Source: Desulfitobacteriaceae bacterium
Lineage (GTDB): Bacteria > Bacillota > Desulfitobacteriia > Desulfitobacteriales > Desulfitobacteriaceae
NCBI GenBank assembly: GCA_028704155.1
Contig: JAQVLN010000002.1
Location: 1 to 55,014, forward strand
Length of the DNA stretch: 55,014 bases
Direction of reading: 5' to 3'
Part shown: positions 1 to 55,014 of the stretch, one piece after another
Layout: each line of letters starts with the position of its first letter
How positions within the stretch are numbered: the stretch's first letter is position 1
Program-made: the position numbers and the translations under genes
Notes under the pieces: generated by a model
What the model was told of the DNA's origin: nothing
The model's database searches: none
What the model saw: only the letters and a program-made list of their open reading frames with translations

Positions 1-127
1 ATCAAAAGAAATCCTCGCAAAGCGAGGACTCATTAGTTGTGTGGATTACTATTTGAATTGAACCGCCTAGTGCGGATCCGCATGCTAGGTGGTGTGAGAG
101 GGAGGAGAAAATCCTCCCTACTCGATT
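1..127 (+). mobile_element. Group II intron, 3' end (domains V-VI), cut by window edge
   Basis: Bases 63-92 form a hairpin: an 8-bp outer stem (63-70 with 85-92, one G-T wobble) encloses the palindrome tgcggatccgca. The text ccgcctag...ctaggtggtgtgagagg resembles the domain V region of bacterial group II introns. It is followed by a second hairpin (100-106 with 112-118, loop gaaaa) and then cctactcgatt, which resembles domain VI and the intron 3' terminus. The likely intron end is about 126-127. The intron-encoded reverse transcriptase, if there is one, lies before the window. A short hairpin at 12-28 may belong to the preceding domain. Identification is by remembered sequence pattern, not by a covariance search. 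Confidence 0.6.
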
Positions 128-300
128 AACAATTATGGAACAGAACTTATCTCGATTAGCAAAATAATTAGGTAAAAACAAACTTAACCAGGAAGTTAAA
201 CCCGTTTTTAATATATACACAGCAGAAGTTAAACTGATTTCGAATATTATGCATATTCCTTCCATATGGTAAAGCGAGGATTATATGAAGGAGGATGGGC

Positions 301-1035
301 ATGAAAATAAGGAATCTGAAAAGTGGAAGAAGACGAAATTTAATTATTATATGTTTTCTTTTGTTTACTCTGTTGAGCATAGTCTTATTCTGGAAGCTAA
401 GTCACAAGGACCAGAAAATATGGAGTTGGACAATGGGAAGCAGGATAGTGGTTATTGACGCCGGTCACGGAGGTGTAGATCCTGGCGCGGTCAGTAAGAC
501 CAAAGTCCTGGAAAAGGATATTACTTTGGCTGTTTCCAAAATACTGAAAAATTATGTCCAGCAAGGCGGGGGCAAAGCGATTATGGTCAGGGAAGATGAT
601 CGGGACCTTGGGACATCAGAAGGACTTTTGAAACGTAAACGGGAAGATCTGGCTCAACGTCTACAGTTGGCCTTAGATTCGCAAGCTGATTTGTATCTGA
701 GTATCCATGTGAATAGTTATCCAAATGAAAAATTAACCGGCCCACAGGTTTTTTATTACTCTGATTCCCCGGAAAGCAAAATACTAGCTCAATCGATTCA
801 GAAATCCTTAAATGAAATTGTGAATGGTAAACGAGTTGCTAAGGGAAATAAAGAATTATTTATCCTGAAAAAGGCCCGGCAGGCCTCTGTAACGATTGAA
901 CTGGGCTTTCTCTCGAATCAGGTAGAAGAGGAACTGTTGCAAGACTCCCAATATCAACAAAAAATGGCCTGGGCAATTTACCGGGGCTTATGTGAATATT
1001 TTGATAAAGTAGGGGTAAGTATGAGCAAAGAATAG
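301..1035 (+). CDS. cwlD: N-acetylmuramoyl-L-alanine amidase, CwlD-like
   Basis: Amidase_3-type zinc enzyme of about 244 residues. It has an N-terminal membrane anchor (roughly residues 13-33), then the motif VVIDAGHGGVDPG with the first zinc His near residue 56, SIHVNS with a second His, and TIELGFLSN with the catalytic Glu. In sporulating Firmicutes CwlD helps make muramic-delta-lactam in the spore cortex, which marks cortex for germination lytic enzymes. An in-frame ATG at 295 abuts the ribosome site aaggagg (288-294), so the ATG at 301, six bases further on, is the better start. The gerA-type operon follows directly, which fits a germination role. A weak forespore-type promoter (GAATA at 242, CATATGG at 263) may lie upstream. 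Confidence 0.85.
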   Translation: MKIRNLKSGRRRNLIIICFLLFTLLSIVLFWKLSHKDQKIWSWTMGSRIVVIDAGHGGVDPGAVSKTKVLEKDITLAVSKILKNYVQQGGGKAIMVREDDRDLGTSEGLLKRKREDLAQRLQLALDSQADLYLSIHVNSYPNEKLTGPQVFYYSDSPESKILAQSIQKSLNEIVNGKRVAKGNKELFILKKARQASVTIELGFLSNQVEEELLQDSQYQQKMAWAIYRGLCEYFDKVGVSMSKE

Positions 1036-1058
1036 TAAGATCAAGAGATTTCGGAGCA

Positions 1059-1117
1059 AGACAGGGCAATTAAAGGTGCGAATCAAATAAGTGACAGTCC
1101 TGTCTGTGCTTTTTTTT
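1059..1117 (+). terminator. Probable terminator after cwlD
   Basis: The arms agacagg (1059-1065) and cctgtct (1099-1105) can pair around a long loop, and a T run follows at 1110-1117. The long loop makes this less typical than a compact terminator, but the T run and the position between cwlD and the gerA-type operon support it. Confidence 0.45.
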
Positions 1118-1291
1118 ATAGGTGCGGAATATAAATAATAACCAAAAAAACGGGGAGTTGCGGTAATAATGGCCATAACTTTCTTATTTTTTACTTAAAT
1201 CCATTTATCGTATAATCCGGGGCTTTTTAGAACAATATAAAACCGAAGTATAAACTAAGCAAAAGGATAATTACGCTGACGGAGCAAGGAT

Positions 1292-2914
1292 ATGATAAAA
1301 ATTCACAAGGCAGTTTCCAGGCGGAAAAGGCAGACCCCCAACAGGGAAAGCAGACAGGGTTCTGATAATATTCAGGGAACAGAAAACAACCTGGGAACAA
1401 AAGATATTTCAGCCCGGCTTAGTAAAGATCTGGAGAAAAATGAGTCAGTCTTTCAACAAGCTTTGGGTAATAGTCCGGACGTGATTTTTCGTTATCTATC
1501 AATTGGTAAACAAAAAGTCAGGGCTGTACTGATCTTTATTTCGGGACTCGCTGATACTGCCAGTATTGCTGAGAATATCCTTAAGTCTCTTACTTATGAA
1601 ATTCGCTGTGAAGATTTGAATGGCGCAGAACAGCTGAATTTAGCTTTGATCAAAGAGAATATCCTTTCCAATGCTGAAATTGCAGAAGAGAATAGTTTCG
1701 AACAATTATTAAAACACATTCTGCTAGGTGATACAGTTCTTTTAATTGACAGTTTGGAAATAGCCATAGTTATTTTTGCCCGCAGCAGTCAAGGTTTTCG
1801 GGCTGTTGGAGAACCAGTCTCGGAGGCTTTGATCAGGGGCCCCCGGGAAGGTTTTATCGAAAAACTTCAGATAAACAGGTCAATGATCAGAAGAAAACTG
1901 AGAAGCCCGAAATTAAAGTTCCAGGAGCTGACAATCGGCGAAATTAGCCAAACTCAGGTTTGTATTTCCTATCTGGATGGTATTGCCGATAAACAACTTG
2001 TTAGCGAGGTGCTGGAACGCCTTTCCAGAATCAAGATTGATGGGATCCTGGAATCGGGTTATATCGAAGAATTGATCCAGGATGCCCCCTACTCCCCGTT
2101 TCCTACCGTCAGGACGACAGAACGGCCGGACACTGTTGCGGCTTGTTTATTAGAAGGTAAAGTAGCTATTCTGGTTGACGGTACTCCATATGTGATTGTT
2201 GTTCCTGGAACTTTTATTGAGTTCTTACAGGTTAATGAAGATTATTATCAATCATATATCTTTGTCCTTGGTATTAGGATATTAAGGTATCTAAGTTTTT
2301 TCATAACCCTTTTTTTGCCGTCTATGTACGTAGCTATACTGACCTTTCACCAGGAGATGTTACCTTCCACTCTGGCTTTATCTCTTTCTGCAACCAGGCA
2401 AGGGATACCATTTCCGGCTTTTGTGGAAGCTCTGATAATGGAAGTTGCTTTTGAAATTTTGCGGGAAGCGGGTTTACGCTTACCCAGGCCTGTCGGACAA
2501 TCTGTAAGTATCGTGGGCGCTTTGGTTATCGGTGATGCAGCCGTAAAGGCCGGGCTTGTTTCGCCGGCTATGGTAATTATTGTTGCGACTACGGCAATTG
2601 CCTCATTTACTATCCCGGGTTTTTCTTTAGGCCTGGCTATCCGCTTGCTGAGGTTTCCTATTATGATACTATCGGCGTCCTTAGGCTTATACGGCTTAAT
2701 TGTTGCCGGCTTTGCTCTTTTTGTCCATATGTCTACCCTGAGGTCCTTTGGTGTTCCCTATTTAGCACCCATTGCTCCTGCAAACTGGCCGGGACAAAAA
2801 GATGTCTTTCTCAGAGCGCCGTGGTGGGCTATGACAACCCGGCCCCTTGATACCGGACATCAGGATTTTATGAGAGAAAAGACTGATCTGAAGCCCCAAA
2901 AACCCAAAGAATAG
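1292..2914 (+). CDS. gerA-type: Spore germination protein, GerA family (A subunit)
   Basis: This 540-residue protein has the layout of germinant-receptor A subunits. A hydrophilic N-terminal half carries family phrases such as LLGDTVLLIDS and SEALIRGPREGF. Several membrane segments follow at about residues 320-480, and the tail is short and charged. With the B and C subunits it forms the inner-membrane complex that senses germinants in dormant spores. The gene is first of a tight three-gene operon, 16 bases before the B subunit gene. The start at 1292 follows ggagcaagg. The germinant cannot be told from sequence. Confidence 0.9.
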   Translation: MIKIHKAVSRRKRQTPNRESRQGSDNIQGTENNLGTKDISARLSKDLEKNESVFQQALGNSPDVIFRYLSIGKQKVRAVLIFISGLADTASIAENILKSLTYEIRCEDLNGAEQLNLALIKENILSNAEIAEENSFEQLLKHILLGDTVLLIDSLEIAIVIFARSSQGFRAVGEPVSEALIRGPREGFIEKLQINRSMIRRKLRSPKLKFQELTIGEISQTQVCISYLDGIADKQLVSEVLERLSRIKIDGILESGYIEELIQDAPYSPFPTVRTTERPDTVAACLLEGKVAILVDGTPYVIVVPGTFIEFLQVNEDYYQSYIFVLGIRILRYLSFFITLFLPSMYVAILTFHQEMLPSTLALSLSATRQGIPFPAFVEALIMEVAFEILREAGLRLPRPVGQSVSIVGALVIGDAAVKAGLVSPAMVIIVATTAIASFTIPGFSLGLAIRLLRFPIMILSASLGLYGLIVAGFALFVHMSTLRSFGVPYLAPIAPANWPGQKDVFLRAPWWAMTTRPLDTGHQDFMREKTDLKPQKPKE

Positions 2915-2930
2915 GCAGGAGGGAAGGAAG

Positions 2931-4049
2931 ATGCCGGAGAAAGGCAGGATTTCGTTAGGGCAGGCAGCAATTATAGCCTCATCATTTGCTCTGGGAACAG
3001 GAATTTTTGTTTTACCGGCTTTTGAGATAAATTGGGCCCGGGAAGATGCCTGGCTGATCCAAGTCCTTGTTACGTTTCCGTCATTAATTTTAGTTTTTAT
3101 TGTGGATAAACTTGGCCGGAAATTTCCCGGGCAGACGATTATCCAGTATAGTGAAACCATACTGGGAAAGTACCTGGGAAAAGTATTTGGCTTTGCCGTT
3201 ACCTTGTTTTTCTTTTGGACCGGTTCAGTTATTCTCTATGAATTAGCTGCCTTTTTAGTATCTGCCGTGATACCCGAAACTCCGATGATGGTATTTTTAA
3301 TAGTTTCCGGCCTGCTTATAGCCTATACTGTTTATAATGGTCTGGAGACAATCGGCAGATTACATGTTTGGTTTATTCCGATAACGGTTTTTTCTCTGAT
3401 TTTCATTGTTCTCCTGGCTTGTAAAGAAATGAACCTGAATTATTTTCAGCCTTTTCTAGCCAATGGGATAGCACCGGTTATACGGGGGGCCCGCACCTCT
3501 AACTCCTATCATGGCTGCATGATCTTAGCTATGGCAATGTTGACCCCTTATATAAACAAGCCCGGTAAAATAAGGAAGTCGTATATTTACGCAGTGATAG
3601 TTTGCAGTTTAGTCTATGGCATAAATACTGTAGGCTGCCTGGCGGTGTTTGGTCCTTTTGAAGGAGGCCGTGTCTCTATGCCGACGATCGAGCTAGTAAA
3701 AATGATTAATATTGCCGATATTATTCAGCGGATTGAGGTGTTACTAATCCTGAATTGGGTTGGCGCAGTTTTTACTATGAGTACGGCCTGGTTTTACTTT
3801 TCAGTTTTGGGTACGGCCCAGTTATTTAATTTAAAAAAGTATCAATTTTTGGTTTTTCCGATGATTTTAGGATATATTGGGGTAGCTGCGCTTAATTATC
3901 GGAGTTATCCAGTGTTTGTCGATTATATAGACAGGATCTGGGCACCTTACGCGGCCGTACACGAATTCCTGCTGCCTGCCTTTTTACTGCTTGTGGCAAT
4001 TATCAGGAGGCGGGGAATAAAAACAGATACTAAATCCCAAGGAGTTTAG
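2931..4049 (+). CDS. gerB-type: Endospore germination permease, GerAB family
   Basis: A 372-residue polytopic protein with about ten hydrophobic segments. It opens with the family pattern GRISLGQAAIIASSFALGTG, typical of the spore germination permease family of the amino-acid/polyamine transporter clan. This is the B subunit of a germinant receptor, thought to carry the ligand site. The ATG at 2931 has a strong site gcaggaggg upstream. The C subunit gene begins five bases after the stop, so the genes are probably co-translated. The operon order A-B-C is standard. Confidence 0.9.
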   Translation: MPEKGRISLGQAAIIASSFALGTGIFVLPAFEINWAREDAWLIQVLVTFPSLILVFIVDKLGRKFPGQTIIQYSETILGKYLGKVFGFAVTLFFFWTGSVILYELAAFLVSAVIPETPMMVFLIVSGLLIAYTVYNGLETIGRLHVWFIPITVFSLIFIVLLACKEMNLNYFQPFLANGIAPVIRGARTSNSYHGCMILAMAMLTPYINKPGKIRKSYIYAVIVCSLVYGINTVGCLAVFGPFEGGRVSMPTIELVKMINIADIIQRIEVLLILNWVGAVFTMSTAWFYFSVLGTAQLFNLKKYQFLVFPMILGYIGVAALNYRSYPVFVDYIDRIWAPYAAVHEFLLPAFLLLVAIIRRRGIKTDTKSQGV

Positions 4050-4054
4050 CAGTC

Positions 4055-5296
4055 ATGAATAAATTTTTTGTTCGCAGCAGTTTATTGGTACTGTCGCTTC
4101 TGCTTGTGGTCCAGCTAAGCGGTTGCTGGAGCAGGCGGGAAATCAATCAACTGGGTTTTGTGGGAGCGATAGCTATTGATGCAATAGAGGATTCTGATTT
4201 ACTGGAAGTAACTGTTCAATTAATCCGTCCCGAAGCTTTAAGTTCGGGTGCAGGAGGGGGATCGTCTGACAGTGGTTCAAAGGAAAGAATTTGGCTTGTT
4301 TCTGCTAAGGGAGCTACGGTTTCCGATGCTATTTCTGAATTAAATACAATCTCTGGTGATTTTTTATTTGTTGGGCAACTGACTTCAGTAATCATTGGGG
4401 AAGAGGCTGCCAAAAGAGGGGTGAAAAAGCTGCTGGACGTTTTCGATCGGCTTCCTCAATTGAGGAGAACTATTTGGATTACAGTTACTAAGAGTAAGGC
4501 CAAGACTATCCTGGAAACTACTCCCTCATTAGCCGGGGTACCCTCGCTTACTATTGAAGGCCTGTTTCGATACCGGGGGGAGAATTCTTTGGCCTATCCC
4601 AGCAATTTAAATAATATGTTGATTGCCCTATCCAGTCGAAGCACCTCTCCTGTTGCTGCCCGCTTAACGGTGGTTTCCAGTGAAGCAGGAGAGGGTGAAA
4701 ATAGCCAGGAAATTAAACTGGAAGGAAGCGGAGTATTTAAAGGTGATCAATTAGTGGGCTGGTTCGATGGTTCGGAAACCCGGGGACTTTTATGGATAAC
4801 TGGAAAGGCTAAACATACAACTTTAACTATTGCTAAGCTGGATGAGCTTGAAGAAAAGCAGAAGTATGTATCTTTTTATATATTGACTGCCAGCAAGAAA
4901 ATCCATACTGAACTGAAAGATCAAAAGCTTTCAATAAAAATAAAGATAACCTGTCAGTGTACTCTCATTGAACAAACCGGCAGCAGAGACATGCTGACAA
5001 GGGAACTAAAACTGGATCGCGAAACTATCGATGCTTTTGAATCAGCCATAGCTTCTCAAATTAAAGAGGAAACCTGGGCAGCTCTGCTGAAAGCTCGACA
5101 ATACCAGACTGATGTATTTGGAATAGGAGAACGTTTTTATATAGAGCATCCGCAGCAATTTAAAGAAATTCAAAAAGATTGGCCGCAATTGTTAGCTGAT
5201 GCTGATTTTGAGATTTCAGCGGCGGCCAGGATACGCAGAGTAGGTTTAATAAATAGAAGTATTAATGCTCAAATACAGGAAATCCCCGGATTGTAA
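4055..5296 (+). CDS. gerC-type: Germination lipoprotein, Ger(x)C family
   Basis: A 413-residue lipoprotein. The N-terminus has a lipoprotein signal with lipobox QLSGC, the lipidated Cys being residue 24. The Ger(x)C signature SRREINQLGFVGAIAID follows immediately. The rest matches the three-domain layout of germinant-receptor C subunits by length. It would sit on the outer face of the spore inner membrane with the products of the two upstream genes. There is no frameshift or missing segment, so the receptor looks intact. Confidence 0.9.
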   Translation: MNKFFVRSSLLVLSLLLVVQLSGCWSRREINQLGFVGAIAIDAIEDSDLLEVTVQLIRPEALSSGAGGGSSDSGSKERIWLVSAKGATVSDAISELNTISGDFLFVGQLTSVIIGEEAAKRGVKKLLDVFDRLPQLRRTIWITVTKSKAKTILETTPSLAGVPSLTIEGLFRYRGENSLAYPSNLNNMLIALSSRSTSPVAARLTVVSSEAGEGENSQEIKLEGSGVFKGDQLVGWFDGSETRGLLWITGKAKHTTLTIAKLDELEEKQKYVSFYILTASKKIHTELKDQKLSIKIKITCQCTLIEQTGSRDMLTRELKLDRETIDAFESAIASQIKEETWAALLKARQYQTDVFGIGERFYIEHPQQFKEIQKDWPQLLADADFEISAAARIRRVGLINRSINAQIQEIPGL

Positions 5297-5392
5297 AGAC
5301 TACTATTTATTAAAACTTTATTTATGAATGCTTCATATTAAGGTATGTAAAGGTTTTAAGCCAGAGATTGCCGACGCTAGGAGCGCGAAAGC

Positions 5393-5440
5393 ATGGAAGA
5401 TACTGAATTGATACGCCAGGTGGAACATTATCAGGAATAA
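5393..5440 (+). other. Possible 15-codon leader or remnant ORF
   Basis: ATG at 5393 follows aggag nine bases upstream and encodes MEDTELIRQVEHYQE before a stop. The text resembles the start of sigma-70-type proteins, so it may be a remnant. It is not Arg-rich and lies upstream of the putative ArgR operator, which argues against an arginine leader peptide. Confidence 0.2.
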
Positions 5441-5444
5441 GTAT

Positions 5445-5478
5445 AGAATAATTATGCAATATAACGTATAATTATAAC
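5445..5478 (+). promoter_or_regulatory. Putative ArgR operator (two ARG boxes) before argC
   Basis: Two AT-rich palindromes, agaataattatgca (5445-5458) and cgtataattataac (5465-5478), are centred 20 bases apart. Both fit the ARG-box pattern bound by ArgR/AhrC, and paired boxes about two helical turns apart are characteristic. The second box contains TATAAT (5467-5472), a possible -10, so ArgR bound here would block RNA polymerase. No good -35 is visible. Confidence 0.55.
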
Positions 5479-5516
5479 CAGCTAAAGTATTTTAAATAGC
5501 TGGTTTGATCCTTTTT
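5476..5516 (+). terminator. Hairpin with T run between ger operon and argC
   Basis: Arms aaccagcta (5476-5484) and tagctggtt (5497-5505) pair perfectly over 9 bp, followed by ctttttat. It is either the terminator of the gerA-type operon or, because it lies after the putative ArgR-controlled -10, an attenuator in the argC leader. Confidence 0.6.
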
Positions 5517-5595
5517 ATGATAAGATATTCATTGTTTTAGCAATATGGAAAGTAATCCTGGATAAATAAAAAGGTTTACACAAGGAGGATTTAAG

Positions 5596-6624
5596 GTGAA
5601 AGTTGGTATCTTGGGAGCTACAGGTTATACCGGTCAGGAATTAATCAGGCTTTTACGGCAACATCCGGATGTAGAATTGGCTTATTTAGGGTCTTCCAGT
5701 GTTGCAGGGTCTGATTATGAAACTATTTATCCTCACCTTTATGAACAGTCGACAGGGACTTTAATTGCTGATACGGATCTACCCGATTTAGATGTACTCT
5801 TCTGTGCTTTGCCTCATGGTATTACAGCCGGAAGAATCAGGGAATTCCTGGGTGTGGGGGCAAAGGTTATTGATTTAGGGGCTGATTTTAGGTTGGTCTC
5901 GGCAGAAGTTTATCAGCAATGGTATAATCTCGAACATCCGGAGCCGGATTTTATCAAAGAGGCTGTTTATGGTTTACCGGAATTATACAGGAAAGAAATC
6001 CAGGGAAAATCAATAGTAGCTAATCCGGGGTGTTATCCGACAGCTACGCTGCTTTCTTTGGTTCCGTTCTTGCGTAAAGGAATGCTGCGTCCTGATTCTA
6101 TCATAATCGATGCTAAATCAGGGGTTTCGGGTGCGGGCAGGGGGGCCAGTATGGGAACACACTATTCCGAGGTTAACGAAAATATTAAGGCTTACGGTGT
6201 GGCTCAGCATCGGCATACACCGGAAATTGAACAAGAGATTTCGCGGGCTGCAGGGCATCCGGTTGTAGTGAATTTTACACCTCACCTGATTCCGATGACC
6301 AGGGGCATATTAGCAACTATTTATGCTGAAGTTTGTGATGGGGTTGAGGAAGCGGATTTGCGTACTTGCTGGCAGGATAAATATATAAATGAGCAGTTTG
6401 TCCATGTACTGCCAAAAGGTATCTGGCCTCAAACCAAATTCGCCTATGGCAGCAATCAGGCATTTTTACAATTAACGGTTGATAAGCGTACCGGCCGGGC
6501 CATAATGGTGGCTGCTCTTGATAATCTGGTAAAAGGTGCATCCGGGCAGGCAATTCAAAACATGAATGTCCTTTTCAACTTACCGGAGGGACGTGGTTTA
6601 ATGTCAACTGGAATTTGGCCGTAA
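5596..6624 (+). CDS. argC: N-acetyl-gamma-glutamyl-phosphate reductase
   Basis: A 342-residue enzyme that reduces N-acetylglutamyl phosphate to the semialdehyde with NADPH in arginine synthesis. The N-terminus KVGILGATGYTGQELIRLL is the nucleotide-binding motif. The catalytic Cys (about residue 146) lies in ANPGCYPTA. KSGVSGAGRGAS and the C-terminal family text are intact. GTG start at 5596, five bases after aaggaggat. First gene of the arginine block, with ARG boxes upstream. Confidence 0.95.
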   Translation: MKVGILGATGYTGQELIRLLRQHPDVELAYLGSSSVAGSDYETIYPHLYEQSTGTLIADTDLPDLDVLFCALPHGITAGRIREFLGVGAKVIDLGADFRLVSAEVYQQWYNLEHPEPDFIKEAVYGLPELYRKEIQGKSIVANPGCYPTATLLSLVPFLRKGMLRPDSIIIDAKSGVSGAGRGASMGTHYSEVNENIKAYGVAQHRHTPEIEQEISRAAGHPVVVNFTPHLIPMTRGILATIYAEVCDGVEEADLRTCWQDKYINEQFVHVLPKGIWPQTKFAYGSNQAFLQLTVDKRTGRAIMVAALDNLVKGASGQAIQNMNVLFNLPEGRGLMSTGIWP

Positions 6625-6821
6625 TAAGTTTATTCCAAGGAAGGATATTGCCCGTTCGCAAGCCGGCTTGATTTGCTGTTCACTTGTCAATAAAGCTACA
6701 CGCCAAAACCTCAGCGCAGTTCTGCATGTGAACCATGGGTGTGTTTCGGCCAATGTTCGGCGGATGGTTTGGGAGCGGTGCTTTAAGATAGGTATAACGT
6801 GTTTATAAAGGAGACAGGAAG

Positions 6822-8096
6822 ATGTCATTGAATAAAGAGACCAAACATATCTGGGAGTGGATTCCGGGGGGAGTCGGTGCTCCGCAGGGTTTTTGGGCTA
6901 ATGGTGTTAGGGCTGGGGTTAAATATGCCAACAAATATGATCTGGCGGTAATATATTCAGATGTTCCGGCCCAGGCAGCGGGAGTGTTTACCCGCAACCT
7001 CGTTAAAGCCCATCCGGTCTTGTTATCCCAAAAGCATATCCGAAACGGGTTGGCCCAGGCTATTGTTATAAACAGTGGCAATGCTAATGCCTGTTTAGGT
7101 GAGACAGGAGACCAGGCTGCTTTGGCGATGACTCAAAAAGCAGCAGATTGTTTCAATCTCTCCAGCGAGAATATTCTGGTGGCCTCAACAGGTGTAATTG
7201 GTGTTGAGATGCCTCTGCCAACAATTCTTCAGGGGATAGAGAAGGCCATAGCAGAACTGAACGGGCAGAAGCGTGAGGTTGAACAAGAAGCCAAACCGGG
7301 TTCTGAGATAAAGATCCAGGCAGCCCATAATGCAGCACGGGCTATTATGACTACTGATTTGACGATTAAGGAAAATGCTCTGGAAATCAAGTGCCAGGGT
7401 GGGACAATTCGTTTAGGTGCCATGGCCAAAGGATCGGGAATGATTCATCCTAATATGGGAACAATGCTGGGGTTTATGACAACTGATGCTCAGTTGACTG
7501 CCTCTCAATTGCAAAGTCTGCTTTTGAGTGCAGTGGAAGATAGTTTTAATATGGTGACAATTGACGGTGATACGAGTACTAATGACACTGTTCTTTTCCT
7601 GGCAAACGGTTCTTCGGGTATTAAACCACTTGGAGAGGATTTTCTGAAGTTTCAGGAAGCAGTCAGAGCAATGTGTTTCTGGTTAGCTCAGGAAATTGCC
7701 CGGGACGGGGAAGGTGCGACCAAATTTCTTGAGGTGCAGGTCACGGGGGCCAAGACCAGGGAGGATGCCCGTAAAGCAGCTAAAAGTGTTTGTGGCGCGA
7801 GTTTGGTTAAAACGGCTTTGTTTGGGGAAGATGCCAATTGGGGACGTATTATTGCCGCCCTAGGATATTCAGGAGCGGATTTTGACCCTAAGGCAGTGTC
7901 CATCTGGCTGGGAGATTTACTTGTTGCCAGGGATGGACAGGGTGTCGGCTTTTCAGTACGAAGAGCAACAGAAATCCTTGCTGCCAAAGATATTATTATT
8001 AAGATTGATCTTCAGAAAGGAGCCGAAACTGCCAAAGCCTGGGGTTGTGATTTGAGTTATGATTATGTCAAAATCAATGGCAGCTACACAACGTAA
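6822..8096 (+). CDS. argJ: Bifunctional ornithine acetyltransferase / N-acetylglutamate synthase
   Basis: A 424-residue ArgJ. It transfers the acetyl group from N-acetylornithine to glutamate, closing the acetyl cycle, and may also acetylate glutamate from acetyl-CoA. The self-cleavage motif reads KGSGMIHPNMGTMLGF. The nucleophile Thr is about residue 214, preceded by Gly rather than the more usual Ala. The strongly conserved text around TIDGDTSTND is present. Start ATG at 6822 after aaaggagacagg. A 197-base gap separates it from argC; I see no gene there. Confidence 0.95.
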   Translation: MSLNKETKHIWEWIPGGVGAPQGFWANGVRAGVKYANKYDLAVIYSDVPAQAAGVFTRNLVKAHPVLLSQKHIRNGLAQAIVINSGNANACLGETGDQAALAMTQKAADCFNLSSENILVASTGVIGVEMPLPTILQGIEKAIAELNGQKREVEQEAKPGSEIKIQAAHNAARAIMTTDLTIKENALEIKCQGGTIRLGAMAKGSGMIHPNMGTMLGFMTTDAQLTASQLQSLLLSAVEDSFNMVTIDGDTSTNDTVLFLANGSSGIKPLGEDFLKFQEAVRAMCFWLAQEIARDGEGATKFLEVQVTGAKTREDARKAAKSVCGASLVKTALFGEDANWGRIIAALGYSGADFDPKAVSIWLGDLLVARDGQGVGFSVRRATEILAAKDIIIKIDLQKGAETAKAWGCDLSYDYVKINGSYTT

Positions 8097-8123
8097 TCCA
8101 TTATTTTTGGGGGTTGTTAGAAG

Positions 8124-9026
8124 ATGATTACAAAGCAAGCTGATTTAGACAAGGCCAGGGTTTTAGTGGAGGCCCTGCCTTATATACAAAAGTTTGCCGG
8201 AAAGACAATAGTTATTAAATACGGCGGACATGCCATGATTGATCCGATGCTCAAAGAATTAGTAATGCTTGATGTCCTTCTTTTACATTCTGTGGGAATC
8301 CGGCCGGTACTTGTTCATGGCGGCGGACCGGAGATTAATGCTATGTTGAGCAAGGTTGGCAAGGAAAGTCAGTTTATCAGGGGGTTAAGAGTAACTGATG
8401 CCGAAACTATGGAGATAGCGGCGATGGTTTTGGTTGGAAAACTTAACACCGAAATAGTATCTCTCTTGAACTGTTTTGGCGGGAAAGCTGTTGGTTTGAC
8501 CGGTAAAGATGCCCAGTTATTAAGAGTCGTGAAAAAACCTATGCAGATGATAATCAGTGACGGGAAACTTGAAGAGATCGATTTAGGTTATGTTGGGGAA
8601 ATTCAAAAAGTTTCTCCTGAAATTATCGAAGCTTTATTGGACCAAGGGTATATTCCGGTGATTTCTCCTGTAGCTGACGGGGAAAAAGGAGAATCCTACA
8701 ATATTAATGCTGATACAGCTGCAGGCAGGATTGCCGGGGCCTTGCAGGCTGATAAATTACTTTTGTTAACAGATGTCAGCGGTGTGCTGCGTAATATTGA
8801 CGATCCCGATTCCCTGATAGCTACAATTAGGAAAAATGAAGTTGCTTCTCTTACAGAAAAGGGAATACTAAGCGGAGGAATGCTGCCGAAAGTAGAGTGT
8901 GCTGTTGATGCTCTGGAAGAAGGAGTAGGGAGTGTCCATATTCTTGACGGCCGTTTACCACATGCCATCTTGCTGGAACTATTCACTGACGGCGGAATCG
9001 GAACAATGTTTGTAGGGGAGGATTAG
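8124..9026 (+). CDS. argB: Acetylglutamate kinase
   Basis: A 300-residue amino-acid kinase that phosphorylates N-acetylglutamate. The family motifs are clear: VIKYGGHAM near the N-terminus, VHGGGPEIN for substrate and phosphate binding, and [11 protein letters not shown] plus [10 protein letters not shown] in the C-terminal half. The N-terminal helix (about 20 residues) before the kinase core resembles arginine-inhibited hexameric forms, so feedback inhibition by arginine is plausible. argD starts one base after its stop, giving tight coupling. Confidence 0.95.
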
Positions 9027-9027
9027 G

Positions 9028-10239
9028 ATGTTAGAAGGAGTTCAAACTGAGGAAATAATCATACGCGGTAAGGCTGTTGTGATGAATACTTATGGAAGGC
9101 TGCCTATGGCGCTGGTGCGTGGAGAGGGTTCCTGGGTATGGGATGCTGATAATAAAAAGTATCTGGATTTTTTAACAGGTCTGGCAGTTAACTCTTTAGG
9201 CCATGGTCATCCGAAGATTATAGCGACTATTCAGGAACAGGCTCAGTTATTGCTGCATACGTCCAATTTGTACTGGATCCCGAACCAGGTGGCTTTGGCT
9301 GAGCTCCTGGTTGCAAATTCCTTTGCCGATAAAGTTTTTTTCGGCAACAGCGGAGCTGAAGCTAATGAGGGAGCAATCAAACTGGCCCGGAAATATGCCA
9401 AGAAACATTATGGAGATCACAAATTCGAGATAATTACCCTGGAAAATTCTTTTCATGGCCGGACCCTGGCAACCCTGACGGCAACTGGCCAGAAGAAGTA
9501 CCAAGAGGGTTATGAACCCCTTCCAACAGGATTTTCCTACGTTAAACTCAATGATATAGCCGCTCTTGAAGGTCGGGTTGACGATCAGACCGCAGCAGTA
9601 CTGATTGAGCCAATTCAGGGAGAAGGCGGTGTCTATCCCGCAGACAAGGAATATTTGCAGGCCGCTCGCAGGCTTTGTGATAAATATGGTGCTTTGTTAA
9701 TTTATGATGAGGTTCAATGTGGTCTGGGCCGCTCAGGTAAACTTTTTGCCCATGAATGGAATGGGGTAACCCCGGATATTATGACTTTGGCTAAAGCTTT
9801 GGGCGGAGGTATCCCTATCGGGGCTCTGCTGGCTACCGATAAAGCAGCTGCGGCTTTTCAGCCCGGTGACCATGCTTCAACTTTTGGCGGAAATCCCCTG
9901 GCAACAGCAGTGGGCTGTACCGTCCTGGATATAATACTTGGTGCCGGCTTTCTGGAAAGTGTCCAGAAAAGATCTGCTTACTTCCGCAAAGGCCTGGAAA
10001 AGTTAGCCGAAAAATATCAGACAGGTGGAATGATCCGGGGACAAGGCCTGATTTTAGGCTGGCCGGTTCCTAAATTAGGGCCGGAAATCGTTGGGGTTTG
10101 TCGTCAACAAGGTCTTCTCATCAATTGTGTTGGTGGTTTAACCTTGCGTTTCCTTCCCCCGCTGAATATCAGGGAAGATGAGATCGATCAGGCCCTGGAA
10201 ATTCTGGACAGGGCCTTTAGCCAAGTTTGGACAGGATAA
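9028..10239 (+). CDS. argD: Acetylornithine aminotransferase
   Basis: A 403-residue class-III aminotransferase that makes N-acetylornithine. It has GNSGAEANEGAIKLAR for phosphate binding, ENSFHGRTLATL, LIYDEVQCGLGRSG with the ring-nitrogen Asp, and TLAKALGGGIPIG with the PLP Lys at about residue 256. Length is normal. It is the last gene of argC-argJ-argB-argD. argG has its own promoter-like sequence downstream. Related class-III enzymes have similar motifs, but the context makes ArgD secure. Confidence 0.93.
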   Translation: MLEGVQTEEIIIRGKAVVMNTYGRLPMALVRGEGSWVWDADNKKYLDFLTGLAVNSLGHGHPKIIATIQEQAQLLLHTSNLYWIPNQVALAELLVANSFADKVFFGNSGAEANEGAIKLARKYAKKHYGDHKFEIITLENSFHGRTLATLTATGQKKYQEGYEPLPTGFSYVKLNDIAALEGRVDDQTAAVLIEPIQGEGGVYPADKEYLQAARRLCDKYGALLIYDEVQCGLGRSGKLFAHEWNGVTPDIMTLAKALGGGIPIGALLATDKAAAAFQPGDHASTFGGNPLATAVGCTVLDIILGAGFLESVQKRSAYFRKGLEKLAEKYQTGGMIRGQGLILGWPVPKLGPEIVGVCRQQGLLINCVGGLTLRFLPPLNIREDEIDQALEILDRAFSQVWTG

Positions 10240-10264
10240 AAAAAGGTTCTCCTGAAGGAATAAA

Positions 10265-10299
10265 TTGAAGCTTCAGTCAAGAACTTGTATAATTATTGA
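10265..10299 (+). promoter_or_regulatory. argG promoter with overlapping ARG box
   Basis: A sigma-A-type promoter is visible: TTGAAG (10265-10270), 17-base spacer, TATAAT (10288-10293). The ARG-box-like palindrome tgtataattattga (10286-10299) covers the -10. A weaker partner, tgacaactattca, lies at 10328-10340 just before argG. This layout predicts arginine repression of argG-argH separately from argC-argD. Confidence 0.65.
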
Positions 10300-10360
10300 A
10301 GGTATCTGTTTGATTCAATAAAAACTTGACAACTATTCAAGAATGGAGGCAGATTACGTT

Positions 10361-11569
10361 TTGAAAAAAGTAGTTTTAGCTTATTCCGGTGGTTTGGATT
10401 CGTCGGTTATTACAGCTTGGCTTAAAGAAACTTATGGTTATGAAGTTATTGCAGTAGCTGTTAATGTGGGACAAGGGGAGGAACTTGACCCGCTTGAGGA
10501 AAAGGCCCGCAAGAGTGGAGTTTATAAACTTTATATTGAAGATTTACGGGAAGAGTTTATTACAGACTACATCTACCCCACCCTTAAAGCCGGGGCAGTA
10601 TATGAAGGAAAATATTTGTTAGGTACTTCCTTCGCAAGGCCTTTGATTGCCAAAAAGCTGGTTGAAATTGCTGAAAAAGAAGGGGCTGTGGCTATTTGTC
10701 ACGGTGCTACCGGCAAGGGCAACGATCAGGTCCGTTTTGAATTGGGTATTAAGGCTTTAAATCCACATATTCAGATTATTGCACCTTGGAGGATCTGGAA
10801 TATCAAGTCCCGTGAAGAAGCGCTTGAATACGCCAGGGTCCGGGGTATCGAGATTGCCGCTGTCAGTAAGTCCTATAGTATGGACCGCAACATCTGGCAT
10901 CTCAGTCATGAGGGCTCTGATTTGGAAGATCCGTGGAATGAACCCCAACGTGAGCTCTTCCTGTTAGGCGTGGCTCCCGAAGATGCTCCCGACAAACCAA
11001 CCTATGTAGAAGTTGGTTTCGAACAGGGAATTCCTGCAACTGTAGACGGTGTCCAACTTTCGCCGTATAAACTTATGGAAACCTTGAATCAACTGGGTGG
11101 ACAAAACGGAGTGGGGATAGCAGACATAGTGGAAAACCGTTTGGTGGGGATGAAAGCCCGTGGAGTTTATGAAACCCCAGGCGGAACAATCTTATACGCT
11201 GCCCACCAGGCTTTGGAACACTTGACATTAGATAGTATTACCTTGCATTATAAAGAACAAGTTGCTTTAAAATATGCGGAAATGGTCTATAATGGGGTTT
11301 GGTTTTCCCCGCTTCGCCAGGCTTTGGATGCTTTTGTTGATGTTACTCAACGCAATGTAACCGGAACTGTACGCCTAAAACTCTACAAAGGAAATTGCAT
11401 CTTGGCAGGGTCTAAATCCCTTTATTCCCTATATGATGAAGAGTTTGCTACTTTTGGACGGGACGGGGTTTATAATCAGAAAGATGCGGAAGGATTTATT
11501 AACCTGTTCGGGCTTCCTTTAAAAGTAAGGGCTCTTATGGAGGAAAAATCCGGTTTGCGTAAAAAGTAA
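10361..11569 (+). CDS. argG: Argininosuccinate synthase
   Basis: The enzyme joins citrulline and aspartate at ATP cost. The ATP-pyrophosphatase P-loop AYSGGLDSS is at the N-terminus, and family segments [13 protein letters not shown] and [12 protein letters not shown] follow. An in-frame ATG at 10343 overlaps the ribosome site ggagg (10345-10349). The family N-terminus ([12 protein letters not shown]) and spacing favour the TTG at 10361, giving 402 residues. argF, which would make citrulline, is not in this window. Confidence 0.93.
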
Positions 11570-11618
11570 CTGAAATATGCACGAATAGTTAAAAGGAATT
11601 TTTGAAGTCAGCCCAAAT

Positions 11619-11656
11619 AAACTCAGGCTGGCGCTTGAGTTTAGGCTTGGCGCCAG
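11619..11656 (+). promoter_or_regulatory. Alternative hairpins between argG and argH
   Basis: Two stems overlap and exclude each other: aaactca (11619-11625) with tgagttt (11636-11642), and ctggcgc (11628-11634) with gcgccag (11650-11656). This could be a processing or attenuation element, or simply an intercistronic stem. No strong T run follows. Confidence 0.35.
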
Positions 11657-11726
11657 TCATAGTTTTCTAAAGGAAGGGTTGTTTGTATAACAAGAAAATC
11701 CGATAATGTATGAAAGGCGGTTTAAT

Positions 11727-13109
11727 ATGAAACTTTGGGGAGGACGTTTTGAAAAAAATACGGACTCACTGGTAGAGGACTTTCATTCTTCTATTTCATT
11801 TGATCAGCGTTTATATAAGCAAGATATTCAGGGCAGTATTGCTCATGCCCGGATGTTAGGTTCCATAGGAATATTGACCTCTAAAGAAACCAAAACAATT
11901 ATCAGGGCTTTACAGGAACTTTTAAGGGAGATTCAGGTAGGCCAGGTTAAGTTTGAAATTGGGGCAGAAGATATCCATCTGAATATAGAAAAGCTACTAA
12001 CCGGGAAAATTGGGGATTTAGGTAAGAAATTACATACTGCCCGCAGCCGCAATGACCAGGTTGCCTTGGATTTAAGACTGTTTTTGCGGGAAGAAATTGA
12101 TGTAACAAAAGATCTTTTGCTTAAACTAATCCGGACTCTGCTAAAATTATCTGAGGAGCATCTGGAAACCTGGATGCCAGGTTATACCCATCTGCAGAAA
12201 GCGCAGCCAATTACCCTGGCTCATCATTTTATGGCATATGTTCAAATGTTTTTGCGGGATTTGGGGCGTTTGAGAGATACCAGGAAGCGGCTTAATTTAT
12301 CTCCATTGGGTTCAGGAGCTATGGCAGGGACGACTTTTCCCTTGCAGAGAGAAGAGGTAGCCCAGGAACTGGGTTTTGACGGCATAACCCAGAATAGTTT
12401 GGACGGTGTGAGTGACCGGGATTTTGCTTTGGAATTTCTGGCTGCGGTTTCGATTATAATGATGCACCTCAGCCGCTTATGTGAAGAATTAATTCTCTGG
12501 TCAAGCAGTGAGTTTCAATTTATTGTTATGGATGATGGTTATTCTACCGGTTCCAGTATTATGCCTCAAAAGAAAAACCCGGATGTAGCTGAGTTAGTCA
12601 GAGGCAAAACCGGCAGGGTTTATGGGGACTTAATAGCTCTTTTAACAGTTATGAAAGGTTTGCCTTTAGCCTATAATAAGGATATGCAGGAGGATAAGGA
12701 ACGGGTATTTGACGCTGTAGATACCGTTCAGAAATCCCTATTGGTCGTGGAGCCGATGTTGTGTACGATGAAAGTAAGGTCTGAGATTATGGCCCTGGGC
12801 GCTAAAGGCGGATTTACCAATGCTACGGATTTGGCAGATTATTTGGCCAAAAAAGGTGTACCTTTCCGGGATGCTCATGAAATTGTGGGACGGATCGTTT
12901 TATATTGCAGTAAGAGGAATCTGGGATTGGAAGATTTACCTTTGGAGAAATATCAAGAATTAGCGCCGGTTTTCGAGGCTGATCTTTTCGAAGATCTTAC
13001 AATTGAAAAATGTGTCCGTTCCAGGCAGGTTATAGGGGGACCGGCACCTGAAGCGGTTATGAAGGCTATCGAGTTCAGTCGGAAGGAATTAAATCAATTG
13101 GGATGGTAG
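11727..13109 (+). CDS. argH: Argininosuccinate lyase
   Basis: A 460-residue fumarase/aspartase-superfamily enzyme that splits argininosuccinate to arginine and fumarate. It carries KLWGGRF at the N-terminus, HTARSRNDQVA, TPGYTHLQKAQP-like text (MPGYTHLQKAQPITLAHH) and the superfamily signature GSSIMPQKKNPD with the catalytic Ser loop. An in-frame ATG at 11706 exists, but the ATG at 11727 follows gaaaggcgg at proper spacing and matches the family start. Ends 13 bases from the convergent murC gene. Confidence 0.95.
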   Translation: MKLWGGRFEKNTDSLVEDFHSSISFDQRLYKQDIQGSIAHARMLGSIGILTSKETKTIIRALQELLREIQVGQVKFEIGAEDIHLNIEKLLTGKIGDLGKKLHTARSRNDQVALDLRLFLREEIDVTKDLLLKLIRTLLKLSEEHLETWMPGYTHLQKAQPITLAHHFMAYVQMFLRDLGRLRDTRKRLNLSPLGSGAMAGTTFPLQREEVAQELGFDGITQNSLDGVSDRDFALEFLAAVSIIMMHLSRLCEELILWSSSEFQFIVMDDGYSTGSSIMPQKKNPDVAELVRGKTGRVYGDLIALLTVMKGLPLAYNKDMQEDKERVFDAVDTVQKSLLVVEPMLCTMKVRSEIMALGAKGGFTNATDLADYLAKKGVPFRDAHEIVGRIVLYCSKRNLGLEDLPLEKYQELAPVFEADLFEDLTIEKCVRSRQVIGGPAPEAVMKAIEFSRKELNQLGW

Positions 13110-13122
13110 ATGAAATATAAAT

Positions 13123-14472
13123 TTAACAAATAAGGTCCTGGCCTACTTTATAAATATCTCCGGCACCAAGTGTCAGGACAAGGTCCTGAGGAGCAAGAGT
13201 TTGTTTTACATAAAATTTAATATCCTCTATTGTTCCGATATAACTTGTCGGTATTCCTTGTTTTTGGATCATTTCAGCTAAGGTTAAAGCAGAGATGGTA
13301 TTTGAATTGTTTTCCCGGGCAGAGGCGAAGATATCCGCAATTACTACTTCGTCAGCAGATTTAAAGGCGCAGGAAAAGTCATTAAGAAGTTTTTCTGTAC
13401 GGCTGAATGTATGAGGCTGAAAAATAGCCCTGATACGCCTGTTGGGGAAAGAGAGACGTGCCCCTTCTAAAGTAGTACGAATTTCAGTTGGATGATGGGC
13501 ATAATCGTCAACAATCAGGGCTCCATCCTTGACTCCCAGGTGTTCAAACCGTCGCTCGGTACCTGAATACAAGCTTAGGCTTTTGAGGATTTCAGGTATC
13601 GGTATGCCTATTTCCTGACAGAAAGCTATTGCTGCCAAGGCATTATAAATATTGTGTTTTCCGTAAACATTAAGTACCAAGTCTCCTGCATATCTACCGG
13701 AAATTAAGATTTTCATTGTACTCACTTCATCGTGATAGGTTATATCTGTTGCCCGGATATCAGCCTCAGCAGCTAGCCCAAAGGTAGTAATTGGGGCCTG
13801 GCTTTTGATAGCATGACGATTGGGGTCATCCGCACAAATAAATATATATCCGCTGGGAGGAATTCTTTGGGTCATTTGCTGGAAGGCCAGAATTACATCC
13901 TGAAGATCCCGGAAATAGTCAGGATGGTCAAAATCTATATTGGTAATAATTAAATATTGTGGGGAGTAATTAAGAAAATGCCGCCTGTATTCACATGATT
14001 CTGCCAAAAAAAATTCTCCCTGGCCGGAGTGGGCATTGCCCCCCAGGCTGGGGACATTGCTGCCAACAACTATTGTCGGATCAAGTCCGGCCCTCATTAA
14101 AATTAAACCAATCATTGCTGTAGTAGTTGTTTTGCCATGTGTACCGGTTACAGCTATGCCTCGTTTTTTTAACATTAAGCGGCCAAGATATTGGGGGTAA
14201 GATAGAACAGGAATATTTTGCTCTTTAGCCTTGGCAATCTCCGGGTGCCGGTCGTTATAGGCCGGTGAGGCAACTACCAAATCAGCATTTTCAACGTTTT
14301 TGGGCGAAAAAGGAAGAACAGGAATCTGAGCCCGTTCCAGGATTGCGTCTGTAAAAAAACGATCTTCTACATCAGAACCTGTTACTATGGCACCCTCAAT
14401 TTTAGCACTTACTTGCGCCAATGCACACATGCCCGAACCTTTTACCCCAACGAAATGTATATGTAATGTCAA
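13123..14472 (-). CDS. murC: UDP-N-acetylmuramate--L-alanine ligase
   Basis: A 449-residue Mur ligase that adds L-Ala to UDP-MurNAc in peptidoglycan synthesis. The N-terminal Rossmann motif HFVGVKGSGMCALA, the ATP loop TGTHGKTTTTAM, the text ESCEYRRHFLNY, and DDYAHHPTEI in the C-terminal domain are all MurC-like. It stands alone rather than in a division-wall cluster. The Mpl recycling ligase is related, but the length and the AESCEYRRHF region fit MurC better. It lies downstream of the VanW gene on the same strand, with a 130-base gap. Confidence 0.88.
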   Translation of the reverse strand: MTLHIHFVGVKGSGMCALAQVSAKIEGAIVTGSDVEDRFFTDAILERAQIPVLPFSPKNVENADLVVASPAYNDRHPEIAKAKEQNIPVLSYPQYLGRLMLKKRGIAVTGTHGKTTTTAMIGLILMRAGLDPTIVVGSNVPSLGGNAHSGQGEFFLAESCEYRRHFLNYSPQYLIITNIDFDHPDYFRDLQDVILAFQQMTQRIPPSGYIFICADDPNRHAIKSQAPITTFGLAAEADIRATDITYHDEVSTMKILISGRYAGDLVLNVYGKHNIYNALAAIAFCQEIGIPIPEILKSLSLYSGTERRFEHLGVKDGALIVDDYAHHPTEIRTTLEGARLSFPNRRIRAIFQPHTFSRTEKLLNDFSCAFKSADEVVIADIFASARENNSNTISALTLAEMIQKQGIPTSYIGTIEDIKFYVKQTLAPQDLVLTLGAGDIYKVGQDLIC

Positions 14473-14602
14473 GAAACATCTTTCCCTTCTAGTACTGGTT
14501 TATACTCTATTCTCCATTATACCCAATCCTAAATGAAAAAGTATCATTATCAGGTAGGAATTTTTAAGATTAATAATAAGGAAATTTTCCGGAATGACGA
14601 TA

Positions 14603-15835
14603 TCAGTTTAGATAATGACTCGAACTGATTTGCTCTCTTTTATCAAGTTTTCCGTTAATCATTACTGTTCGCCAGGTTTCGACAACATTTGAATGATCTG
14701 TGCTGGTAGAAATTAAAACCTCCTTTTCGACATTAACTTGCCCATATAAACTGAAGTTGATGGAGTTGTGTTCTGCCGTGCATTTAATAAGAAGATATCT
14801 TTCAGTATCGTTTTGAAACTTTAGATCCAGGTTCCCATAATCTACTGTTGCATCTCTTCCCCGGGGAACATATGTTACTGCTAAATCATGGTTTGTTCTT
14901 TCGATAATTGGTAAATCAGCTAAAAGCAGGACATTATAGAGGGTTGAAGAAACTTGACACACACCTCCGCCTAAATCGGTGCTCATTTTTTTGTTAATGA
15001 TAACAGGGGCTTCCTTGTAACCGGCTACAGAGTTGCGGGGACCAACGGTTTCATTAAATGAGAAGGTTTCCCCGGGTTTGACTAATTTACCGTTTAATCT
15101 TTGAGCTGCTAACCTGATATTATTGACACGGTTAACCTGGGAGGAGTTATAAGTAGTAGAATAGCGTGCTAACAATCCGGTTAGTTTGTATTTTTCAAGC
15201 TGAACCGTACTATTTGTGGGAAAGACTTCTTTAAAAGCTATCGTCAGCGGATCGAGCGCCAAAACATTTAAAACTTTAATTTGAGCAATTAAACCTTCCC
15301 AATCGAGAGCCCGGCCTTTTTTCTCAGGCTGAATGGAAATTTGATTATCCTTGGAGATCAGATAAGCGGCATCTATGGCAGCTTGTTCATAGGATGAAAG
15401 ATTCTCTTTCAGTATATTCGTTAGTTTGTGTTCATCCCACTTATTATTGGGGATTAGATTTATTCCCCCAAAGGCTGCTTGTGTCTTGGCAATTGCTTTC
15501 TGAATGAGATTACCGTCTTTGCCGAGTTTATAGGCCTGCTCGATAGTTGCCTCGGCAGCAATAGTTAAGCCAATTTGGTCTAAAGGGAGCAGGACAGTAT
15601 TTTTTCCTACCTGAAGGGTTAGTGGTAGTTTCAAAAGGGCGGAAACTTCGGGAAGAATTTTAGCAGTGGCTTCTTCCCTTGTCAGGTTGCCAATGTCAAT
15701 ATTGATAACTTTGATTCCCTTGGCGATCACTCCCTGATCCTTGGTATAAAGCTCCAGGAAGATCCCGGAAATCAGGATAATTGCAAAGGATATTCCCAAA
15801 ACAGTCCGAATAAGTTTTCGGTACTTATCATCCAT
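14603..15835 (-). CDS. VanW family protein with peptidoglycan-binding-like domain
   Basis: A 410-residue protein with an N-terminal membrane anchor (about residues 9-28). A putative peptidoglycan-binding region of the PG_binding_4 type (about 40-220) precedes a VanW domain (about 235-370) with FSFNETVGPRNSVAGYKEAP and DLGGGVCQVSSTLYN. A short beta tail with TWRTVMINGKL resembles a G5-like end. VanW proteins are linked to the envelope and to glycopeptide-resistance clusters, but the biochemical role is unknown. It precedes murC, fitting a cell-wall setting. The ATG at 15835 follows a ggaggat site. Confidence 0.85.
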   Translation of the reverse strand: MDDKYRKLIRTVLGISFAIILISGIFLELYTKDQGVIAKGIKVINIDIGNLTREEATAKILPEVSALLKLPLTLQVGKNTVLLPLDQIGLTIAAEATIEQAYKLGKDGNLIQKAIAKTQAAFGGINLIPNNKWDEHKLTNILKENLSSYEQAAIDAAYLISKDNQISIQPEKKGRALDWEGLIAQIKVLNVLALDPLTIAFKEVFPTNSTVQLEKYKLTGLLARYSTTYNSSQVNRVNNIRLAAQRLNGKLVKPGETFSFNETVGPRNSVAGYKEAPVIINKKMSTDLGGGVCQVSSTLYNVLLLADLPIIERTNHDLAVTYVPRGRDATVDYGNLDLKFQNDTERYLLIKCTAEHNSINFSLYGQVNVEKEVLISTSTDHSNVVETWRTVMINGKLDKREQISSSHYLN

Positions 15836-15953
15836 TAGTTATCCTCCTCCCTGAATATTACTTAATTTAAGTTATATATATTCAGGAAGAAAGCAGAGTT
15901 TCTATAATAATTGGGTGGGTAAATCTGGCTGAATTTCAAGAACCATATATTCC

Positions 15954-15990
15954 CATAAAAAACAGCCCTGAAATTTAGGTCAGGGCTGTT
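15954..15990 (-). terminator. Terminator of the pycB-like gene
   Basis: Read on the minus strand, an 11-bp perfect stem (15980-15990 with 15961-15971, 8-base loop) is followed by a T run. It lies 20 bases after the stop of the minus-strand gene ending at 16011. Confidence 0.9.
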
Positions 15991-16010
15991 CGATAATAAT
16001 TCCCAACTTA

Positions 16011-17357
16011 TTAAGCTATGTTGTTTTTATTTTTGATAAATTCCTCGGCAACCTGGGGGAACATCAAATAGGTTAATACGTCTTCATCATTTGAGGTGAT
16101 ATCTTTAAGCTGCTCCTTGGTTGCGTCGAAGACAGGTTCTAAGGTATCGGCATAACGGCCAGGAATGGGAACTTTCTTGCGGAGAGCTTTCTTGGCAACA
16201 TCCGGATTGATTGGACCGGGAACATGGCCGTATTCGCCCATGAAGTAATTGATAACTTCTTTAATGATCATCTTATATGGTTCACCGCCCAAAATGTTCA
16301 TAACAGCCTGGGTTCCAACGATTTGGCTGGTTGGGGTTACGAGTGGAGGATATCCTAAGTCTTTGCGAACTCTGGGAACTTCGTTCAGAACCGCATCAAG
16401 CTTGTCGATAGCGTTTTGATTCTTAAGCTGTGAAATCAGGTTGGTCAGCATACCGCCGGGAATTTGATACACAAGACCTTCAGGTTGTGGGGTAAGAACG
16501 GAAGTGTCAAGTAGTCCGGTGGAGATGAATTCTGCTTTGAGTGGTTTAAAGAAATCATTGACTGCCTTTAATCTTACTGGATCAAGACCGGTCTCATAAC
16601 CGGCTTCTTTCAAAGCAAAGTTGAAAGCTTCTGTAGGCGGTTGAGAAGAACCGCTGGAGAAAGCGGAAATAGCACAGTCAATTCCGTCTACACCAGCCCT
16701 GATTGCTTCCCAATAAGCCATTTCAGCTATGCCATTAGCGCAATGGCAGTGTAATTGGATCGGTATTTTGACAGTTGACTTTAAGTTTTTAACGAGTTCA
16801 TATGCTACTGAAGGCATGAGTAGGCCAGCCATATCTTTAATACAAATGGAGCTGGCGCCCATTTCTTCGATTTGTTTAGCTAAGCCTTCATAATTTTTAA
16901 TATCATGGATGGGGCTGACTGTATAAACGATTGTTCCTTGAGCGTGCGCGCCTTGTTTCACAACTTCTTCCATGGCAACCCGTATGTTTTGCAGGTCATT
17001 AAGAGCATCGAAAACACGAACGATATCAATACCGGTTTCAATAGCATGGTCGATAAATTTTCTAACGAATTCATCAGGATAATGTTTGTAGCCAAGAACG
17101 TTTTGGCCTCTGAGCAGCATCTGTAGTTTGGTATTCTTAACAACTGCTTTAATTCTTCTCAGTCTTTCCCAGGGATCTTCATTGAGGAACCGGATGCAGG
17201 AGTCATAAGTTGCTCCGCCCCACATTTCAATAGAGTTGTAACCGACTTTATCGATTTCTTCAAGAATTGGGGCAAACTGTTCGAATTTCATTCTTGTAGC
17301 AATCAAGGATTGATTACCGTCTCTTAAGACAGTTTCTGTGAAATTTATTTTTCTCAT
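16011..17357 (-). CDS. pycB-like: Pyruvate carboxylase subunit B / oxaloacetate decarboxylase alpha-like carboxyltransferase
   Basis: A 448-residue DRE-TIM barrel carboxyltransferase. TETVLRDGNQSL (metal-binding Asp 13), the Lys in CIKDMAGLL and the metal His pair H203/H205 match transcarboxylase 5S, OadA and PycB. The segment usually reading HTHxTSG is HCHCANG here (203-209), and the catalytic-loop GTSQP is GSSQP. There is no biotinyl domain at the C-terminus, so a separate biotin protein must be used. Possible roles are pyruvate carboxylation or transcarboxylation; no partner gene is adjacent. Start ATG at 17357 follows gaggtg on the minus strand. Confidence 0.8.
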   Translation of the reverse strand: MRKINFTETVLRDGNQSLIATRMKFEQFAPILEEIDKVGYNSIEMWGGATYDSCIRFLNEDPWERLRRIKAVVKNTKLQMLLRGQNVLGYKHYPDEFVRKFIDHAIETGIDIVRVFDALNDLQNIRVAMEEVVKQGAHAQGTIVYTVSPIHDIKNYEGLAKQIEEMGASSICIKDMAGLLMPSVAYELVKNLKSTVKIPIQLHCHCANGIAEMAYWEAIRAGVDGIDCAISAFSSGSSQPPTEAFNFALKEAGYETGLDPVRLKAVNDFFKPLKAEFISTGLLDTSVLTPQPEGLVYQIPGGMLTNLISQLKNQNAIDKLDAVLNEVPRVRKDLGYPPLVTPTSQIVGTQAVMNILGGEPYKMIIKEVINYFMGEYGHVPGPINPDVAKKALRKKVPIPGRYADTLEPVFDATKEQLKDITSNDEDVLTYLMFPQVAEEFIKNKNNIA

Positions 17358-17629
17358 TTTTTCACCTCATAATATTTAATATCAAGTCACAGGTTAAGCA
17401 TCATAACAATCTTAGCATAAATCTAAAATAATTCAAGAAGGGCAAAAAAATTTATCTGGCTTCAAAAATCCCAATTTTTAAGTAAATATTTAGTTTGATA
17501 TATCTTTCGATCTAACTTCATTCTTTGGAGTTTACTCGGCTTTTTTTCAGATATTATGAATTCGGTAATTAATAAAAACTTCATAATTACCAGAGATTAG
17601 TTATTGTAAAATATAAGTTTAAACTAAAT

Positions 17630-17660
17630 AAACTGGGCAGGATAAATTCCGGCCCAGTTT
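17630..17660 (-). terminator. Terminator after DUF1657-like gene 1
   Basis: Arms aaactgggc (17630-17638) and gcccagttt (17652-17660) form a 9-bp stem, and on the minus strand it is followed by a T-rich run. The remaining bases of 17358-17718 are AT-rich upstream sequence of the pycB-like gene with no gene visible. Confidence 0.7.
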
Positions 17661-17718
17661 ACAAAGTATTTTTATTATTATCAGCTACATTATTTTTAGA
17701 AATCTCTGTTAAAGTTAA

Positions 17719-17928
17719 TTAGCTTAAAGGTTTATTCATTGGATTATTTTGAGTCACATAGGCTAAACGGCCTTTAAGAATATCAATGTGGTGTTCCATA
17801 TCGCCGGATAATTCTTGGAACATTTGTTTTGCAGAATCATCCAAGGTTGAAGCAGCAAAGGTTTCATAAGTTCCCAGAGCCGATTGAGCTGCTGCTACTG
17901 CTTTTTCTAAATCAGATTGAACAGTCAA
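17719..17928 (-). CDS. Small DUF1657-like protein, copy 1
   Basis: A 69-residue helical protein (AVAAAQSALGTYETFAAST, then SAKQMFQELSGDMEHHID) resembling the DUF1657 family of small proteins found near spoVA genes in Bacillus and Clostridium. A paralogue sits at 20124-20333, ending in the same NxPLS tail. The TTG start at 17928 follows taaggaggaattac, and both copies share this start context. A forespore-type promoter lies upstream, so expression in the developing spore is likely. The function is not known. Confidence 0.75.
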   Translation of the reverse strand: MTVQSDLEKAVAAAQSALGTYETFAASTLDDSAKQMFQELSGDMEHHIDILKGRLAYVTQNNPMNKPLS

Positions 17929-17963
17929 AGTAATTCCTCCTTAATATTTTTTAGCGTCTCGAG

Positions 17964-17993
17964 TATTATGTAACATTAACAAGTTTATTATAC
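17964..17993 (-). promoter_or_regulatory. Forespore (sigma-F/G type) promoter of DUF1657-like gene 1
   Basis: On the minus strand GTATA (17989-17993), an 18-base spacer and CATAATA (17964-17970) match the sigma-G/F consensus (GHATR, 18, CATNHTA). It sits about 36 bases upstream of the start codon. Confidence 0.6.
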
Positions 17994-18111
17994 GGAGCTG
18001 ACTTTCTGGGTCTGATGTTCTAAATGTCTGAATTCATGGTCATTTTTGGGTTGATATACATATACTGGTTTAGAGATATAAATATACTCATTAAATTAGG
18101 AGGTAAAACCC

Positions 18112-18333
18112 ATGTATGGATTTAGGCCACTTTATCGCCAGAGGACTTTAAGACCATGTGTACACTTACTTCCCTGTCCAGTACCTTGTTTACCTCACAG
18201 TGTACACTTACTTCCCTGTCCGGTACCTTGTTTACCTCACAGTGTTCCGAGTTGCGAAGTTCCCAAATACAAGGTTCCCAGACGTGAAGTCCCGAAACGT
18301 AAGGAAACTCCCTATGTTCACGGTTTAGGCTAG
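18112..18333 (+). CDS. Small Cys/Pro-rich protein with tandem 14-residue repeat
   Basis: A 73-residue ORF with a strong site (taggaggtaaaaccc) before its ATG. Residues 17-44 are two copies of VHLLPCPVPCLPHS, encoded by 42-bp tandem repeats at 18159-18200 and 18201-18242 that differ at one base. The C-terminus has VPKYKVPRREVPKRKE, a basic VP-x-x pattern. There is no signal peptide. Cys-rich low-complexity proteins of this kind are often spore-coat components, which is only an inference here. A terminator follows, supporting a real single-gene transcript. I do not recognise the family. Confidence 0.6.
   Translation: MYGFRPLYRQRTLRPCVHLLPCPVPCLPHSVHLLPCPVPCLPHSVPSCEVPKYKVPRREVPKRKETPYVHGLG
18159..18242 (+). 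repeat. 42-bp tandem duplication within the Cys/Pro protein gene
   Basis: Two adjacent 42-base units (18159-18200, 18201-18242) are identical except for a/g at unit position 22. They keep the reading frame and double a 14-residue Cys/Pro motif. The near-identity points to recent duplication. Confidence 0.95.
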
Positions 18334-18379
18334 TTTCTTATTAATCTTATGTATTATTCTTTCTACTTTGTTGAGGAAT

Positions 18380-18417
18380 AGAACGGTCCTGTTTAAAGCT
18401 GGACTGTTCTTTTTTTA
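18380..18417 (+). terminator. Terminator after the Cys/Pro repeat gene
   Basis: Arms agaacggtcc (18380-18389) and ggactgttct (18401-18410) form a 10-bp stem with one wobble, followed by eight T. Confidence 0.9.
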
Positions 18418-18421
18418 AGAA

Positions 18422-18624
18422 TAAAAAAAATCCCTGCGTCCAGGGATGAAAAATTGCGCAATGTCCCATCTTCTATTTCTAAATTGGGACACCTTCTGCG
18501 GTTTCATGTAGCGGTAAAAAGAATCCCCTTTTGGGGGATTAAAAGAAACCACTACATGAGAAAGACGAAAGGTCTTTCAAACTATAAGTTCGCTAAATAA
18601 ATCAGAAATACTCTTTTATAGCGA
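18422..18624 (-). ncRNA. Candidate structured small RNA ending in an intrinsic terminator
   Basis: Read on the minus strand, five hairpins follow one another. They are: 18618-18624 with 18588-18594; a small gaaagac/gtctttc stem at about 18560-18578; a long hairpin at about 18503-18559 with a 12-bp outer stem, pyrimidine-rich internal loop and aatcccc/ggggatt inner stem; tgtccca/tgggaca at about 18463-18491; and a 7-bp terminator stem (18430-18447) followed by eight T. In the long stem one position is a G-U pair only on the minus strand and a C-A mismatch on the plus strand, which favours minus-strand transcription. No known RNA family is recognised. The rest of 18625-19060 shows no gene. Confidence 0.45.
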
Positions 18625-19060
18625 ATGTAAATAATGGAAATGAATTTTTTCAATCTTTTGTGTTAAATTGAATTTATTTTTGTCGGCAATTTGGATTCTT
18701 CCATCTTGAAAGCAGTGATTGAGTTGTTAAAGAGAAAGGGAATCCGGACAGTGGATTTCTTGACGGTAACAGCATAATACTATTTTCCTTTCTTTCTTAA
18801 AATATAAAATCCTAGCTTAACTTAAGATCCGCTTCTTTCCTGCCTATGCTTACTTCTTTCAGGTATTATTCTATATCAAAAAGAGATAAGTAGCCTGGAA
18901 TTTTCCGGGGAAATTGTGCTGTCCAAATTTGCAGTCCAGGGCGCTATTTCAAGACCATTGATTCCTAAATGATATGAGTCACAAAGAAACATCAATCAAA
19001 CCTTAAACTGTCAGTTATAAATTTCTGGAATACAATACCAGTAGGCGGGGTGATAAAAGG

Positions 19061-19951
19061 ATGGAACAAGTCAAGAAAGTAGAAGAAATGAACTATTTTG
19101 AATTAATAGCCTGGCTGGGTATAGGCAGTTCCCATCCGGGTGGTTTTCCTGCGACCAGACAGAATTTGAATATTTTACAAGTAAAGCCTGAGGAATATAT
19201 TCTTGATGCCGGCTGCGGCAGCGGGCTCACTGCCTGTTACTTGGCTAAAAATAGTGGCTGCAGGATTATTGGAATAGATATAAATTCTCAAATGATTGAT
19301 AAAGCACGTTTAAGGGCGGAGCAAGAAGGAGTTGCTCATTTAACAGAGTTCAAGGTAGCAGATGTTTATAATTTACCTTATGCCAATGATTTTTTTGATC
19401 TGATAATTGCTGAATCTATAACAGTATTTTTAGATAAGGTAAAAGTGTACCGGGAATTTTATCGTGTACTAAAGCCCAAGGGCAGAGTTGCTGACTTGGA
19501 AATGGTCTTGCTGCATGAATTACCTTCTAACCTCAGAAGACAAATGAAGGATTGTTTTGGCCCAGGTACTGACCCGTTGTTCTTTGAGGAATGGCTAAAT
19601 GTCTTAAAAGAAGCAGGCTTTCAGGATGCGGAGATTAAAAATCCACAAGCCTTAACGAATAAAGCTAATATAATCATGAACGAACTCAAAAATGATTGGC
19701 TGCTGATAAAAGACCTGGCCAATAAAATTACCAGCACTCCGGGTTTATTAACAAGACTGCAAAAAAATGCCGGTTTTATGAAGAGAAATCTGGGCTACTT
19801 CGGATTTGGCCTTATTTGCGGGCGTAAACCAACTCAGACTTTTCCTGAAAAGTTGGGTTTTAAAGAACGGGTATGGAAGATTTTATTACGGTTGGCTACA
19901 AGGCTGACTCTTAGGTTAAAAAACTTAAAGCATGAATACAATCTAAATTAG
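19061..19951 (+). CDS. Class I SAM-dependent methyltransferase
   Basis: A 296-residue protein with a Rossmann methyltransferase core. Motif I is ILDAGCGSGLTACYLA (about 48-63), motif II carries the acidic IGIDINSQMI, and FDLIIAESITVFLD and YRVLKPKGRVADLEMV are the later motifs. The C-terminal 100 residues are basic and more variable. This is the Methyltransf_11 type that modifies small molecules or quinone/lipid head groups; the substrate cannot be told. ATG at 19061 follows aggcggggtgataaaagg. It stands alone with a strong terminator downstream. Confidence 0.85.
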   Translation: MEQVKKVEEMNYFELIAWLGIGSSHPGGFPATRQNLNILQVKPEEYILDAGCGSGLTACYLAKNSGCRIIGIDINSQMIDKARLRAEQEGVAHLTEFKVADVYNLPYANDFFDLIIAESITVFLDKVKVYREFYRVLKPKGRVADLEMVLLHELPSNLRRQMKDCFGPGTDPLFFEEWLNVLKEAGFQDAEIKNPQALTNKANIIMNELKNDWLLIKDLANKITSTPGLLTRLQKNAGFMKRNLGYFGFGLICGRKPTQTFPEKLGFKERVWKILLRLATRLTLRLKNLKHEYNLN

Positions 19952-20045
19952 TATAAAATATGAAAAGAGGAATTCTGTGAAATGGGTAATTATTTTAAAG
20001 GAGTACTAGATAAACCGGCAAAATAAAATGCTGCTAAAAATATTT

Positions 20046-20089
20046 AAAGAAATAAGTATCCCGGTGATTCCGGAGATACTTATTTCTTT
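20046..20089. terminator. Bidirectional terminator between methyltransferase and DUF1657-like gene 2
   Basis: A 15-bp perfect stem (20046-20060 with 20075-20089) extends through ccgg/ccgg with one bulged A and a 5-base loop. The arms are A/T-rich at the outside, so it can end transcripts from both convergent genes. Confidence 0.9.
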
Positions 20090-20123
20090 CTGCTTGATTG
20101 GATTTTAGTCAATATTAAACAAT

Positions 20124-20333
20124 TTAACTCAGAGGGTTGTTAATATCGTTGCCTTGATTGATATAAGATAAGCGACCGGTAAGTAGATCAACATGATGTT
20201 CCATATCTGTTACCAGCTCCTTAAATATTTGTTTGGCACCATTATCAATATTCGAATGTGAATAACCTTTAAATGTGTCAAGGGCAGATTGTGCATCTAC
20301 TATAACTTTTCTTAAGTCTTCTTGGGCATTCAA
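20124..20333 (-). CDS. Small DUF1657-like protein, copy 2
   Basis: A 69-residue paralogue of the protein at 17719-17928. It shares AQSALDTFKGY, AKQIFKELVTDMEHHVDLL, GRLSYI and the NNPLS tail. TTG start at 20333 with taaggaggaattgc, nearly identical to copy 1. A forespore-type promoter is visible upstream. Two conserved copies within 2.4 kb suggest local duplication followed by divergence. Function unknown. Confidence 0.75.
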   Translation of the reverse strand: MNAQEDLRKVIVDAQSALDTFKGYSHSNIDNGAKQIFKELVTDMEHHVDLLTGRLSYINQGNDINNPLS

Positions 20334-20352
20334 AGCAATTCCTCCTTAAATA

Positions 20353-20381
20353 AATTATGGAGTTATTATTTAGCATTATTC
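20353..20381 (-). promoter_or_regulatory. Forespore-type promoter of DUF1657-like gene 2
   Basis: On the minus strand GAATA (20377-20381), a 17-base spacer and CATAATT (20353-20359) approach the sigma-G consensus, one base off in the -10. Confidence 0.45.
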
Positions 20382-20473
20382 TTTAAACTATACTATAGGT
20401 ACATACTAAATCAAGTATAAAGCCTATAAAGATTTTTAGTCAAGACAAGTCTGGAACCCGGAGAAAGAACCAA

Positions 20474-20809
20474 TCAACTGCAATTATCTTTTATCAACCA
20501 GGCTAAATGAGCCCTGGAATTGATTGCAGAATTTATATGAGTTTTCTTCCGACCGTATAAAAGCAGCAGCTTTCTATATAAAATTTCATATTTCAGTTCG
20601 TCACAGTAAAGTTCCAGCACAGCAATATCATTGAATTCTTCTTCGGCGTACAGGAAGTTGTTCCTTGACCGCTCTATCTTGTCCAAGACCCGCCGCATTT
20701 CCAGTTTTACTATTTCAATCTCATTTGGCGGTTTAGGTTGCTTATAGCCTTTTAGTTTAGATTTGAATAATTGTTCCAGCATAGTAAGCCAGTTATCCTT
20801 ATTCTTCAT
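20474..20809 (-). CDS. Small helical protein, possibly DUF2508/YaaL-like
   Basis: About 111 residues, highly charged and helical. The central region (IVKLEMRRVLDKIERSRNNF, then EFNDIAVLELYCDELKYEIL) resembles the DUF2508/YaaL pattern of a membrane-free helical hairpin, but the match is weak. A GTG at 20821 is in frame. The ATG at 20809 follows ggtgatcc and looks better. The gene has no close partner. The 260-base region upstream (20822-21083) holds small inverted repeats but no gene I can support. Confidence 0.5.
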   Translation of the reverse strand: MKNKDNWLTMLEQLFKSKLKGYKQPKPPNEIEIVKLEMRRVLDKIERSRNNFLYAEEEFNDIAVLELYCDELKYEILYRKLLLLYGRKKTHINSAINSRAHLAWLIKDNCS

Positions 20810-21162
20810 TTGGATCACCACATATTTACAGTTTATTAATAAGTAAGCGGAGTGGAGTGCTTTTATGACACAAAGCTAAAATTAACTTCTTACTGCAGTT
20901 TCGCAGTCCCTAAAACAGGCAAAATAACGCCTTTAAAAAGGGCGCCGGAACAAGCTGCCTGGATTATTGAAAAAACTATCCTTTTGGACGGGGCGAGAAA
21001 TAAAATTCTGCTTTATAATTAAGATAAGGCAGGGTTTTTTAAAAGAAAGTATAACTACAAAATATAACACTTTCTAAAGCTAAGTGCCACTAAGACTTCC
21101 GCCGGCGCCAGAGGCTGGGCGCAAGCCAAGTTTTCTTTATGAAAAAGGAGGGAGGTGCTTTG

Positions 21163-21402
21163 ATGGAACACCTTCATGCGGTCATTCCTTTGCTGAATTA
21201 TCGGCTATTAATGGAGTTCGACACCGGCAGCAGCATTACGGTGGACTTATCTTCAAAACTGAAGACTGCCCGCTTTGCAGAGCTTGCCGATGAAAAAGTG
21301 TTTAACAATGTCAAGGCTGACAGGGAAGCGGTCATCTGGGGAGACGGGGTGTTGAAAATACCGTTGTTTGAGCTGATTGACGTCGCTGTCGGCAGTATGT
21401 AA
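21163..21402 (+). CDS. DUF2442-like small protein
   Basis: About 79 residues. The pattern FDTGSSITVDLSSKL, then FAELADEKVFNNVKADREAV and IWGDGVLKIP matches DUF2442, small proteins often found beside toxin-antitoxin or surface genes. ATG at 21163 follows the strong site aggagggaggtg; an upstream in-frame ATG at 21139 overlaps no such site. The GLUG-repeat gene starts 19 bases after its stop with its own aggagg, so the two are one operon. Function unknown; DUF2442 proteins have been proposed to bind DNA or act as antitoxin-like partners, without proof here. Confidence 0.65.
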   Translation: MEHLHAVIPLLNYRLLMEFDTGSSITVDLSSKLKTARFAELADEKVFNNVKADREAVIWGDGVLKIPLFELIDVAVGSM

Positions 21403-21421
21403 AAGATAGGAGGCGTATAGA

Positions 21422-24400
21422 TTGAAAAAGCCAGGGGGAGTAGTTTCCAGGTTAAAAAAAGCGTTTTCATACACGCTTAGCTTTATGTTTATGTGCGGCT
21501 TGCTGTTTGGCGGGATATGGGCGGATAGTGCCTTTGCCAGTGATGTCGTTCCGCTATCCTGGGAGGGAGTTGGTACTGCGGCTAACCCTTATCAAATATC
21601 GTCACCTGAACATCTTGATGGAATGCGTGAAAAGATGGCCGAAAACGGAGGTACTGTCCACTTTATTCAGACAGAAGATATAGACCTGAGCGGATACGAT
21701 AATTGGACTCCCATCGGAGACAACACTAATCCCTTTAAAGGAACCTACGACGGGAACGGCAAAAGCATATATAATCTTAACATCAATGACGATACCTCAA
21801 ATTATGTTGGTTTATTCGGATATGTCGGTGCATCTGGAACGCTGAAAGACATCAAGCTGGAGAACGTCAACAGCAGTTCTGCCAAAAGAGATCCTAATGT
21901 AGGTTTGGGTGTGAAGATTGGCGGCTTGGTTGGGCAGCTGGACGGTGGAACAATATCCGGTAGCAGCGTTAGTGGTAATGTATCAGGCAGCGAATTATAC
22001 GCAGAAGCAGGCGGTCTGGCCGGTCATTCAGATAATGGGACAATCAGTGATAGTCACAATGCCGCCAGCGTTAATGGAGAGTATGCGGGCGGTCTGATCG
22101 GTCGTACACAAACCGGTTCCATCAACGTTGTCAACAGTTACAATATAGGTGCTATAAGCGGATGTTATGTAGGTGGAATAGTCGGCTATACATATCAAGG
22201 ACCGGTCACCATAACCGATAGTTGTAACCAGGGGACTGTTCTGGCAAGAACGGACAACGCTATTGCTGGTGGTCTGACAGGGCATTGTTATCAAGGGTCA
22301 GTCACCATTAATAGTAGTTATAATGAAGGAACGGTAACCAGTGATAAAAGAGCGGGCGGTTTAGCCGGCCATATGTACAGCGGAGTAATAACTAACAGCT
22401 ACAATACGGGCACTGTATCCGGAACTAATTATGTGGGTGGCTTGGTCAGCTTTATAGATACAGCCGGAGAAATCATTAACAGTTACAGTACAGGTAGTAT
22501 AGAAGGCGGTACTACAACAGGGGGATTAGTCGGGCAAGGCGGTACTGTCACCAACAGCTATTATGACCAAGACACCTCCGACCAAAGTGATACAGGTAAG
22601 GGAATACCCTTAACCACTGCCGAGATGAAAGCGCAGGCCAGCTTTGCCGGCTGGGACTTTACCCAGGTATGGAAGATTGCCGAAGATATATCCTATCCAA
22701 CTTTGCGGTGGCAGCCCTGGACAGATGATGAAACCATTTTTGCAGATGCTTATGCTCTCACCTGGAATACGATCAAAGGCGAAAATACTGACCAGGATAA
22801 TATCGAAAAAGACCTTGAGCTTCCGACAACCGGTGCACAAGGCTCAACCATTACCTGGAGCACTGATCATCCTAACCTGATAAATACCGATACCGGTGTC
22901 GTTACAATGCCGGATGGAGATACAGCCATTACATTGACAGCCACCGTAAGCCTGGGGGAAGGCATGTCGGTACAGAAAGATTTTAATCTATTAATAATAG
23001 GAATATTCAAAGGCGAGGGAAGCGAGGCAACTCCTTACCAGGTTGAAAATGCTGTCCAACTAGCAGAGATAGGGTATTTACTTAATAGCGAAGATATTCA
23101 CTTTATTCAGGCAGAAGATATAGACCTGATTGGATATGAAAACTGGATTCCCATCGGAGACAGCAGTAATCCGTTCGAGGGAACCTACAATGGGAATGGT
23201 AAGACCATATTCAATTTGACCATTGATGACAATACTCTGACGGATGTGGGATTATTCAGTTTTGTAGGTTCTTCCGGGAAACTGGAGAATATTACCTTAG
23301 AGAATGTGAGCATTGATTCAAGCAAAGAAGATGCACATGTGGGTGGTCTGGTTGGTACGAACCATGGTGCTGTAAGTGGTTGCAGCAGTGCCGGAAACGT
23401 ATTTGCTAACGCGGATAATACTTTGACAGCCTATGTAGGGGGACTGGTTGGTCTTAATATTTCTGGAGGAGTTGTAACCAACAGCAGCAGTAGTGGCAGC
23501 GTAAAAAGCAACAGGAGCAACGGTTCTGCCGGCGGTCTTGTGGGAACATGTAATGGGATTATAAAAGATAGCCATAACATAGCTAAGGTACTCGATGGTA
23601 AATTCACCGGTGGTCTGGCCGGTCTTGCGGATAACGGTACAATCAGCGATAGTTACAATATCGGTGATATCAGTGGTCTTTATGCAGGTGGCTTAACCGG
23701 TTATATAGATAACGGAGAACTTATCATTGTCAATAGTTATAATACAGGTGAAATAAATGGAACTAATGTTGCAGGTGGATTAAATGCCTACAATGTTGAT
23801 GGTCATATCTCCATCACTGATAGCCATAATACAGGTAGTGTTACCAGCACAATTTATTCCGGTGGTCTGCTCGGTTATACCAAAGAGTCTGGAACTCTCC
23901 ACATCACCGGTAGCTACAATACCGGCAACATAAGGGCGAGTAGATATGTGTCCAACCTTACTGCGGAACTGGCTGCCGGCGGCCTGGTAGGATGTACCAA
24001 ACAGGGCGCATCCGCTGAGATTAAAAACAGCTATAACGAGGGGTCTGTAACCTGTCGAAACGAAAGTTCTAGTTACAGAAATTTGTGTTATGCCGGCGGC
24101 TTGGCGGGCTATTTGGGTAGTGAAAACTCAATAGATAACTGTCACAATAAAGGCAATGTATGGGGCACCAAAATAGCAGGTGGTCTAGTCGGCCAAGGCA
24201 TAGTGTCCATCACCAAAAGCTACAATACAGGGGTTGTTGAAGCATGGGATGCAGGTGGTTTACTTGGTGACTGTTTTTATGAGAATAATTCTGTCTTAAG
24301 AACCGTCATAAACCAAAGCTTCAATACAGGTACCATAAAAGGTGGAATAATGGCAGGAGGCCTAGGAGCCTGTTTCATAACACCAGAAATCAATTTTGCA

Positions 24401-24424
24401 CGTCTTAAAAGCCACGATATATAG
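21422..24424 (+). CDS. GLUG-repeat secreted protein, 5' part of a MITE-interrupted gene
   Basis: TTG start at 21422, eight bases after aggagg. Residues 1-39 look like a signal peptide ending near DSAFAS. Two modules follow, each with a beta-rich lead (PYQISSPEHLDGMREKM...DLSGYDNWTPIGD), many GLUG repeats (GGLVG... S.N.G), a closing TWKI/TLRWQPWTDDE-type segment and an Ig-like segment (STITWSTDHPNLINTDTGVV). The true frame continues to about 24364, where a 131-bp element enters; the last 20 codons and stop at 24424 are element sequence. Without it the gene runs to 28904. The protein is probably cell-surface or matrix adhesin-like. Confidence 0.85.
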   Translation: MKKPGGVVSRLKKAFSYTLSFMFMCGLLFGGIWADSAFASDVVPLSWEGVGTAANPYQISSPEHLDGMREKMAENGGTVHFIQTEDIDLSGYDNWTPIGDNTNPFKGTYDGNGKSIYNLNINDDTSNYVGLFGYVGASGTLKDIKLENVNSSSAKRDPNVGLGVKIGGLVGQLDGGTISGSSVSGNVSGSELYAEAGGLAGHSDNGTISDSHNAASVNGEYAGGLIGRTQTGSINVVNSYNIGAISGCYVGGIVGYTYQGPVTITDSCNQGTVLARTDNAIAGGLTGHCYQGSVTINSSYNEGTVTSDKRAGGLAGHMYSGVITNSYNTGTVSGTNYVGGLVSFIDTAGEIINSYSTGSIEGGTTTGGLVGQGGTVTNSYYDQDTSDQSDTGKGIPLTTAEMKAQASFAGWDFTQVWKIAEDISYPTLRWQPWTDDETIFADAYALTWNTIKGENTDQDNIEKDLELPTTGAQGSTITWSTDHPNLINTDTGVVTMPDGDTAITLTATVSLGEGMSVQKDFNLLIIGIFKGEGSEATPYQVENAVQLAEIGYLLNSEDIHFIQAEDIDLIGYENWIPIGDSSNPFEGTYNGNGKTIFNLTIDDNTLTDVGLFSFVGSSGKLENITLENVSIDSSKEDAHVGGLVGTNHGAVSGCSSAGNVFANADNTLTAYVGGLVGLNISGGVVTNSSSSGSVKSNRSNGSAGGLVGTCNGIIKDSHNIAKVLDGKFTGGLAGLADNGTISDSYNIGDISGLYAGGLTGYIDNGELIIVNSYNTGEINGTNVAGGLNAYNVDGHISITDSHNTGSVTSTIYSGGLLGYTKESGTLHITGSYNTGNIRASRYVSNLTAELAAGGLVGCTKQGASAEIKNSYNEGSVTCRNESSSYRNLCYAGGLAGYLGSENSIDNCHNKGNVWGTKIAGGLVGQGIVSITKSYNTGVVEAWDAGGLLGDCFYENNSVLRTVINQSFNTGTIKGGIMAGGLGACFITPEINFARLKSHDI

Positions 24425-24495
24425 TGTTATAAATATGCCATTTGTACTAAATACGGACATCAACTTTCAGTGAAACTACTTTTGCAACAGTCTCC
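24365..24495 (+). mobile_element. 131-bp MITE with TA target duplication
   Basis: The element is flanked by TA (24363-24364 and 24496-24497). Its ends are imperfect inverted repeats: ggagcctgtttcataa at the left and, on the other strand, ggagactgttgcaaaa at the right (13 of 16 match). It has no coding capacity. Removing the element and one TA joins GGL to VAYARNS and restores one frame from 21422 to 28904 (7,350 bases, 2,450 codons). A TA target is typical of IS630/Tc1-mariner MITEs; the parent transposase is not in the window. Confidence 0.88.
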
Positions 24496-24497
24496 TA

Positions 24498-27400
24498 GTG
24501 GCATATGCCCGTAATTCAGTAGATGTTACCGATAGTTATAATAGAGGTGGAACAAGTGTTATCTTCACATCAGACTATACCTGGGAGGGTGGTCTGGTTG
24601 CTCATATGACGGATAGATCTACAGTCACCAACAGTTATAGCGCAGCTACGCTAATTAAGCGAAATGGATCTAATTTTGGTGGATTGTTTGGTTATGGTGC
24701 ATTTGCAAGTTTTAGTCATATCTACTTTGATAAGGATGTCGCCGGAACATCAAATCCGGGATATGCTGGTGGTGGAACGGCATTATCTACCACTGTAATG
24801 AAAACGATGGTATCCTATACCAATTGGGACTTTGACAATACGTGGAAGATTATTGAAGGTGAGACATATCCCATCCTTCAGTGGCAGCCATGGAATGACC
24901 AAGAAAAGACAGTAATAGATGCCAGGGCTTTGGACTGGGACAGTATAAAGGGTGAGAATCGTACCCTCGACAATGTCATAACCCACCTTAATCTTCCGAC
25001 AAGCGGAACAGAAGGGTCGACCATTGCTTGGAGCACTGCTAGTGAGTTGATAGATGTCCAAACAGGATGGATTACAAGGCCGGATGAAGACACAAATATT
25101 ACTTTGACAGCAACGATAAGCTGTGGAGAAGCAGTACCGGAGCTGGTGGAGTTTGTCCTGACCATAAGGTCAAGTACCGCAACCTACTCCGTAACCTATG
25201 ATGCTAATGGCGCTGCAGGAACGCCGCCGGAAATAGGCGACATGGAGGCAGACGAAGAATTTGAAGTTGCTGATAATCCCTTTACATACACCTATAAAGA
25301 TTTTAAAGAATGGAATACGGAGCCGGACGGTACCGGCACAGTCTATGCAGCAGGCGAAACTATTGCCATGCCGCCTTATAATCTGACCTTATATGCCATT
25401 TGGGAAGTGGTTTGGGAAGGATATGGCAGCAGTGAGCAGCCATATCGGGTTGTTTCGCCTGCCCACCTCGATGCTCTGCGGGATAAAATGAACGAAAATG
25501 GCGGCGCTGTATACTTTATTCAGACAGAAGATATGGACCTGACCGGATACGATAATTGGACTCCCATAGGAAGTAGCGACAATCTCTTTAGGGGAACCTA
25601 CGACGGGGATGGCAAGACCATCTCCAACCTGACCATCAATAACAGCACACTTCCAGAGGTGGGGCTTTTCGGGCATGTGGGTGCTGCCGGAAAGCTGGAG
25701 AATATGGTTTTGCAGAACGTGAGCATCATTTCAAACAAGGCAGGTTCATATGCCGGCGGACTGGTTGGCAGGAATCAAGGTGCCATAAGTAATTGCAGTA
25801 GCAGCGGGCAAATTTCCGCTAATGCGAATAATACACAGTTAGCGTATGCTGGCGGATTGGTCGGGCAAAACGTAGCAGGGGGAAGCATAACCGGCTGCAG
25901 TAGCAGTGGTAGTGTAAAAAGCAACAGAAGCAACGGCGCAGCCGGAGGCCTGGTGGGCACTTGCAATGGAACTATTGAAGATAGTCATAATACAGCTGAG
26001 GTACTTGATGGAAGACATGCCGGAGGCCTGGTCGGTTATACATCAACCGATGGTCTCACGATCAGCAGCAGTGACAATACAGCTAACATTAACGGACTCT
26101 ATGGCGGCGGTCTGGTGGGTTACACTCAATCCGGGGATGTCTTGATTTCCGATAGTTGCAAAACTGGTGAAATCAACGGAACCAATGTTGCCGGGGGCTT
26201 AAACGGATACAATGTCACCGGGGACATCACCATTACCGAGAGCTTCAATACCGGCAATTGTACCACTAATATTTATGGCGGCGGCTTGGTTGCTTATATT
26301 TTAGATAACGGATCTGTCACTATTACCGGGAACTATAATACGGGAAACATAAATGCAAATGATCACGGTGGCGGTTTAGTAGGGTTCACTCGGCAAGACA
26401 ATTCGATTACCATCACCGACAGCTATAACGAAGGTGAGGTAATCTGCACTAATCGTGCAGGGGGTTTAGTTAGCTATCTACGTAATGGCGACGAAATTGG
26501 GAATAGCTACAATAGAGGTAGCGTCCAAGGAGGAACTAGCGGCGGATTGATTGCTGATAATAATGGCGGTACTGTCTGGGGCAGCTATTATGACCAAGAA
26601 ACCTCCGGCCAAAGTGATGAGGGTAGGGGAACACCTTTAACCACTGCCCAGATGAAGAAGCAGGCAAGCTTTGGGGACTGGGATTTTGCAGAAACCTGGA
26701 AAATCGTCGAAGATGGAACCTATCCAATTCTCAAGTGGCGTTCTTTCACCGACGATGAAATCATTGATGCATTCCATTCGTTGACAGATTGGGACTATAT
26801 TAAGATTAATAATTATGCACCCGATAATATAACGGGGGAATTTAGGCTTCGTCAGGCTATAGCTGATGAAGTATCAATTACTTGGAGTGTCGAGCCTGTC
26901 GACCTAATAAATACCGAGACGGGAGAGGTTACAAGACCTGCAACGGATGATACACGGGTCACTTTGACAGCCAGCATAAGTCTGGGAGAAGACAGAATAG
27001 AACGAACAGATTTTGAGCTTCTAATTAAGTCCAGTTTACTGTTCTACACATTAACCTTTGATGGTAACGGAGCAGAAGAAGAATCACAGACGCAAGATGT
27101 AGCCCCTGATGAAGTAATTGACATTCCATATAGTGAATTTTCTATACCTCACATGAGAATCAAGGAGTGGAATACCAAATCGGATGGTACTGGCGAAAGC
27201 TATACCGGAGAAACGCTAACCATGCCGTCCTATGACTTAACTCTATATGCCATCTGGGAGTTGGTCTGGGAAGGTGATGGCAGCTCCGGGCAACCGTATA
27301 AAGTCATTTTGCCCGAACACCTTGATGCTGTGCGGGACAAGATGAACGAAAACGAAGTTGTTCACTTTATCCAGATAGTGGATATCGCCCTTACCGGCTA

Positions 27401-28904
27401 CGAAAACTGGATTCCCGTAGGAAACAACAATAAACCATTTACCGGTGTTTACGATGGTGATGGTTATAGCATAACAGATCTGGTTATAAATCTATCCGGA
27501 CAGGATAATGTGGGTCTGTTTGGCATTGTTAGCGGTGGAACGCTGAAGAATGTGCATATAAAAAATGCCCAAGTTACCGGAAAGACCAAAGTGGGAATTC
27601 TGGTCGGATTTCTTAAGGGCGGTGGTCGCCTTGCCAATTGTACAGTGATTGGAACGGTAGACGGCGCAAGCCACGCGGGGGGCTTAGTTGGGGATGTAGA
27701 GAATAATTTAAGCAATATTATAGAAGATTGCGGAGCCGCAGTCCAGGTCACCGCCCCGGGCGACTATGTAGGCGGATTGGTGGGAAATAACCGGGGCACA
27801 ATGAATCGCTGTTACAGTACCGGCGATGTCTATAGTAGTAATGGCGCATACATTGGCGGTCTGGCCGGTGATAACTGGGACGGCCACATTAAGGACAGCT
27901 ATGCCACAGGTAACGTCACCGGCAGAAGTAATGTTGGCGGTTTGGTTGGCTGGCATGGCTACAGCGGAACTGAAATCAGGAATTGCTATTCAACCGGTCA
28001 GGTAAGGGGAGCTTCTGCGGGAGGACTAATCGGTGTCAATAGCTCAGGGTCAGTACTTAACAGCTATTATAACCAAGAAACCTCCGGCCAAAGTGATACG
28101 GTTAAAGGAACACCTTTAACCACTGCCCAGATGAAAGCGCAAACCAGCTTTGTTGACTGGGACTTTGTAGATACATGGAGAATCACCGAAGGTTTTTCCT
28201 ACCCCAGCCTGCAGTGGCAGCTTTTGACAGACGATGAAAAAATAACTTCAGATGCCAAAGCGATCAGCTGGGACAGCATAAAAGGGGCCAATGGTGAAAT
28301 GGACAAAGTGACGGAAAACCTCAATCTTCCGCATACTGGAGCGGAAGGCTCAACCATCACTTGGAGTGCCAACCCTAGCGGATTTATAAACACCGACAGC
28401 GGAGAAGTCACAAGGCCAACCGGTGCAAGTGAAACCGTGACCTTGACAGCAACCATCAGTAAAGACGGGGGAACAAGTCAGACAAAAACTTTTGAACTTA
28501 CAATAGTGTCCACCAACTTTGAAGAGGATGGTTGTCTGGTGACCTATCAAGGTGCCCAAAAAAGATTTAACGATGATAGCAATACTTATGACATTCGCTT
28601 TATTGCCACCATAGACACCTTAGATGCAAAAGAAGTCGGTTTTGTTTTCTCGAAATCAGAGCAGACGCCGACCAGAGAGAATGCTGCTGTGCAGGCAACA
28701 ACTACAGTATATACCTCTGTAACAGCGGCAGGTTTAACGGTTACGGCTGAAAGCCTGGGGGGGACGTATATCGTTGCCTGCACGGTTACCGAAATTCCGG
28801 AATCTGACATTGAGATCCAACTCTATGTGAGAGCTTTTTCAACAGTGGGAACGGAAACAAAATACACACCAGTGACGATGGTCACTGTTAACAGCTTGCC
28901 TTAA
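24498..28904 (+). CDS. GLUG-repeat secreted protein, 3' part of the MITE-interrupted gene
   Basis: The frame holds 1,468 codons from an ATG created after the MITE, but the natural gene joins the part starting at 21422. It contains the end of module 2, an Ig-like segment (EGSTIAWSTASELIDVQTGW), a Listeria-Bacteroides (Flg_new) repeat (YSVTYDANGAAGTPPEIGD...TLYAIWE), module 3 of GLUG repeats, another Ig-like and Flg_new pair, module 4, and a C-terminal beta domain with TYDIRFIATIDTL. There is no LPXTG or S-layer anchor, so it is secreted or held by the repeats. It has no usable ribosome site of its own after the insertion, so this part is probably not translated. Confidence 0.85.
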   Translation: MAYARNSVDVTDSYNRGGTSVIFTSDYTWEGGLVAHMTDRSTVTNSYSAATLIKRNGSNFGGLFGYGAFASFSHIYFDKDVAGTSNPGYAGGGTALSTTVMKTMVSYTNWDFDNTWKIIEGETYPILQWQPWNDQEKTVIDARALDWDSIKGENRTLDNVITHLNLPTSGTEGSTIAWSTASELIDVQTGWITRPDEDTNITLTATISCGEAVPELVEFVLTIRSSTATYSVTYDANGAAGTPPEIGDMEADEEFEVADNPFTYTYKDFKEWNTEPDGTGTVYAAGETIAMPPYNLTLYAIWEVVWEGYGSSEQPYRVVSPAHLDALRDKMNENGGAVYFIQTEDMDLTGYDNWTPIGSSDNLFRGTYDGDGKTISNLTINNSTLPEVGLFGHVGAAGKLENMVLQNVSIISNKAGSYAGGLVGRNQGAISNCSSSGQISANANNTQLAYAGGLVGQNVAGGSITGCSSSGSVKSNRSNGAAGGLVGTCNGTIEDSHNTAEVLDGRHAGGLVGYTSTDGLTISSSDNTANINGLYGGGLVGYTQSGDVLISDSCKTGEINGTNVAGGLNGYNVTGDITITESFNTGNCTTNIYGGGLVAYILDNGSVTITGNYNTGNINANDHGGGLVGFTRQDNSITITDSYNEGEVICTNRAGGLVSYLRNGDEIGNSYNRGSVQGGTSGGLIADNNGGTVWGSYYDQETSGQSDEGRGTPLTTAQMKKQASFGDWDFAETWKIVEDGTYPILKWRSFTDDEIIDAFHSLTDWDYIKINNYAPDNITGEFRLRQAIADEVSITWSVEPVDLINTETGEVTRPATDDTRVTLTASISLGEDRIERTDFELLIKSSLLFYTLTFDGNGAEEESQTQDVAPDEVIDIPYSEFSIPHMRIKEWNTKSDGTGESYTGETLTMPSYDLTLYAIWELVWEGDGSSGQPYKVILPEHLDAVRDKMNENEVVHFIQIVDIALTGYENWIPVGNNNKPFTGVYDGDGYSITDLVINLSGQDNVGLFGIVSGGTLKNVHIKNAQVTGKTKVGILVGFLKGGGRLANCTVIGTVDGASHAGGLVGDVENNLSNIIEDCGAAVQVTAPGDYVGGLVGNNRGTMNRCYSTGDVYSSNGAYIGGLAGDNWDGHIKDSYATGNVTGRSNVGGLVGWHGYSGTEIRNCYSTGQVRGASAGGLIGVNSSGSVLNSYYNQETSGQSDTVKGTPLTTAQMKAQTSFVDWDFVDTWRITEGFSYPSLQWQLLTDDEKITSDAKAISWDSIKGANGEMDKVTENLNLPHTGAEGSTITWSANPSGFINTDSGEVTRPTGASETVTLTATISKDGGTSQTKTFELTIVSTNFEEDGCLVTYQGAQKRFNDDSNTYDIRFIATIDTLDAKEVGFVFSKSEQTPTRENAAVQATTTVYTSVTAAGLTVTAESLGGTYIVACTVTEIPESDIEIQLYVRAFSTVGTETKYTPVTMVTVNSLP

Positions 28905-28923
28905 GGGAAAGGGGGGTTAGCAT

Positions 28924-29052
28924 ATGAAAAAAACATAAGAAAAACCGACAATTGAAATTATAGAATTCGAAGTGGAAGATATCATGGCCAGTGGTTTATA
29001 TGACGGAGGCGATGGTACTGGTGATGAAATGGGCTGGGGTGAAATAAGGTAA
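28924..29052 (+). pseudogene. Small peptide gene broken by one nonsense codon
   Basis: After a strong aaagggggg site, ATG at 28924 reads MKKT then TAA. The frame continues as EKPTIEIIEFEVEDIMASGL and ends GDEMGWGEIR at 29052. The pattern KKxxKPxIEIIxF...EDIM...G..D..GWG is one I recognise from short peptides beside clostridial surface proteins. TAA would be TAT/TAC (Tyr) in relatives, so one base change disables it. It is 20 bases after the GLUG gene stop, in the same operon. Gly/Asp-rich C-terminus; a RiPP-like or surface-peptide role is speculation. Confidence 0.55.
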
Positions 29053-29070
29053 AAAGTATTCAAGACTTTG

Positions 29071-29100
29071 GACAGGCGGATCAAATCCGCCTGTCGTCTT
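29071..29100 (+). terminator. Terminator of the GLUG operon
   Basis: Perfect 11-bp stem gacaggcggat / atccgcctgtc with a 3-base loop (29071-29095), followed by a short T-rich tail. It lies 18 bases after the small peptide gene. Confidence 0.75.
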
Positions 29101-29152
29101 TAACCTGGGTTTGACAGCTAGACCACTAAAAATCGTCTATCGAGAACCTGGG

Positions 29153-29176
29153 AACCGCGTGGTTACGCGGTTTTTT
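29153..29176 (+). terminator. Second terminator-like hairpin
   Basis: Stem aaccgcg (29153-29159) / cgcggtt (29166-29172) with loop tggtta, then six T. It may back up the preceding terminator. Confidence 0.75.
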
Positions 29177-29371
29177 GCTGACACCATTGAAGACATAATC
29201 GCGGGATTATTAGCGTGTAGTGCAAACTTATACTCACAAGCCCTTGGTATTACTGGGGTGCGAAACTTCAGTTATTTGAATAGAAAAGCAGAAAAAAAGA
29301 AATGGACAATCTTCAATTCAATTAAAGGTGGAATATAATACCATTAAAGACACGTAAAAGGAGTCAGAAAA

Positions 29372-29560
29372 ATGGAAGAAAAGATGTGTAAATGTAAATC
29401 ATCGAATTTTACGGCAACACCATCGTTTTTGGGAGGTTTAATAGCTTACCAACTGGCCGTGATTATCATATTATTATTGTTTCTGCATATTGATTTCAAC
29501 GATATTAAAGAAAATTTGAAGCAGGAGTCTCTAAAAAAGGAATCCTGTCCTGAAGAATAA
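29372..29560 (+). CDS. Small single-pass membrane protein
   Basis: A 62-residue ORF with a good site (aaaaggagtcag) before its ATG. Cys-rich start (MCKCKSSNF), one hydrophobic segment at about 19-41 (FLGGLIAYQLAVIIILLLFL), then a charged C-terminal tail rich in Lys and Glu. An inverted repeat at 29612-29634 follows. I do not recognise the family; it could be a sporulation-associated small membrane protein. It is distinct from the GLUG operon, which is terminated before it. Confidence 0.5.
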   Translation: MEEKMCKCKSSNFTATPSFLGGLIAYQLAVIIILLLFLHIDFNDIKENLKQESLKKESCPEE

Positions 29561-29717
29561 AATTAGTACTGAAATAATTTTAGTACTAAAAAAGAAAAGT
29601 GATTTTCAGGAAGCAGCCGGCTCTCACAGGGGAGCCGGTTAAGGCTATTATACTACTACATAAAACTGAACCTTTAATGTTATAAATAAAATATCCTTCC
29701 AAAAGGAAGGACAAAAA

Positions 29718-30317
29718 TTATGCGCTCTGGGCGTAAGCCTGAGGTTTTTCAGTAAAGATGAAGCTGATAATTGATTTAATAATTTCAGTACAGATGCTTG
29801 ATGCATAGGTAAGATTATTAAGATGGTTCTCATTTAAAGCATGCTCACAAAACATATTTTCGATGAAAGATTCTAAACTGTCAGATTCAAAATCTCTTAT
29901 CGGTTGAAGAGACAAGGATGGAATAATACTGATATTTTTAGCTGTAATGTTTAACCCTTTCTCAAATTTTATATGTGACAAGATCATGGAAGATTTATAA
30001 CGCCAATCTTTATAATGCGGATAACATGAGAAATCAGATAAAAAATGAGAAATGACTCCAATATTCATACTAAAATTATTGCGCACATGTTTATTTTTTA
30101 ACATTGAAGGCTGAATGTTGCTCAATTTTTGAATTTCTTTGATGACAAAATTCAGACTGTCACCTTTATAGTGTGATTTTAAGGCTAACCCTGGAATAAT
30201 ATCGGGCCGAACATTGCCCCAAAGGAAATATTTATAATCCAATAATTGGAAGCTTAAGTTTTCCTGTGCTCTGTCATAAATGATGGAAGATAAAATTTTA
30301 TGAGTATTAATAACCAC
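29718..30317 (-). CDS. Zinc-dependent phospholipase C-like protein
   Basis: A 199-residue protein with the PF00882-type pattern: an N-terminal NTHKILSSIIY, LWGNVRPDIIPGLALKSHY with metal-binding Asp/His, and GVISHFLSDFSCYPHY with further metal His and Asp. There is no signal peptide, so it acts inside the cell or lacks secretion. Length is short compared with secreted clostridial phospholipases, as for many uncharacterised members. It stands alone. The start at 30317 has a weak site. Phospholipid hydrolysis is the family expectation, not shown. Confidence 0.75.
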   Translation of the reverse strand: MVINTHKILSSIIYDRAQENLSFQLLDYKYFLWGNVRPDIIPGLALKSHYKGDSLNFVIKEIQKLSNIQPSMLKNKHVRNNFSMNIGVISHFLSDFSCYPHYKDWRYKSSMILSHIKFEKGLNITAKNISIIPSLSLQPIRDFESDSLESFIENMFCEHALNENHLNNLTYASSICTEIIKSIISFIFTEKPQAYAQSA

Positions 30318-30731
30318 TTATTTACACTCCTAATTTTAGAATTACAACATTATATAGTATATCATTTTTCTTGATATTAATCATAATTCAACTAAATGAA
30401 ATTCCTATAAATTTTCTAAATCTAACCGTAAATTGTTGCTAGTATAGGAAAAGATCAACAGGATAAAAAATGTGAAAGTTGCATTTTCACGGATAAAAAT
30501 AGCACAAGGCAAATATTATTATATGGATAATTATAATTGATGTGATAGTATTATCCTTTGATAAAAAGCTATAAGTATTGTTTGCTTTTTAATAACGCTT
30601 AAGGAAGTAAGGATTATTCGGGATCAGGGTGGGCAAGTTATTAAATTTTATTATTAAATTGTTTAGGTTGGCAGGACATAGGTTTTCTGGATTAACATTA
30701 TTAGCAAAAACTGTTTTTGGAGGTATAGTTT

Positions 30732-31370
30732 TTGGAAGCATTGGTTTATTCGGTAATATTTGTAGTATTGGCAGAAATGGGTGACAAGACTCAGTTATTA
30801 GGCATGGCATTTGCGACGCGTTACAAAGCCAGAGTTGTTCTGGCTGGGGTATTGGTTGCCACACTTTTGAACCATTTATTAGCAGTAGTGCTTGGTGATT
30901 ATCTTACAAACTTTATTCCTTTGAGTCAGATACAGTTAATTGCAGCTTTTTCATTTATAATTTTCGGATTATGGACTTTACGCGGGGATACTTTGAAAGG
31001 TGAAGACCAAAAAGTTTATTATACTCCTTTTTGGACTGTTACAATAGCTTTTTTCATAGCTGAGATGGGTGATAAGACCCAGTTAGCTGCAATAGCTTTA
31101 GCAGCAAAATTCGAATCTATTTTACACGTTTGGATTGGGACTACGATAGGCATGATGATATCTAATATTATTGGGATAACAATCGGGGTTGTATTAGGTA
31201 AAAAGATACCCGAGAGAGCTGTGAAAATTGTTTCGGCCAGTGTCTTTATACTTTTTGGTTATCTGGGAATTTGGCAGAGTTCCTCAGGTGATTTTAGAAT
31301 CAGGCTTATTTTATTCAGTACCTTAATTGTTTTAGGCTATATTTACTTTCTGCGCCGTAATATGAGGTGA
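30732..31370 (+). CDS. TMEM165/GDT1 family transporter
   Basis: A 212-residue membrane protein with two copies of the signature ExGDKT: AEMGDKTQLLGMAFATR and AEMGDKTQLAAIALAAK. Six predicted membrane segments in two inverted halves. The family exports Mn2+ and/or Ca2+ in exchange for protons. TTG start at 30732 follows ttggaggtatag. The 400-base gap upstream is AT-rich, with a small stem (gtgaaa/tttcac, 30472-30489). I looked for a manganese riboswitch and do not see one. Single gene. Confidence 0.88.
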   Translation: MEALVYSVIFVVLAEMGDKTQLLGMAFATRYKARVVLAGVLVATLLNHLLAVVLGDYLTNFIPLSQIQLIAAFSFIIFGLWTLRGDTLKGEDQKVYYTPFWTVTIAFFIAEMGDKTQLAAIALAAKFESILHVWIGTTIGMMISNIIGITIGVVLGKKIPERAVKIVSASVFILFGYLGIWQSSSGDFRIRLILFSTLIVLGYIYFLRRNMR

Positions 31371-31592
31371 TAACTTATTAAAATTCTCAATTATACCGGC
31401 AATACTGCCGCGCAGAATAAAGTCCATTTCAAGACCGCGTATACTACTACTACGGCCTATCTAATTTTAGGCTGAATTTATTTATATCTGAAAATATTTA
31501 TTTTCATTAGGTATATAATCCTTGTAATATGTCGGCTTTATCCGGCATATATTGTAATGGCTGCACGCAACCTTTCTATATCTAAGTTTCTA

Positions 31593-31620
31593 GCCCTCTC
31601 CTAGCCAGAGAGGGCATTTT
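31593..31620 (+). terminator. Terminator-like hairpin
   Basis: Arms gccctctc (31593-31600) and gagagggc (31608-31615), 7-base loop, then attttt. It lies 220 bases after the transporter gene and just before intron-like sequence. Confidence 0.6.
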
Positions 31621-31860
31621 TGGTTTGCGAGGTATGTTGCCGAGCCGATGGTTTGAAAGAGAACCTGTCACCTGGCTAAGGGGAAGACAAGCTATAAGCA
31701 AGGGCGTTTTCGGTGACGAAAAGGTCTGAAGGAAGCCGATGGCGCTTGTTGGAACGGAACGTAAGTAAACCAATGTTGGCATATGTAGTGGATAACCCCC
31801 CCAAAAAGTGGGAACAGCCAAAAATTAGTTTGGCTGCATGTGGCACACTTTCTGCCTTTT
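31616..31860 (+). mobile_element. Possible group II intron 5' fragment
   Basis: The text around 31713-31800 (aaggtctgaaggaagccgat, then gttggcatatgtagtggat) resembles domain I of bacterial group II introns by memory. No reverse transcriptase or domain V follows, so at best it is a fragment. Confidence is low without a covariance search. Confidence 0.3.
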
Positions 31861-32378
31861 GCCGAAGAAGATCATCTTCAAGCCAATCAGTGTACCAGAG
31901 CTTCCATCCTGCGCCAGCTTGCCATCTCTATAGAGAATACTGGCGCCTTTGCCTATGTAGTGCCCAAAGGCTACTACCCGACAGAAGAACAGTATGTTCG
32001 GACAAGTAACTTTAAATTGGATGCAGGATCCCGGTCCTAGTCGGCCATCGTCAGGTGGGGGTCCGAAGTAACGAAAGTAGATTTTTATGAGGTATTTATT
32101 GCTTGTCATTTTAAGGAGGGCTGCAATCAATACCCCTATCAGGGGCCCGGAGATAAGATTAGCTATTGTCCCAAGAGCCAAAGGTAGTGCGGTTAAATTT
32201 ATTCCAAATGCCTTTCTCAGTTTACCATCTCGCAGTATGGCAGAGTATTGAAGCTGGCCGGCGCGAAAATCTACCCCTTGCTTACATTGACGCTATCAAG
32301 TTCCTGGAAAGAGCTATTGAGAACATCTCCAGAAGCTGTTTTCTTTATCCTCTGCTCCGACAGAGGCTTTTTTGTCTT
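31860..32378. other. Degraded sequence with overlapping short open frames
   Basis: Both strands carry short open frames that look protein-like. The plus frame at about 31840-32040 contains ASILRQLAISIENTGAFAYV. The minus frame ending at 31825 contains ANLISGPLIGVLIAALL. None has a ribosome site or a family I know. Together with the neighbouring intron-like segment this looks like a patchwork of remnants. Confidence 0.3.
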
Positions 32379-32843
32379 TTATATTAATTCAATCTTCTCA
32401 TATTTGATAAATATCCATGCACTAATTGAGTACCATATAATAAAAGTTATAGGACTTAGATATTTATAAATTCCGATATGTTCGAATAACCCGAAATTTT
32501 CCATAACGAAACCTACTGCGTAATTCAACGCTGAGAATATTAGAATATAGGCGATCAGAAAGCCTTTTCTAACTGGTAGGAAATAAAAATAGATCATAAA
32601 AATAAAAGCCCAGGTTATGGGTGTCCATAGGGAAAATATATCGAAAACACTAAATGGCCCCATGTCTTTATAGTTAATTAAACCTATTGCAGTTAAGAAG
32701 ATGGCAATTACAGAATCTGCAACACCTCCAAACATTAAGCCATATAGAAAATACTTCTTGTAAGAATTTTTGGGAATAAGTAATAAGGCTCCTGTAATTA
32801 CCAGGAAACAGAATGCCGGATAAATCATCCAATTACTAAGCAA
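32379..32843 (-). CDS. CBO0543-like integral membrane protein
   Basis: A 154-residue protein with five hydrophobic segments. Its shape (short N-terminus, FGGVADSVIAIFL, LWTPITWAFIFMIYFYF, aromatic-rich C-terminus) is like the uncharacterised CBO0543 family of spore-former membrane proteins. The start at 32843 is preceded on the minus strand by a ggaggtg-type site. Function unknown. The downstream 32844-33100 region has no gene that I can support. Confidence 0.65.
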   Translation of the reverse strand: MLSNWMIYPAFCFLVITGALLLIPKNSYKKYFLYGLMFGGVADSVIAIFLTAIGLINYKDMGPFSVFDIFSLWTPITWAFIFMIYFYFLPVRKGFLIAYILIFSALNYAVGFVMENFGLFEHIGIYKYLSPITFIIWYSISAWIFIKYEKIELI

Positions 32844-33100
32844 ACAAAATCACCTCCTGATATTTTGTTTTAGTTTAAGGATGTGTTTAATTATTCTCTA
32901 TTATACATACAGTTCTGTTGGCATTATCGCAAACAAAAAGGTTTAATGCTAAAAGAACTAGCTACCTTGACCGGGATTCAGCGATATTGAAACCGGGAAA
33001 AGAGCTGTAGGGGTACCCAGATTGACGAGAATTACCCTGTTACGAAGAAGACTTACCGTTTATTGTCCAGTCTGCGGGCATAAAGTTCAGAGTCTATATG

Positions 33101-33138
33101 AAAAGCCCCCTCACCTTAAGTGGTGGGAGGGCTTTTTT
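33101..33138 (+). terminator. Terminator-like hairpin
   Basis: aaaagccccctcacc (33101-33115) pairs with ggtgggagggctttt (33122-33136) around a short loop, followed by T. No convincing plus-strand gene precedes it. Confidence 0.7.
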
Positions 33139-33199
33139 GTGTATGACGGGCATGCTGTCAATCTGGCACGAGAGGTTCACCCTGATGTCTGGTCTGTAT

Positions 33200-33317
33200 T
33201 GTCCGTTTTGTCCGTTTGTCCGTTCTGTCCGTTCGAGGGAATAGGTCAATAGTGGATTTTATGGAAGTTTTCTGTTCGAGGAAACAGTTCAACGGTTTTT
33301 GTCTGTTCGAGGGAACA
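33200..33317. repeat. Short direct repeats, TGTCCGTT and GTTCGAGG types
   Basis: tgtccgtt occurs four times at 33200, 33209, 33217 and 33226. It is followed by gttcgagggaa at 33231, gttcgaggaaaca at 33274 and gttcgagggaaca at 33305. The latter two sit in small stems (ctgtt/aacag and tgttc/gaaca). It may be a decayed dispersed repeat. Confidence 0.7.
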
Positions 33318-33359
33318 AGTCAGTGTCTATAACTGTTCAAGTCCTGCACATCATTTATT

Positions 33360-34181
33360 TTAGCGGTTCCTTATAAAGGCTGCCCACCGTTCATAAACTT
33401 CAGTCAGTGGCTTGTCAAGGAATGACAACGACTTTTCCTTTATCTCATCAGGCACACCATAGGCGGCTTCCGCAATACTTCCAGTGATTGCTGCGAGCGT
33501 ATCGCTGTCACCTCCGAGGGAGATCGCATTTCGGATAGCATCCTCAAAGTCGGTACTTTCAAGGAATGCAATAATAGCCTGTGGCACAGTATCCTGACAA
33601 CTTTCATTGAATTGGTAAGTCGGACGGATTTCATCAAGGGTGCCGGTCAGGTCATAACCAAACAAAAGGGGAACATCCTTACGGATATGTTTTTTTGCGG
33701 CTTCCAATCCATAACCATAAGCCATCATTATACAGTAAACCGTCGATTCCGCGCCCTTTATGCCTTCAGGATGATTATGGGTGACACCTGCTGAAATTTT
33801 CGCCAGTTGCCCTGCATGAACAATACTGTTTTCAGGTCGATCACCAGGGTACAGGCTTTTAAATGCATATTCAGCACAAGGTAAAACCCTCATCGCCGAG
33901 CCATTGCCCCAAGAGTTGTAAGGCTTACGGTCATCTGAGTGTATCCAACTGCCAAACCGACCGCCGTACCCTGCGTCTGGATAGAGGTGCCCCCACTTCT
34001 TATATGCATTAATGAAATCGTCGGCTTTACCACCGTTCATTAGGGCGTCTGCTGTAGCGACGGTCATCACTGTGTCATCCGTGAAAAAGCAGTCGTCACG
34101 GAACAGGGAAAATTCTTTTGTTTTGATGTTATGCCACTCATAGACTGAACCGACAATATCACCTGTTATCGCTCCCAGCAT
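33360..34181 (-). CDS. ADP-ribosylglycohydrolase family protein
   Basis: A 273-residue DraG-like hydrolase that removes ADP-ribose from proteins or other substrates. The metal-binding signatures FFTDDTVMT (32-40) and GGDSDTLAAITG (about 222-233) are intact, and GAITGDIVGSVYEW is the N-terminal pattern. The start ATG overlaps the stop of the vWA remnant gene by one base, so the two are translationally coupled. It is third in an ADP-ribose operon with a macro-domain fusion. A role in reversing ADP-ribosylation is expected; the target is unknown. Confidence 0.9.
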   Translation of the reverse strand: MLGAITGDIVGSVYEWHNIKTKEFSLFRDDCFFTDDTVMTVATADALMNGGKADDFINAYKKWGHLYPDAGYGGRFGSWIHSDDRKPYNSWGNGSAMRVLPCAEYAFKSLYPGDRPENSIVHAGQLAKISAGVTHNHPEGIKGAESTVYCIMMAYGYGLEAAKKHIRKDVPLLFGYDLTGTLDEIRPTYQFNESCQDTVPQAIIAFLESTDFEDAIRNAISLGGDSDTLAAITGSIAEAAYGVPDEIKEKSLSFLDKPLTEVYERWAAFIRNR

Positions 34182-34429
34182 TATTTCCGACCTCCCCGCC
34201 GTTTCACATCCTTACGGATTTCCTCAAAGCAAGCCTCGTCAACAGTCCCCGCCTCGCGGAATGTCGCTACTGCCTGCGCCATCACTATATAGTTTAATTG
34301 TGTTCCTTCGCTGTCGGCGAGATAGTCAATCGCTCTGTCGGGTGCAATCCCAAAACGTCCTGCGGTTTCTACTGCGTCGATATTTGCACCAAGAAAAATA
34401 AACTCCGTTAATTCTTTTTTCATTGCCAT
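34181..34429 (-). CDS. Cut-down vWA protein, C-terminal part only
   Basis: An 82-residue ORF whose text FIFLGANIDAVETAGRFGI, then GTQLNYIVMAQAV matches the C-terminal end of von Willebrand A domain proteins that in other Firmicutes stand between a macro-domain gene and an ADP-ribosylglycohydrolase gene. The MIDAS part (DxSxS and later residues) is absent, so metal-dependent binding is lost. It has a strong ribosome site (aggagg) before ATG at 34429, so it may still be made. Coupled to the downstream hydrolase gene. Either a decayed gene or a reduced form. Confidence 0.65.
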   Translation of the reverse strand: MAMKKELTEFIFLGANIDAVETAGRFGIAPDRAIDYLADSEGTQLNYIVMAQAVATFREAGTVDEACFEEIRKDVKRRGGRK

Positions 34430-34507
34430 GTCCTCCTAAGAATTATTTAATGGTCTTAGGATACTACTTTGCAAGGGAAGGAAGGTCGCTTTAGAAACGA
34501 TAATTAT

Positions 34508-35860
34508 TTACCAATATCTTTTGTTCAGGTATTCTAAAAACTTGTCATATTCCTTTCCTTGGACCTTTGATAACAATTGTTTAGGTGTCACAATCAAATA
34601 TTTGCCTTGATTGTTTATGCAAGAACGCCATGTATCTTCCATTGGTTTTTCACTGCATTTATAGATTCTCGTTAACAATTCATTATTGTCAGCCGGGATT
34701 ACGTGGATATGTAAATACTTATCTGCACTTATAATTTCCGAGTTGTTATGTATAACCATTTGCTCTGCCCATAACGTTTGTCGCATAAGCTGATAAAACG
34801 GCTCAAAATAATATATAGCATGGTTTTCTGACTTTAATTGTGCAGAATTGTTTATCAGCTCGGTGTATCTTCTTTTTCGTGTAATTCCTTTGTCTCCGGC
34901 GGCTTTATCATCATTATAATATGCTTCAACATACTTCCATTCAATCGGGAAAATGATTTTTCGCCCATCATTAAGCAAACCATAAATTAAAGCATCCACG
35001 GATGTGCAGTTGCTTCCTCGTGTAGAAGATAATTCATTAAGATAATCTTTATTACTAACTGCCTCAAACTGAATAAAGGCAGGTTCATAATTGTCTGTAG
35101 TGATTGGTAACACTTCAATAAGGTTAGGTTCAATCAGGCGCAGAAGCATCTGGGAGAAAGGCTCATCAAGGTTTCCGACCAAATCATCAAGTGGGACAGG
35201 CGCTCCCACGGATGGGGCGAGCATCTCTTCAAAAATAGGTTCATTGTAATTAGTAACATCCTCATCAGCTTCGTATAAGGCATCTCGCTCCACATTAAGA
35301 AGTTGTCTTCGCCTAATTTCGTGAGTCTCAATGTAATGTTCATCAATGTAGCTTTCGACTGCTCCGAGTAGTTCGCAGCTGATAGTGAACGCTGACTTGT
35401 CAAACACCACAAGTGTCACGTCAAGATCATGGTCTGTAAGGAAACCTTGAATAGCTGAGGTCGCAACTTGCAGAGCCTCATCTTTAGGGTAGCCGTATAT
35501 GCCGCTTGAAATCAGCGGAAACGCTATGGTTTCACAATTGTTTTCAACGGCCCTTTTCAGCGAGTTTGTATAGGCGGCACGGAGGTGCTGCTCGTTTTGC
35601 TCCTTATTCCATTGCCGATAGACGGGTCCTGCTGCGTGGATAATGAACTTAGCAGGCAGACCGAATCCCGGCGTGATAACCGCTTCGCCTGTCTTAATGG
35701 GGGCAAGTTTATCACAGGCAGCTTGAAGCTCAGGCGCTCCCGCCGCTTTAAATATGGCTCCACAAACCCCACCGCCCATCTGCAGGTCGGTGTTTGCAGC
35801 GTTAACAATGGCGTCAACTTTCAGTTTTGTGATGTCCTGCCGGACGATGGTAAAAGGCAT
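34508..35860 (-). CDS. Macro domain fused to a PD-(D/E)xK nuclease-like domain
   Basis: A 450-residue protein. Residues 1-165 are a macro domain of the O-acetyl-ADP-ribose deacetylase type: VNAANTDLQMGGGVCGAI (19-36) and ISSGIYGYPKDEA (117-129). Residues 166-243 continue as in common clostridial macro proteins, ending SQMLLRLI. From 244 the usual helical tail is absent. In its place is a domain with D289 (SVDALIYG) and E307-W-K309 (PIEWKYVEAYY), the D...ExK spacing of PD-(D/E)xK nucleases, similar to PGN_0703-type restriction endonucleases. RBS cggaggg before ATG at 35860. An ADP-ribose-binding sensor joined to a nuclease is suggestive of a defence role; this is inference. Confidence 0.8.
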   Translation of the reverse strand: MPFTIVRQDITKLKVDAIVNAANTDLQMGGGVCGAIFKAAGAPELQAACDKLAPIKTGEAVITPGFGLPAKFIIHAAGPVYRQWNKEQNEQHLRAAYTNSLKRAVENNCETIAFPLISSGIYGYPKDEALQVATSAIQGFLTDHDLDVTLVVFDKSAFTISCELLGAVESYIDEHYIETHEIRRRQLLNVERDALYEADEDVTNYNEPIFEEMLAPSVGAPVPLDDLVGNLDEPFSQMLLRLIEPNLIEVLPITTDNYEPAFIQFEAVSNKDYLNELSSTRGSNCTSVDALIYGLLNDGRKIIFPIEWKYVEAYYNDDKAAGDKGITRKRRYTELINNSAQLKSENHAIYYFEPFYQLMRQTLWAEQMVIHNNSEIISADKYLHIHVIPADNNELLTRIYKCSEKPMEDTWRSCINNQGKYLIVTPKQLLSKVQGKEYDKFLEYLNKRYW

Positions 35861-35962
35861 AGCTTAATCCCTCCGTTCAATTGATATTAAATACGTTTCA
35901 GCATACCATCGCTATCAAATTGGCGATGCTATTATCTGCATTTCTCAGGTCGATGAAAGAAA

Positions 35963-36130
35963 GCGGCGGATATTACCCAAGTTGCTGAACTTCTTGGCCA
36001 TGCGAGTTTGGATACGACTAATCGTCCATCTCTCCAGCAGAAGGAAGTAAAATATAAAGGCAAAACGGTGACCTACTGTAGAGAAATAGGTATTTGTACT
36101 GATGCTTACATCGTAGTATACTATAAGTAA
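35963..36130 (+). pseudogene. Integrase (tyrosine recombinase) C-terminal remnant
   Basis: The frame reads ADITQVAELLGHASLDTTN, the C-terminal box of phage/XerC-type integrases (LLGHAS..TT). It is followed by unrelated text to a stop at 36128. An in-frame TGA lies at 35954-35956, so there is no start and no catalytic N-terminal part. Confidence 0.65.
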
Positions 36131-36170
36131 AGGAAGTAAGGAAGTAAAGATGGTGAAGGGTGGTTATTTT

Positions 36171-36434
36171 ATGGAGGTTTCAAGGATCAGTTCAAAGGGA
36201 CAAGTGACTATTCCGAAAAGCATACGAGAGTTATTAAATTTAAACGAAGGGGATCGGGTTGCCTTTATCGAAGATAATGGCAAGGTTGTAATCACTAAGG
36301 CCAGCTTAATCGCTTTGCGTGATTTACAGAATTCCTTAAGTAAAGAAGCACAAGAAAAAGGCATTACCGAAGAAGATCTTCTAAAAGAATTAGAAGTGGT
36401 TCGGGAGGAAATGTGGAATGAACAGAAAAGGTAA
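36171..36434 (+). CDS. AbrB/SpoVT-type antitoxin
   Basis: About 87 residues. SRISSKGQVTIPKSIRELLN, then DRVAFIEDNGKVVITKA is the swapped-hairpin AbrB DNA-binding fold found in MazE/VapB-type antitoxins, and a charged helical tail of about 40 residues follows. The ATG at 36171 fits the family start; another at 36150 is in frame. The next frame (PIN domain) overlaps its end by 17 bases, a typical antitoxin-toxin arrangement. The toxin is truncated, so this is probably an orphan antitoxin. Confidence 0.75.
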   Translation: MEVSRISSKGQVTIPKSIRELLNLNEGDRVAFIEDNGKVVITKASLIALRDLQNSLSKEAQEKGITEEDLLKELEVVREEMWNEQKR

Positions 36435-36528
36435 TGCCTTGCGGGTATTTATTGACTCAAACATCCTTGTGTCGGCAGTGTTGTCCGAATCATCTTTGTC
36501 AAGTAAGCTATTAACCTTACTCATATAG
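36418..36528 (+). pseudogene. PIN-domain toxin, truncated after 36 codons
   Basis: ATG at 36418 reads NRKGNALRVFIDSNILVSAV, the first strand and first catalytic Asp of a PIN ribonuclease toxin. The frame stops at 36528, where unrelated sequence begins. The three other acidic residues are gone, so it is inactive. It pairs with the AbrB-type antitoxin just upstream. Confidence 0.7.
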
Positions 36529-36797
36529 AAAGAGAAACACTGCTTTTAGGGCAAGATACCCCAACTATTGAAAATATAGTTTTAGTAACCGTTCGGGATG
36601 ATGCAATTAATAATCCAGCCGGCGGTAATAGATATACAAGACTTGCTGCTTTAACCTGGGTAGATACTCCTCCGGCCGGGATTATAACCTATACCTTCAG
36701 GGTAATTGGAGCATCAAGTTCTAATATTGAGGAGGTAACCTATTCCAATAGTGCGTTAAATGCCGTCATTTTCCCGATTGGCAGTTCCTTAAGTTAA
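36507..36797 (+). pseudogene. C-terminal fragment of a surface/exosporium-type protein
   Basis: An open frame with no start, beginning after a TAA at 36504-36506. Its text (GGNRYTRLAALTWVDTPPAG, then IEEVTYSNSALNAVIFPIG) is beta-rich and resembles C-terminal domains of clostridial spore-surface or tail-like proteins. It begins where the PIN toxin ends, so a deletion or recombination joined two unrelated genes. Confidence 0.45.
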
Positions 36798-36866
36798 TCT
36801 AAGTATTAATATCTGGATTCCTCCTAGCTTTATTAAAAAGGACTTCGTCCTTAATTATTTCCAAAA

Positions 36867-36903
36867 AGAAACTGCCCATCGCTCAAAACGATAGGTAGTT
36901 TCT
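36867..36903 (-). terminator. Terminator-like hairpin
   Basis: agaaactgcccatcg (36867-36881) pairs with cgataggtagtttct (36889-36903) with one mismatch and one wobble. On the minus strand a T run follows, so it would end a transcript from the small broken gene at 36918-37104. A smaller stem, aaggac/gtcctt, lies at 36838-36852. Confidence 0.6.
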
Positions 36904-36917
36904 GCTTCCCATCATTC

Positions 36918-37104
36918 TTAATCAAGCTCAATTAAATCCTTTTCAGGATCAAAATGCATCTCTACGCAAAAACCTTCGTTAATAATAGTTAATTGTATTC
37001 ATATATAAGTAGCCATCTCTTAACGACTCTAACGTCCATAGTTCATTTGAGAATCTCATAAAAAAGATTAACCTACTTTTGAGTTCTGGAGCAAATTCAT
37101 ACAT
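36918..37104 (-). pseudogene. Small broken gene (N-terminal fragment plus shifted tail)
   Basis: On the minus strand ATG at 37104 (site tagggg) encodes 41 residues including MRFSNELWTLESLRDGYLYM and NTINYY, then stops at 36979. Another frame continues INEGFCVEMHFDPEKDLIEL and ends at 36918. This looks like one small gene with a frameshift, or a truncated N-terminus fused to another remnant. The N-terminus recalls an uncharacterised family with a DGxLYMN motif. A terminator follows. Confidence 0.35.
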
Positions 37105-37173
37105 GATTATATCCCCTAAATATTATCTTTACAATTCGCGCTGCGCTATTTGCATACCATAGGCACATATTCA

Positions 37174-37207
37174 AAAAGAAAGCCTCCGAGGAAAATCCCC
37201 GGAGGCC
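37174..37207 (-). terminator. Terminator downstream of tRNA-Thr
   Basis: On the minus strand gcctccg (37200-37206) pairs with cggaggc (37182-37188) in an extended stem, followed by a T-rich run at 37174-37180. Confidence 0.8.
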
Positions 37208-37217
37208 TTGATACTAC

Positions 37218-37292
37218 TGGAGCCGATGGTCGGAATCGAACCGACGACCTGCTCATTACGAGTGAGCTGCTCTACCTCTGAGCCACATCGGC
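37218..37292 (-). tRNA. trnT: tRNA-Thr (anticodon CGT)
   Basis: Seventy-five bases including an encoded CCA end. Acceptor GCCGATG (5') pairs with CATCGGC. The anticodon stem GCTCA/TGAGC encloses loop CTCGTAA, anticodon CGT, read as Thr (ACG codons). The T arm carries GGTTCGATTCC. The gene stands alone and is followed by its own terminator. Confidence 0.95.
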
Positions 37293-37451
37293 ATTTATGA
37301 ACAAATGACATTCTACTTTATTTTAATCATTTAGTCAATAAGTTCCTAAATAATTCCTGGGAGTTTTGTTGCCTTTTTGCTTTTAATCAGCGAAAACTTA
37401 TACTATTATTTAGAGTATCGTTATAAAGAATCGATCGGAGGCTGAACTGTT

Positions 37452-38261
37452 ATAAAATTACAAGTAAAATCTGCCGATTTAAAAACCAGACTGGAAAAAT
37501 TGAAGAGTATAGCAATTGGTTTTTCAGGCGGGGTTGACAGTACTTTTCTGTTGAAAGCAGCTCAGGACGTTTTAAAGGATAAGGTCCTGGCGGTAATCGC
37601 TAAATCGCCGCTTCATCCCCTAAGAGAGTTTAGAGAAGCGATGGACATTGTAAACAAATGGAACATAAACTATATAGTTATTAACCCTGCGGAACTTAAT
37701 ATTGAAGGCTTTTCCGCTAATCCTGTAAATAGATGTTATTTCTGCAAAAAAGAAATTTTTACAAAGATTAGGAAAGCAGCCAGGGACAACGGCATTCAAT
37801 ATATAGCCGATGGTTCAAATTTTGATGACCTCAGCGATTATCGTCCGGGAATGATAGCAATCAGGGAACTACAGGTTATCAGCCCGCTTATGGACTCCGG
37901 TTTGACTAAGGATGATATAAGGAGCTTATCCAGGGAAATTGGCTTGCCGACCTGGAATAAACCGGCTTTTGCCTGTTTGGCTACAAGATTTCCTTATGGC
38001 CAGAAAATCACAGCTGAAAGACTGGCTATGGTAGATAAAGCAGAACAATACTTGTTGGATTTGGGCTTCAGGCAGGTTAGGGTACGATATCATGGCGAAA
38101 TAGCCCGGATTGAAGTTGACTATAATGAAAGACAGAAGTTTTTTAATGAAAGAATCCTGGATGAAACATATACTGAATTAAAAGCTATCGGCTTTACTTA
38201 CATAGCCCTTGATTTAAAAGGCTATAGGATGGGAAGCATGAACGAAAATGTTATCAGTTAA
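37452..38261 (+). CDS. larE: ATP-dependent sulfur transferase LarE
   Basis: A PP-loop enzyme that supplies sulfur from its own Cys to make the nickel-pincer cofactor of lactate racemase. GFSGGVDSTFLLKAA is the ATP loop, NRCYFCKKE and ACLATRFPYG are family motifs, the latter with the sacrificial Cys. From the TTG at 37500 the protein has 253 residues and lacks the usual N-terminal helix. The frame is open upstream with matching sequence (LQVKSADLKTRLEKLKSIA), but the only candidates are an ATA at 37452, ten bases after a perfect ggagg (37437-37441), or CTG at 37491. larB/larC and larA are not adjacent. Confidence 0.85.
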   Translation: MKLQVKSADLKTRLEKLKSIAIGFSGGVDSTFLLKAAQDVLKDKVLAVIAKSPLHPLREFREAMDIVNKWNINYIVINPAELNIEGFSANPVNRCYFCKKEIFTKIRKAARDNGIQYIADGSNFDDLSDYRPGMIAIRELQVISPLMDSGLTKDDIRSLSREIGLPTWNKPAFACLATRFPYGQKITAERLAMVDKAEQYLLDLGFRQVRVRYHGEIARIEVDYNERQKFFNERILDETYTELKAIGFTYIALDLKGYRMGSMNENVIS

Positions 38262-38422
38262 ATATTTTTAGTGATAACTAAAATAATGCGATAGGAAAAT
38301 TAAATTTGATTTTAATCTATAACTATATCATAATAAAAGAATAATCACTTAATGCTAGCGGTTATTCTAAATAATTTGTTGATTAATTAATATTATTCGT
38401 GGGAAGCAGGGGGAAAAATATA

Positions 38423-39682
38423 GTGGCAGAAAAGACTTTACCTTTTACCAAGGAACAGATACAATCCATTATTGAAGAATACGGTTCACCATTTCATATT
38501 TATGATGAAGCAGCTATCCGGAACAATGCACGCCAATTAATAGAAGCTTTTAATTGGGCCCCTGAATTCAAGGAATATTTTGCTGTTAAAGCAACACCTA
38601 ACCCATTTATACTTAAGATTTTGCGTGAGGAAGGTTTCGGAGCAGATTGCAGTTCAATGGCAGAACTTGTCTTGGCTGAAAAGGCCGGGATTGTGGGCGA
38701 GGAAATTATATTCTCGTCAAATAATACTCCTGCCCACGAATATAAGAAAGCCAAAGAGTTAGGTGCCATCATTAATCTTGATGATATCACACACATTGAT
38801 TATCTGGAGAAATATGTTGATATCCCGAAGTTAATATCATTCCGTTTTAATCCAGGCCGTTTACGTGATGGGGGAAATGCTATTATCGGTAAACCGTACG
38901 ATGCCAAATACGGTTTGACCAAAGAGCAGATTTTAGAAGCATATAAAATTATTAGTGAAAAAGGTACCGAACGTTTTGGTATCCATACGATGATTATTTC
39001 TAATGAACTTGATCCCCGATATTTTGTTGAGACTGCCAGTATGATGTTTAAACTGGTAGTTGAGATTTATCAGAAATTAGGTATTAAAATTGAGTTTGTC
39101 AATTTGGGCGGCGGTATTGGAATCCCTTACCGGCCAGAGCAGGAACCGGTTAACTTGAAAGGTATCAGCGAGGGTATTAAGGATGCTTATGAAAAGATAA
39201 TTGTGGCTAATAATTTGGGTCCTTTAAAGATTACCATTGAAAGTGGTCGGATGATCCTTGGTCCTTATGGTTATCTGGTAACTACTGTTTTGCATAAGAA
39301 AGAAATCTATAAAAATTATATTGGTTTAGATGCCTGTATGGCTCACCTGATGCGTCCCGCCTTGTATGGGGCCTATCACCATATAACTGTTATAGGTAAG
39401 GAGGAATGGCCATGTGATTATATTTATGATATAACTGGTGGATTATGCGAAAATAATGATAAATTTGCGATTGACCGTGCTTTGCCACGAATCGATATTG
39501 GTGATATTGTCGTTATCCATGATGCGGGAGCACATGGACATGCTATGGGTTTTAATTATAATGGAAAATTACGCTCGGCGGAGTTGCTTCTTAGGCCGGA
39601 TGGGAGTGTTAAACAGATCCGGCGGTCAGAGACGTTGGACGACCTTTTTGCAACCCTGGACTTTTCAGAATTAGATGATTAA
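38423..39682 (+). CDS. lysA: Diaminopimelate decarboxylase
   Basis: A PLP enzyme of the alanine-racemase fold, about 419 residues, that converts meso-DAP to lysine. EYFAVKATPNPF contains the PLP Lys (about residue 56), NLGGGIGIPY and ESGRMILGPYG bind the cofactor phosphate, and LMRPALYGAYH with GGLCENNDKF gives the C-terminal domain with the catalytic Cys. The GTG at 38423 after caggggg fits better than the GTG at 38399. The variant wording of some motifs leaves open a related decarboxylase, but DAP decarboxylase is most likely. A strong terminator follows. Confidence 0.85.
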   Translation: MAEKTLPFTKEQIQSIIEEYGSPFHIYDEAAIRNNARQLIEAFNWAPEFKEYFAVKATPNPFILKILREEGFGADCSSMAELVLAEKAGIVGEEIIFSSNNTPAHEYKKAKELGAIINLDDITHIDYLEKYVDIPKLISFRFNPGRLRDGGNAIIGKPYDAKYGLTKEQILEAYKIISEKGTERFGIHTMIISNELDPRYFVETASMMFKLVVEIYQKLGIKIEFVNLGGGIGIPYRPEQEPVNLKGISEGIKDAYEKIIVANNLGPLKITIESGRMILGPYGYLVTTVLHKKEIYKNYIGLDACMAHLMRPALYGAYHHITVIGKEEWPCDYIYDITGGLCENNDKFAIDRALPRIDIGDIVVIHDAGAHGHAMGFNYNGKLRSAELLLRPDGSVKQIRRSETLDDLFATLDFSELDD

Positions 39683-39700
39683 TTGTCTCAATAGAAGAAG

Positions 39701-39738
39701 GGCTGGTTTTTCCTTTGTCAGGAGAAACCGGCCTTTTG
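39701..39738 (+). terminator. Terminator of lysA
   Basis: A 14-bp stem with wobbles (39701-39714 with 39720-39733) followed by a T run. Confidence 0.9.
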
Positions 39739-39830
39739 GATTTAACATAATCTGGCCTTAGCTGGAAGATTATCTTCATAGAGGATGCCCTTGGTAAAAG
39801 TCAATGATTAATTCGACACAACAGCTCTTG

Positions 39831-40070
39831 TCAAAGATCACTTTTATTAAAATCGGTACGGATAATTGCCATTTGGATCGATTGAACTAGAGAAGCAGTG
39901 TTTACATGATAGCGCTCAGCGACTTGTTCAATGGTCATATTAAGTAAAACCTTTGATCCGCAACCGGAAAAAGGAATACCGAATTTTTGGAGCGTTTTAT
40001 TGAGTTGAGGATATGAGGATAAAATTTGACCGAAATTGGTTGTGTTAGTTATTTGAACCATCTTGCCCAA
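39831..40070 (-). CDS. DUF1858-like small protein
   Basis: About 76-79 residues; QILSSYPQLNKTLQKFGIPF, then SGCGSKVLLNMTIEQVAERY follows the DUF1858/ScdA-N pattern (helical, with a Cys-Gly centre) that occurs with hybrid-cluster and iron-repair proteins. TTG at 40070 or ATG at 40061 is the start; both overlap the end of the upstream gene. Translational coupling to the spore-surface-type protein gene is likely. Function unknown; cofactor or redox binding through the Cys is possible. Confidence 0.6.
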   Translation of the reverse strand: MGKMVQITNTTNFGQILSSYPQLNKTLQKFGIPFSGCGSKVLLNMTIEQVAERYHVNTASLVQSIQMAIIRTDFNKSDL

Positions 40071-41533
40071 AATCCTTTCTTTCGCCCTTTTTGTTCTTCA
40101 GCTTTTTCCGCTTCTTTTGCCTGTTGAATAGCAGAGACAATCTCCTCAATTCTGGTTTCCAAATAAGGTTCGAGCAAACTGATAATTAACGGAACGAGGG
40201 CTTGGTTCAGATCCTTTGCCTTGTCTGAAAGTATATTTTCAAGATCGGGCTCAGATTTATGCGTAGGAACTTTTAGTGATGCAAAAACCGGCTGATCAAT
40301 CTTGGTTGCCAGGCAACCTGGAGTTATTGTATCGGAGATAACAGGGACAGGCGGGATAAGATCATCGGGATAGTCATCAATATTGGGAATTGCCTTGGCT
40401 TGTGTACTTTTCTCAGGTTGTAAATTTTTTTCGACTTGTGCAATTGCCTTAGGCTCCGGCGTTATACCAGTCTCCGGAACTCCGGATTGGTTCGGTGATG
40501 GTTCTGTTCGGGCACTGAAATTCAGGCCCAAATATTGATAAAAAGCAGGTATTCTGGAATCACGGCTGTCTTCCAGCCAATAGGTGTTGTATAAGCTTAA
40601 ATTATTTCTCCTTAGATAATGCAGATGGCAATGGGTTGGGGTATTATTGACAACTTGCTTCCAGCTTTCCCCTTTATAGAGAAGCAGGGTTTCAACTTCG
40701 GCATTTACAAGGAGCCAGAGGCTGCCATTAACTTCGACCGCTCCTAAACCCTTTAGCGGTCCATTTAGTGTCTGGATAGCTGCCGGTGGTTTAAGCCAGT
40801 TGCCGGTAAATTCCTGTATATCATTTCGATAGGCCCAACCAAGTTCAAACTTGGAGTTAACGGTTTTAGCAAGCCAGAAAATGTGGTGGACATTATCAGG
40901 CGTTATTATTGAAGTCATCTCTGAAACTTCCTGTACTGTCTGAAAGGCTTGGGAAGTATTGCCCCAGAGATAAAAAGTGCCATTGAAACGATTGCTTAAA
41001 ATTAGTGTTTGCCGGGCTTGATAAGTTAACATTATAAGATGAAGGTTTCCTTTTCTGTCCAGAACAACATCATATAATGGTTTGCGGGGGTAGACTATTT
41101 CTCCAAGATTAACACTGTGCCAATTTTTCCCGTTCCAAAATCTGTGTTCAATATGCCATAAATCGGGAATAGCCTGATGGGCATAGGCATAGAAAATATG
41201 TACCGTTTTGCCCAATGGGAAAAGCAGCAGGCGATTATAGCGGGTTGAACGCACATCAAGCTTGGCCAATGTGGTGGTTTGCACTTGTTCACTGCCGTTA
41301 ATTAGGGTATAACATAGTTCTCCATTGGCTTTAATCATTACCAGATGTATTTGTTGAGTACTTGCTGCCACACCTTGAACCAGAAGCAGTGGTTCATGTA
41401 ATTGATAGAGTGGAACTGAGGAATGTTCATTATAAAGAACACAGCCTAATGAATTTATTTGCAAAAAATATCGGGTGTCTTCATAGCAAATAAGTTGGTG
41501 TGGCAAATAAACCGTTTTATTAAGAATAGCCAT
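40049..41533 (-). CDS. Uncharacterised propeller-like protein with charged C-terminus
   Basis: A 494-residue protein without signal peptide or clear membrane segments. Residues 1-330 are rich in repeated beta strands with W/Y pairs (HIEHRFWNGKNWHSVNLGE, FYLWGNTSQAF), suggesting a beta-propeller. A Pro-rich linker (about 340-420) leads to a C-terminal helical, Lys/Glu-rich part ending KGFWARWFK. It follows the YVTN protein on the same strand after a hairpin and precedes the DUF1858 gene. A spore-surface or coat role is suggested by company only. I do not recognise a family. Confidence 0.6.
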   Translation of the reverse strand: MAILNKTVYLPHQLICYEDTRYFLQINSLGCVLYNEHSSVPLYQLHEPLLLVQGVAASTQQIHLVMIKANGELCYTLINGSEQVQTTTLAKLDVRSTRYNRLLLFPLGKTVHIFYAYAHQAIPDLWHIEHRFWNGKNWHSVNLGEIVYPRKPLYDVVLDRKGNLHLIMLTYQARQTLILSNRFNGTFYLWGNTSQAFQTVQEVSEMTSIITPDNVHHIFWLAKTVNSKFELGWAYRNDIQEFTGNWLKPPAAIQTLNGPLKGLGAVEVNGSLWLLVNAEVETLLLYKGESWKQVVNNTPTHCHLHYLRRNNLSLYNTYWLEDSRDSRIPAFYQYLGLNFSARTEPSPNQSGVPETGITPEPKAIAQVEKNLQPEKSTQAKAIPNIDDYPDDLIPPVPVISDTITPGCLATKIDQPVFASLKVPTHKSEPDLENILSDKAKDLNQALVPLIISLLEPYLETRIEEIVSAIQQAKEAEKAEEQKGRKKGFWARWFK

Positions 41534-41555
41534 TTAATCACACCCTTTCCAGGAT

Positions 41556-41581
41556 AACGGGCTGTCGTTTGACAGCCCGTT
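41556..41581 (-). terminator. Hairpin after the YVTN gene
   Basis: Perfect 11-bp stem aacgggctgtc / gacagcccgtt with loop gttt. No T run follows on the minus strand, so it may be an attenuator or processing stem between the YVTN gene and the next gene. Confidence 0.6.
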
Positions 41582-41600
41582 AAGTCGTTCATCGGCTGAG

Positions 41601-43151
41601 TTAATTGTCATTAGTTGCTTCTAACTGTGGTGGGAAGAAGTCACTGGGGAAAGGTGTCAGTGTGGTGTCCACAAATGTCAGGCAGGGATTTAATTCGTGG
41701 GTTTGGAATTCCTCGCAAAGCGGCGGTTCCGGGCAGAAGCCGAAGGCTGGGACCATCAACTGGACTAAGCCGGTAACCTTCGTAATGACAAAGCTGCCGA
41801 TCGCCATTTGGATTGTTGTATTTGTCAGGATCGGATCAACTAAAACTTCACTTCTGGTTTCAACCCGCAAATTAAGATCAAATTCCGATCTGGTTGGCGG
41901 GAAGTAAAGAACGATGTCCTTTAAAATATCGGGTAATTTACCAGTTAGGACCTCTACATGTCCACGGGAATCCATCACGGTCAAAGTATAGGAGATTTGA
42001 ATGGTAAACTGTACTCTAGAGAAGTTTGGCCGGGAAGGAATGGGAGTAATTGCAATAGAATCTGGTAAGATTATGCCATTGGCAAAGGCCATACTGACAA
42101 AAGTAAATGGTCCGTGACCGCAAGGAAGCTCAACCGGGAAGGTTGGGAAGCATTCTCTTTGCTGGCAGCTGGCATATACTTTTTCAACGATTATACAAAC
42201 GCGTTCGGTTTCGTCATTGTAGGGGTCAGTCAGATTAACTGGGGCATCAGACTGTAAGGTTGAACCAGCTTTGCCTACGGTAACACCGGTGGGTGCCGAG
42301 GTAGTCGGAATCGTTGCAGAAACAGTGTTAGTTGAAGTATTCATAATGCTCATTGAACTATCCCCCTGATTTGCTACCCATACTTGGGTGCCGTCACCGG
42401 TAACATCCAGACCCAGAGGATTCTGGCCAACCGGCAAAGTTGCTGTTACAGTATTGGTTACCACAGAGATAACGCTGACATCGTTTGAAGCGCTGTTGCT
42501 TACATAGAGGAAAGGATTCACAGGGTTGGCCGTAATCCTTACCGGGCTGGTACCGACGCCAATAGTTGTCAGGATTTCGTTTGTGGCAATATTGATTACC
42601 GAAACATTATTGCTGCCGCGATTAATAACATATAGTTTGGTATTATCAAGGCTTGTTACTAAACCATGAGGTGATGTTTCTACAGGAATTGTAGAAATAA
42701 CTGAATTAGTGGCCGGATTAATAACTGAGACGGTATTATCAAGGCTGTTGCTAACGTAAACACGGCTGCCATCTCTGGCGACTGCAGCATCTTCAGGACC
42801 ATTTCCAACCGTAATTATTGCTACTACCGTATCTGTTGGGATATTAATTACTGAGACAGTACCACTTCCTGAGTTAGTGACATAAGCGGTTATACTTGTG
42901 GGGTCAATTCTTACTGCTGTAGGAGCTATACCTACCGGTATGGTAGCAATGACCTGGTTTTTGTTTGTACATATGACTGAGACAGTATTACTGCTGTAGT
43001 TAGGGACATAGACCTTGGAACCATCAAGTATGCATTTTGGGAACAAAGGAGAAACACCCACAGGAATGGTAGCAATTAACTCATCGCTATAAACATTGTA
43101 GATTGCGACAGAGTTATTAAGACTAACCCAGGCGTGGGTTTCGAATGACAT
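41601..43151 (-). CDS. YVTN-type beta-propeller protein, likely spore-surface
   Basis: A 516-residue protein. The N-terminal 280 residues contain about seven repeats of 42-43 residues with the pattern VYVSNSLDNTVSVINPATN, typical of YVTN propellers. The C-terminal 220 residues are a separate Cys-rich beta domain (CQQRECFPTFPVELPCGHG, CPEPPLCEEFQ). No signal peptide, consistent with mother-cell-expressed coat or exosporium proteins, but this is inference. RBS gaggggaat before ATG at 43151. Confidence 0.8.
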   Translation of the reverse strand: MSFETHAWVSLNNSVAIYNVYSDELIATIPVGVSPLFPKCILDGSKVYVPNYSSNTVSVICTNKNQVIATIPVGIAPTAVRIDPTSITAYVTNSGSGTVSVINIPTDTVVAIITVGNGPEDAAVARDGSRVYVSNSLDNTVSVINPATNSVISTIPVETSPHGLVTSLDNTKLYVINRGSNNVSVINIATNEILTTIGVGTSPVRITANPVNPFLYVSNSASNDVSVISVVTNTVTATLPVGQNPLGLDVTGDGTQVWVANQGDSSMSIMNTSTNTVSATIPTTSAPTGVTVGKAGSTLQSDAPVNLTDPYNDETERVCIIVEKVYASCQQRECFPTFPVELPCGHGPFTFVSMAFANGIILPDSIAITPIPSRPNFSRVQFTIQISYTLTVMDSRGHVEVLTGKLPDILKDIVLYFPPTRSEFDLNLRVETRSEVLVDPILTNTTIQMAIGSFVITKVTGLVQLMVPAFGFCPEPPLCEEFQTHELNPCLTFVDTTLTPFPSDFFPPQLEATNDN

Positions 43152-43236
43152 GTTGCTATTCCCCTCCTTATTTATGAGATAACAAGAGTTTATGGACTAT
43201 ATTTTTATCATTTTATTCATAGGGGCAAGAGTTTGT

Positions 43237-43565
43237 TACTATAGGAATTTTATGGCTATTTCAATTTGCTCGCATATTTGTTGGGTATGTTCTGACCAGT
43301 CATTTATTTGGGCGAAGGCTATCCGGCCACTTTTCCATAAGTCTCCTTTCTTAATGATTTATTTAAGGCACAGGGAAAAACGCGTTGGATCATTTTCCAA
43401 ATATATCTTTGGAACAGAGATCAGTTCTGGTAAAGGTGTGGCTGTGACTGGCAGACCTGTAGCATAATATTCATAAAGTTTCACAGGGTTACAGTCTTTG
43501 GAGAGAATAGAGGGCGGATAAATAATTGTGGGCATAATTTCCTCCCGGGAATATGTATTAGCCAA
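43237..43565 (-). pseudogene. Glycosyltransferase (GT4-like) C-terminal remnant
   Basis: On the minus strand the frame starting 43565 (or ATG at 43535 after ggaggaaatt) contains CNPVKLYEYYATGLPVTATP, then LPELISVPKIYLENDP, the sugar-nucleotide-binding end of group 1 glycosyltransferases. It stops at 43359. A shifted frame beyond has RIAFAQINDWSEHTQQICEQ, the family's C-terminal helix, to 43237. The N-terminal domain is missing, so it is a frameshifted fragment. Confidence 0.7.
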
Positions 43566-43733
43566 GAATTTTGATTATATATTTATTGTATGTAGAAGCT
43601 TAAATAAAAGGGAAATATGCAATTGAAAAAAGAAGGATTAATGAAGAATTTAGGCATGTTGTTTAGGAGGAAATTATTACCTTAACCGAGAAAATATAGT
43701 ATAACGTTTTCATTAAATGAGTGGGGGAGTTTT

Positions 43734-44822
43734 ATGAGGGCTGAGGAAACTGGGTTTGGAGAAGTATCTGTACCTTTATCACAAGAACTTTTTTCGACTA
43801 TGTTTGAGAAGAGTCCGCTTTTAATGATATTGGAAGATTTCAAAACCGGAAAACTAATTAAGGTAAACAGGACGTTTGAACTGCTGACCGGCTATACGAG
43901 CAGTGAAATAATAGGTAAAACTGCAATCGAAAATAATCTTTTACCTGAGAATAATGCCCGGAGATTGGCAACAATGTTTTTGCACAAGGGTAAACTAAAA
44001 AATGAGGAAATGTGTTTCAGGACTAAGTCAGGTGAAGTTCGGACAGGGATATTTTCAACCGATTTTATCAAGGTTAATAATGCTGAATACCTTTTGGCAG
44101 TGATTATGGATATAACCGAATTAAAGCATTACAGGAAAGAGTTTGGCCGTCTGGACCGGCTTGATCTGCTTGGTCAAATGGCTGCTGCCGTCAGTCACGA
44201 GGTTCGTAATCCTTTGACAGTTGTAAAAGGATTTTTGCAGATGTTTAGTAATAAACCAAAATATCTTGAAGAAATTGAGTATTTTCAGTTAATGATTAGT
44301 GAACTTGATCGCGCAAACAGTATCATTACCAGCTTTCTCTCGATGTCAAGCATAAAGGATACAAATACAGAGAACGTTAGTTTAAATGAGATTGTCGATT
44401 TTATCTATCCTTTAATTAAGGCCGAGGCACTCAAAGGCGAAAAGGAGGTTGTTTTAAATCTTAACCCGGTCCCGGTTTTGCAACTGAATATAGAGGAGAT
44501 TAAACAATTACTGTTAAATCTTGTCCGGAATGGCCTGGAGGCGATGACGGCAGGAGGCAGTCTGACAATAAGTACCTTTGTTCAAAATAATGAAGTTATT
44601 CTAACTGTAATAGATGAGGGCTGTGGGCTTCCACAGATGGTTTATGAACATCTGGGCAAGCCATTTCTTACAACAAAGGAAAACGGGACAGGGTTGGGAT
44701 TATCAGTTTGTTATCAGATTGTATCCAGGCATAAAGGTAAAATAGATGTTAAAACGGGTTCAAATGGAACAACTTTTAACATTAAGTTTCCACTAATCAA
44801 TAAATTGCTGTCTGTCAATTGA
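43734..44822 (+). CDS. PAS-domain sensor histidine kinase
   Basis: A 362-residue soluble sensor kinase. An N-terminal PAS domain (about 15-130, with GKLIKVNRTFELLTGYT) is followed by the dimerisation box with phospho-accepting His at about residue 155 (VSHEVRNPLTVVKGF) and an ATPase domain with N box LVRNGLEAM, G1 DEGCGLP and G2 GTGLGLSVC. No membrane segments. The layout is that of orphan KinA-like sporulation kinases; no response regulator is adjacent. The stop codon lies in the loop of a 13-bp stem. Confidence 0.9.
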   Translation: MRAEETGFGEVSVPLSQELFSTMFEKSPLLMILEDFKTGKLIKVNRTFELLTGYTSSEIIGKTAIENNLLPENNARRLATMFLHKGKLKNEEMCFRTKSGEVRTGIFSTDFIKVNNAEYLLAVIMDITELKHYRKEFGRLDRLDLLGQMAAAVSHEVRNPLTVVKGFLQMFSNKPKYLEEIEYFQLMISELDRANSIITSFLSMSSIKDTNTENVSLNEIVDFIYPLIKAEALKGEKEVVLNLNPVPVLQLNIEEIKQLLLNLVRNGLEAMTAGGSLTISTFVQNNEVILTVIDEGCGLPQMVYEHLGKPFLTTKENGTGLGLSVCYQIVSRHKGKIDVKTGSNGTTFNIKFPLINKLLSVN

Positions 44823-44839
44823 ATTGCAGACAGCAATTT
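44802..44839 (+). terminator. Terminator-like stem over the histidine kinase stop codon
   Basis: aaattgctgtctg (44802-44814) pairs with cagacagcaattt (44827-44839), 13 bp perfect; the TGA (44820-44822) is in the loop. Few T follow, so a second hairpin downstream may do the termination. Confidence 0.55.
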
Positions 44840-44868
44840 ATTAAATCATTATGCTCTATAAGATGATT

Positions 44869-44908
44869 AAGGGACGGATACAAATTATTAACCGTCCCCT
44901 TATTTTTT
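44869..44908 (+). terminator. Terminator after the histidine kinase gene
   Basis: aagggacgg (44869-44877) / ccgtcccctt (44892-44901) followed by tattttttg. Confidence 0.85.
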
Positions 44909-44994
44909 GTTCACTTGCTTTGTTATGAGGATTGTTTTCTATATTACCAAAAGAGGGTATAATTATATGGATAATATTAAAGTAAGAGGTGTAA

Positions 44995-45315
44995 TCATGA
45001 TTTGATTTTTGTCCAGCGTCCATAGTCGCGCTTGCGATATTTTTCCATCATGCGGGAGAAAGCGTCTTCCAGGTTAATTCCCAGGGAATTAGCCATGCAG
45101 ATGATCACAAACAGGATATCAGCCATTTCTAAAGCAAGATCTCCCTCAGGTTCAGTTGGTTTTTTGGGTTTTTGACCATAATGATGATTGATTTCGCGAG
45201 CAAGTTCTCCCACTTCCTCAGTTAATCTGAGCATCATGGAACCAGGCTGCCAATAACCTTCTTCAAATTGTGATATCCACTGATCAACTTGCTGTTGCCA
45301 ATCTTTAATTTCCAT
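44995..45315 (-). CDS. MazG-like nucleotide pyrophosphohydrolase
   Basis: A 106-residue all-alpha NTP pyrophosphatase. The metal-binding helices carry TEEVGELAREINHHYG and EMADILFVIICMANSLGI, the ExxE...ExxD pattern of MazG/YpjD proteins. Such enzymes clean up non-canonical or excess NTPs. Length fits the single-domain YpjD group. ATG at 45315 with a ggagga site on the minus strand. It diverges from cdaA across a 200-base region. Confidence 0.85.
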   Translation of the reverse strand: MEIKDWQQQVDQWISQFEEGYWQPGSMMLRLTEEVGELAREINHHYGQKPKKPTEPEGDLALEMADILFVIICMANSLGINLEDAFSRMMEKYRKRDYGRWTKIKS

Positions 45316-45516
45316 GATTTATTCCTCCCTAAACTTCTCAACGGTTTTTTCCAAGTATGTAACTTTTTAATGTAATTTGGGAAAAAAGGCGGAGAGTAAA
45401 TAAAAAGTTCTTTTTATGCAAGGTTTTTTCGATTCATATGTAGAATTTTAGAATGATTACCTTTTATACAAGTATACCAAGTATACAGGGTTAAAAATTA
45501 AGAGAGGACGACAGCC

Positions 45517-46332
45517 GTGTCAGAGTTTTTACTCCAAATTCGATATTTTGATTGGCGCAGTGCACTTGACATTGCTGTAGTTGCAATTGTGTTCTATCAA
45601 TTACTTATGCTTATTAAAGGCACAAGGGCAGTCCAACTCTTAAAAGGTCTTTTCGTTCTTCTTGTAGCTTCTTATTTTTCCCGTTATTTACAGCTGAATA
45701 CGATCAGTTGGTTGCTTGAGCAGGTTTGGAAAATGTTATTTGTAGCCATCCCTGTAATTTTTCAGCCGGAATTACGCCGGGCTTTGGAACAATTGGGGAG
45801 AGGCCGATTCTTTAAAATACATCCCTTGACCATGGGCTCGGAAGCTTTTCTGCTATTGATTGAGGAACTGGTACGTTGTACTCAGGTCTTGTCCAAGAAT
45901 CGAATTGGAGCCTTGATTGTTCTCGAGCGAGAAACAGGAATTCAGGATTACATAGAAACGGGTATTAAAATTGACGGGGTAGTTTCTTCTGAGTTTTTAG
46001 TTAACATCTTTATACCCAATACTCCTTTACACGATGGTGCGGTTATTTTGCGCGGAGACAGGGTAGCGGCTGCAGGTTGTTTTTTGCCGCTTTCAGAAAG
46101 CATGAATATTGAAACGGAACTAGGTACCAGGCATAGGGCAGCAATAGGTTTAAGTGAGGTTTCCGATGCCGTGGTTATTGTTGTTTCAGAAGAAACCGGG
46201 GCTATTTCAGTAGCAATAAACGGAAAGTTAGCTCGTTTTCTTGATGATAAAATGTTGCGGGAGTTATTGATGAGCGAATTACAGGGAAATTCAAGTTCCC
46301 CTATTACTATTCCGTTTGGAGGTGGTAAGTAA
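45517..46332 (+). CDS. cdaA: Diadenylate cyclase CdaA
   Basis: A 271-residue membrane enzyme that makes c-di-AMP from two ATP. Three N-terminal membrane segments (about 10-80) lead to the DisA_N/DAC domain with DGAV at about residue 173 and RHR at 205-207, the catalytic motifs. c-di-AMP controls osmotic balance and cell-wall homeostasis. GTG start at 45517 after gagaggacgac. First gene of cdaA-cdaR-glmM; the stop overlaps the cdaR start. A short direct repeat, aagtatacc/aagtatac, lies at 45470-45486 upstream. Confidence 0.93.
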   Translation: MSEFLLQIRYFDWRSALDIAVVAIVFYQLLMLIKGTRAVQLLKGLFVLLVASYFSRYLQLNTISWLLEQVWKMLFVAIPVIFQPELRRALEQLGRGRFFKIHPLTMGSEAFLLLIEELVRCTQVLSKNRIGALIVLERETGIQDYIETGIKIDGVVSSEFLVNIFIPNTPLHDGAVILRGDRVAAAGCFLPLSESMNIETELGTRHRAAIGLSEVSDAVVIVVSEETGAISVAINGKLARFLDDKMLRELLMSELQGNSSSPITIPFGGGK

Positions 46333-47579
46333 TGGGTGTACTTAGGAATTTAGGCCATATTTTCAAGCGGAATCTTGGATATAAAATAGCTTCAGTGTTC
46401 TTTGGTTTGCTTTTCTGGCTTTGGGTCAGTTATCAGGGAATCTATGGTTCCTCAAGTGAAGGTCAGCCAATTACTATGCAGTTGGTAACAAAAGGCTTGT
46501 CCCGCGATTTGGTTGTAATGTCAAAACTGCCTTCAATAAAGGTATATTTACGGGGTAATACGGCCTTAAATGTTAAAGATTTATCAGCTTATGTTGATCT
46601 CTCAGGTGGAACTGTCGGGGAACATAACTATCGGGTTGAAATGGATATTTTATCAACTGGGATAGAGGTTTCGAAAATACAACCGGCCAATGTTTCTATA
46701 AAACTTGACCTTGTTGAGGAAAAGGTTGTACCTGTGGCAGTTAACATTTCCGGCAGTCCCGGAGACGGATTTAGCGCTGGTGATCCAATTGTTAAACCTT
46801 CGGCAGTTAATGTACGCGGGCCTTCAACCCTACTAAGTCTCCTGGAAAAAGCAACTATCGAATTGAGTGTAGCAGGCGTAACTGAAACCATGCAAATTAA
46901 TCGTCCGGTATTATTTCGGGATAAAGCAGGAAAGCCGGTTTATGGGCCTGACCCTTCAGTGGATATCATACTGGCTTCTCCTAATAATGTCGAGGTAATT
47001 GTGCCTATGCAGCCAGCGGGCTTGGCCAGTAAAAAGATACCTCTGCAAGTGACAAGTACCGGTACCCCGGCTAAGGACAGGGTTTTACGTTCACTGTCTG
47101 CAGTGCCTGGCAGCATTCAAATCTGGGGGCCTGCAGAGTCTTTGCAAGATATTGAGTTTATTTTAATTGAACCGGTGGATATTACCGATCTTCAGGAAGA
47201 TAGGGCTTTTCCGGTAACAGCGGATATGCTGTCTTTACCAAAGGGGGTTTCCGTGGCAACAGGGACTAAGCTTACGGTTTTGGCCCAAATCGGTTCCGGT
47301 TTAAACCAGAAGACCATCAGCGAAGTTGTTATTTTTGTTAAAAATATCTCAACCGGCCTGGATGTTGACCCTGCCCTTCCGTCTGTTGATGTTAGTGTGC
47401 AGGGTACATCTGAGGTCCTTAATTTCCTTACAGCAGAGCAACTACAACTATGGATCGACGCAACAGGTTTAACGGCAGGTAATTATCCTAACTGCAAAGT
47501 TTACTGGCAGCTTCCGCCTGGGGTGGAAATCGTATCGGTTCCACAGGTTAATTTAAATTTAAAGCCCCGTACGACTTAG
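46332..47579 (+). CDS. cdaR: CdaR/YbbR-domain regulator
   Basis: A 415-residue protein with an N-terminal membrane helix (IASVFFGLLFWLWVSYQG) and repeated extracytoplasmic YbbR domains (for example VPVAVNISGSPGDGF, KKIPLQVTSTGTPA). In other Firmicutes it binds and modulates CdaA. Its ATG overlaps the cdaA stop by one base. The number of domains I can separate is four, partly by eye. Sited between cdaA and glmM as usual. Confidence 0.9.
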   Translation: MGVLRNLGHIFKRNLGYKIASVFFGLLFWLWVSYQGIYGSSSEGQPITMQLVTKGLSRDLVVMSKLPSIKVYLRGNTALNVKDLSAYVDLSGGTVGEHNYRVEMDILSTGIEVSKIQPANVSIKLDLVEEKVVPVAVNISGSPGDGFSAGDPIVKPSAVNVRGPSTLLSLLEKATIELSVAGVTETMQINRPVLFRDKAGKPVYGPDPSVDIILASPNNVEVIVPMQPAGLASKKIPLQVTSTGTPAKDRVLRSLSAVPGSIQIWGPAESLQDIEFILIEPVDITDLQEDRAFPVTADMLSLPKGVSVATGTKLTVLAQIGSGLNQKTISEVVIFVKNISTGLDVDPALPSVDVSVQGTSEVLNFLTAEQLQLWIDATGLTAGNYPNCKVYWQLPPGVEIVSVPQVNLNLKPRTT

Positions 47580-47686
47580 TTAGACAGCAGCATGGATATT
47601 ATCACATTATCATTGGCTGCCTTGGAACAAATATTAGAGAGTAATTAATTAAATGGGAATTTCGAGAGTGAGAGGAGTCGAATAAT

Positions 47687-49027
47687 TTGGGCCGATTGTT
47701 TGGTACTGATGGAGTACGCGGAATTGCTAACCAGGAATTGCCCCCTGATTTAGCATTTCGTTTGGGACAGGCCGGTGCTTATGTGTTAAGCAAGGAACAT
47801 CCCCATCCACGTATTGTCATCGGTAAAGACACCAGGATTTCGGGGGATATGTTGGAGGCTGCATTAATTGCCGGGATATGTTCGGTGGGGGCTGATGTTT
47901 TGCAGGTAGGAGTATTGCCAACCCCTGGAATAGCCTTATTGACCCGCCAGTTGACAGCTAACGCCGGAGTTGTTATTTCTGCATCGCATAATCCTTTTGG
48001 GGATAATGGAATTAAATTTTTCTCTATGAACGGTCATAAATTGCCCGATTCTTTGGAAGAAGAGATAGAAAAGATAGTTCTGGATAATGACAAGCCCTGG
48101 AAGATTGTAGTTGGAAAAGAGGTCGGCAGGGTAATCAGGGTTACTGATGCCGAGCGTCGTTATATAAACTTTTTGAAGAATACCTGTGGAGACCTTAGTG
48201 GTCTGAAAGTAGTTTTGGACTGTGCAAACGGGGCGGCTTTCTCGGTAGGTCCGCTTGTCTTCAAGGAACTTGGCATTGAAGTAATCCCTCTCTTTAATGA
48301 TCCTGATGGCTATAATATTAATGCCAATTGCGGTTCTACCCACCCCGGGATTTTGCAGCAGGCTGTACTGGAGCATAAGGCAGATTTGGGCTTGGCATGT
48401 GACGGAGATGCCGACCGCTTAATTGCTGTTGACGAAAAAGGACAACTTGTTGACGGGGATTTCATCATGGTTATCTGTGCTTTAAACATGCAAGCTAAAG
48501 GTAAACTGGCCCGCAATGCTGTTGTTGTGACGGTGATGAGCAATTTGGGCCTTCATCTGGCCTTAAAAGAGGCAGGAATCAGAATTTATGAAACTCAGGT
48601 CGGTGACCGTTATGTAATGGAAGAGCTATTGAATACCGGAGCTAAATTAGGTGGGGAACAGTCCGGGCATATTATACTATTGGATCACAATACTACCGGA
48701 GATGGTTTGTTGACTGCTTTACAATTACTAACCGTAGTTAAAGATCAAAATCAAACCCTGTCGATTTTAGCAGCCCAGATGAAGCGGTTACCGCAAGTAC
48801 TTATTAATACGAAAGTTACTGATAAGAATAAGATCATGGCCGATAGTGAAGTTCTGGACAAAGTTGCAGAAGTTAAAAGTATTTTGGGTGACAATGGCCG
48901 GATTTTAGTACGTCCTTCCGGGACCGAGCCTTTGCTGCGGGTTATGGTTGAGGGACCTGATGAAGTTCAATTAAGAGAATTGGCTCAAAAGGTAATTGAG
49001 ACTATTAAGTGTTGTGATAATAAATAG
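47687..49027 (+). CDS. glmM: Phosphoglucosamine mutase
   Basis: A 446-residue alpha-D-phosphohexomutase that converts glucosamine-6-P to glucosamine-1-P for UDP-GlcNAc. [14 protein letters not shown] at the start, [14 protein letters not shown] with the phospho-Ser at about residue 100, [11 protein letters not shown] for metal, [12 protein letters not shown] for sugar and [15 protein letters not shown] for phosphate are all present. TTG start at 47687 after gagaggagtcg. Forms the canonical cluster with cdaA-cdaR; GlmM also inhibits CdaA in Bacillus. Confidence 0.95.
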
Positions 49028-49224
49028 GGGAGAAGGTTAAAAGCTTCTCCTTTTATAGATGTAAAGGTTTAATTAGCCCAACTAAGGTAGAGTTTTGTAA
49101 AAAAGCTGGAAATTTTATCAGAAATAGAGTATAATTATTTGTAACATTTTGGGTTGAAGTGTAATATAATTAAGAGCATAAAGGTAGAATTTCTGTAGAC
49201 GGTTGATCAGTTTTAAGCAAATTA

Positions 49225-49412
49225 ATAAAGCGCCAGGGCCATTTGCGATATTCGAAATCGAACATCGAAGATCGGAGAAAAATGGTTGACGAGGAAGAGG
49301 GTTATCGAAAGATTCGGCGGATCCCTCTCGGTGTTTTGCCATCGTAGGCTTGTCACAAAACCGGGGAGTAATTTCTGGGACAAAAGCAAGCTGCAAGACA
49401 AGGGACAAGTAT
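49225..49412 (+). ncRNA. glmS ribozyme
   Basis: The core is recognised by agcgccag at about 49229-49236 with the cleavage site just before gcgcc, gttgacgagga (49284-49294), ggttatcgaaagattcggcgg and ccatcgtaggct. These are the conserved catalytic and GlcN6P-binding parts. The 3' end is placed by eye. It self-cleaves with glucosamine-6-P to lower glmS mRNA. It lies about 110 bases upstream of the glmS start, and the terminator-like hairpin at 49461-49497 follows. Confidence 0.92.
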
Positions 49413-49460
49413 GTCTACATACTAAGTTAAATTCCTTGGTAAAGAGTGCTTAAAATGTGG

Positions 49461-49499
49461 TCGACCGGACAAGATTAGTCTGCCGGGCGATTTTTTTAT
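49461..49499 (+). terminator. Terminator-like hairpin between the glmS ribozyme and glmS
   Basis: tcg.ccgg (49461-49468) pairs with ccgg.cga (49482-49490) across one mismatch, with a 12-14 base loop, and a run of seven T (49491-49497) follows. The T run ends 10 bases before the ribosome site of glmS. It is weaker than a perfect stem but well placed to act as an attenuator. Confidence 0.5.
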
Positions 49500-49524
49500 T
49501 GTGTGTATGAGAGGAGATTTTTAT

Positions 49525-51348
49525 ATGTGTGGAATTGTTGGCTATATTGGTAAGCAAGCAGTAATTCCAGTTCTGGTTGAAGGGCTGAAAAAGTTAGAAT
49601 ATCGGGGATATGATTCGGCAGGAGTAGCAGTTTTGGAAGAAAAGGGGATCGAGGTTTATAAAAGTGCAGGCAGATTGGCTAACCTTGTTGAAAAGCTGGG
49701 TGATGGCTATTCAGATGCAACAATTGGAATCGGACATACTCGCTGGGCGACTCATGGACGTCCATCGGATCTTAATGCCCATCCTCATTCGGATTGCAGT
49801 GGGGATTTTGCCATTGTTCATAATGGAATCATTGAAAATTACCTGGAATTAAAAGAATGGTTAATCAAGCAGGGTCATCAGATTGTTTCGGAGACAGATA
49901 CGGAGGTGCTTCCTCATTTAGTCGAACATTTTTACAAAGGAGATACGGCAGAAGCTATTCGCCAGGTTTTGATAAAGGTTCATGGTTCATTCGCCATGGT
50001 AGCACTAAGCAGAAATCATAAGGAACAAATGGTAGTGGCCCGTAAAGACAGTCCTTTGGTAATTGGCCTGGGAGAAGGAGAGTATTTTGTTGCCAGTGAT
50101 ATTCCGGCAATTTTAAACTATACCCGGCAAATCTATATTTTAGCTGACGGTGAGATAGCAGTGATTGACAGGGATGGAGTTCGGGTTACGGATTTTCAGG
50201 GGAATCCAATTCAAAAGGAAGTTTTCGAAGTGAAGTGGGATACAGTAGCGGCTGAAAAAGACGGTTACGAGCACTTTATGCTCAAAGAGATTTTTGAACA
50301 ACCCCGGGCTTTAAAAGACACGCTGACCGGACGTTTAAATCATAATGGAGTAATTCTACCAGAAGTTGCTTTAACTGCGGAAGAAGTCGCCAATATTAAC
50401 AAGATTTTTATTGTGGCCTGCGGTACCGCCTGGCATGCCGGATTAGTTGGTAAAACTTTGATCGAACGCTGGGCCAGGATACCGGTTGAAGTTGATATCG
50501 CTTCTGAATTTCGTTATCGTTCCCCCTTGATTGATGAGCATACTTTAGTCGTTGTTATTAGTCAATCCGGTGAAACTGCGGATACCCTGGCAGCTCTGAG
50601 GGAAGCAAGAAGGCTGAGTGCCAGGGTAATTGCCGTAACAAACGTGGTTTCAAGTTCAGTTGCCCGTGAAGCAAATGATGTGATCTATACTTGCGCCGGT
50701 CCGGAAATTGCTGTAGCATCGACGAAGGCTTATACTACTCAATTGGAAGGCATGGTTTTGCTTGCTTTATATTTGGCCGAGGCCAGAGACAGCCTGTCAT
50801 TAGAGAAAATTAGTGAGATTATTTCAGCCCTCAAAGAAATTCCTGCTCAAGCCCAGGAAATCCTGAATCAATCGAGTGCCATCAAGGATTTAGCGCGAAG
50901 CTTTATTGTTGTTGATGATGTATTTTTCATCGGTCGCAGCCTGGATTGGTCTGTCTCAATGGAAGGATCGCTGAAGTTAAAAGAAATTTCCTATATTCAT
51001 GCTGAAGCTTATGCTGCAGGGGAATTGAAACATGGCACACTGGCTTTAATAACGGATAATACACCTGTAATTGCCTTAGCAACCCAGATGGAAGTCTATG
51101 AAAAGACAGTGTCCAATATAAAAGAAGTCAAGGCGCGTGATGCTAAAGTAATTGGCCTTACCTTTAAAGGAAACGATGATTTAGCTAAATCGGTAGATCA
51201 GGTTATCTATATTCCTCAGACTATCGCTGAACTTTCACCAATTCTGTCAGTGATACCTCTGCAATTGTTGGCATATTATGCATCAGTTGCCAGGGGGTGT
51301 GATGTTGATAAACCGAGAAATTTAGCAAAGAGCGTGACTGTGGAATAG
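49525..51348 (+). CDS. glmS: Glutamine--fructose-6-phosphate aminotransferase
   Basis: A 607-residue two-domain enzyme that makes glucosamine-6-P. Starting at ATG 49525, Cys2 (MCGIVGYIG) is the glutaminase nucleophile after Met removal. An in-frame GTG at 49501 would place eight extra residues before it and is not used. The isomerase half has two SIS domains, with SQSGETADTLAALR, ASTKAYTTQLEG, and KLKEISYIHAEAYAAGELKHG. The C-terminal DKPRNLAKSVTVE is conserved. It is under glmS-ribozyme control. Confidence 0.96.
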   Translation: MCGIVGYIGKQAVIPVLVEGLKKLEYRGYDSAGVAVLEEKGIEVYKSAGRLANLVEKLGDGYSDATIGIGHTRWATHGRPSDLNAHPHSDCSGDFAIVHNGIIENYLELKEWLIKQGHQIVSETDTEVLPHLVEHFYKGDTAEAIRQVLIKVHGSFAMVALSRNHKEQMVVARKDSPLVIGLGEGEYFVASDIPAILNYTRQIYILADGEIAVIDRDGVRVTDFQGNPIQKEVFEVKWDTVAAEKDGYEHFMLKEIFEQPRALKDTLTGRLNHNGVILPEVALTAEEVANINKIFIVACGTAWHAGLVGKTLIERWARIPVEVDIASEFRYRSPLIDEHTLVVVISQSGETADTLAALREARRLSARVIAVTNVVSSSVAREANDVIYTCAGPEIAVASTKAYTTQLEGMVLLALYLAEARDSLSLEKISEIISALKEIPAQAQEILNQSSAIKDLARSFIVVDDVFFIGRSLDWSVSMEGSLKLKEISYIHAEAYAAGELKHGTLALITDNTPVIALATQMEVYEKTVSNIKEVKARDAKVIGLTFKGNDDLAKSVDQVIYIPQTIAELSPILSVIPLQLLAYYASVARGCDVDKPRNLAKSVTVE

Positions 51349-51400
51349 ATAGTCGATTAATTATGGAATGGTTGTGGCTTTGAAATATAGCGCACTGTTT

Positions 51401-51437
51401 TACCCCTTTGGATATGTTGATCTAAGGGGTATTTTTT
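51401..51437 (+). terminator. Terminator of glmS
   Basis: tacccctt (51401-51408) / aaggggta (51424-51431) then a T run to 51437. Confidence 0.85.
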
Positions 51438-51613
51438 ATGGCGAAAAGGAAAAGAACATTGACCATTATATTAACCGTTTCCTAAGATTTGATTTAATGT
51501 TTTAAGAGATTCCGCGATTAAATCTGCATTGAAAATCAAATAAGATATATTATAATAAGATATAATATAATAAATCAGTAGCTATGATAAATAAATGCAG
51601 GAGATGTTAAATT

Positions 51614-52081
51614 TTGTATTCGGAAAAAGTAATGGACCATTTTTCCAATCCGAGAAATTCCGGAAAAATGATTTCGGCAGATGGCGAAGGAGTAATCGGA
51701 GATGTAAGATGTGGAGACAGCCTCACTATTTATATTAAAGTTAAAGAAAATCGGATTACTGATATCCGATTTCTTGTCTTCGGTTGTGCAGCTTCAATTG
51801 CGACAAGTAGTATGACAACTGTCCTTGCCAAAGGTAAAACCCTTGAAGAAGCCTTAAAAATTACAGAACAGGATATTATTAAGGCCTTAGATGGTTTACC
51901 TAAAATAAAATATCATTGTTCAAACTTAGGTATTACTGCCTTAAGAAAGGCTATTCAAGATTATTATGAAAAGCATAATAAATCGGTTTGCCAAAAGGTA
52001 TTTTTGTTCATTTCTAAATACTTTTATTCTCTTAAAAAAAGAATAATATTTTACTTGATGTATCATTTCAATAAAAAATGA
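51614..52081 (+). CDS. IscU/NifU-like Fe-S scaffold with a C-terminal tail
   Basis: A 155-residue protein. The IscU/NifU N-terminal fold has three ligand Cys: C33 (VRCGD), C58 (FGCAAS) and C102 (YHCSNLG). Residues after about 118 form an extra tail of about 35 residues, rich in Phe/Tyr/Lys (FLFISKYFYSLKKRIIFYLM), which is not part of the normal scaffold and may be membrane-seeking. TTG start at 51614 after caggagatg. No iscS is adjacent in the window. The next gene is RseC-like. Confidence 0.85.
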   Translation: MYSEKVMDHFSNPRNSGKMISADGEGVIGDVRCGDSLTIYIKVKENRITDIRFLVFGCAASIATSSMTTVLAKGKTLEEALKITEQDIIKALDGLPKIKYHCSNLGITALRKAIQDYYEKHNKSVCQKVFLFISKYFYSLKKRIIFYLMYHFNKK

Positions 52082-52147
52082 TGCTTCTGAATGATCCGAA
52101 GCAATAAGGTTCTATTTTTACATTCATAGCTGTGAGGAGTGAGATAA

Positions 52148-52570
52148 ATGAAGGATAATGAAATGGAAGGAATAGTGTTAGAAATAAAAGGAGAATTAGC
52201 TTTAGTCAGACCTATAGGACATACCAGTTGTAACAGTAGTTATTGCTGTCAGGGTGAGGGAGTTAAAAAAATTGATCTGGAAGCAAGGAATGAGATAAAT
52301 GCTGTTGTTGGCGATAAAGTGATTTTTGAAGCTAAGGAAGCTGGTTTACTGCTGGCAGCATTTATTACTTTTATCTTGCCGTTTATTCTGGTGTTTTTTG
52401 GGGGATTCTTAGGAAATTATATTTCGGGATTAATGAGGATTAATACAACAGCAACTGTAATTTCAGGTGGAACAATCTTCCTGATAATTTCATTATTAAT
52501 CATTAAACTTCATGATAAATCTGTTGAAAAAAATATCAATCTGAAACCAGTAATTGTAAGAAAGGCTTAA
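52148..52570 (+). CDS. RseC/MucC-like membrane protein
   Basis: A 140-residue protein with two membrane segments (about 66-86 and 97-117) and an N-terminal redox-like region. RseC proteins have four spaced Cys; here there are C28, C33 and C34 (SCNSSYCCQG), so the Cys set is reduced. In E. coli RseC belongs to the SoxR-reducing system; in Firmicutes it often stands beside electron-transfer (Rnf) genes, not seen here. It follows the scaffold gene by 66 bases, maybe as one transcript. Terminator follows. Confidence 0.7.
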   Translation: MKDNEMEGIVLEIKGELALVRPIGHTSCNSSYCCQGEGVKKIDLEARNEINAVVGDKVIFEAKEAGLLLAAFITFILPFILVFFGGFLGNYISGLMRINTTATVISGGTIFLIISLLIIKLHDKSVEKNINLKPVIVRKA

Positions 52571-52587
52571 ACCTTCCCGGGACAAAA

Positions 52588-52628
52588 AATACCTCTTGCG
52601 GGATTGCTGTATCTGCAAGGGGTATTTT
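52588..52628 (+). terminator. Terminator after the RseC-like gene
   Basis: 12-bp stem (52588-52599 with 52615-52626, one wobble) followed by T. Confidence 0.9.
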
Positions 52629-52769
52629 CTATTTAAGAAGGTCATGCTAAAGAAGAAAGGTATTGAAATATGTTATAATTAATAAGTTATGTTAAATTTC
52701 TGTAGGAAGAAGATTAAACATTTATTTTTATCATTTTAGATATATACAATTAGGAAGTTGTGGTAGAAA

Positions 52770-53585
52770 GTGGATTACCTACATGTTTGGTTAGCACTAG
52801 GCCTTACAATCTTTGCGGGATTTGGTACCGGAATTGGTGGCTTGCTAATCCTTTTTTTCCGAAAACCAAATCCCAAACTCTTGTCTGTGGTCCTTGGTTT
52901 TTCCGCAGGGGTTATGATATATGTATCATTTGTCGAACTGTTTACTCAATCAAGGGAACTTTTACTTGGCAATATGGGAAAGATAGCCGGATCGTGGGTG
53001 AATGTGCTCTCTTTTTTTGGCGGAATGCTCTTTATTGCAATTATAGATAAATTAATACCTTCCTATGAAAATCCCCATGAATCACATAAAATAGAAGAAA
53101 TAAGCAACTACCCAGATTCCGATTGTAATTCAAGGCTTGTCAGGACTGGAATGTTCACAGCCCTGGCTATTACTATCCACAATTTTCCTGAAGGGATGGC
53201 TACCTTAGTAGCCTCGATTCAACAGCCATCACTTGGGATAGCAATAGCTATAGCAATTGCTATCCACAACATTCCTGAAGGGATGGCTGTGGCAATACCC
53301 ATCTATTGTGCTACCGGCAACAGGAAAAGGGCGTTATTGATATCAATGCTTGCCGGTTTGGCCGAACCGGCAGGAGCAATAATCGGTTATATAATCTTGA
53401 TGCCAATTCTTAATGACATAGTATTTGGCATATTATTTGCGGCTATTGCCGGAATTATGGTATTCATATCCCTTGATAAGCTTCTTCCTACGGCAAGGGA
53501 ATATGGTGAACATCATCTTTCTATCTATGGCCTTATTATCGGGATGATGGTAATGGCTCTGAGCATGTTAATGTTTATCTCATGA
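52770..53585 (+). CDS. zupT: ZIP-family metal transporter
   Basis: A 271-residue membrane protein with eight helices and both ZIP signatures: HNFPEGMATLVAS and HNIPEGMAVAIPI, which carry the metal-binding His/Glu. This is the ZupT type, taking up Zn2+ and other divalent metals. GTG start at 52770; the site before it is weak. An alternative frame from 52760 is a shadow. Single gene with a terminator downstream shared with the convergent carB. Confidence 0.9.
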   Translation: MDYLHVWLALGLTIFAGFGTGIGGLLILFFRKPNPKLLSVVLGFSAGVMIYVSFVELFTQSRELLLGNMGKIAGSWVNVLSFFGGMLFIAIIDKLIPSYENPHESHKIEEISNYPDSDCNSRLVRTGMFTALAITIHNFPEGMATLVASIQQPSLGIAIAIAIAIHNIPEGMAVAIPIYCATGNRKRALLISMLAGLAEPAGAIIGYIILMPILNDIVFGILFAAIAGIMVFISLDKLLPTAREYGEHHLSIYGLIIGMMVMALSMLMFIS

Positions 53586-53595
53586 TTCTTAACTA

Positions 53596-53647
53596 AATAA
53601 TCCTTCCCGCCGGAGGTTTTATCAAGCCTATGGCGGGAAGGATTATT
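53596..53647. terminator. Bidirectional terminator between zupT and carB
   Basis: A 16-bp perfect stem (53596-53611 with 53632-53647) with a 20-base loop, A/T-rich at the outer ends. It lies between convergent genes. Confidence 0.9.
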
Positions 53648-53666
53648 TGCTTAATTCTTTATATCT

Positions 53667-55013
53667 TTAATCCAAGTTCTGTAGATCTGTATGATATTCC
53701 TGCAAAGATTTTAGACTCATTTCCTCAAAATTATTTTCTATATATGCTGCGATGCCTTTGGCACTGGCTAAAGCTGCTGCCATAGTAGTAATATAAGGAA
53801 CTTTATTTTTGATGGCAGTCTTGCGTATATAGGAGTCTTCATATTGGCTTAGTTTCCCGAGTGGGGTATTAATTACTAGGTCAAATTCCTTATTGGTAAT
53901 ACCATCAGCAATATTGGGACGGCCTTGATGTAATTTTTTAACCTCCCGGGATTTGATTCTGTTCTCTTTCAGGAAATTGTGGGTTCCTTCCGTTGCTTTG
54001 ATATTAAATCCCAGGTTGGCAAATTCCCTGGCTATCTCCAGTGATGCCGGTTTATCCAGATTGTTGACACTGATCAGGACACTGCCGTAAGTGGGCAGGG
54101 GAGACTGGGTAGCTTCCTGAGCTTTATAGTAAGCCAGCCCAAATGAATCTGCTATTCCCAGAACTTCACCGGTGGAACGCATTTCAGGTCCCAATAACGG
54201 GTCGACTTCCTGGAACATATTAAAGGGGAAGACTGCCTCTTTTACTCCGAAATAAGGAATATCTTTTCGGATTAGGTTTTTGAAAGAAGTTTTTTTGCCG
54301 GTTTCAGCAGCTAACATAATCTCTGTGGCTATACGGGCCATTGAGATATTACAGACCTTGGAGACCAGGGGAACGGTCCGTGATGCTCTGGGGTTGGCTT
54401 CCAGGACATAAACTTTATCATCAGAGATAGCATATTGCATATTCATAAGGCCGACTACATTTAGTTCCAGGGCAATCTTGCGGGTATATTCTATAATGGT
54501 TTCAATGTGTTGGGCCGAAATGCTGATAGGTGGAATAACACAGGCTGAATCTCCGGAGTGAATCCCGGCCAATTCAATATGCTCCATGACTGTTGGGACA
54601 AAAGCGTCGCTTCCATCAGCAATTGCGTCTGCTTCGGCCTCAATTGCGTTCTCCAGGAATCTGTCGATAAGAATCGGTCTTTCCGGGGTAACCCCCACTG
54701 CAGAAGTTACATATTGACTAAGCATTTTCTCATCGCGGACAATTTTCATCCCGCGGCCTCCCAGAACATATGAAGGCCTGACCATTAAAGGATAGCCGAT
54801 CCGGCCGGCGATTGCCAGGGCTTCCTCAAGATTGACTGCCATATCGGATTCAGGCATGGGTATATTAAGTTTCTCCATTATCTTACGGAACCGGTCGCGG
54901 TCTTCGGCCAGGTCGATAGTTTCGGGAGTAGTACCGAGAATCTTGACTCCTGCTTCAGCCAGTTCACCTGCAATATTCAAGGGAGTCTGACCACCGAATT
55001 GCACAATTACCCC
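53667..55013 (-). CDS. carB: Carbamoyl-phosphate synthase large subunit, C-terminal part
   Basis: At least 448 residues, cut by the window end. VIVQFGGQTPLNIAGELAEA begins the second half; the ATP-grasp domain (LMVRPSYVLGGRGMKIV, EANPRASRTVPLVSK) is complete, and the C-terminal allosteric domain (GLAYYKAQEATQSPLPTYGS, VINTPLGKLSQYEDSYIRK) follows. It makes carbamoyl phosphate for arginine (with argF) and pyrimidines. Ornithine and UMP sites would be in the terminal domain. The N-terminal half and carA lie past the window. Confidence 0.95.
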   Translation of the reverse strand, partial: GVIVQFGGQTPLNIAGELAEAGVKILGTTPETIDLAEDRDRFRKIMEKLNIPMPESDMAVNLEEALAIAGRIGYPLMVRPSYVLGGRGMKIVRDEKMLSQYVTSAVGVTPERPILIDRFLENAIEAEADAIADGSDAFVPTVMEHIELAGIHSGDSACVIPPISISAQHIETIIEYTRKIALELNVVGLMNMQYAISDDKVYVLEANPRASRTVPLVSKVCNISMARIATEIMLAAETGKKTSFKNLIRKDIPYFGVKEAVFPFNMFQEVDPLLGPEMRSTGEVLGIADSFGLAYYKAQEATQSPLPTYGSVLISVNNLDKPASLEIAREFANLGFNIKATEGTHNFLKENRIKSREVKKLHQGRPNIADGITNKEFDLVINTPLGKLSQYEDSYIRKTAIKNKVPYITTMAAALASAKGIAAYIENNFEEMSLKSLQEYHTDLQNLD

Positions 55014-55014
55014 C

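Follow-up and report, generated by a model that had tools for sequence, protein, structure and literature searches.

Two adjacent open reading frames, opening at 21422 and 24498 of the window (the whole 55,014-nucleotide stretch of the Desulfitobacteriaceae bacterium contig analysed here), both encode GLUG repeats, and a short sequence with inverted ends lies at their boundary. The locus raises the question of whether these frames are one gene split by a mobile element and, if so, where that element inserts, how recently it arrived and what moved it. We consider it highly probable that 24366–24494 is a non-autonomous MITE related to the IS1182 family, inserted at CTAG and splitting a giant GLUG gene in the course of a recent burst. 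Annotators should treat the open reading frames at 21422 and 24498 as the two parts of a single interrupted gene.

The interrupted gene and its insert

The features of the locus are as follows.

21422–24365, + strand: 5′ part of the gene (GLUG/aBig_2), with TTG start, AGGAGG upstream, secretion-signal-like N-terminus and about 981 native residues
24362–24365, no strand: left CTAG, target-site copy 1; CTAG flanks 33/33 copies
24366–24494, + strand: MITE body, subfamily A, with the GAGCCTGTTTCATAACACC end on the left; 33 intact copies of the same length in its own genome
24366–24384, + strand: left terminal inverted repeat, GAGCCTGTTTCATAACACC; 13/16 against the right end, counted from base 24365
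24422–24424, + strand: TAG stop inside the MITE, ending the 5′ half of the gene
24476–24494, − strand: right terminal inverted repeat; consensus GAGCCTGTTGCAAAAGTAG on the − strand, equal to the left end of the putative IS1182-type element
24495–24498, no strand: right CTAG, target-site copy 2; flanking in 33/33 copies, with a single CTAG/CCAG at empty sites elsewhere
24499–28904, + strand: 3′ part of the gene (GLUG, aBig_2, List_Bact_rpt), in frame once 133 bp are removed

The TTG at 21422 is preceded by AGGAGG nine bases upstream and by an in-frame stop just ahead; a start at 21452 was discarded because the codon there is TTA. As it stands, the 5′ frame runs into 19 element-derived residues and terminates at TAG. 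Excision of 133 bp (element plus one CTAG) yields 7,350 nt, or 2,450 codons, with the sole stop at the end, so the sequence-only reading was right that a MITE splits this gene and that removing it restores the frame. The restored junction, GGLVAYARNS, falls inside a GLUG motif and matches GGLVAYILDN of a sister module at 26280, as that reading had also noticed. The Pfam Glug profile aligns across the junction in the restored peptide only (profile positions 1–26 of 28), at 11.4 bits, below the Pfam cut-off of 20.5, which is set for a whole protein. Both halves contain GLUG motifs, atrophied Ig domains and List_Bact repeats, and the product is predicted to be a giant surface or secreted protein. 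Since the net gain of 133 bp is not divisible by three and stops lie within the element, the protein is truncated after about 981 native residues; we infer loss of its function.

The interval 24366–24494 is a short non-coding MITE with terminal inverted repeats. Its 129-bp body has CTAG on either side, and its span can be counted as 129 bp plus a 4-bp CTAG duplication or as 131 bp plus TA, with a net insertion of 133 bp in both cases. In the window copy 13/16 bases of the inverted ends match (GGAGCCTGTTTCATAA / GGAGACTGTTGCAAAA), and its right repeat reads GAGACTG where the consensus is GAGCCTGTTGCAAAAGTAG; the left repeat matches more closely in the copy of a sister genome (GAGTCTGTTGCAAAACTCC). 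The 129 bp hold no coding sequence and matched no Rfam family, the search for structured RNA gave z = −0.85 on the + strand and −1.95 on the − strand, and no outward promoter or terminator was found. These ends and the lack of coding, together with many dispersed copies sharing the same ends, bear out the initial identification as a MITE.

Comparable proteins in relatives from the family have unbroken frames of 1,939–3,481 codons at 31–42% identity, a level at which they cannot be called orthologues. The genome of Peptococcaceae bacterium UBA2264, which belongs to the same genus, contains no match to the GLUG gene. The empty-site allele that the sequence-only reading had proposed to look for was sought but not found, and there is no orthologue among the compared genomes.

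Copies, target site and age

The element's own genome comprises 2.26 Mb in 185 contigs. BLAST of the element against it returned 45 matches (E = 5.5e-69, mostly 97–99% identity), and a two-ended pattern search recovered 33 copies with both ends intact and unrelated flanks, all exactly 137 bp from CTAG to CTAG. Counted strand-wise, this amounts to 66 pattern matches (33 places) versus 0 for a reversed-pattern control, far more than chance would give. Absence of any other copy would have refuted the sequence-only reading; with at least 33 intact ones, that refutation failed decisively. About 13 further copies stop at contig ends, at 120–127 bp; contigs break inside the repeat, as in short-read assembly, and for this reason the genome probably holds more copies than the 33 intact ones. 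Such fragmentation, with at least 13 contigs ending inside the element, is what lends some colour to an assembly artefact in which the repeat was wrongly bridged into the GLUG gene. We regard this as exceedingly improbable, as the window copy has private differences at positions 55 and 130, and its two flanks are one gene joining in frame at the same CTAG as all copies.

The copies fall into subfamilies A and B, about 88% identical to each other. Subfamily A has 24 copies, 19 of them letter-identical to the consensus; in subfamily B six of nine are identical, and the three that deviate are mosaics with A sequence (L015:609, L022:1368 and L058:1501, where B bodies carry tips or segments of the A type). 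The window copy belongs to A and differs from its consensus at two positions, 55 (A>G) and 130 (G>T). At the latter it has the B letter, which may reflect conversion. An extra full-length A copy at C114:13291–13427 (L216) has an altered right tip, AACCCTCTCCTAG, identical to the right tip of the insertion sequence (IS) described below. Together with the mosaics, it suggests exchange or conversion between copies.

Among 101 genomes (own and relatives) the element occurs in two, its own and that of UBA2264, which has one copy, 84% identical. One copy in the sister genome versus dozens of near-identical ones here points to a recent burst in the present lineage. Searches of plasmid and phage records gave no element match. 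Named genomes gave 28 exact tip matches, which were taken as chance, the sister genome excepted, because only there is the partner tip present; eight tip matches in viral contigs, likewise without a partner tip, were treated in the same way. By these sequence comparisons the MITE family appears new, recently active and restricted to the genus. The proposal that the GLUG-gene insertion is recent is correct when measured against the divergence from the sister genome and against decay of the gene; with two differences versus none in 19/24 A copies, however, the window copy does not rank with the newest insertions.

Each of the 33 intact copies is bordered by CTAG at both ends. In 22 of the 25 non-nested copies the base immediately preceding the left CTAG is T or C, an excess; the bases beyond CTAG otherwise differ. 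At L004, L015 and L022, two elements lie head to tail with one CTAG common to both, as expected if the element inserts into a CTAG beside another. Two comparisons provide empty sites. At C155:2683 the own genome reads ...atcttacctttttttccttgccgtgt-CTAG-element-CTAG-cacttccgt..., and its counterpart in the sister genome, L171, reads ...atcttaccttcttttatctgtcatgt-CCAG-cacctccgg...; this pair was read by eye, the automatic alignment having put the gap elsewhere. The second site lies within the IS: its copies on C41 and C171 read TTTAAACTAGCCAAGGG, with one CTAG where the C105 copy, reading MITE-CTAGCCAAGGG, holds the element. The flanks of C107:14429 lie about 320 bp apart in the own genome versus 229 bp in the sister genome.

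The target is therefore better read as CTAG than as TA: all copies are flanked by it, nested copies share one, and empty sites are single. The duplicated flank claimed by the sequence-only reading stands, while TA as its full extent does not, and we infer that insertion proceeds by duplication of CTAG rather than TA. We found no preference for inverted repeats beyond CTAG, as flank complementarity shows no excess (70 observed versus 66.6 expected, sd 6.8). Targeting of the IS1272 kind was dropped, there being no wider inverted repeat around the insertion sites. In the window CTAG is about six-fold rarer than base composition predicts (34 observed versus 200 expected). Intergenic sequence has 16 CTAGs in 13.1 kb and open reading frames 16 in 42.0 kb, roughly a three-fold difference in density that may partly account for the mostly intergenic position of the copies. 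With six CTAGs besides the insertion site, the GLUG gene is a comparatively rich target.

A survey of gene context covered 29 copies with enough flank. Besides the window copy, four of the 29 sit in recognisable genes, named here from motif reading, not profile search, and in each the halves continue in frame across one CTAG. One encodes an ABC-transporter ATPase and is interrupted just after LDEPTAG; in a second, for a Nudix protein, the break falls within the Nudix box (GGYVDHGEQIHEAVKREM / ETGLKAE); the other two encode a PiT-type phosphate permease and a protein with the metallo-beta-lactamase fold. The clean break, repeated independently in four more genes, argues strongly for an insertion at the GLUG locus.

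One may ask whether the insertion is instead a reversible switch, in which precise excision to one CTAG would bring back expression of the giant GLUG surface protein in some cells of the population (phase variation). The insertion is exact, the remainder of the 2,450-codon frame is undecayed, the target is a surface repeat protein and the element family was recently active, all of which would suit a switch. However, recency explains the undecayed frame equally well, no mixed or empty allele was seen, and the other copies are mostly intergenic, as with ordinary MITEs, so we consider phase variation very unlikely. The insertion into the GLUG gene is a clear-cut and well-supported, yet ordinary, gene disruption.

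The likely mover

An IS with the left tip CTAGGAGCCTGTTGCAAAAGTAG is cut off at the ends of contigs C11, C70, C90 and C91; this tip is identical to the MITE right-tip consensus at 23/23 positions, CTAG included. The right end of this IS begins C41, C171 and C154 and finishes TAGTTTTGCAACCCTCTCCTAG; the MITE left tip matches it at 16–19 of 23 positions, depending on the subfamily. The IS copies break at contig ends and none is in one piece, so an intact transposase cannot be claimed. The tips alone match between the MITE and the known parts of the IS, most of whose interior is unassembled, and relatedness is accordingly claimed for the ends alone, not an origin of the MITE from the IS through internal deletion.

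C105 holds an internally shortened IS copy encoding a 58-residue transposase piece, which also matches Pfam DDE_Tnp_1. The piece matches NF033551 at 7.3e-12; being a fragment, it stays far short of the cut-off score. Of the transposase relatives that turned up in other genomes of the phylum, two (L142 and L135) have CTAG-flanked ends, CTAGGAATCTGTTCGG / CTAGGAACGTGCTCGG, as inverted pairs, and match NF033551 over most of its length (6e-61 and 2e-40), although all NF033551 matches, these full-length relatives included, score below the curated 270-bit cut-off. For each of the three transposase sequences, NF033551 scores higher than any other family. The mover is likely an IS of the element's own genome, putatively of the IS1182 family, and we propose that this local IS mobilises the MITE.

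A mobile MITE driven by another transposase, for example an IS5-like or an IS630-like one with TA target, is improbable in our estimation. It would accommodate the absence of a whole IS from the assembly, a MITE interior unlike the IS, a subfamily A left tip that differs from both IS tips (16–17 of 23) and the weak scores of IS5-family models on the IS piece. It would not account for a 23/23 right tip common to MITE and IS with CTAG flanks too, for the same tip type in full-length IS1182-like relatives, or for NF033551 topping the scores of all three transposase sequences.

Two other transposase genes, on C108 (L085, G000:C108) and C23 (L087, G000:C23), are IS1182/IS5-like; the C23 gene has a MITE copy on either side. 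Both were dropped as partners, as the tips do not bound either. At L029/L060 (G000:C105:1–660), a MITE lies within the 3′ end of an IS1182-type copy, directly followed by the internally shortened IS copy; this arrangement likely represents insertion of the MITE into its own putative mover.

With the IS1182-type IS as mover, its transposase would bind the tips common to IS and MITE (CTAG followed by GAGCCTGTTGCAAAAGTAG) and insert the MITE at the palindromic tetramer CTAG, leaving CTAG on both sides. The MITE multiplied, probably in a recent burst in its own lineage, to at least 33 intact copies, one of which entered a CTAG within a GLUG motif of the giant secreted repeat protein and truncated it.

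Comparison with known elements

The local IS and its full-length relatives have tips of the CTAG|GA..CTGTT type, as does the MITE, and their transposase sequences score best with the IS1182 family (NF033551); unlike members of this family, the MITE encodes nothing. IS1272 of the IS1182 family replaces inverted-repeat targets and does not duplicate a short site (PMC5678879), in contrast to the CTAG found on both sides here. Palindromic targets are reported for some members of the IS1182 family (PMC5678879), and CTAG is a palindrome. In the literature searched, target sites of the IS1182 family are detailed for IS1272 only, and no IS1182-linked MITE was found.

Prokaryotic MITEs are exemplified by Chunjie, which disrupts a phosphate-uptake operon, MITEAba12 and Correia (reviewed in PMC10969869). 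The present element resembles them in being short and non-coding, with inverted ends, tens of mostly intergenic copies and occasional gene disruption. It differs in that its copies are unusually uniform, with one length and 19/24 of the main subfamily identical, and in its presence in two genomes only, both of one genus. The family is documented here with pairs of occupied and empty sites and a likely IS1182-type partner, and adds to these examples a MITE of great uniformity that amplified recently and keeps strictly to a 4-bp target, in a barely studied Clostridia lineage.
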